Part shown: one piece after another, positions 1 to 35,217 of the stretch
How positions within the stretch are numbered: position 1 is the stretch's first letter
How the letters are laid out: each line of letters starts with the position of its first letter
Assembly: GCA_018883785.1 (NCBI GenBank)
Contig: JAHLFO010000066.1
Span: 1-35,217 of the forward strand
Length of the DNA: 35,217 nucleotides
Source: Candidatus Bacteroides intestinipullorum
GTDB lineage: Bacteria > Bacteroidota > Bacteroidia > Bacteroidales > Bacteroidaceae
Reading direction: 5' to 3'
Notes under the pieces: generated by a model
Databases searched by the model: none
Told to the model about the DNA's origin: nothing
Seen by the model: the letters and a program-made list of their open reading frames with translations, nothing else
Translations under genes and position numbers: made by a program

Positions 1-768
1 GCCGTTTACCGCATCACTTACGATTGCGATGCCCTGCGTGACAACAAAGCACGGAAAACCTATCGTTGGAATCTGGACATAGGGGAGGCCACTGCCGTCT
101 TCTATAATCCTGCTGCCCGCCAATATCTTCAGGAGTCCGATGAACTCCAGCACTCCACCGAAGATATCATGGCGGGCATAGCCGGCTTGCAACAGCTTTG
201 GGCGAAGTATCCCAATACGAGCTATCTGCAAGTCTTGACGGGCAAACCCAAGCCGGGGCAATATACCTATATGAATATGATAGGTGCTGACGACCTGAAG
301 TACGAAGAACCCTTGCCGCAGTGGGACTGGACATTGACCGATAGCGTGAAGACGGTCTGTGGCTACACGTGTCATCAGGCGAAGGCCGGGTTGTATGGCC
401 GCACGTGGACAGTGTGGTATTGTCCGGAACTGCCCTTGTCCTACGGCCCGTATGTGTTGGGCGGACTGCCGGGGCTTATCCTGGAGGCGGTGGATGCGGA
501 CGGCTTCTTTCACTTCACGGCGGTAGGCATCGAGCAGGCCCCGGAGAATGTAAAGGTGGAACTTGGGCCAAGCCAAAATGAGCCCGTGAAGTGTACACGA
601 AAGAAATACCTGGCCCTGCGCAGGCTTCGTGCCGAACAGACTTATTCCGAGCAGGTGAAAGACCTCATGGCCGGTTCGGGAGCCAAGGTGGTCAAGATAA
701 CGGATGCCAGCGGCAATGAGATTACCGACCAGAAGGCACCCCGTAAGAACTATCTTGACCTGGAATGA
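1..768 (+). CDS. GLPGLI family protein, 5' truncated by the window edge
   Basis: Frame 1 is open from base 1 (AVYRITYDCDALRDNK...) to the TGA at 766-768. It contains the diagnostic motif in VLGGLPGLILEAVDADG. Confidence 0.9.
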   Translation, partial: AVYRITYDCDALRDNKARKTYRWNLDIGEATAVFYNPAARQYLQESDELQHSTEDIMAGIAGLQQLWAKYPNTSYLQVLTGKPKPGQYTYMNMIGADDLKYEEPLPQWDWTLTDSVKTVCGYTCHQAKAGLYGRTWTVWYCPELPLSYGPYVLGGLPGLILEAVDADGFFHFTAVGIEQAPENVKVELGPSQNEPVKCTRKKYLALRRLRAEQTYSEQVKDLMAGSGAKVVKITDASGNEITDQKAPRKNYLDLE

Positions 769-772
769 ACCT

Positions 773-3295
773 ATGCGTACACTCATTTTTATCTTAGTAT
801 GCGTTTGGGGGATGGCGAGGGGGATGGCTCAGTCCTCCTCGCCTTTCGAGGGAACTGTGCACGATGCGTCCGGCCAGCCGCTTTATGGGGCCAATGTCGT
901 GCTCTATGCTGACGGAGGTAAACTCTTGGCCTTTGCAGTCGTGGGGCGGGACGGGCATTTCTCCCTGAAACGCCTGCCTGGAGCCGACCACCTGACCGTC
1001 AGCTTCATGGGCTACAAGTCCGTCACCCTGCCGGTGGCCGGATTCCGGGACGGGCAGGACATCGTACTGGCGGAAGCGGCCTTCCAACTTCGGGAAGTGG
1101 TGGCAAAGCCCGAACGCATTTCCCAGCGGGGAGATACGTTGACTTATTCCGTAGCCAACTTCAAGCAAGCCCAGGACCGCTCCATTGCCGACGTCATTGC
1201 CAAGATGCCGGGACTGGAGGTGAAGCCTAACGGCAGCATCGAGTATCAGGGCAAAGCCATCAACACTTTCTACATCGAGGGTCTCGACCTGATGGGCGGG
1301 CAGTATGCCGTGGCCAGCAACAACATCCCGGCGGACAAAGTGCAGGATGTGCAGGTACTGGAGCATCATCAGAAGGTGAAGTCCCTGCGCGGGGTCAGCT
1401 TCAGCGAGCAGGCGGCGCTCAACATAGTCCTGAAGGAAGATGCCCGTTCGGTGTGGACGGGATTGGCCGACCTGGGCGCGGGTGTGGCAGGGCGGGGCGA
1501 AGGTGTGACGTATGATAACCGTCTGATGGGGATGCAATTCAACAAGCATTTCCAGACCGTGATGATGTATAAGAACAACAACACGGGCACCGACATCGGC
1601 CACGAGGTACAGGACATTGCCGACCTGGGCGGCTACCAGGCCGAGGCGGGACTTATCAGCCTGATGGAGTTGGGCGGCCCGGACTTCAGCGCGCAGCGCT
1701 ACACGTTCAACAGCAGCCATCTTCTGGCCGGCAACTGGCTGTGGAAGACCGGACGCGATGCCGACCTGCGCGTCCAGGCCAGCGGCTTCCTCGACCGGGA
1801 AGAACAGCGCAGCGGGAGTTCCCTCACCTACCTGACCATCGACGGGATGCCCGTGATTACGGAAGATTATAGCCTGACCAACCGGCGGAAGGAGCTGAAA
1901 GGCGAGGTATGCTACACCCTGAATGCCGACCGCACCTATCTTCGAAGCAGCACCCGGGTGTATGCCGACTGGGATGCAGGAGCGGGAACAATGCATTGCA
2001 ACGACCGCGATGTCCCGCTGAGTGTCAAGCCCTATAAGCGCATGGTTTCCGAGGACTTGAGCCTGTCGCACACCACGGCACGGGGAGACGTGTGGCAGTT
2101 GTATTCCTCCACCGGCTGTACCTTCCTGCCCGGCCAACTCCTGACCATCGACGGGCAGACCCAACTGCTGGACTTGAATCTGTTTTCCACCCGGAACGAG
2201 GCAGCTTTCAGCAAGAAGCTGGGCCGGCATTTCCTGAAAAATACGGCGGGATTCGACTACAGGCGGCAATCCGTCAATGGAATCGTCTGGCAGCTGGCGC
2301 AGCCGTATTGGGAGCCTTCCACCCAGTTAAGGTTCGGCAAGCACCGGCTGGAGGGCGGCGTCAAGGTCAGCTATGTCCGGCAGGCTTATGAAGGTTCAAC
2401 TGCCGGGCGTGTCTGGGCGGAACCGTCCTTGCGCTGGGAGTGGCAGTTGTCTCCGCAGTCCGAGTGGTCTTTCAACTACCGGTTGTCGGCCACGCCCCGC
2501 GAGGGGACGTCCTTGGTCGCAGGGCCTCTCTTTACGTCCTACCGCAATCAATATGCGGGCAGCGGGCAGATGGGCGAACGGTTCTCCCACATCCTGTTGG
2601 GCAGTTATCAGTATCGCCATCCGGTGACGGGACTCTTTTTCAATCTCCGTCCGATGTATGTCCGCTCTTCCGGCAATGTCTTGTATGAGAGCGTGTTGGA
2701 CAATGACGTTTATGTGCAGCAGGCCACGACCCGGACGTACCGTTCGGACTCGTACAGCATCAGCACCCGCCTGGCGAAGACTTTCTTTTGGGGCAGGGCT
2801 ACGGTCGGATTGAACGGCTCGTTCCACTCCGCAGGCTATGCGTTCTTGTCTTCCGGACAGGTGATGGAGGGCCGGGTGGATGGTTACGCCGTGTCGTTGG
2901 ACTATTCGCTCCGCCCGCTCAAGTGGCTTTCCGTGGAGGGGAAATCCGAGGCAACGGTCACCTGCCGCAAGGATTTGAGCGATGTTTCCGTCCCGGTCGG
3001 CCGCGTGGTGGATTGGTCCCACTATGGCGGTTTCCATATTCTTCCTGCCGCCGGGTGGATGCTGTCGTGGGACAATGAACTGTATCACAGCAGCGAGAAG
3101 AGTTTCGGGTTGAATTATTTCTGCCATGTCTCCCTGAGCTACCGGACGAAGCGTTGGGAACTGTCCTTGCTGGCCAACAACGTGGCGGGCACTTCGGAAT
3201 ACCGGCGCAGGGTGGTGTCTTCCACGCTCCAGTCCTATACGCTGACCTACCTCCGGCCACGGGAATTCCTGCTGAAGTTCAGCATCGACCTGTAG
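773..3295 (+). CDS. TonB-dependent-receptor-like outer membrane protein with N-terminal carboxypeptidase-regulatory-like domain
   Basis: The ORF track starts at 704, but ATG 773 gives a signal peptide (MRTLIFILVCVWGMARGMAQ) 4 nt after the GLPGLI stop. FEGTVHDASGQPLYGANVVLY is CarboxypepD_reg-like, followed by a plug-like region (ADVIAKMPGLEVKPNGSIEYQGKAINTFYIEGLDLM) and beta-barrel-like alternating repeats. Confidence 0.85.
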   Translation: MRTLIFILVCVWGMARGMAQSSSPFEGTVHDASGQPLYGANVVLYADGGKLLAFAVVGRDGHFSLKRLPGADHLTVSFMGYKSVTLPVAGFRDGQDIVLAEAAFQLREVVAKPERISQRGDTLTYSVANFKQAQDRSIADVIAKMPGLEVKPNGSIEYQGKAINTFYIEGLDLMGGQYAVASNNIPADKVQDVQVLEHHQKVKSLRGVSFSEQAALNIVLKEDARSVWTGLADLGAGVAGRGEGVTYDNRLMGMQFNKHFQTVMMYKNNNTGTDIGHEVQDIADLGGYQAEAGLISLMELGGPDFSAQRYTFNSSHLLAGNWLWKTGRDADLRVQASGFLDREEQRSGSSLTYLTIDGMPVITEDYSLTNRRKELKGEVCYTLNADRTYLRSSTRVYADWDAGAGTMHCNDRDVPLSVKPYKRMVSEDLSLSHTTARGDVWQLYSSTGCTFLPGQLLTIDGQTQLLDLNLFSTRNEAAFSKKLGRHFLKNTAGFDYRRQSVNGIVWQLAQPYWEPSTQLRFGKHRLEGGVKVSYVRQAYEGSTAGRVWAEPSLRWEWQLSPQSEWSFNYRLSATPREGTSLVAGPLFTSYRNQYAGSGQMGERFSHILLGSYQYRHPVTGLFFNLRPMYVRSSGNVLYESVLDNDVYVQQATTRTYRSDSYSISTRLAKTFFWGRATVGLNGSFHSAGYAFLSSGQVMEGRVDGYAVSLDYSLRPLKWLSVEGKSEATVTCRKDLSDVSVPVGRVVDWSHYGGFHILPAAGWMLSWDNELYHSSEKSFGLNYFCHVSLSYRTKRWELSLLANNVAGTSEYRRRVVSSTLQSYTLTYLRPREFLLKFSIDL

Positions 3296-3337
3296 GAAGT
3301 CCGCTTGTCGCTGCCGCCTCCATCCGATCTCTCCCAC

Positions 3338-3403
3338 AAAGAGGTGGCACCTTTTTCATAAAGAGGTGGCACCTTTTCTATAAAGAGGTGGCACCTTTTC
3401 TAT
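3338..3403. repeat. Tandem array: 3 copies of a 22-bp unit AAAGAGGTGGCACCTTTTCTAT with an imperfect odd palindrome core
   Basis: AAAGAGGTGGCACCTTT starts at 3338, 3360 and 3382, a period of exactly 22. It lies between convergent genes. Confidence 0.95.
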
Positions 3404-3449
3404 GCCTGCTTCCGCAGTAGGTCTGTCCTTTGCCGGATGTCGGGGTCAG

Positions 3450-4139
3450 TCAATAGAGTAGCCGGTAGCCCTCTCCCCGCTGGTTAATCAGCTTCACGTC
3501 GGGGTCTTTGGAGAGGCGGCGTCTCAGTCGGGAGATGAGTGTCTGGAAGCTGCGGGTGCAGAAAAAGTCGTCGTCGCCCCAGAGGTCCAGCAGGATGTCC
3601 TTGGCGGGGACGATGGCATGCGGATGGCGACAGAGGCGTTCCAATATCTCGCTCTCCCGGTTGGGCAGTTCGTGGCTTTCGCCGGTGGGCAGGTAGGTCA
3701 GTGTCCGTTTGCCGGGGTCGAACTGGTAGTGGCCGATTTGTGTCTTCTCTTTCTGCGGGGCGGAGGTGGGGGTAATTCTGCCCAGCAGGGCTTGTATGCG
3801 CACCATCAGTTCTTTCATTCCGAAGGGCTTCTTCAGGTAATCGTTGCCCCCGGCGTGGAAACCTTCCACCACGTCGTCCACCGTGCTCTTGGCTGTCAGG
3901 AAGAGGATAGGCGTGCGACTGTCCGTCTGCCGAATCCTCCGCACCATGTCCAGGCCGGACAGTTGGGGCATCATGATGTCTGCCACCAGAATGTCCGGGG
4001 AGAGCCGGGCGAATGCTTCGAGTCCGGCTTCGCCGTCGGCGGCCAGGGAGACCCGGAAGTGGTTGGCCTCCAAGGCGTCTTTGATAATTCTGGCCAATGT
4101 GGGTTCGTCTTCTACTATCAGTACGTGTATCTTGTCCAT
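3450..4139 (-). CDS. OmpR/PhoB-family response regulator (receiver plus winged helix)
   Basis: VLIVEDEPTLARIIKDAL, VADIMMPQLSG, LFLTAKS and NDYLKKPF receiver motifs; C-terminal RSFQTLISRLRRRLSKDPDVKLINQRGEGYRLLY. Confidence 0.95.
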   Translation of the reverse strand: MDKIHVLIVEDEPTLARIIKDALEANHFRVSLAADGEAGLEAFARLSPDILVADIMMPQLSGLDMVRRIRQTDSRTPILFLTAKSTVDDVVEGFHAGGNDYLKKPFGMKELMVRIQALLGRITPTSAPQKEKTQIGHYQFDPGKRTLTYLPTGESHELPNRESEILERLCRHPHAIVPAKDILLDLWGDDDFFCTRSFQTLISRLRRRLSKDPDVKLINQRGEGYRLLY

Positions 4140-4140
4140 G

Positions 4141-5487
4141 CTATAATTCGATGTAAAATGTGCTGCCCTTGCCCGGCGTGCTTTCCACCGTCAGGCGGCC
4201 GCCGTGCTTCTCCACGATGTTCTTTGCGAAAAACAGTCCGATGCCGTAGCCTTTGACATTGTGCACATCGCCGGTGGGCACCCGGTAGAATTTCTCGAAG
4301 ATGTGGATTTGGTCGCGCGGGGCGATGCCGATGCCGTTGTCCGCGATGGATATGCAGGTCTTGTCTCCGTCCTGCCTGGCTTCGAGGGCAATGGTTACTT
4401 GCTTGCCCGAATACTTCACGGCATTGTCCAAGAGGGTGGAGAGCACGCTGGACATCAGCTTGCGGTCCATCCGGACGGCGAGGTCGTCGGGGCAGACAGA
4501 GACCGTTGTCGTGCAGGGCTTCTTGGCGCTCAGCCGGGTTTGGGCGGCGGCTTCTTCCAGCAGCGGCTTGATGGCGGTATCGGTCAGGTCGAGTTGCAGG
4601 CTGTCCCTGTTCTTCAGCGTGGTGGAGAGAATCATTTCCACCAGCCCCGTCAGCTTGTCCAGTTGCTCTTTGATGATGTTCAGGTATTCTTCGCGCAGGG
4701 AGGGATTGTTGCCCAGGTCGCCGCACTCCAGCAGGGTGTCGCTGGCGGCATAGGCCACGGCGATGGGCGTCTTCAGTTCGTGGGTGATGTTGCCGGTGAA
4801 GTCGTTTTTCATCCGCTCCAGGTCCCGCTGTTTCCGCAAGGCCCTGTCGATGAAGACAAAGGCGGCGATGACCGTCAGCAGGATGCCCGCCGACACGGCC
4901 AATACGCCTGCCATTCCCCGGAGGATGTGTGCGGAGAAGGACGGGGAGCGGAATTCGTAGGTACCGGCGTTGAGGTTGGAGACTATCGGGATGACCGGGT
5001 CGTCCGTCGCAGGCCGGTACCCTGCTGTACAGACAGAATCAACCGCTTGTTCGTCGCGTAAGAAACGTAGCTGGTGGGTCAAAGGCAGTCCGATGGAGTC
5101 CAGGGAGAGGGTAAAGAGTTCGTCCACCCGGCGGATATCGAAATTACCGGCGATGAATATCTTTCCGGCTTCCGTGTCGGGGTCAATGCGGTATACAGTG
5201 ATTTCCTTCGGCTTTCCTTTGAGCGTGTCCATGCCGATGGATATGACCTGGCCCGTGGGATTGGGTGAGGGAGTATAGAGGACGGTGGTGTCCGACTCCA
5301 GGCTCTTGCGCAGTTTCTCGGCATATTCATAGCCTTCCGCCTCGGTCAGCAGGGAACTGATTTGGGTCGTGAGTGCCTGCTTTTGGCTGGTGTATAGTCC
5401 GTGCAGCCAATAGGCCTCGTAGGCGGCTACGGCCAGCAGGGTCAAGATGGCGGTGAGGAAGATGGGGTGTCTCTTGAGGAAGGACAT
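4141..5487 (-). CDS. Sensor histidine kinase
   Basis: N-terminal TM segment, H-box NDFTGNITHELKTPIAVAY, N-box LLDNAVKYSGKQV, G-boxes DNGIGIAPRDQ and GYGIGLFFAKNIVEKHGG. It ends 1 nt before the response regulator start. Confidence 0.95.
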   Translation of the reverse strand: MSFLKRHPIFLTAILTLLAVAAYEAYWLHGLYTSQKQALTTQISSLLTEAEGYEYAEKLRKSLESDTTVLYTPSPNPTGQVISIGMDTLKGKPKEITVYRIDPDTEAGKIFIAGNFDIRRVDELFTLSLDSIGLPLTHQLRFLRDEQAVDSVCTAGYRPATDDPVIPIVSNLNAGTYEFRSPSFSAHILRGMAGVLAVSAGILLTVIAAFVFIDRALRKQRDLERMKNDFTGNITHELKTPIAVAYAASDTLLECGDLGNNPSLREEYLNIIKEQLDKLTGLVEMILSTTLKNRDSLQLDLTDTAIKPLLEEAAAQTRLSAKKPCTTTVSVCPDDLAVRMDRKLMSSVLSTLLDNAVKYSGKQVTIALEARQDGDKTCISIADNGIGIAPRDQIHIFEKFYRVPTGDVHNVKGYGIGLFFAKNIVEKHGGRLTVESTPGKGSTFYIEL

Positions 5488-5508
5488 CGTGTGAGCGGGC
5501 TTTACGAT

Positions 5509-5547
5509 AAGAAGAGGGGCATGCCTATTGCGGCACCCCCTCTTCTA
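5509..5547 (-). terminator. Strong stem-loop downstream of the NagB-like/PIG-L gene
   Basis: AGAAGAGGGG (5510-5519) pairs perfectly with CCCCTCTTCT (5537-5546), and inner GCC/GGC pairs extend the stem. The trailing U-tract is poor. Confidence 0.5.
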
Positions 5548-5568
5548 ATTCTTACTATAAAACAATTC

Positions 5569-7560
5569 TTACAACGGGATATATTCCACAAACGCCTCCA
5601 TAGCTTCGTAGGATGCCAATCCCAGCTGGTCGTAGAGGTTGGCCGTGGCGCGGTTGCGGTCTTCGCTGCGTTGCCAGAAGAGTCGTTCGTCGTTGCCCAG
5701 GAAGGGTGCGCTCTCCATCTGGCTCTGGTGCTTCAGGATGGCGTTGCGCTTGGCTCGGAGTTCTTCGGGGCTGATGGGAACGGCCATCTCGATGTTCTCG
5801 ATTTCCCATTCGGCCCAGGCGCCGCGGTACATCCAGATGCGGCAATCCTTCAGCCACTCGGCGCCGGCTTCCTTCTCCAAGTCGATGGCGGCAAAGACGC
5901 CGTCCGTGCAGACACGGTGCGTGCCGTGCGGGTCGGCCAGGTCGCCGGCCACGAAGATCTGGTGGGGCTGGATTTCGCGGAGCAGGTTGCGGATGATTTC
6001 CACGTCGGCCTCGCTGATGGGGTTCTTCTGGATGCGGCCCGTCTCATAGAAGGGCAGGTCGAGGAAGTGGCAGTGGTCCAGCGGGATATTGTTGTACGTG
6101 CAGGCCGTGCGTGCCTCGCCACGGCGGATGAGGCCCTTGATGGTGAGCACGTCGCGTGTGTCGATGTCGCCGTCTTTCTTCTCGCGGAGGAATTGGCGGA
6201 TTTCCTTATACTTCTCGTTGATGACCTGGTCGCCGCTGTTGTTGAACAACTGGTTGAAGCCATTGATGAAGTGGAGGAAGCGTACCACCTCTTCGTCGCC
6301 CACGGCAATGTTGCCCGAGGTCTCGTAGGCTACGTGCACATCGTGCTTCTGCTCTACCAGTCGGCGGATGGTGCCGCCCATGGAGATGACATCATCATCC
6401 GGGTGCGGGGAGAAGACGATGACGCGCTTCGGATAGGGGTTGGCGCGCTCGGGACGGTAGGTGTCATCGGCATTGGGTTTGCCGCCCGGCCATCCGGTGA
6501 TGGTGTGTTGCAGGTCGTTGAATATCTTGATGTTCACATTGTAGGCCGAACCGTAGAGGGCCAGCAGTTCGCTCAGGCCGTGGTCGTTATAGTCCTTGTT
6601 CGTCAGTTTCAGGATGGGTTTGCCGGTCAGCTGGCAGAGCCATACGATGGCGCTGCGGATGAGCTTGTCGGTCCATTCGCACGAAGTCACCAGCCAGGGG
6701 TGCTGGATGCGGGTCAGATTGGAAGCAGAAGAGAGGTCGAGGACGACGTGCGTGTTGTTATGCGTCTGGAGGAAGGAGGCGGGGATGGCGTCGGTGACGG
6801 GGCCTTCGACGCAGTCCTTGATGCGGGCGGCTTTTTCCTCGCCCCAGGCAATCAGGTACACCTTCTTGGCGGCCAGGATGGTGGAGACGCCCATGGTGAT
6901 GGCGCTGATGGGCGTGTTGTCCAGCGTGCCGAACATCTTGACGGCTTCGTTGCGCGAGGTGCCGTCCATCAGGATGAGGCGGGTGGTGGAGTTGAGGCGC
7001 GAGCCGGGTTCGTTGAAGCCGATGTTGCCCACGCGGCCGATGCCCAGCAGTGCGAAGTCTATCCCGCCGAAGCTCTCGATGCGCTGCTCGTAGAGGCGGC
7101 AATACTCGAAGATGGTGTCCTTCGGGATGGTGCCGCTGGGGCTGAAGATGTTTTGCGGGTCGATGTCCACGTGGTTCAGCAGCATCTCCTTCAGCGAGTT
7201 GAGGTTGCTGGTCACGGCATCGGGCGACAAGGGATAGTATTCGTAGAGGTTGAAGATGATGACGTTGCGGAAGCTCAGTCCCTCCTCCTGGTGCATGCGG
7301 ACGAGGGCGGCGTAGACATTGCGGGGAGAGTTGCCACCGGCCAAGGCCAGCACGCAGAAGCGTCCGGCTTTTTGCTTCTCGCGGATGAGCTGGGCGATTT
7401 CCAAGGCGATATGGCTCGCGCCCTCTTCGGCGGTTTCATAGATGTCCGTAGGAATCTTCTCCAGGCGGGTGAGCACGGAACGCTCGAAAGCATTCTCCGG
7501 CCGGTAGTACCGGGTCGATACGCGGTTGAGCGTAATCTGGGAGCTTAAGTTGGTTTTCAT
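5569..7560 (-). CDS. NagB-like (glucosamine-6-phosphate deaminase fold) domain fused to PIG-L/LmbE-family deacetylase domain, 663 aa
   Basis: Start set at the ATG complementary to 7558-7560 (MKTNLSSQITLNRV). N-terminal NagB-like motifs (LALAGGNSP, FNLYEYYPL, GIGRVGNIGFNEPGS); C-terminal PIG-L motif VFSPHPDDDVISMGGT and DPHGTHRVCTD. Confidence 0.92.
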   Translation of the reverse strand: MKTNLSSQITLNRVSTRYYRPENAFERSVLTRLEKIPTDIYETAEEGASHIALEIAQLIREKQKAGRFCVLALAGGNSPRNVYAALVRMHQEEGLSFRNVIIFNLYEYYPLSPDAVTSNLNSLKEMLLNHVDIDPQNIFSPSGTIPKDTIFEYCRLYEQRIESFGGIDFALLGIGRVGNIGFNEPGSRLNSTTRLILMDGTSRNEAVKMFGTLDNTPISAITMGVSTILAAKKVYLIAWGEEKAARIKDCVEGPVTDAIPASFLQTHNNTHVVLDLSSASNLTRIQHPWLVTSCEWTDKLIRSAIVWLCQLTGKPILKLTNKDYNDHGLSELLALYGSAYNVNIKIFNDLQHTITGWPGGKPNADDTYRPERANPYPKRVIVFSPHPDDDVISMGGTIRRLVEQKHDVHVAYETSGNIAVGDEEVVRFLHFINGFNQLFNNSGDQVINEKYKEIRQFLREKKDGDIDTRDVLTIKGLIRRGEARTACTYNNIPLDHCHFLDLPFYETGRIQKNPISEADVEIIRNLLREIQPHQIFVAGDLADPHGTHRVCTDGVFAAIDLEKEAGAEWLKDCRIWMYRGAWAEWEIENIEMAVPISPEELRAKRNAILKHQSQMESAPFLGNDERLFWQRSEDRNRATANLYDQLGLASYEAMEAFVEYIPL

Positions 7561-7609
7561 AATAATGTGGTAGTTAAATGGTAAATTATGGATGACTTTT
7601 TCAATGTCA

Positions 7610-7617
7610 CAAATATA
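7610..7617 (-). promoter_or_regulatory. Candidate Bacteroidetes -7 box TATATTTG upstream of the NagB-like gene
   Basis: CAAATATA on the + strand matches TAnnTTTG on the minus strand, 49 nt upstream of the start. No good -33 TTTG at the expected spacing. Confidence 0.4.
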
Positions 7618-7692
7618 CGGATTTCGCGCCAAAGTGCGCCTTCTTTGCGGGGCCGTTTCCGTTAAAAACACTAAAAAGGAGGGTAAACACCG

Positions 7693-7755
7693 GGGCTTGT
7701 GCGGGTTGGCATACGGACTTGTGCGGGTTGGGAGCCGGACTTGTGCCGGTTGGGA
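7693..7755. repeat. Tandem array: 3 copies with 22-bp period, core CTTGTGC(G/C)GGTTGG
   Basis: Core copies start at 7696, 7718 and 7740. Non-palindromic direct repeats. Confidence 0.85.
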
Positions 7756-7771
7756 TTGGGAGTCATCCGGG

Positions 7772-7888
7772 AACCAATGCCATTGATTGGGAGGAATCAA
7801 TGCCATTGATTGGGGGGAATCAATGCCATTGATTGGGGGTAATCAATGCCATTGATTGTAGGGACCAATGCCATTGGTTCCTGGTTGG
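7772..7888. repeat. Tandem array: 5 copies of odd palindrome AATCAATG-C-CATTGATT, period 23/23/23/22
   Basis: CAATGCCATTG starts at 7775, 7798, 7821, 7844 and 7866, with G-rich spacers. The last copy is ACCAATG-C-CATTGGT, with paired changes in both arms. Confidence 0.95.
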
Positions 7889-7935
7889 CTCCGGCTTCCA
7901 GCCCGGTTGAGGTGGGGTATGGACGGGGTTAAGTC

Positions 7936-10272
7936 CTACTCGGCGATGCTGAAGGCTACGGAGGCCGTGCGGCCTTCCCCGTCTACGACCGTGAGTGTGT
8001 GGGGGCCGGGGGAGGGTTGCAGGGGGATTTCGTGGAAGTCGCGGGTCGTGCCCAGATAGTCCTGGTCGAGGTGCCAGTAGAGGGTGACGTCGGTTTGTCC
8101 GTGGGCCACGCGGGCGACGAGGCGTCCCGGCGTGCCGTCCAGTTGGCGGGGCAGGGTGATGCGTGCCCCGGGGGTGGGGTAGATGAACTGCATGGGTTGG
8201 AACGCATCTTCGCCGCATCCGGCTTTGAAGGGGGGCAGGGGGCGGTATTCGGGATGATGCTGCCTGTAGTACCATTCCCAGACGGGCGGCAGGACAAACC
8301 AACTGGATTGCCGCGTAGGCTCGCTGTCGGCGCATTCCTGATGGACGCGGCGGGTGCCGTCGGCGGTGAGGACGACGGGATGGTGGTACGGGCAGGGGGC
8401 GGTGCGCTGCCCGGCAGGCAAGATGAGCAAGGTATCTGTCTCCGTGCAGAAGCGGCTTTTCAGGTGTCCGGAGAGGTGGCAAACCTCTGCATCGACGAAT
8501 ACGCCGTCGGGGCGAACGAACCATGCTGGTGCAGCAGGCAGGAGACTCAGCACATCGAACAGGACGGGACCGGCCGTGCGTGCGCCTACCAAGCCGGGCT
8601 TGCCCTCGCCCGAAGCGTTGCCCACCCATACGCCGACGGCGTAGCGGGGCGTGACGCCCACCGCCCAGGCATCGCGGAAGCCGTAGCTGGTGCCGGTCTT
8701 CCAGGCCACGGGGTGCATGGAGGGGATGGACCGCCAGTCGATTTCCTCTGGGCGGTTGACTTCGGTGAGGGCTTCGAACACCTGCCAGGTGCCTCCGGGG
8801 CGGAAGAAGTCTGCCTTGGGGGCGGATGCAGCTTCCCCGGATGCGACGAGGGTGCACGGAGCTTGGGGCAGGTTCAGCAAGCTGCGCCCCATGCGGGCGT
8901 AGGCCGAAGTGACGTCCCACAAGGTAGCTTCCGCTCCGCCCAGGATGAGCGAGAGCCCGTAGTGCGAGGGAGGGCGGTTGAGGGTGGTTAGTCCGGCTTG
9001 CCGCAAGAGTTCGTGGAACTTGGGCACGCCGTATTGTTGCAGGAGGTGTACGGCGGGGATGTTCAGCGAGCGGGCCAGTGCTTCCGAGGCGGGGACGGCT
9101 CCTTCGAACTGCCGGCTGAAATTCTGCGGGGCAAATCCATTGATGTTGACAGGTATGTCCGGCAGCAGGGTGTGGGGCAAGATCAGTCCTTCTTCCAGGG
9201 CTGCATAGTAGAGGAAGGGCTTCAGGATGCTGCCTGTGCTGCGCGGTGCGCGGATGATGTCTACCTGGCTGCCATCTGCCGATGCGTCGGAGCCGGTGTT
9301 TCCACAATAAGCTACGACCCGGTTGGCGGGCAGGTCGATGACCAGGAGGGCCAGGTGGCGTATGTCGCTTCGGGCAAATTCCCGGCTATGTCGTTCGGCC
9401 AGGGCCTCCAACTGTAGTTGCAGTTCCTTGTCGAGGGTGGAGGTGATGGTCTGGCCGGGATGCTCGGAGGCCAGGCGGTCCACCAGGTGGGGCGCGATGC
9501 GGGGAAGGGGAAGCGGGGCATCCGGCAAAGGTTCGTCCAGGGCCAGGGCGTAGTCCGATGGGCTGAGGTCGCCTTGCTCCCGGAGGAGTTGCAACACCCG
9601 GTTCCGCTTGCGCAACAAGGCTTCGCGTCCCTTGCCGGGATGTATGGCTGAAGGCGCGTTGGGGAGTACGGCCAAGGTGGCGGCTTCTGCCCAGGAAAGT
9701 TCGGAGGAGGGATGGGCAAAGTACCGCCAAGCCGCCGCGTCCAATCCCACGACATTGCCTCCAAAGGGGGCATGCGAGGCATAGAGGGCCAGGATTTCGT
9801 CCTTGGAGCAGCGCAGCTCCAGGCGGGTGGCCAGTATCATTTCCACCAGTTTCTCGGTGAAGGTCCGCGGACGGTTCCGTGAGATGCGGATGGTCTGCAT
9901 GGTCAGTGTGCTTCCTCCGCTGACAATCCTTCCTTGTCGGATGTTTTGCCAGGCCGCGCGGGCTATGGAGAGGGGGTTGACGCCGGGATGGTGATAGAAA
10001 TGCCGGTCCTCGAACGCCAGCAGGCAACGGACGAATTTCCAGGGCACGGTGTCGCACGGCGGGAAGCGCCATTGGCCATCACGGGCGATGCGTGCCCCCA
10101 GCAATTCGCCGTGGCGGTCCGTCACCACCGTGGCGTATGGAACGCGGAACAAGTCGCGGGGCAGGCAACAGGCATACGCCAACAGCAAGCCTGCGACACA
10201 GAGTAACCCGGCCTTCCGCCAGGGGGAAAGCCGGGTTAAACCTATTATTATTGTATGTCCCCACTTCGTCAT
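7936..10272 (-). CDS. pbpC: Penicillin-binding protein 1C (transglycosylase, transpeptidase, BiPBP_C domain)
   Basis: FEDRHFYHHPGVNPLSIARAAWQN and SGGSTLTMQTIRI (GT51); STGSILKPFLY and AWKTGTSYGFRDAW (transpeptidase); C-terminal IYPTPGARITLP region. Downstream of an alpha-2-macroglobulin gene with ATGA overlap. Confidence 0.95.
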   Translation of the reverse strand: MTKWGHTIIIGLTRLSPWRKAGLLCVAGLLLAYACCLPRDLFRVPYATVVTDRHGELLGARIARDGQWRFPPCDTVPWKFVRCLLAFEDRHFYHHPGVNPLSIARAAWQNIRQGRIVSGGSTLTMQTIRISRNRPRTFTEKLVEMILATRLELRCSKDEILALYASHAPFGGNVVGLDAAAWRYFAHPSSELSWAEAATLAVLPNAPSAIHPGKGREALLRKRNRVLQLLREQGDLSPSDYALALDEPLPDAPLPLPRIAPHLVDRLASEHPGQTITSTLDKELQLQLEALAERHSREFARSDIRHLALLVIDLPANRVVAYCGNTGSDASADGSQVDIIRAPRSTGSILKPFLYYAALEEGLILPHTLLPDIPVNINGFAPQNFSRQFEGAVPASEALARSLNIPAVHLLQQYGVPKFHELLRQAGLTTLNRPPSHYGLSLILGGAEATLWDVTSAYARMGRSLLNLPQAPCTLVASGEAASAPKADFFRPGGTWQVFEALTEVNRPEEIDWRSIPSMHPVAWKTGTSYGFRDAWAVGVTPRYAVGVWVGNASGEGKPGLVGARTAGPVLFDVLSLLPAAPAWFVRPDGVFVDAEVCHLSGHLKSRFCTETDTLLILPAGQRTAPCPYHHPVVLTADGTRRVHQECADSEPTRQSSWFVLPPVWEWYYRQHHPEYRPLPPFKAGCGEDAFQPMQFIYPTPGARITLPRQLDGTPGRLVARVAHGQTDVTLYWHLDQDYLGTTRDFHEIPLQPSPGPHTLTVVDGEGRTASVAFSIAE

Positions 10273-13200
10273 GGATTCACCTCTATTCGTCCGGCACGGG
10301 TGCGTGCTTGTATGCGGGTGTCATACATGGCTTCGCATTGCACGGCGGGCAAGATGAATACCCCTGCATAGGTGGCTTGCAGGCGGAGGGCAAATTGCTT
10401 GCGTTCGCCCCGTTTCAAGTCGAAATAGGTCAGTACCCGGTCATCGCGGATATCCTGGTAGGTGCAGGCTGGCTGGGAGGCGGTTCCGTTCAGCCGTTCA
10501 TTGAAGATTTCCCAACCGGTAGGCAGGATGTGCGTCAGGGCCAAGTGGGTCAAATCCTTCGTACCGGTATTTTCCACGCTGATGTGGGCCGTGAAATCGG
10601 TGCCTTGGCGGAGGTGGTCTATGGAGACGGGTTTTCCGTTCAGGTCTGTATAAGTGACCTGCAGGCGGAGCCCTTGTGCTTGTTCGGGCAAGGTATCCTC
10701 CAGAGGTTGCAGGCGGGTGATGAGTGCGGCTTCCAGACTGCCTTCGCCCCGGTTCTTTATGAGGACGGAGCCTTGTCCGGTGGCGGGCAGGAGATGCGTG
10801 CAGGCCACCTTTCCCGAAGCTACTTCGGCCGGTGCCTTCCCGTTCAAAGCCCATTCGTAGTGCAGCGTGCCGGATACTTGATTGGCCAGGCGAGCCATGG
10901 CCATGAGGGCAAAAGCGGTGGATTGGGTGCTGAAGCCGGATTCCTCGCACAAAGATTTGGAGACCTCTTGGGCTTTCCGCAGGGCTTCATCGGTGCGGCC
11001 CATCAACACAAGCGTTTCCAGGACCATCGACGCGTCGCATAGAGGAGAGCCATAGAGGGCACTGCCCGTAGCATCCGTAGCGGGGGCATTGAAGACCAGT
11101 TCGCCGGCTGCTTCCGACTTGCCGGCCAGGGCATAGGCGGAGGCCAAGCGCCAGCGGGCGGAGGCGGGCAAAGTCTCTTGCTCCTTCATGCGGTTCATGG
11201 CGCCGAGTTCGGGGACACCGGCCAAGGCCAATGTGTAGAGCCGGAAAGATTGTTGCAGGCAGGCTGTTTCCTGTTGGTTCGGGTCAGTATAGTCCGCCAG
11301 GCGCCAATTTTGGGCGGCAGCCCGCTGGAAGCGTTTCCATTTCTCCAAGGTGTTGCGATGGACGTCATAGCCCTTCTCTGCGGCCAGTGTGAGGAACATG
11401 CCGGCATAGGAAGTTACCCACTCATCGGCCACGGCCTGGGTAGGCCAGTAGACAAAGCCTCCGTTGGGCAACTGGCGGGCATAGAGTTGCCGGATGCCTT
11501 CCCTGACGTTGGAACTTTGCCGGGCGGACACATTGGCATCTGTTTCCTGGAAGGCGTCGAGGAAGAGGTATGGCAACGCTTTCGACGTAAGTTGCTCCGT
11601 GCAGGCGTGGGTATAATCCTGAAGGAAAGCCAGTCGCCGGCTCAAGTCGGGCGAAGGTATGCGCGATGTTTCCAGACGGACGGAAGCATCCGCTCCGCCG
11701 GTATCGTAGGACAAGGTTGCTTCGTCTCCCGGCTTTATCCATCGGCGTTCTTGGAGGGTGACGGGCGGATTGGGGTTGCGCACGTCTATATCCACGCTCT
11801 CCTTGGCCTGTTGTCCGTCTCCCGAAGCTGTGAAGCGGATGGTGGCCTTGCCCGTCTGTCCGGATGTCTTGAGGCGGAAGTTGACCAGTTGGTCTCCCGG
11901 CTGCTCGAAGCGGAGGGATTGGCTGGACGGGCCGATGATGGAGAGTCCCGTTCCTTCCGTCCGGATGGAGACGTTTATATCTTTGGCACCTTTCTCCATG
12001 GCAAAGACATTGACAGGCACCTGGAGTTCTTCACCGGTAGAGAGGATCCTCGGCAGGGTGGGAAGCAACATCAGCGGAGTGCGTACGGGTACTGTTTTTT
12101 CGGCGTTGCCATAGCTCCCGTTCTGTCCGGCGATGAGCATGACGCGCACCGAACCGACATATTGGGGCAGGCGCATGGTATGGGTGTTGTGTTTTCCTTT
12201 GTCCAACCGGAACGGCCCGATGAACTTCACCACCGGCTTGAAGCGGTTGGCCTTGGCATCGGCGGGCTTCAGCATCTCGTCTCCACCCGTGCTGAAGATG
12301 GGGGCATAGCGTCCCGCGTAGGCACCCAATACTTGGTCGAACATATCCCACGTGGAGATGCCCAACGCTTCGCGGGCGTAGAATTCATTCCATGGGTCGG
12401 GCGTGCGGAAGTTGGTGAGGTCCAGCAATCCTTCGTCCACGATGGCCAAGGTATAGGTCATGGGCTTGCCTGCCTGTTCGCTTACACGGATGGTGAAGTC
12501 GGTCTCCGGGCGGAGCACGTCGGGCATCTCTATCCGCGGATGGAGGACAGTGGCAGGGTCGGTCACCATCACCGGTACCACGCCATACATTCGGATAGGC
12601 AAGTCGTTGACCGTCTGTGCGTGAGGTTGGAGCTGGGTGACGTGCAGGTAGACGTTGGGTGCCATCTCCGGCGTAATGTCGAAGGTGTAGCGCGTGTCTT
12701 CTTCGTCCTTCACCTCTATCCATTCGCGGCGGAGCACGGTGGAGCCGTTTTCGATGGCTATCAGTGCATGTCCTCCGGCAGAGGCGGGGATGAAGGCTGT
12801 GGCTTTATCTCCGGGCTTGTACGTCTCTTTGTCCAGCGAGAAGGTCAACATCTTCAGGTTGTCCGGGTCGGTCTTGGTAGAGCGTCCGCGCCATTCGGGC
12901 CAGTCGATGTAGACGGTGCCTCCCGTGGCGTGCCCGCTCTTCTTGTCCTTGACATAGACCAGGTAGCGTCCCCAGTCGGGATAGTTGACGCGGAAGGTGA
13001 AGCTGGCTTTACCCGCTTGGGTTTGCAGCTGTCCGCTGGCTACGGGCGTGACCGAACTGTTGTTGACATAGGTGCCGAAGGATTCTTCGCGGTTCTCCCA
13101 CCACCAGCTCCAGTCAATTTTGTAAATCTTGTATTCCACGTCGGTGCGGTCAGAGGGTTTCCCGTCGGGCGTCAGGGTGACGATGTCGAAGCGATGCTCC

Positions 13201-15812
13201 GTGTCCGTCTCGATGCTCTTGCCTTCCGGTTGGTTCAGGGCGATGCCCACGTAGGAGTCAAAAGGCGAGTAGGGGACATGCTGCACGTAGATGCTGGCGT
13301 CTCCTCCCGGTTCGAAGACGCGGGTGGTGAGGGTAGCGTTCAGCATGCCCGGTGCCGTGGAGGCGTCAGGAAGCTTCAGGGAGAAGATTGCCTTGCCGTC
13401 GGCATCCAACTGGCCGTCGTACACCTCTGCCTTCTGCGTGGTGAAGTCCGTGGCGGGATTGTTGAAGATGTATTGCTTGTATAGGGGGAATTGTGTATTC
13501 ACCTTCGTCAGCGACATTTCCATCTTCGCCTTCAAGCGGGAGGCGGTGGCACCCGTCAGCCAGGCGGAGGAAATCGTTGCCTGCACTTCCTTTTGCGAGG
13601 CATGGAGCATCTTTTCCGGAAGTTTTGTGTTTATCTTGAGCCGATTGGGTTTGACGGACTCGATGCGCAGGCTTTTGTGGAAGGTGCTGCCACCCACCTT
13701 GACGTAGGCGTTCCATTGTCCGGTAGGGTCGTCGGCTCGGGTGGGCACTTGGAAGGTGTATAGGCCGTTCATGCCCTGTGTGGAGATGAGCTTCGCGTGG
13801 AATTGTCCGCGCGGGTTGTACATCTCCAGCGTGACGGGATGCGTGTCGGGGATGCGCCGCTCCCGGTCTTCCAGCATGAAGGAGACGTGTAGCGTGTCGC
13901 CCGGGCGCCATACGCCCCGCTCGCCGTAGACGAATCCTTTCAATCCCTTCTCAATGCGTTTGCCTCCGGTATCGAAACGGCTGGCGGACTGGTTTTCGCC
14001 GGCCACCACACGCAGGTAGGCTTTTTGGTTGCCGTCAGAGGCGCAGACGATGAAAGGGGTTCCCTCCGGGATGATTTCGGCAAATCCTTGGGCATCGGTG
14101 CGTGCCGTGCCGATGGGCTGAAGCTGGAAGTTGTAGACCGTGATGTCTGCCCCCTGCACGGGCCGGGTAGTGAGGAGGTCGGTCACAGCCACCCAAAGGC
14201 GGTTCAGCGTGTTGCCCTTGACAATCAGTCCCAGGTTGGAGGCATAGACATTGCAGGCGGCCACGCGGCTACTGTTCATGTAGTAGGAGGGGTGGCACGG
14301 GTTGTCCTGCTCGCGCCAGTCGTAGAGACTCCAGTCGTACTCCACGCCTCCGTTATAATAGAAATAGCTTTGCGGCACATCCCACTCCGCGGCTTCCGCT
14401 TCGGTCAATCCGTCCTCGACCAGCGGCGTCGACCGCTCCTTGGTGAAGGAAGGATGCGGTGTCTGGCCATCGCACGGATAGGCGGAGTATTCCTGTCGGA
14501 AAGAGAGGTAGATGCGGTAGATGGCACCCGGTTCTTGCCGGATGAGCCCGCCCAGGTCGATGGAGTAGTCGTTCCATTGGTGGATGTCCTTGGTCTGGTC
14601 TTCGTCCAGGTAGAGTGTTTTCTTGTAGACGAGGCGGCCGGCACGACGCAGTTCGTTGGCAGATTCGGGCGTGTTGGTTTGCAGGAAAGTCAGGATGTTT
14701 TGTTCGAAGATGCGTACCACGCTCAGGTCCACCGCATAGAGGTTAGCAGCGCGGAAGGGGACAAGCAGTTTTTTGGAGTCGGGCAGGATGGTAGCATCGG
14801 CGTACAGTTGCACTTGCGGCTTGAGGTGCAACTCGCTGAAGGCGATGGAGTGCGAGGCGCCCAGTTTCTGTCCGGCTGCATCCCGGATGCCCTCGTGCAG
14901 GAGGAGCGTCAGCGGGCCGTCTGCTTTCTGCGTTTCGTCCAGGTAGACAAGGATTTTGTTGGCTTTCATCTGGAGGAGAGCGTTGGGCGCTTCTTTGATT
15001 TCTACCAGTCCTTTTAAGTCCTGCGCGGCGTCCAGCGGGGCGGAGAATGTGATTTCCAGTCCGTCCTCCGGCGTGTCTGTGCGCCGGGCGGAGAGGAAGC
15101 GGAAGGTGCCGCGTGCAGGGACGGTGATGTCTAAGCGTTGTTCGCAGTCGATGTCTGCCTGCGTGCCGTCCGCGGTGAGCGTCAGCGTGTAGTCCTGTTT
15201 CTCTCGGGGGATACTGTCCAAGGTGAAGGCGTGGCACAGGGCGTTGTCGGTGGGGGTGAGGCGGATGACTGTGCCTTTGTGGTCGGTGGAGAGCATCCGT
15301 TCTACATCGGCGGTGGGAAGGATATCGCTCAGGCGGATTTCGCCCGCCACGGACAGGTATTCCGGCGAGGTGATGACGGGTGTCTCCAGGTGCATCGTGA
15401 AGGTGCGCGGTTGTACGCGGAAGGAGAAGCGGAACTTCTCCAAGCCGTCCGGCACGGTCAGGTAGTCGCCCAGGCGGAAGGTGCCGTGGTAGAGTTCGCC
15501 GGGGCGGAGACTGCCTTCATCGGGCTCGAACTCGAGGGTACGATTGTCCAGCCAACGGGCTTTTCCGCCGAGTGCGGGCGAGAAGCTGAAGGGGTTGTCG
15601 GCCAAATCGTTGAGGTCCACCATCGGCAGGTCTTGCGCCAGCTCAATGCGGATGGTGGCGCGCGAGGAGATGACGCCGCCCGTATAGGCACTGATATAGG
15701 GCGCGAATTCGGCAGACGGGGTGATGTCCCGCCGTGTGCCTGTGCAGGCGGAGAATAGCGCGCTTGCCAATAGGAAAAGGAGCGTGCTTAGGAGGGTGCT
15801 GTGCTGTTTCAT
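10269..15812 (-). CDS. Bacterial alpha-2-macroglobulin family lipoprotein, 1847 aa
   Basis: Lipoprotein signal (LLFLLASALFSAC), MG2-type region GVWRPGDTLHVSFMLEDRER, thioester motif CTEQ in DYTHACTEQLTSKALPYLF, C-terminal receptor-like region. Overlaps pbpC by 4 nt. Confidence 0.93.
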   Translation of the reverse strand: MKQHSTLLSTLLFLLASALFSACTGTRRDITPSAEFAPYISAYTGGVISSRATIRIELAQDLPMVDLNDLADNPFSFSPALGGKARWLDNRTLEFEPDEGSLRPGELYHGTFRLGDYLTVPDGLEKFRFSFRVQPRTFTMHLETPVITSPEYLSVAGEIRLSDILPTADVERMLSTDHKGTVIRLTPTDNALCHAFTLDSIPREKQDYTLTLTADGTQADIDCEQRLDITVPARGTFRFLSARRTDTPEDGLEITFSAPLDAAQDLKGLVEIKEAPNALLQMKANKILVYLDETQKADGPLTLLLHEGIRDAAGQKLGASHSIAFSELHLKPQVQLYADATILPDSKKLLVPFRAANLYAVDLSVVRIFEQNILTFLQTNTPESANELRRAGRLVYKKTLYLDEDQTKDIHQWNDYSIDLGGLIRQEPGAIYRIYLSFRQEYSAYPCDGQTPHPSFTKERSTPLVEDGLTEAEAAEWDVPQSYFYYNGGVEYDWSLYDWREQDNPCHPSYYMNSSRVAACNVYASNLGLIVKGNTLNRLWVAVTDLLTTRPVQGADITVYNFQLQPIGTARTDAQGFAEIIPEGTPFIVCASDGNQKAYLRVVAGENQSASRFDTGGKRIEKGLKGFVYGERGVWRPGDTLHVSFMLEDRERRIPDTHPVTLEMYNPRGQFHAKLISTQGMNGLYTFQVPTRADDPTGQWNAYVKVGGSTFHKSLRIESVKPNRLKINTKLPEKMLHASQKEVQATISSAWLTGATASRLKAKMEMSLTKVNTQFPLYKQYIFNNPATDFTTQKAEVYDGQLDADGKAIFSLKLPDASTAPGMLNATLTTRVFEPGGDASIYVQHVPYSPFDSYVGIALNQPEGKSIETDTEHRFDIVTLTPDGKPSDRTDVEYKIYKIDWSWWWENREESFGTYVNNSSVTPVASGQLQTQAGKASFTFRVNYPDWGRYLVYVKDKKSGHATGGTVYIDWPEWRGRSTKTDPDNLKMLTFSLDKETYKPGDKATAFIPASAGGHALIAIENGSTVLRREWIEVKDEEDTRYTFDITPEMAPNVYLHVTQLQPHAQTVNDLPIRMYGVVPVMVTDPATVLHPRIEMPDVLRPETDFTIRVSEQAGKPMTYTLAIVDEGLLDLTNFRTPDPWNEFYAREALGISTWDMFDQVLGAYAGRYAPIFSTGGDEMLKPADAKANRFKPVVKFIGPFRLDKGKHNTHTMRLPQYVGSVRVMLIAGQNGSYGNAEKTVPVRTPLMLLPTLPRILSTGEELQVPVNVFAMEKGAKDINVSIRTEGTGLSIIGPSSQSLRFEQPGDQLVNFRLKTSGQTGKATIRFTASGDGQQAKESVDIDVRNPNPPVTLQERRWIKPGDEATLSYDTGGADASVRLETSRIPSPDLSRRLAFLQDYTHACTEQLTSKALPYLFLDAFQETDANVSARQSSNVREGIRQLYARQLPNGGFVYWPTQAVADEWVTSYAGMFLTLAAEKGYDVHRNTLEKWKRFQRAAAQNWRLADYTDPNQQETACLQQSFRLYTLALAGVPELGAMNRMKEQETLPASARWRLASAYALAGKSEAAGELVFNAPATDATGSALYGSPLCDASMVLETLVLMGRTDEALRKAQEVSKSLCEESGFSTQSTAFALMAMARLANQVSGTLHYEWALNGKAPAEVASGKVACTHLLPATGQGSVLIKNRGEGSLEAALITRLQPLEDTLPEQAQGLRLQVTYTDLNGKPVSIDHLRQGTDFTAHISVENTGTKDLTHLALTHILPTGWEIFNERLNGTASQPACTYQDIRDDRVLTYFDLKRGERKQFALRLQATYAGVFILPAVQCEAMYDTRIQARTRAGRIEVNP

Positions 15813-15838
15813 GACATGTTGTTTTTATGACGTTCCCA

Positions 15839-16627
15839 CTAAATTATCGTAAACTCGTCCGCGTCTTTCCACGCGGGAAACCTTTCGCGGAAGCGTTGCA
15901 GGGCATCCCCATCCAGCGTGAGGGTCACTGTGCCCGTCGCATGGTCGGGTATGGAGGCCATCCGCTCGCCTCGGGGCGACCAGGCGGCGGTGCCGCCATC
16001 GTGCAGGACGCCATGCAGGTCGTCTCCTACACGGTTAACACCGCAGACGTAGGAAATGTTCTCTACGGCGCGTGCTTGCAGCAGGATATCCCATGCTTTT
16101 CGTCGCGAAGCGGGCCAGTTGGCCACGTAGATTAGCAGGTCGTATTCGTTTCGCCGGTTGCGGCTCCATACGGGGAAGCGCAGGTCGTAGCACACCAGCA
16201 GGCAGATGGCCCATCCCCGGTAGTGGACGATGAGCCGCTCGTGTCCGGGCGCGTAGTATTCCGTCTCGCGCCCCATGCGGAAGAGGTGGCGTTTGTCATA
16301 GTAGTAAGCATCGCCTTCGGGCGTGAGGAAGAAGGCGCGGTTGCGATAGTGCCCGTCGTGAGGCGTGTTGCAGGCGATGTAGCTCCCGGCTATGGCCACC
16401 CCATACGTTGCCGCCCATTGTCTGAGGGAGGTGAGGGTAGGCCCGTCCACGGATTCAGCCAGGGCGGCGGGGTGCATGCTGAACCCTGTGGAGAAGGTTT
16501 CCGGCAGAACCACCAGCTCCGTCTGCCCGCGTAGCTCCTCCAGCAACAGGCGCAGGCGGTCAAGGTTCGCTGACTTGTCTTCCCAGACGATGTCCGTCTG
16601 CCAGAGGGTGACGCGTAGCGGGTTCAT
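15839..16627 (-). CDS. Carbon-nitrogen hydrolase (nitrilase superfamily, omega-amidase/YafV-like)
   Basis: Candidate catalytic triad motifs LPETFSTGF, YDKRHLFRMGRE and LLVCYDLRFPVW. Confidence 0.92.
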   Translation of the reverse strand: MNPLRVTLWQTDIVWEDKSANLDRLRLLLEELRGQTELVVLPETFSTGFSMHPAALAESVDGPTLTSLRQWAATYGVAIAGSYIACNTPHDGHYRNRAFFLTPEGDAYYYDKRHLFRMGRETEYYAPGHERLIVHYRGWAICLLVCYDLRFPVWSRNRRNEYDLLIYVANWPASRRKAWDILLQARAVENISYVCGVNRVGDDLHGVLHDGGTAAWSPRGERMASIPDHATGTVTLTLDGDALQRFRERFPAWKDADEFTII

Positions 16628-17169
16628 GTCGCGAAATTTTGGGGTTTCTTCCCGCGAAAGTGGGTGAAGTATTCTTTGATGGTGCGTATGTCTCGTTCAT
16701 AGTCGCCGCTGGGCATCAGGCTCTGCGTGCAGGCGATGGTGCGCGTGGGGTAGTCGATGCCTATCAGCAGGATGGGCACTTGCGCCTTCAGGGCGATGTA
16801 GTAAAACCCCTTTTTCCACTCTGGGTTGGCGCGGCGGGTGCCTTCGGGCGTGACAGCCAGGCGCAACGTGCGGCACTGCGCGAAGCGGGCGGCCATCTGG
16901 TCGGTGAGCGAGGCGTTGCGCCCGCGGTCCACGGGGATGCCTCCCAACGCCTTAAACAAGGGACCCAGCGGGAAGAAGAACCATTCCTTCTTCATCAGGA
17001 AGTGCACCTTGCCGTGCAACATCCCGCAGAACAGCTTGCCGTAGAACAGGTCCCAGTTGGATGTGTGAGGTGCCGCGCAGATGACGCACTTATCATGCGC
17101 GGGCACCTCAATCCGTGTTTTCCAACCCAGCAGGCGGAAGTAGATGAATCTGTACAAGCGGTTCACCAT
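16624..17169 (-). CDS. 1-acyl-sn-glycerol-3-phosphate acyltransferase-like (PlsC family)
   Basis: APHTSNWDLFYGKL (HX4D-like), GGIPVDRGRN and TPEGTRR motifs. ATGA overlap with the nitrilase gene. Confidence 0.9.
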   Translation of the reverse strand: MVNRLYRFIYFRLLGWKTRIEVPAHDKCVICAAPHTSNWDLFYGKLFCGMLHGKVHFLMKKEWFFFPLGPLFKALGGIPVDRGRNASLTDQMAARFAQCRTLRLAVTPEGTRRANPEWKKGFYYIALKAQVPILLIGIDYPTRTIACTQSLMPSGDYERDIRTIKEYFTHFRGKKPQNFAT

Positions 17170-17177
17170 GAGCGGTT

Positions 17178-17291
17178 GTTAATGGTCAATGGTTAATGGT
17201 TAAGGTTAATGGTTAATGGCTGGTGGTTAGTGATAAGGCTTGCTGGTCGCTTGCCGCTGATTATTAACCATTAATCATTAACCATTAATAA
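17178..17291. repeat. GGTTAAT-type short repeats with an inverted block (imperfect inverted repeat)
   Basis: Left block GTTAATGGTCAATGGTTAATGGTTAAGGTTAATGGTTAATGG; right block ATTATTAACCATTAATCATTAACCATTAATAATCA is near-complementary. Confidence 0.8.
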
Positions 17292-17564
17292 TCAGTTTTT
17301 CAGTTGGCCCATGGCTTCCAGGATGCTGCTTACCCGCGCGTTAAAGTCCTCGCGCAGTTTCTTGTAGAATCCTTTGACGTTGCCCGGTTCGGTGTGGCTG
17401 ATGCGGCTGACAAAGTCGTCCTGCATGTCCAGGATGTCAGTCATCACCTTGTCTGCCTTTGCCTTGTCTGCTTCGGGCAGGGTCAGGCTGATATACACGC
17501 ATTCGGTGAACAGCTCGCCGACGATATAGTTGATTCCCTTTTTCAATGCTTTTCTGCTTGCCAT
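17292..17564 (-). CDS. Small hypothetical protein, 90 aa
   Basis: ORF MASRKALKKGINYIVGELFTECVYISLTLPEADKAKADKVMTD... from the internal ATG at 17564. Preceded by a consensus promoter; helical composition with no long hydrophobic stretch. Confidence 0.8.
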   Translation of the reverse strand: MASRKALKKGINYIVGELFTECVYISLTLPEADKAKADKVMTDILDMQDDFVSRISHTEPGNVKGFYKKLREDFNARVSSILEAMGQLKN

Positions 17565-17695
17565 AATTACTTGTTTTTTTAGTGGATAAATCATTTTCTT
17601 GTCCGGACAAGACGCGCTTCATCTTTTGGTGGAGGGAAGTGCGGGTGGGGAGGTTCTGCCAAACTATGCTTTGCGGTGTCTCGGCCTTGACGTGA

Positions 17696-17727
17696 CAAAG
17701 GTAAGCACAATGTTTGAGATGACCAAA
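17696..17727 (-). promoter_or_regulatory. Consensus Bacteroidetes promoter (TTTG-N20-TACCTTTG) for the 90-aa protein gene
   Basis: Plus strand CAAAGGTA at 17696-17703 and CAAA at 17724-17727, spacing 20. Matches the published Bacteroides -33/-7 consensus. Confidence 0.7.
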
Positions 17728-17799
17728 TTCTGAGGGGCGATAAGCGGGCATTTTTTGCAGCTTTTTCGAGCTTTTTTTTGCAGGTGCCCGGGGTTGCGC

Positions 17800-17948
17800 C
17801 GACAAACGACAATTGATTTTTCTGGAAATCGATGCAGGACGGGCTGGAAAGAGAGGGTATTAAATTATAAGTTAAAAATAATAATAAGCCTATTCTAAAG
17901 TCTTTGGGATATGAAACCCAAAAAATAATTGTCGTTTGTCGTTTGTCG
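17800..17948. repeat. Inverted repeat CGACAAACGACAATT / AATTGTCGTTTGTCG with an extra half-repeat GTTTGTCG
   Basis: 17800-17814 and 17927-17941 are perfect 15-bp inverted copies around a 112-bp AT-rich spacer. GTCGTTTGTCG repeats again at 17938-17948. Confidence 0.85.
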
Positions 17949-18095
17949 GGGCGGGATGTCATGCCACTCTGGCGGGAGGGAGGAGGGGTGTGGATTAATT
18001 CCCCAAAATGTGTATCCGTTTTCCACACTTTTCCGGCACACGGGCCGCCGGATTGCTGTATCCCCGCCATTTGGACGCGAAAATAGGGGGTGGGA

Positions 18096-18127
18096 TTTTC
18101 ATAATTGGGAAAATGGCATTATCTTTG
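18096..18127 (+). promoter_or_regulatory. Candidate promoter for the RND operon
   Basis: TATCTTTG at 18120-18127 fits TAnnTTTG. A TTTTC at 18096-18100 sits 19 nt upstream as a weak -33. Confidence 0.5.
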
Positions 18128-18197
18128 CAAGAGGAAAGGAGATGTGCGGAAAGGATAACGCTAAACTATAAAACCAAGCATTGAATAAGAGCAAAGT

Positions 18198-19400
18198 ATG
18201 AAACTGTTTTTTACGAAGAAAGAATTGCACTTGCGCAAGAAGAGGCTCATCCTTATGGCGGCCTGCCTCGTAGTGGTCATCGGCCTGTATGTCGTCCTGA
18301 CGTGGCCCAAGAAGGTGGAACCCGAAGCCCCGCTGGTTATCGTTGAGCCGGTGGGCGTAGAAAACGTGGAGATTTATGGCGAATACGTGGGCCGCATCCG
18401 GGCGCAGCAATTCGTGGAGGTGCGTGCCCGTGTGGAAGGCTTCCTGGAGAGTATGGAGTTTGAGGAAGGCTCGTACGTGGCCAAGAACCAGGCGCTCTTC
18501 GTCATCGACCAGCGCCAGTACCGCGCCAAGGCGGACAAGGCTCGCGCCCAGCTGCGCAAGGACTCTGCCAACGTGCTGAAGACCCGGCGCGACCTCGACC
18601 GCATACGTCCCCTCTACGAGCAGAATGCTGCCAGCCAACTGGACCTGGACAACGCTATAGCCGCCTACGAGACCGCCGTGGCCAGCATGGGCATGAGCCA
18701 GGCCGACTTGGATCAGGCGGAGCAGGAACTGGGATACACTGTGGTGCGCTCGCCGCTGTCCGGTTACATCAGCGAACGCTATGTGGATCTCGGTGCCCTG
18801 GTGGGGCCTGGCGGGGAGTCGTTGCTCGCTACAGTGGTGAAGAGCGATACCGTGGAGGTGGACTACAGCATGACTGCCTTGGAGTACCTGAAGAGCCGCC
18901 AGCGCAACGTGGTCATCGGACAGAAGGACTCTACTCGCTCCTGGCAGCCCTACGTCACCATTACGTTGGCCGATAACAGCGAGTATCCTTATAAGGGCAT
19001 GGTGGACTTTGCCGACCCGCAGGTGGATCCCAAGACGGGCACCTTCTCCGTGCGCGCTGAGATGCCTAACCCGGATCGTGTCCTTCTGCCCGGCCAGTTC
19101 ACCAAGGTGAAAGCATTGCTCGACGTGCGCGAGAATGCCACCGTTGTCCCCCAGAAGGCCCTGATCATCGAAAAGGGCGGTGCCTACGTCTTCGTGATGC
19201 GCCGTGATTCCATTGCCGAGCGCCGCTTCATCGAGCTTGGACCTGAGTTTGGCAATAATGTGGTGGTGGAACGCGGACTCATTCCCGGCGAGATGATTGT
19301 CACCGAGGGCTACCACAAGCTGACTCCGGGCATCCGCATCCGCGTGGCCGCGAAGAAAGAAGACGTTGAATCCCAATCCTCAACTACCCCGAACGAATGA
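18198..19400 (+). CDS. RND efflux periplasmic adaptor (membrane fusion) subunit
   Basis: YGEYVGRIRAQQFVEVRARVEGFLESMEFEEGSYVAKNQALFVID lipoyl/barrel motifs; VRSPLSGYISERYVDLGALVG; N-terminal TM. Confidence 0.95.
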   Translation: MKLFFTKKELHLRKKRLILMAACLVVVIGLYVVLTWPKKVEPEAPLVIVEPVGVENVEIYGEYVGRIRAQQFVEVRARVEGFLESMEFEEGSYVAKNQALFVIDQRQYRAKADKARAQLRKDSANVLKTRRDLDRIRPLYEQNAASQLDLDNAIAAYETAVASMGMSQADLDQAEQELGYTVVRSPLSGYISERYVDLGALVGPGGESLLATVVKSDTVEVDYSMTALEYLKSRQRNVVIGQKDSTRSWQPYVTITLADNSEYPYKGMVDFADPQVDPKTGTFSVRAEMPNPDRVLLPGQFTKVKALLDVRENATVVPQKALIIEKGGAYVFVMRRDSIAERRFIELGPEFGNNVVVERGLIPGEMIVTEGYHKLTPGIRIRVAAKKEDVESQSSTTPNE

Positions 19401-22400
19401 AAGTCAGCTTTTTCATCGACCGCCCGGTGTTTTCGGCGGTCATCTCTATCCTGATAGTCATCGTAGGTCTCATTGGCCTGACGATGCTCCCCATCGACCA
19501 ATATCCGCAAATCACGCCCCCGGTGGTCAAGATCAGCGCGTCCTACCCCGGTGCCAGCGCCCTGACCGTGTCGCAGGCCGTGGCTACCCCCATCGAACAG
19601 GAGCTGAACGGTACGCCCGGCATGCTCTACATGGAGTCCAACAGCTCCAACTCGGGTGGATTCTCGGCCACCATCACCTTTGACATCTCGTCCGATCCCG
19701 ACCTCTCTGCCGTGGAGATCCAGAACCGCGTGAAGCTGGCCGAGTCGCGCCTGCCCGCCGAGGTGGTGCAGAACGGCATCGAGATCGAGAAACAGGCATC
19801 CAGCCAGTTGATGACTATCTGCCTGACCTCCGACGATCCCAAGTTTGACGAAATCTACCTGAGCAATTTCGCCACGCTGAACGTGCTCGACCTCTTGCGC
19901 CGCATCCCCGGCGTGGGGCGTGTGTCCAACATCGGTAGCCGTTATTACGCCATGCAGATCTGGGTGGATCCCGCCCGCCTGGCCAACTATGGCTTGACCG
20001 TGCAGGATGTGCAGAACGCGCTGAAAGATCAGAACCGCGAGTCTGCGGCCGGCGTGTTGGGCCAGCAGCCGGTGACGGGATTGGACTTCACCATTCCCAT
20101 TACGGCGCAAGGCCGCTTGTCCAGTGCCGCTGAGTTCGAGGAAATCGTGCTACGCGCCAATCCGGACGGTTCGATGATCCGCATGCGCGATATTGCCCGC
20201 GTCTCCCTCGAAGCGCAATCCTACAACACGGAGAGTGGTATAAATGGGGGCAATGCCGCCATCATGGGCGTCTACCTCTTGCCGGGCGCCAACGCCATGG
20301 AGGTGGCCGAGAGCGTCAAGCAGGCGATGGAAGAGATTAGCCGTACCTTCCCCGAGGGGATGACGTATGAGATTCCTTTCGATATCACCACCTATATCTC
20401 TGAATCCATCCACGAGGTGTACAAGACGCTGTTCGAGGCTCTATTTTTGGTGATTGTCGTGGTGTTTCTTTTCCTGCAGAGTTGGCGCGCCACGGTCATT
20501 CCGTTGGTGGCAGTACCCATCTCGTTGATAGGCACGTTCGGCTTCATGCTGATTTTCGGCTTCTCGCTGAACATCCTGACGCTACTGGGATTGGTATTGG
20601 CCATCGGCTTGGTAGTTGACGATGCTATCGTGGTGGTGGAGAACGTGGAACGCATCATGGAGGAAGAGCACCTCAGTCCTTACGAAGCCACGAAGAAGGC
20701 GATGAACGGCCTGACCAGCGCGTTGATTGCCACGTCTATGGTGCTGGCCGCCGTGTTCGTGCCGGTCAGCTTCTTGTCGGGCATCACCGGCCAGCTCTAC
20801 CGCCAGTTCAGCGTGACCATCGCCATATCGGTGCTGCTCTCCACGGTGGTGGCCTTGACACTCAGCCCCGTGATGTGCTCGCTCATCCTGAAGCCTGTGG
20901 ATCCCGACAAACCGAAAAATCGCGTCTTCCGCGCCATCAACCGCTGGGTGGACTTTGGCAACGGCAAGTACCTGGGCGGCATCAAGCGCATCATCAAGCA
21001 TCCGCGACGGGTGGGCATCGGCTTCTGCATGGTGCTGATAGCCATATTTGTACTCTACCGGCTGATTCCCACCAGCTTCCTCCCGACAGAGGATCAAGGC
21101 TACTTCACCGTGGAGCTGGAGATGCCCGAGGGTACCACGCTGGAGCGCACCCGTGCCGTGACCAACCGTGCCATTGCTTTCTTGATGGAAGACCCGGCAG
21201 TGGAATACGTGCAAAACGTCACCGGTACCAGCCCCCGCGTGGGCACCAGCCAAGCGCGCGCGCAACTGACGGTCATCCTTAAAGAGTGGAAGGAGCGTGA
21301 CGACACGGATATCGACGCGATCATGGCCAATGTCAGTCGTGAGCTGACGGAGTATCCCGAGTGCAAGTTCTACATTTCCACACCTCCCGTCATTCCCGGT
21401 CTGGGAACATCCGGCGGCTTCGAAATGCAGCTGGAGGCACGTGGCGACGCCACCTATGACAATCTGGTGCAAGCGGCGGACACGCTGATGTACTACGCCT
21501 CGCAATGCAAGGAGCTGAGCAACCTCTCCTCGTCGCTCCAGGCGGAGATACCGCAACTCTATTTCGATGTGGACCGTGACAAGGTGAAGATGCTGGGCGT
21601 GCCCATGGCCGACGTGTTCAACACAATGAAGGCGTACACCGGCTCAGTCTATGTCAACGACTTCAACATGTTCAACCGCATCTACCGTGTTTACCTCCAG
21701 GCTGATGCACCCTATCGCGAACACCGCGACAACATCAGCCTCTTCTTCGTGCGTGGTTCAGACGGCAACATGATCCCGCTCACCGCCTTGGGTAACACGG
21801 AGTATACCACAGGGCCGGGCAGCATCAAGCGGTTCAACATGTTCAACACTGCCGTCATTCGCGGACAGGCTGCGCAGGGTTACAGTTCGGGTCAGGCAAT
21901 GGAAGTTATCGAGCAGGTGGCGCGTACGCGCCTGCCGGACAACATCGGCGTGGAATGGAGCGGATTGTCCTATCAGGAGAAGCAGGCAGGCGGCCAGACG
22001 GGCGTCATCCTGGCACTGGTGTTCCTCTTCGTGTTCCTCTTCCTTGCCGCGCTCTACGAGAGCTGGAGCATCCCCATCGCGGTGTTGCTCTCGCTTCCGG
22101 TAGCTGCATTGGGTGCCTATATCGGCATCTCTATCTGTGGCATGGAGAACGACACCTATTTCCAGATTGGCCTCGTGATGCTGATGGGGCTTGCTGCCAA
22201 GAACGCCATTCTCATCGTGGAATTTGCCAAGGATGAGGCCGATGCCGGTGTGAATGTGTTCAAAGCCGCTCTGCACGCTGCACAACTCCGTTTCCGCCCC
22301 ATCCTGATGACGTCGCTCGCCTTCATCCTCGGCATTTTCCCCTTGGTGATAGCCAGTGGTCCTGGTGCGGCCAGTCGCCAGTCGATAGGCACGGGCGTGT

Positions 22401-22507
22401 TCTTCGGCATGATTGCGGCCGTGACGGTGGGCATCCTGCTTATACCGTTTTTCTTCGTGATGATATACAATGTGCAAAACAAATTGCAAAGGAGGAAAGC
22501 AAAATGA
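19397..22507 (+). CDS. RND efflux permease (HAE1/AcrB family)
   Basis: MKVSFFIDRPVFSAVISILIVIVGLIGLTMLPIDQYPQITPPVVKISASYPGAS; GLVLAIGLVVDDAIVVVENVERIM; 1036 aa. ATGA overlap with the adaptor gene. Confidence 0.97.
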   Translation: MKVSFFIDRPVFSAVISILIVIVGLIGLTMLPIDQYPQITPPVVKISASYPGASALTVSQAVATPIEQELNGTPGMLYMESNSSNSGGFSATITFDISSDPDLSAVEIQNRVKLAESRLPAEVVQNGIEIEKQASSQLMTICLTSDDPKFDEIYLSNFATLNVLDLLRRIPGVGRVSNIGSRYYAMQIWVDPARLANYGLTVQDVQNALKDQNRESAAGVLGQQPVTGLDFTIPITAQGRLSSAAEFEEIVLRANPDGSMIRMRDIARVSLEAQSYNTESGINGGNAAIMGVYLLPGANAMEVAESVKQAMEEISRTFPEGMTYEIPFDITTYISESIHEVYKTLFEALFLVIVVVFLFLQSWRATVIPLVAVPISLIGTFGFMLIFGFSLNILTLLGLVLAIGLVVDDAIVVVENVERIMEEEHLSPYEATKKAMNGLTSALIATSMVLAAVFVPVSFLSGITGQLYRQFSVTIAISVLLSTVVALTLSPVMCSLILKPVDPDKPKNRVFRAINRWVDFGNGKYLGGIKRIIKHPRRVGIGFCMVLIAIFVLYRLIPTSFLPTEDQGYFTVELEMPEGTTLERTRAVTNRAIAFLMEDPAVEYVQNVTGTSPRVGTSQARAQLTVILKEWKERDDTDIDAIMANVSRELTEYPECKFYISTPPVIPGLGTSGGFEMQLEARGDATYDNLVQAADTLMYYASQCKELSNLSSSLQAEIPQLYFDVDRDKVKMLGVPMADVFNTMKAYTGSVYVNDFNMFNRIYRVYLQADAPYREHRDNISLFFVRGSDGNMIPLTALGNTEYTTGPGSIKRFNMFNTAVIRGQAAQGYSSGQAMEVIEQVARTRLPDNIGVEWSGLSYQEKQAGGQTGVILALVFLFVFLFLAALYESWSIPIAVLLSLPVAALGAYIGISICGMENDTYFQIGLVMLMGLAAKNAILIVEFAKDEADAGVNVFKAALHAAQLRFRPILMTSLAFILGIFPLVIASGPGAASRQSIGTGVFFGMIAAVTVGILLIPFFFVMIYNVQNKLQRRKAK

Positions 22508-23916
22508 ATCTACCCAACTATGACTATATGAAGAGCAGCCTCTGGATTGGCGCGGCATGCGTCTTGCTGCTCGGCAGCTGCCAGCTGGGCAAACATTATA
22601 CGCGCCCGGAGCTGGACATGCCGCACACCTTGGCGTTGGACGGCATGGGCAATGATTCTGCCACCATTGCCGATTATTCCTGGCAGGAGATTTATCCCGA
22701 TACCTTGCTCCAAGGACTGATCCGCAAGATGCTGGACTATAACAAGGATCTGCTGATGGCCGAGTCTACCATCAAGGAGCAGGCCGCCCTGAAGCGCATC
22801 GACTGGGCCAACCTCTTTCCGCAGGTCGGTCTCCGTGTCTATGGCGAGAAGGAGGGAGACAACTACGGTGGCAATAGCTATGACCCCGATAATCAGGTGG
22901 ACTTGAAGGCCACCATCTCCTGGGAACTGGACCTCTGGGGCAAACTCCGTTGGGCGCGTGATGCCAGCTTGGCCGATTTCCTCGGCTCGATAGAGAACCG
23001 CCGTGCCTTGCAAATGAGTCTGATAGCCCGTGTGGCGCAGTCCTATTTCGAGCTGGTAGCGTTGGACAATGAGCTGAACATCGTGCGGCAGACCGTTGAT
23101 GCCCGCCGTGAGAGCCTCCATTTGGCTCGCATTCGTTATGAGGGTGGTCTGACTTCGGAGGTGGCCTTTCGCCAGGCACAGGTGGAATTGGCGCGCACCT
23201 CGACGCTGGTGCCTGATTTGGAGCGTCAGATTACGCTGAAGGAGAACGAGTTGGCTTTCCTCACCGGTGACTATCCGCATGAGATCCGCCGTGCCCCCCT
23301 TCCGCAAGAAGTGAATTTCCCCGATGCCCTTCCCGTCGGCTTGCCCAGCACCTTGTTGGAGCGTCGTCCCGACGTGCGTGAGGCCGAACAGGCACTCATA
23401 GCCGCCTACGCCGAGGTGGGCGTGGCCTATACCAGCATGTTCCCTAGCCTCTCCCTGACCAGCCAGCTGGGCGCGGAGAACGATGAGGTGAAACATCTGC
23501 TGGAGTCACCCTACCACTTGATAGCCGGTACCGTGCTGCAACCCATTTTCGGCTTCGGCAAGAATCGCGCCCGCCTCAAGGCGCGCAAGGCCGCCCGTGA
23601 ACGTGCCACCTACGCCTACGAGAAGGCTGTGCTCACCGCCCTGCGCGATGCCTATGATGCTATAGCCACTTTCAATAAGATGAAGGAGATTTACCAGACC
23701 CGTCTACAGTTGGAACAATCGTCAAAGTCTTCTCTGGAGCTGGCCCAGTTGCAGTACGTAAACGGCGCCATCGCCTACATGGACCTGCTGGATGCCCAAC
23801 GTACTTACTTGGATGCCCAGATAGGTTTGAGTAACGCCCTCCGCGACCGCCAACTGGCCATGGTCAACGTCTACAAGGCATTGGGCGGCGGATGGAGTGT
23901 GGATGAGGTGCAATGA
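22504..23916 (+). CDS. Outer membrane efflux lipoprotein (NodT/TolC-like factor)
   Basis: Lipobox LLLGSC; WELDLWGKLRWARDASLADFLGS and RPDVREAEQALIAAYAEVGVAYTSMFPSLSLTSQLG motifs. ATGA overlap with the permease. Confidence 0.95.
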   Translation: MNLPNYDYMKSSLWIGAACVLLLGSCQLGKHYTRPELDMPHTLALDGMGNDSATIADYSWQEIYPDTLLQGLIRKMLDYNKDLLMAESTIKEQAALKRIDWANLFPQVGLRVYGEKEGDNYGGNSYDPDNQVDLKATISWELDLWGKLRWARDASLADFLGSIENRRALQMSLIARVAQSYFELVALDNELNIVRQTVDARRESLHLARIRYEGGLTSEVAFRQAQVELARTSTLVPDLERQITLKENELAFLTGDYPHEIRRAPLPQEVNFPDALPVGLPSTLLERRPDVREAEQALIAAYAEVGVAYTSMFPSLSLTSQLGAENDEVKHLLESPYHLIAGTVLQPIFGFGKNRARLKARKAARERATYAYEKAVLTALRDAYDAIATFNKMKEIYQTRLQLEQSSKSSLELAQLQYVNGAIAYMDLLDAQRTYLDAQIGLSNALRDRQLAMVNVYKALGGGWSVDEVQ

Positions 23917-24019
23917 TGTTGAAAAAAATCGCCTCATGCTTGCTTTTTTTCAGGAAAAAGACGAAATTTGCAACGCATTTTACAAGCAGATTTATCTACA
24001 CCTTTAATATAATAAAGAA

Positions 24020-25666
24020 ATGACTAAAAGCGCATTGCAAATCGCACGGGCTGCCTATCAGCCCAAACTTCCGAAAGCTCTCCGCGGACACGTGAAAGTG
24101 CAGGAAGGCGCAGCCACGCAATCCGTGGCCGACCAGGAAGAAATCAAACGATTGTTCCCCAACACCTACGGTATGCCCCTCATTAAGTTCGAGGAAGCTG
24201 CTGAACCCGCACAATGCCCCGCTATGAACGTGGGCGTAATTCTCTCTGGCGGACAGGCTCCCGGTGGACACAACGTCATCTCCGGTCTCTTCGACGGTGT
24301 CAAGCGCATTCATCCCGAAAGCAAACTCTACGGATTCCTGATGGGACCCGGCGGGTTGGTAGATCACAAGTACATCGAACTGACGGCAGACATCATTGAC
24401 GAGTACCGCAACACCGGCGGCTTTGATATTATCGGATCTGGCCGCACCAAGCTGGAGAAGGAAGACCAGTTTGAGAAAGGATACGAAATCCTGAAGGAGC
24501 TGGGCATCAAGGCATTGGTCATCATCGGAGGCGACGACTCCAACACCAACGCATGTGTACTGGCCGAGTACTACGCTGCCAAGAATTACGGCGTGCAGGT
24601 CATCGGTTGCCCCAAGACGATTGACGGTGACTTGAAGAATGAGATGATCGAGACGTCATTTGGCTTTGACACTGCCGTGAAGACTTACTCCGAAGTCATC
24701 GGTAACATCGAACGCGACTGCAACTCCGCCCGCAAGTATTGGCACTTCATCAAGCTGATGGGTCGCTCTGCTTCGCACATCGCCTTGGAATGTGCCCTTC
24801 AGACGCAACCAAACGTCTGCATTGTTTCCGAGGAAGTGGAAGCCAAGGACCAGTCGCTGGACGACATCGTTACCTACATTGCGCAAGTGGTGGCCGACCG
24901 CGCCGCAGCAGGCAACAACTTTGGCACCGTGCTCATCCCTGAAGGTTTGATTGAGTTTATCCCTGCGATGAAGCGTCTCATTGCCGAGTTGAATGACTTC
25001 CTCGCCGCTAACGCCGAGGAGTTTGCTCAGGTGGACAAAGCCGAACAGCGCAACTATATCATCAGCAAGCTTTCGCCTGAGAATGCCGCTATCTATGCCA
25101 GCCTGCCCGAAGGTGTGGCTCGTCAGCTCTCCCTCGACCGCGACCCTCATGGCAACGTACAGGTGTCCCTCATCGAAACTGAGAAGTTGCTCTCCGAGAT
25201 GGTAGGCAACAAACTGGCTCAGTGGAAGAAGGAAGGTAAGTACGTGGGCAAGTTCGCCGCACAACACCACTTCTTCGGCTACGAAGGCCGTTGCGCTGCC
25301 CCGTCCAACTTCGACGCAGACTACTGTTACTCCTTGGGCTTTGCCGCCGCTGCTTTGATTGCTAATGGCAAAACGGGTTATATGTCCTCCATCCGCAACC
25401 TCACAGCTCCCGCCGAAGAGTGGATTGCCGGCGGTGTGCCCATCACGATGATGATGAACATGGAGCGTCGCCACGGCGAGATGAAACCCGTCATTCAGAA
25501 GGCATTGGTTCGTCTGGACGGTGCACCTTTCCAGGCATTTGCTGCACAACGCGAGCAGTGGGCTGAGGAGACGTGTTACACGTATCCCGGTCCTATCCAG
25601 TACTTCGGCCCGACGGAAGTCTGCGACCAGCCGACGAAGACGTTGCAGTTAGAGCATCAGAAGTAA
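24020..25666 (+). CDS. pfp: Diphosphate--fructose-6-phosphate 1-phosphotransferase (PPi-PFK)
   Basis: [32 protein letters not shown] (Asp typical of PPi-dependent forms), [31 protein letters not shown]. Confidence 0.95.
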
Positions 25667-25700
25667 GCTACTTGCACAATAGTGTTTATGTGATAATCAG

Positions 25701-25730
25701 GAAAGGGCGGGAAAATCCGCCCTTTCTTTT
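25701..25730 (+). terminator. Rho-independent terminator after pfp
   Basis: Perfect 10-bp stem GAAAGGGCGG / CCGCCCTTTC, loop GAAAAT, followed by TTTT. Confidence 0.85.
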
Positions 25731-25748
25731 GGCCTTTTTTCTCAGTAA

Positions 25749-26681
25749 ATGACGATACCCACACGTACCGATAAACCTGTTCCTCGCGCCCAGAAGTCGG
25801 TTTCTCGCACTCCGAAGGCGGCTACTACGTCCCGGAAGGTGACTGTCCGCAAGCCTGCGCCCCGTCGTGTTCCTTCTTCTGGCCGACGTCCGACGAAGGG
25901 AAAGCAATCCGTTGCCCGCCCGATGCCGGGATGGGTGCGTTGGTCGGTAGCCGCTTGTCTGGCCGTGGTGCTTTCGGCTGGCTTCTACTGGTTTTTCATC
26001 CGGCCATACGCTTATCGTTGGAAACCCTGCTACGGGCAGAAGGGCTATGGCGTGTGCTTGCCTTGCTCCTACGAAGTACACGGTATCGACATCTCACATT
26101 ACCAGGGGGACATAGATTGGTCACTCTTGGCCCAGCAACGCGCTGGAGAGTTCCCCTTGCGTTTTATCTTTCTTAAGGCTACCGAGGGAGGCGATCATGG
26201 CGATGAGGCTTTCTGTGCCAATTTCGACTCGGCTCGCGCTCATGGTTTCATTCGCGGTGCTTACCATTACTTTATTCCCCGTACTGATGCGCATCGGCAA
26301 GCCGATTTCTTCATCCGTACCGTCCGACTGCAAAAGGGTGACCTTCCCCCGGTGCTTGATGTGGAGACCACCCAAGGGTGGAGCAAGGCTGACTTGCAGC
26401 GTGCTGTGAAGACGTGGCTGGACCATGTCGAGGACCATTATGGCGTGACGCCTATCCTCTATGCTTCCTACAAATTCAAGCTGCGCTACCTCAATGACAG
26501 CATTTTCCAACGCTACCCCTACTGGATAGCCCATTACTACGTGGATTCCGTCCGTTATGACGGGCCGTGGCATTTCTGGCAGCACACCGATGTGGGTGCC
26601 GTACCCGGTATCCGGGGCAATGTGGACCTCAATGTGTTTAACGGGCCGCTCGCCGGGTTGGACAGCCTCTGTCTGCGCTGA
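25749..26681 (+). CDS. Membrane-anchored GH25 family muramidase (lysozyme)
   Basis: VHGIDISHYQGDIDW, FIFLKATEGGDHGDEAF, RGAYHYFIPRTDAHRQADFFI, LPPVLDVETTQGWS. N-terminal basic region, then one TM helix. Confidence 0.93.
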   Translation: MTIPTRTDKPVPRAQKSVSRTPKAATTSRKVTVRKPAPRRVPSSGRRPTKGKQSVARPMPGWVRWSVAACLAVVLSAGFYWFFIRPYAYRWKPCYGQKGYGVCLPCSYEVHGIDISHYQGDIDWSLLAQQRAGEFPLRFIFLKATEGGDHGDEAFCANFDSARAHGFIRGAYHYFIPRTDAHRQADFFIRTVRLQKGDLPPVLDVETTQGWSKADLQRAVKTWLDHVEDHYGVTPILYASYKFKLRYLNDSIFQRYPYWIAHYYVDSVRYDGPWHFWQHTDVGAVPGIRGNVDLNVFNGPLAGLDSLCLR

Positions 26682-26701
26682 GTCACTCTATCTGCCACTC
26701 C

Positions 26702-27601
26702 TCATGCTTGTATCTTGCGATATTCGCTAGGTGTGACACCCGTATGCTTTTTGAACGTCCGGTTGAAATGTTGGGAGTATTGGAATCCCAGCGTGTAGGC
26801 TATCTCTGTGACTGTCTTGTCTGTGCCGAGTATCAATTCCTTGGCCAGGTCAATGACTTTGTTCTGGATGTATTCCTGTGCCGTTTTTCCCATCTCTTTT
26901 TTGATGAGGTCGCCAAAATAGTTGGGTGAGAGGCAGACCTTGTCGGCAAAATATTTCACGGTGGGCAAGCCCTCGTTTTGGGGGTGTTCGCCTTGGAAGT
27001 ACTCGTCAAGCAGCATCTCAAACTTGGCCAGTACATCGCGGTTGACCACCGTGCGCGTGATGAATTGGCGTTCGTAGAAGCGCATGCAGTAGTCCAGCAG
27101 CAGTTCAATGTTGCGGGTAATGAGGCGGCGGCTGTGCTTATCTATGGGGCGTTGTAGCTCCAGGCGTGTCTTGGCCAGGCAATCCATAATGATAGCGCGT
27201 TCCTCTTCAGATGTGTGTAGGGCCTCGTTGCTGGCATAGGCGAAGAAGGAATATTGCTTGATGCCTCTCCCCAGCGAGGTGCCTTTGATCAGGTCGGGGT
27301 GGAACAGGATACCTTGTCCGGCTGGTTGTGCATCAGGGCGCATTGTCACCTCGGCTACTTGTCCAGGAGCGAAGCTCACGACGGTTCCTTCTTGATAGTC
27401 ATATTTTTGCTTGCCGTAGCGGATGTCCCCACAGAGGGTTTCTTTCAGGAACAGAGCGTAGATGCCGTAGTTCATCGTGAATTGGGAGGGAAAGCGCGTT
27501 GCGTTGCGAAAGTCCACAACGCTGACCAGCGGGTGCAACGTCTCCAAACCGAAGAGGTTGTTGTAGCATTCCACGCTGTCTATTTTGATAATTTTTTCCA
27601 T
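26702..27601 (-). CDS. AraC-family transcriptional regulator
   Basis: Start set at MEKIIKIDSVECYNN (ATG at 27601). C-terminal HTH YFADKVCLSPNYFGDLIKKEMGKTAQEYIQNKVIDLAKELIL...VTEIAYTLGFQYSQHFNRTFKKHTGVTPSEYR. Confidence 0.94.
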   Translation of the reverse strand: MEKIIKIDSVECYNNLFGLETLHPLVSVVDFRNATRFPSQFTMNYGIYALFLKETLCGDIRYGKQKYDYQEGTVVSFAPGQVAEVTMRPDAQPAGQGILFHPDLIKGTSLGRGIKQYSFFAYASNEALHTSEEERAIIMDCLAKTRLELQRPIDKHSRRLITRNIELLLDYCMRFYERQFITRTVVNRDVLAKFEMLLDEYFQGEHPQNEGLPTVKYFADKVCLSPNYFGDLIKKEMGKTAQEYIQNKVIDLAKELILGTDKTVTEIAYTLGFQYSQHFNRTFKKHTGVTPSEYRKIQA

Positions 27602-27686
27602 GTGATATGTTGTACAAAGTATAAAATCAAATGATAATTTATCGTGGGATTTGCATAATTGGCGTTCCATTATTTATGATAGAAGC

Positions 27687-27735
27687 TGGGGAAGGAGTAG
27701 AAACGGATAGACTTTTCGGCTCTTTTCCTTCCCCA
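27687..27735 (-). terminator. Possible stem-loop downstream of the GH3 gene
   Basis: TGGGGAAGGA (27687-27696) and TCCTTCCCCA (27726-27735) are perfect inverted copies. Large loop and no T-tract on the minus strand. Confidence 0.3.
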
Positions 27736-27746
27736 AGGTGGTGTGC

Positions 27747-30341
27747 TTAAATCAATTTTATGGGTATGCGCTGCAACTTCGAGGGATCCGATGTGCCGCC
27801 ATAAAGAATTATATAATCCCCTTTGAGCGGACGCATCGTGTTGGATTCGGTGTCGAACCATTCGAAGCTGTTGCCGTCCAGCTGGAAAGTAACTTGCTGC
27901 GTCTCTCCCTTCTTTAGCAGGATGCGGCGGAAGGCGCGGAGTGTATGTCCTGGTCCTTCCTTGTCGTCGGGACGGCGCAGGTATACTTGCACTACTTCTT
28001 CGCCGTCGCGCTTGCCCGTGTTGGTCACGGGGATGGTCAGCGTGCAGGTCTCACCGCATTTCACCTCGTTGGCGGACAGGCTGGCCTGGCCATAGTCGAA
28101 GGTGGTATAGCTCAGTCCGTGACCGAAAGGAAATAGGGGCTTTTCCGTCATGTAGCGGTAGGTGTGGCCTTTCATGTTGTAATCCTGGAAGTCTGGCAGT
28201 TGTTCTGTGCTCTTGTAGAAGGTGACGGGCAGGCGTCCGGCCGGATTGTAGTCGCCAAAGAGCACGGATGCAATGGCTGTACCGCCGGCTTGTCCGGGAT
28301 ACCAGGCTTGCACGATGGCATCGCACAGCTTGGATTCCTGAGTCAGCGCCATGGCTGAGCCGGAGAAGTTGACGAAGACAATCTTCTTGCCTGCCTTGCG
28401 AAGCTCCTTCAGTAGTTCGGTCTGTACGGTTGGCAATTCGATGCGCTCACGATCACCTCCACGGAAGCCCGGAATGGTTACCGGCATTTCCTCACCTTCT
28501 AGTCCCGGAGAGATGCCTCCGGCGAAGATGACTACGTCGGCATCCTTCACACGGTCGACCGAGCGTCTTAGGTCGAGGGGGACTTCGCGGCCGAAGTCAA
28601 AGTTCAGGGTAGCGCAGTCACCTTCTGTGGCCGCGAAGGTGACCTTGATGTCGTAAGATTTCCCGGCTTCCGCTTTCAGCACGTGGACGCGATTGCTCTT
28701 CATGTTGAGCACAGAGGCCACTTGCTGGCCGTTGATGTATAGCTGGGCACCACCTTGGGTGTGGAAGCTGAACACCACATCTTCGCTCGTTGTCGGCTTG
28801 AAGGTTGTCTCATAGACGCCAAGGAAGCCTCCCAGAGGTACACCTGGTGCAAAGACGATGGCACCCGCCGTGGTGAAGCGGAATGGGTTGGAAACATGCG
28901 TTACTACATCCGGCTTGCCTTCTGTGTGATTCAGGTCTTTCCAATAGGACGCTTTGAAGCCTTTCTGTCCGTCGGATGCGGTACATTCATTGAAGAGGCT
29001 TTGCAGAGCCACGGCAGAGGTGTGGTCGCAACCGTGTTCGTAGATCAGCTGGTCGGTAGGCAGTTGCTCTTGCAGGGCTTGCAGTAGCGTGACGGTGTGC
29101 GAGGGAAAGCCATTATAGTTGCCCCACTGCATGATGCTGTCGTTGGCATTGGGACCTACCAAGGCTATCTTTAAGTCTTCCTTCTTCAGGGGGAGGATAT
29201 TGTTCCGGTTTTGGAGCAGGACGATACTTTCCTGGGCCATTCGTAGGGCTAGTTCGCGGTGTTTTTTGCTGTCCACCACGCTGAGGGGGATCTGATGCCA
29301 AGGTATATCCTTGTCAAACTCACCCAGTTCGAAGCGAGCCTTCAGCACACGGTGCAGGGCCGTGTCCAAGCGGCTCTCGCTGATGAGGCCTTCGCCGACG
29401 GCTTCCACCAGCGAGCGATAGCTTTCGCCACATTCCAGGTCGGTGCCGCTGACGACAGCCTTGGCTGATGCGTGGGCAGAGTCGGGTTCGGTGTGGTGGC
29501 GTCCCGGCGTGTAGAAGTCGGAGATGGCCCAGCAGTCTGATACCACCAGTCCTTGGAAGCCCCACTCGTCACGGAGGATTTGCTGGAGCAGGCGGTTGCT
29601 ACCGCAGCAAGGTTCGCCCTCGTAGCGGTTGTAGGCGCACATTACTTCCTTTACGTTTGCTTCCTGCACCAATGCTTTGAAGGCGGGCAGGTAGGTCTCC
29701 CACAGGTCGCGCGGGGCGATGTTTTCGGCGTTGAAGATGTGGCGGTTCCATTCCGGGCCGGAGTGTACGGCGAAGTGCTTGGCGCAGGCGTGCAGCTTGT
29801 CATATTTGGAGCCTTCCGGTCCTTGTAGTCCACGCACGACGTTGACGCCCATGCGTGCAGTCAAGTAGGGGTCTTCGCCGTAAGTCTCCTGTCCGCGTCC
29901 CCAACGGGGGTCACGGAAGATGTTGACATTGGGCGTCCAGAATGTCAGACCTTGGTATATTTTTAGTCCGCCCGACTTGGCATATTCGTTGCTCTTGGCG
30001 CGCGCTTCGTCGCTGACGGCGGTGAAGACGTCCTGCACCAAGGCATCGTCCCACGATGCAGCCATGCCGACGCACTGAGGGAAGACGGTGGCCAAGCCAG
30101 AGCGGCCTACGCCATGCAGGGCCTCGTTCCACCAGTTATACTCCTTGATGTCCAGTCGTGGGATGGCGGGTGATGCAAATTGCATCAATGATACTTTTTC
30201 TTCCAGAGTCAACCTTCCTATCAGGTCGGTGGCACGTTCGTCGGGCGAGAGCGAAGGGTCTTGGTAGGGGAGGGTGCCCCCACAAGAAGCCAGCAGCAGG
30301 GCTACACATGCCGTGGCCAGCGGTTTTAGAATTTTGTTCAT
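27747..30341 (-). CDS. GH3 family glycosidase (beta-xylosidase/beta-glucosidase-like) lipoprotein with PA14-like insert
   Basis: Start set at MNKILKPLATACVALLLASCGG (lipobox). KHFAVHSGPEWNRH, GLVVSDCWAISDFY, GLSYTTFDYG fibronectin-like C-terminus. Insert FLGVYETTFKPTTSEDVVFSFHTQGGAQLYINGQQVA is PA14-like. Confidence 0.93.
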   Translation of the reverse strand: MNKILKPLATACVALLLASCGGTLPYQDPSLSPDERATDLIGRLTLEEKVSLMQFASPAIPRLDIKEYNWWNEALHGVGRSGLATVFPQCVGMAASWDDALVQDVFTAVSDEARAKSNEYAKSGGLKIYQGLTFWTPNVNIFRDPRWGRGQETYGEDPYLTARMGVNVVRGLQGPEGSKYDKLHACAKHFAVHSGPEWNRHIFNAENIAPRDLWETYLPAFKALVQEANVKEVMCAYNRYEGEPCCGSNRLLQQILRDEWGFQGLVVSDCWAISDFYTPGRHHTEPDSAHASAKAVVSGTDLECGESYRSLVEAVGEGLISESRLDTALHRVLKARFELGEFDKDIPWHQIPLSVVDSKKHRELALRMAQESIVLLQNRNNILPLKKEDLKIALVGPNANDSIMQWGNYNGFPSHTVTLLQALQEQLPTDQLIYEHGCDHTSAVALQSLFNECTASDGQKGFKASYWKDLNHTEGKPDVVTHVSNPFRFTTAGAIVFAPGVPLGGFLGVYETTFKPTTSEDVVFSFHTQGGAQLYINGQQVASVLNMKSNRVHVLKAEAGKSYDIKVTFAATEGDCATLNFDFGREVPLDLRRSVDRVKDADVVIFAGGISPGLEGEEMPVTIPGFRGGDRERIELPTVQTELLKELRKAGKKIVFVNFSGSAMALTQESKLCDAIVQAWYPGQAGGTAIASVLFGDYNPAGRLPVTFYKSTEQLPDFQDYNMKGHTYRYMTEKPLFPFGHGLSYTTFDYGQASLSANEVKCGETCTLTIPVTNTGKRDGEEVVQVYLRRPDDKEGPGHTLRAFRRILLKKGETQQVTFQLDGNSFEWFDTESNTMRPLKGDYIILYGGTSDPSKLQRIPIKLI

Positions 30342-30371
30342 GGTGTGATATGCTATTAGTGTTTGACGGGA

Positions 30372-30402
30372 CGAAGTTACTAAACGATTCGCTTTCAGCA
30401 AA
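30372..30402 (-). promoter_or_regulatory. Candidate promoter for the GH3 gene (TTTG-N19-TAACTTCG)
   Basis: Plus strand CGAAGTTA 30372-30379 and CAAA 30399-30402, spacing 19. One deviation from TAnnTTTG. Confidence 0.5.
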
Positions 30403-30563
30403 GGAATCAAGACAAAGATTTGCCTGACAATGGAAATAGGGATGCCAAAGAAGCGCATCGGCAGTGCCAAAGAGGCGCAAAAGCCCGGGAAAAACTTGGC
30501 AAAATGCGCCCGGAAAGATTAAAAAATAGCCGCAGGCAGAGAGTATTTATCGGAAGATTTGCT

Positions 30564-30571
30564 TACCTTTG
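30564..30571 (+). promoter_or_regulatory. Candidate -7 box TACCTTTG upstream of fumarase
   Basis: Exact TAnnTTTG, 47 nt before the ATG. No clear -33 TTTG. Confidence 0.4.
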
Positions 30572-30617
30572 CCAAGACGATAATCCATTTACATTAAAAT
30601 TATATACGATTGTAATT

Positions 30618-32258
30618 ATGGCAACACCCGAATTCAAGTATGCGCCCATGTTTCAATTGGGTAAAGACGACACGGAGTATTACCTCCTCAGCAAGGACGG
30701 CGTGTCGGTAAGTGAGTTTGAAGGAAAAACTATCCTGAAAGTTAGTCCCGAGGCATTGACCCGCTTGGCCAATGCAGCCTTTCGCGATGTCAACTTCCTT
30801 TTGCGCCGCTCGCACAACGAGCAGGTGGCCAAGATTCTGACTGACCCCGAAGCTAGCGAGAATGACAAGTACGTGGCACTGACCTTCTTGCGCAATGCCG
30901 AAGTGGCCTGCAAGGGCAAACTGCCTTTCTGCCAGGACACCGGAACGGCCATCATCCACGGTGAGAAGGGCCAGCAGGTGTGGACTGGATTCTGCGACGA
31001 AGAGGCTCTGTCCAAGGGAGTCTACAAGACCTACACTGAAGAAAATCTGCGCTACTCACAGAATGCTCCACTCTCCATGTACGAAGAGGTGAACACGCGC
31101 TGCAACCTGCCTGCCCAGATTGACATCGAGGCCACTGAGGGCGACGAATACAAGTTCCTCTGCGTGGTGAAGGGCGGTGGCTCAGCCAACAAGACTTATT
31201 TCTACCAAGAGACCAAGGCCCGTATCCAGAATCCGGGCACACTGGTTCCATTCCTCGTGGAGAAGATGAAGACGCTGGGCACGGCGGCTTGTCCTCCGTA
31301 TCACATCGCTTTCGTCATTGGCGGCACGTCGGCCGAGAAGAATCTGTTGACCGTGAAACTGGCTTCTACCCATTATTACGATAACCTGCCCACGACGGGC
31401 GACGAGACGGGCCGCGCTTTCCGCGACATTGAACTGGAGAAGCAACTCTTGACCGAAGCGCACCGCATCGGCCTCGGTGCCCAGTTTGGCGGCAAATATT
31501 TTGCCCATGACATCCGCGTCATCCGTCTGCCACGCCACGGTGCATCCTGCCCCATAGGTTTGGGAGTGAGCTGCTCGGCCGACCGCAACATCAAGGCCAA
31601 GATCAACAAGGACGGTATTTGGATTGAGAAACTGGATGACAATCCCGGTGAACTTATCCCCGAAGAACTGCGCAATGCAGGCGAGGGCAACGCTGTGCGT
31701 ATCGACCTGAACCAACCGATGAGCGAAATCTGCAAGATTCTGTCCCAATACCCCGTAGCTACACGCGTCAGCCTGAACGGTACTATCATTGTAGCACGCG
31801 ATATCGCTCACGCCAAGCTGAAAGCTCGTCTGGATGCCGGCGAGGACTTGCCGCAGTACTTCAAGGATCATCCCGTGCTTTACGCCGGTCCGGCCAAGAC
31901 ACCCGAAGGCATGCCTTGTGGCTCGATGGGTCCGACGACGGCCAACCGTATGGATCCCTATGTAGATGAGTTCCAAGATCACGGCGGCTCCATGGTGATG
32001 ATTGCCAAAGGCAACCGCACACAGGTGGTGACCGATGCCTGCAAAAAGCATGGCGGATTCTATCTGGGCAGTATTGGCGGTCCGGCGGCCGTGTTGTCGA
32101 TGAACAGCATCAAGAGCATCGAGTGCGTGGAATATCCCGAACTGGGCATGGAGGCTATCTGGAAAATCAACGTGGTGGACTTCCCTGCTTTCATCCTCGT
32201 GGATGACAAGGGCAACGACTTCTTCAAGCAGCTGAAGCCGTGGGATTGCAAATGTTAA
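30618..32258 (+). CDS. Class I fumarate hydratase (Fe-S dependent)
   Basis: Start set at [99 protein letters not shown]. Confidence 0.95.
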
Positions 32259-32302
32259 TTAGCTGAAGCTTTTTGGTTTGTACTTGAGCATAGTAACCTC
32301 TT

Positions 32303-32335
32303 GGGGCGTTCCTTGTGAAAGGCGCGCCCCTTTTT
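32303..32335 (+). terminator. Terminator-like stem-loop after fumarase
   Basis: GGGGCG...CGCCCC with inner CCTT/AAGG pairing, followed by TTTTT. Confidence 0.65.
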
Positions 32336-32355
32336 GATTAACTACACAGCAACTG

Positions 32356-33513
32356 ATGAAAAAATACTTACACAAAAGAATTTCGATAAGCGAATTGTGT
32401 GGCTGGATGTGGTCCGGCTGGTGGCCATGTTCACGGTGGTGTGCTGCCACTGCACAGATCCTTTTAATTTTTATCCCGGCACTTCGCCGGACATTGGTGA
32501 AATCAAGTTTTGGGGGGCTGCCTATGGCGCATTGCTTCGCCCTTGCGTGCCGTTGTTCGTGATGATCACAGGTGCCCTGTTATTACCTGTACGGGGAGAT
32601 ATCTCGGCGTTCTATCGAAAACGCATCCTCCGCGTGTTCGTTCCCTTCCTGATTTGGGGAGTGCTCTATGCGCTCTTCCCATGGATAACGGGCGTGTTGG
32701 GCTTGGACTCCAAGGTCATATTGGACTTCTTTCCCTACTCGGGCGAGGAGGTGATGCGGCAATCGCTCGGGGTTAGTCTGGGTTATATCGCACAGATACC
32801 GGTCAATTTCTCTGCTTTGGCCGTCCATTTGTGGTATATTTATTTGTTGATAGGGTTATATCTCTACCTTCCTATATTCTCAGCTTGGGTGGCTCAGGCA
32901 TCCGATCGAGGCAAGCGGAATTTCCTTCTGGCGTGGGGAGTCACCACGTTATTGCCTTACGTCCATGAGTTTGTTGCGCCCTATCTTTGGGGCGAATGCT
33001 CGTAGAATGCGTTCGGGATGCTCTATTACTTTGCCGGGTTCAATGGCTATCTGTTGCTGGGCCATTATCTGAGGCACCACGACTGGAGCCGGACACAGCT
33101 ATGGGGATGGGGTGTGCCGATGTTTCTCGCAGGCTATGCATTTACCTTCTTCGGTTTCCGCTATATTGACATCCAATCCCGAAGCTACACCCGAAGAATA
33201 TGAATTGTTCTTCACGTACTGCTCCCTCAATGTGGTGCTTATGACGCTTCCCGTGTTCATGTGGTGCAAGCAGGTTCGTGTTCGTTCCCTCCGGTTGCAA
33301 CGCATGTTGGCCAACCTGACTCTCTGCGGCTTCGGTGTGTACATGGTGCATTATTTCTTGGCGGGTCCCAGTGTGGTGTGGATGCGTGCCTTGCATGTTC
33401 CCATTTGCCTCCAGATTCCGTTGGCGGCAGTGGTAGCCTTCGGCTTGTCGTGGATCCTTGTGTCGTTGGTCTATCGTTGGGTAGGGCCAAGGGCCAAGTG
33501 GGTGTTCGGCTAA
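32356..33513 (+). pseudogene. Acyltransferase-3 family membrane protein, disrupted
   Basis: Consecutive homologous segments in two frames: KRIVWLDVVRLVAMFTVVCCHCTDPFNFYPG...YLWGECS, TAG (33003-33005), NAFGMLYYFAGFNGYLLLGHYL...FFGFRY in frame 0, then LTSNPEATPEEYELFFTYCSLNVVLMTLPVF...VGPRAKWVFG in frame 1. The natural ATG at 32356 is also out of frame. Confidence 0.8.
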
Positions 33514-33535
33514 GCAGTTTGTGGGAAGGGCAGGT

Positions 33536-34870
33536 TCAAATCTGCCTGCCCACCCATTTCCCATACTTGATGTAGAGGTAACAGAATAAGAGGATGAAGA
33601 CGCCGTAGACGATGTCTGCACTCCAGCACAAGGCTACATCCAGGCGGAGGAAAAGGATGGTCCACGTGATGTAGGCTGTGTAGATGGTCAGGCTGCTCAG
33701 TTCCAGCACGAGGGCGGTGCGGGTGTTGCCTGTGCCGGACACGGACTGGAAGTAGACGTTGGCCGGGACGAGTGCGAGGTAGGTGGCGCACATCATCCAC
33801 AGCGATGGCACAGCTGCCTCCCGAAGGTCGGGCATGTCAGTGTAGATGCCCAGGATGAGGTGGGGGAAGATTGCAAACAACACCGCCAAGGGCAACACGA
33901 AGAGGTAGGCCAGGCGGATGTGTTGGCGGATGAGGCCAGGCACCTTGTCCGAGTGGCCCCGGCCGATGAGGTTGCTGGTCAGTGACCCGCAGGTGGAAGC
34001 AAACGCCATCATCACCATGAAGAGGATGCCTGAGGCACTGCGAACGATGTTGGTCACGGCCAAGGCCCGTTCGCCCAGGTGTTCGATATAGAGGAAGAAC
34101 AGGAACCACGTGGCCAGCGAGAAGAAATTCTGGATCATCGTCCAGAAAGACACGTCCAGCATCCGGCGGAGCACATCGGCACGGAAGCGGGGCATGCGAT
34201 CCAGGCCATATTTGCGGATGTCCACCCTGCGGCGGGTGTAGAGGATGAAGAACAACAGCGATACCCCCTCGGCCAAAGACGAACCAATGGCGGCACCCGC
34301 GATGCCCAAAGCCGGGAATCCGAAGTTTCCAAAAATCAGGATATAGTTGAACACCACGTTGCTCAGCACCATCACGATGGAGTTCAGGGTCAACGTCTTG
34401 GTCTGCACCGTGCCTAGGAAGAAGGCGCGGAAGATGACCGCGCTGAACGAGAAGAACGCGCCGAACACGCGCCAATGCAGGTAATCCTCGGCGGCGCGGC
34501 AGACGTCGGGCGAGGAGATGATACGCTCCAGGATCATCGGCGAGAAGAAGTAGCTGAGCAGGAACATCACTGCGGCAAGGCACACTTGGAAGTAGATGCC
34601 GTGGTAGAACAGTTGGCCAATGGCGTGGTAGTTTTCCTCGCCGTTGCGCCGGGCGATGAGGATCTGTGTACCGATGCTGAAACCGAAGGCCACCATGAAG
34701 ATGACCATGTAGAAGACGCCGGCAATGGCCGAGGCGCCCAGTTCGACTTCGCCCACGCGGCCCAGGAAGGCGGTGTCTGTCATGCCGATCAGCTGCTCCA
34801 TGATGAGGCTGATGAGGATGGGATAGGCGATGTGCCAGATTTGGCGGTTGGTGTAGGTTGTCTGCTGCAT
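33536..34870 (-). CDS. MATE family efflux transporter
   Basis: Start set at MQQTTYTNRQIWHIAYPILISLIMEQLIGMTDTAFLGRVGEVELGASAIAG; 12-TM-like hydrophobicity. Confidence 0.94.
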   Translation of the reverse strand: MQQTTYTNRQIWHIAYPILISLIMEQLIGMTDTAFLGRVGEVELGASAIAGVFYMVIFMVAFGFSIGTQILIARRNGEENYHAIGQLFYHGIYFQVCLAAVMFLLSYFFSPMILERIISSPDVCRAAEDYLHWRVFGAFFSFSAVIFRAFFLGTVQTKTLTLNSIVMVLSNVVFNYILIFGNFGFPALGIAGAAIGSSLAEGVSLLFFILYTRRRVDIRKYGLDRMPRFRADVLRRMLDVSFWTMIQNFFSLATWFLFFLYIEHLGERALAVTNIVRSASGILFMVMMAFASTCGSLTSNLIGRGHSDKVPGLIRQHIRLAYLFVLPLAVLFAIFPHLILGIYTDMPDLREAAVPSLWMMCATYLALVPANVYFQSVSGTGNTRTALVLELSSLTIYTAYITWTILFLRLDVALCWSADIVYGVFILLFCYLYIKYGKWVGRQI

Positions 34871-34946
34871 GAGTGGAATGTTGTTGCGTTTATAATGGTT
34901 TACAAAGCCTAGGAAATGTTCGGTAAAGGTGATACTTTGACCAGGC

Positions 34947-35005
34947 AAAGGTGCCACCTTTGGCCACAAAAGGTGCCACCTTTTCTTACCAAAGGTGGCA
35001 CCTTT
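34947..35005. repeat. Tandem array: 3 copies of odd palindrome AAAGGTG-C/G-CACCTTT with 22-bp period
   Basis: AAAGGTG starts at 34947, 34969 and 34991. The middle copy is palindromic over 17 bp (AAAAGGTGCCACCTTTT, 34968-34984). Confidence 0.95.
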
Positions 35006-35074
35006 TCTATGTCTCTGGGACAAGTATTGATTGTCTGGTGGTTGTCTCCGAGCAGTTAAGCGGTGAAAAAATGT

Positions 35075-35217
35075 TTACTTGCTTCGTCCGTTTTCACGCT
35101 CCATGCGTTGCCGCTGCATCTCTTCGGCCTGCTTCTGCATGGCCTCCAGGCGGGCGGCGAATCCGGTCTTCTTCATCTGTCGCGGGTCCTTCTTATTGGC
35201 TTCCAGCTGGGCCAGCA
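35075..35217 (-). CDS. yidC: C-terminal fragment of a probable YidC membrane insertase
   Basis: Minus-strand reading [46 protein letters not shown]. The basic tail resembles Bacteroides YidC C-termini as I recall them. Truncated by the window edge. Confidence 0.45.

Follow-up and report, generated by a model that had tools for sequence, protein, structure and literature searches.

The REP/BIME and REPIN elements, with their RAYT transposases, are short intergenic palindromes that occur many times per genome and are often clustered. The arrays described here resemble them in palindrome length, intergenic location, high copy number within a genome and frequent clustering, but differ in that no Y1 transposase matches were found (in three incomplete drafts), in that their AT-rich units run head-to-tail at 22-23 bp, and in that several sequence families occur within one genome.

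The nearest published case is BrickBuilt of Porphyromonas gingivalis, an intergenic 23-nt tandem minisatellite located within a MITE and built from the unit AGAYCATARTATCCTCTCRTRTG (PMC4596501). BrickBuilt displays dyad symmetry, predicted long stem-loops, a strain-variable number of units and only a few bases between units, and it is bounded by a leader and a tail, both fixed, whose ends are IS5-family-like; it forms one sequence family in one species (PMC4596501). The Bacteroides arrays share with it the bacterial order, the period of 22-23, the intergenic site and the dyad habit, but its unit is unrelated to any examined here. The array that is the subject of this study has neither leader and tail nor terminal inverted repeats, and where seven arrays of another Bacteroides genome do lie in an element, its ends differ from those of BrickBuilt (PMC4596501). 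The Bacteroides class, moreover, comprises many palindromes within one architecture genus-wide, swapped for each other at the same gap, in contrast to BrickBuilt (PMC4596501), of which these arrays are not members.

Template switching at quasipalindromes is known to homogenise the arms of inverted repeats and to invert their centre (PMC8604942, PMC7202029), and the covarying arms and G/C-only centres reported below are similar to these outcomes. The process is described as a mechanism of mutation, and not as one that generates a class of periodic repeats throughout a genus (PMC7202029, PMC8604942). No description of this Bacteroides array class was found in the open-access literature searched; subscription journals lay mostly outside this search and may hold an earlier report. 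The dyad arrays have a common architecture, are spread over several species, persist at orthologous gaps, gain and lose units, and covary between their arms.

The array at the pbpC-nagB gap

The window, meaning the whole stretch of 35,217 nucleotides from Candidatus Bacteroides intestinipullorum, bears five odd dyads in the gap that separates a pbpC-type gene from a nagB/PIG-L gene, with successive steps of 23, 23, 23 and 22 bp. Its features are as follows.

7772..7788: dyad unit 1, AACCAATG-C-CATTGATT, one arm altered (pattern search and sequence)
7795..7811: dyad unit 2, AATCAATG-C-CATTGATT, perfect 8+1+8 dyad (pattern search)
7818..7834: dyad unit 3, AATCAATG-C-CATTGATT, perfect 8+1+8 dyad (pattern search)
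7841..7857: dyad unit 4, AATCAATG-C-CATTGATT, perfect 8+1+8 dyad (pattern search)
7863..7879: dyad unit 5, (G)ACCAATG-C-CATTGGT(T), both arms altered (pattern search)
7936..10272, minus strand: upstream gene, pbpC-type penicillin-binding protein with Transgly, Transpeptidase and BiPBP_C domains (Pfam)
5569..7560, minus strand: downstream gene, nagB-like, with Glucosamine_iso and PIG-L domains (Pfam)
7696..7755: adjoining tandem repeat, period 22 bp, 2.7 copies of CTTGTGCGGGTTGGGAGACGGA, unlike the array units
3338-3403: related array, three AGAGGTG-G-CACCTTT units spaced by 22 bp, lying in a convergent gap; orthologous arrays L067, L117 and L129
34946-35008: related array, three AAAGGTG-S-CACCTTT units at a 22 bp step; orthologous array L118

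A search with AATCAATGNCATTGATT allowing up to three mismatches yields exactly five matches in the window against 0.09 expected, and none of 100 shuffles reaches five. The five-copy arm-C-arm array of period 23, 23, 23 and 22 reported in a preliminary description of this DNA is thus real, with its starts (given as 7775, 7798, 7821, 7844 and 7866) placed three bases late; the 17-mers start at 7772, 7795, 7818, 7841 and 7863. Inspection of the sequence bears out the change to both arms of the last copy and the G-rich spacers between dyads, and Pfam agrees with the proposed pbpC and nagB-like context, both genes lying on the minus strand. The nagB-like gene probably starts at 7560, from an ATG outside the array. 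The spacers, being 5-6 bp long and of low complexity, are not the unique, repeat-length spacers of a CRISPR array, which is ruled out.

Related arrays in the genome and across the genus

The genome of origin (G000) contains approximately 17 such arrays, the window array among them, and 74 distinct arrays were examined overall. Exact AATCAATGNCATTGATT occurs 21 times on nine contigs of this genome, compared to no occurrence of a reversed control pattern, while AAAGGTGSCACCTTT and its near forms make up additional arrays. The AGAGGTG-G-CACCTTT array at 3338-3403 is of the AAAGGTG-C-CACCTTT kind with one arm altered. The two main half-sites, AATCAATG and AAAGGTG, have a common frame and co-occur in single arrays at the 22-bp step (L009, L011, L014 to L017), and hybrid units combine one half-site of each kind (AAAGGTG-S-CACTGATT). 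Since they are found in the same arrays, the two palindromes noted in the preliminary description belong to one system.

Other genomes were scanned with the palindrome pattern, as suggested in the preliminary description, and the 31 named stretches with matches all come from Bacteroides or Mediterranea MAGs, several of them from poultry. Among 160 genomes belonging to the window's genus, 8 have the AAAGGTG tandem. Genus-level counts come from sampled stretches, namely a blind sample of 1.08 Mb from eight Bacteroides species picked regardless of repeats. This sample holds 35 arrays of period 21-23 (32 per Mb), 30 of which are intergenic though 88% of the DNA was called coding by a crude gene caller. 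When this DNA was scanned again, 42 arrays of period 21-23 were obtained, with significant dyads in 19 when compared with shuffles of unit columns. Within gaps, excess identity at lag 22 is the top lag in four of the eight species, with harmonics in the strongest. No array of at least 2.3 copies and period 21-23 was found in 339 kb sampled from other families of the order (16 genomes), or in 50 kb of E. coli. Viral contigs gave no exact tandem match, and a viral origin is unsupported.

Unit anatomy and arm covariation

A unit consists of a dyad of about 17 bp (arms of 6-8 bp and a centre of 1-5 bases) and a spacer of 5-6 bp, amounting to 22-23 bp, and the steps between units are 22 (161) or 23 (42), rarely 21 or 24. 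Across arrays the spacers frequently contain TAG/CTA, a feature compared with the GTAG foot of REP elements, and GGGG/CCCC, ATG, CAT and others are present too. Over 280 units from 74 distinct arrays, pairing between the arms reaches 75-90% at positions 3-6 and 8 against 42-51% expected, with no excess beyond position 9, while the TG-S-CA core scarcely varies and position 7 is almost always an A/T pair. Pair 8 is matched in 84 of 89 units of the ATCA type, where permutations average 54 and reach 66 at most, and in 52 of 97 of the AAAGGTG type, where they average 33 and reach 47, permutation figures that overstate significance because these counts take units as independent and many are related by descent. 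With no restriction set on the centre base, 245 TG-N-CA units carry 142 G, 103 C and no A or T, and both G and C centres are present within 16 of 73 arrays. Symmetry is not absolute: about one unit in ten pairs unlike half-sites, as in AAAGGTG-S-CACTGATT, and many others bear one-sided mismatches (e.g., AATCATTG-G-CATTGATT).

These near-fixed positions amount to the symmetric motif A-N4-TG-S-CA-N4-T with a G:C centre in either orientation, as might be seen if the units were tandem sites for a putative symmetric (dimeric) DNA-binding protein, spaced about two helical turns apart and acting in nucleoid organisation or regulation of neighbouring genes, with selection keeping the dyads. The 22-23 bp step would place such sites nearly on one face of the helix. 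A protein of this kind accounts for the core and centre but not for covarying arms of free sequence: covariation links arms as dissimilar as AAAG and TCAA, for which a sequence-reading dimer has no need. We rate this explanation as somewhat unlikely.

The alternative that the units are RNA hairpins of untranslated regions, functioning as terminators, processing barriers or mRNA stabilisers, appears distinctly improbable. The RNA fold of the window array is far better than that of its shuffles (z -5.1), and arrays of tandem gaps lie closer to the upstream stop (median 49 bp) than to the downstream start (92 bp). However, the DNA fold is equally extreme (z -6.1), and arrays occupy tandem, convergent and divergent gaps (33, 14 and 8), a distribution not significantly different from that of gaps without arrays (p 0.21). 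Units of the AATCAATG type have AT-rich arms and no T-run, and context is not distinct, unlike an intrinsic terminator, which is a G+C-rich hairpin with a T-run placed after genes. Wobble-type mismatches number 22 for sense and 19 for antisense RNA, without strand preference. The single altered arm of copy 1 (AACCAATG-C-CATTGATT) was correctly noted, but its proposed pairing in minus-strand RNA is unsupported because wobbles are unbiased, and a centre that is only G or C on either strand denotes the symmetry of double-stranded DNA and not an RNA loop. No known structured RNA was recognised in Rfam 15, where the best match scored 33 bits and the gathering score is 197. The fold of the window array hinted that first and last units pair and so close the entire array, but when all arrays are taken together such pairing shows weakly at offsets 4-8 and disappears at 9-12; this idea was rejected.

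Arrays at orthologous gaps

The pbpC-nagB gap holds five units in the genome of origin and four each in Candidatus Bacteroides pullicola (G015), Candidatus Bacteroides merdigallinarum (G067) and G160. Pair 8 is A-T in the genome of origin and in most G160 units, and C-G in most G067 units and half of those of G015; the centre is C in all five units of the window array and G in the other three genomes. The comparison of arms and copy number at this gap, as proposed in the preliminary description, thus shows pair 8 switched and four units against five in three other species; one-arm changes between species are seen as well.

More extensive replacement is found at other gaps. The L034 gap contains AAAGGT units in G000 and hybrid units in G162, all at 22 bp, while G015 and G067 have the unrelated palindrome AAAAAG-S-CTTTTT at 22 bp, in many copies of which CTTATT replaces one arm. 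At the L009 gap, the G160 units, spaced by 23 bp, are ATCTACG...CGTAGAT and ATGTACG...CGTACAT, which differ from each other in both arms, and at the L018/L040 gap AATCAATG units stand opposite ATCATCGTACATGAT units. The close orthologues L067 and L117 differ by one-arm changes and by exactly one unit lost or gained. The 22-23 bp step and the symmetry are retained at the same gaps despite changed letters. The earlier phrase that symmetry is kept while sequence drifts is apt across species, given the covarying arms of orthologous-gap arrays, but too strict for individual units, in view of hybrids and one-sided mismatches.

Most orthologue pairs involve loci fetched for holding arrays; approximately seven sites were chosen otherwise, and five of these keep an array, compared to 30 arrays in 369 gaps (P ~6e-5, a post hoc and approximate figure). 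Two gaps lack an array in another species (L012/L072 and L013/L063), and no clean empty site with target duplication was definable at either, the flanks being too diverged. Such persistence at orthologous gaps suits sites of a symmetric DNA-binding protein under selection, but at some gaps the entire palindrome, core included, is replaced, and the unrelated palindromes of other species also argue against such a protein.

Possible relation to mobile DNA

The dispersed and intergenic palindromes would also suit mobile DNA, either REP/BIME-like elements that a RAYT (Y1) transposase mobilises or parts of MITEs. Seven arrays of G015 belong to an element of 205-252 bp bounded on either side by the terminal inverted repeats TAAGTAG...CTACTTA, and further arrays have one recognisable end of the TAAGTAG/CTACTTA type. 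MITE-like element loci in this genome include L050, L063, L064, L066, L068 and L073. Of the usual MITE features, terminal inverted repeats and target-site duplication, neither is present at the window array, and some G015 arrays display them in part, with TA at their ends. Arrays can thus sit in a MITE; the window array does not. As a general account, however, mobility is highly improbable: Y1_Tnp matches are absent from the genome of origin, G015 and G002 (drafts 84, 84 and 63% complete), the TAAGTAG...CTACTTA flanks are lacking from the window array and most others, and arrays hold orthologous positions in species without MITE ends.

Close to the contig ends of two species, one and the same non-array sequence adjoins dyad arrays (L041:445-535 and L113:1-135), as if a mobile element inserted into these palindromes.

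Template switching as a possible origin

The window array may represent one locus of a Bacteroides intergenic minisatellite class whose hairpin-forming dyad units owe their multiplication to slippage and their renewed symmetry to template switching, an account that we consider to have an even chance of being correct, and one weighed above the symmetric DNA-binding protein. Copy number would shift through replication slippage between units, and intrastrand template switching in hairpins during replication would restore arm symmetry (quasipalindrome correction) by copying one arm onto the other, with the capacity to invert the centre. Such a process would act on DNA and not on RNA, and any effects on neighbouring genes would be secondary. 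The centre, only G or C and with both in 16 of the 73 arrays, is as centre inversion predicts, and L017, where hybrid AAAGGTG-S-CACTGATT units lie beside homogenised AATCAGTG-G-CACTGATT, is as arm copying predicts. The account also draws on the covarying arms, on the one-arm and single-unit differences between L067 and L117, and on the exchange of palindromes at gaps where the step is unchanged. Between very close genomes no two-arm change was caught, and arm correction in a single step is thus an inference.

Template switching accounts for homogenised arms and for a centre flipping only between G and C, and leaves unexplained the near-fixed TG-S-CA core and the A/T pair at position 7, as well as the 22-23 bp step whatever the sequence and the persistence of arrays at the same gaps. 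It is conceivable, though rather unlikely, that these are genus-wide intergenic tandem dyads on a fixed 22-bp ruler, selected for shape and spacing with the palindrome sequence left free, and read by a putative structure-specific DNA-binding factor. With two palindromes now joined into one system, the gaps of Bacteroides, a major gut genus, display a 22-bp dyad periodicity that is independent of sequence. If the symmetry is mutational, template switching has left a natural record in the arrays; selected symmetry would instead indicate a putative structure-reading factor, and both readings are testable in tractable Bacteroides.

Other repeats

The CTTGTGCGGGTTGGGAGACGGA repeat at 7696-7755 lies 16 bases from the window array and has the same 22-bp period, and in orthologues GGACTTG-type repeats occur on both flanks of the array, frequently 22 bp apart. 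A further palindrome family of the genome of origin, TTGGGAG-N5-CTCCCAA, forms four units at 22 bp (L006:748-830). Elsewhere in the window, heptamer tandem repeats of GTTAATG and inverted ATTAACC occupy positions 17178-17219 and 17263-17289, about 45 bp apart.
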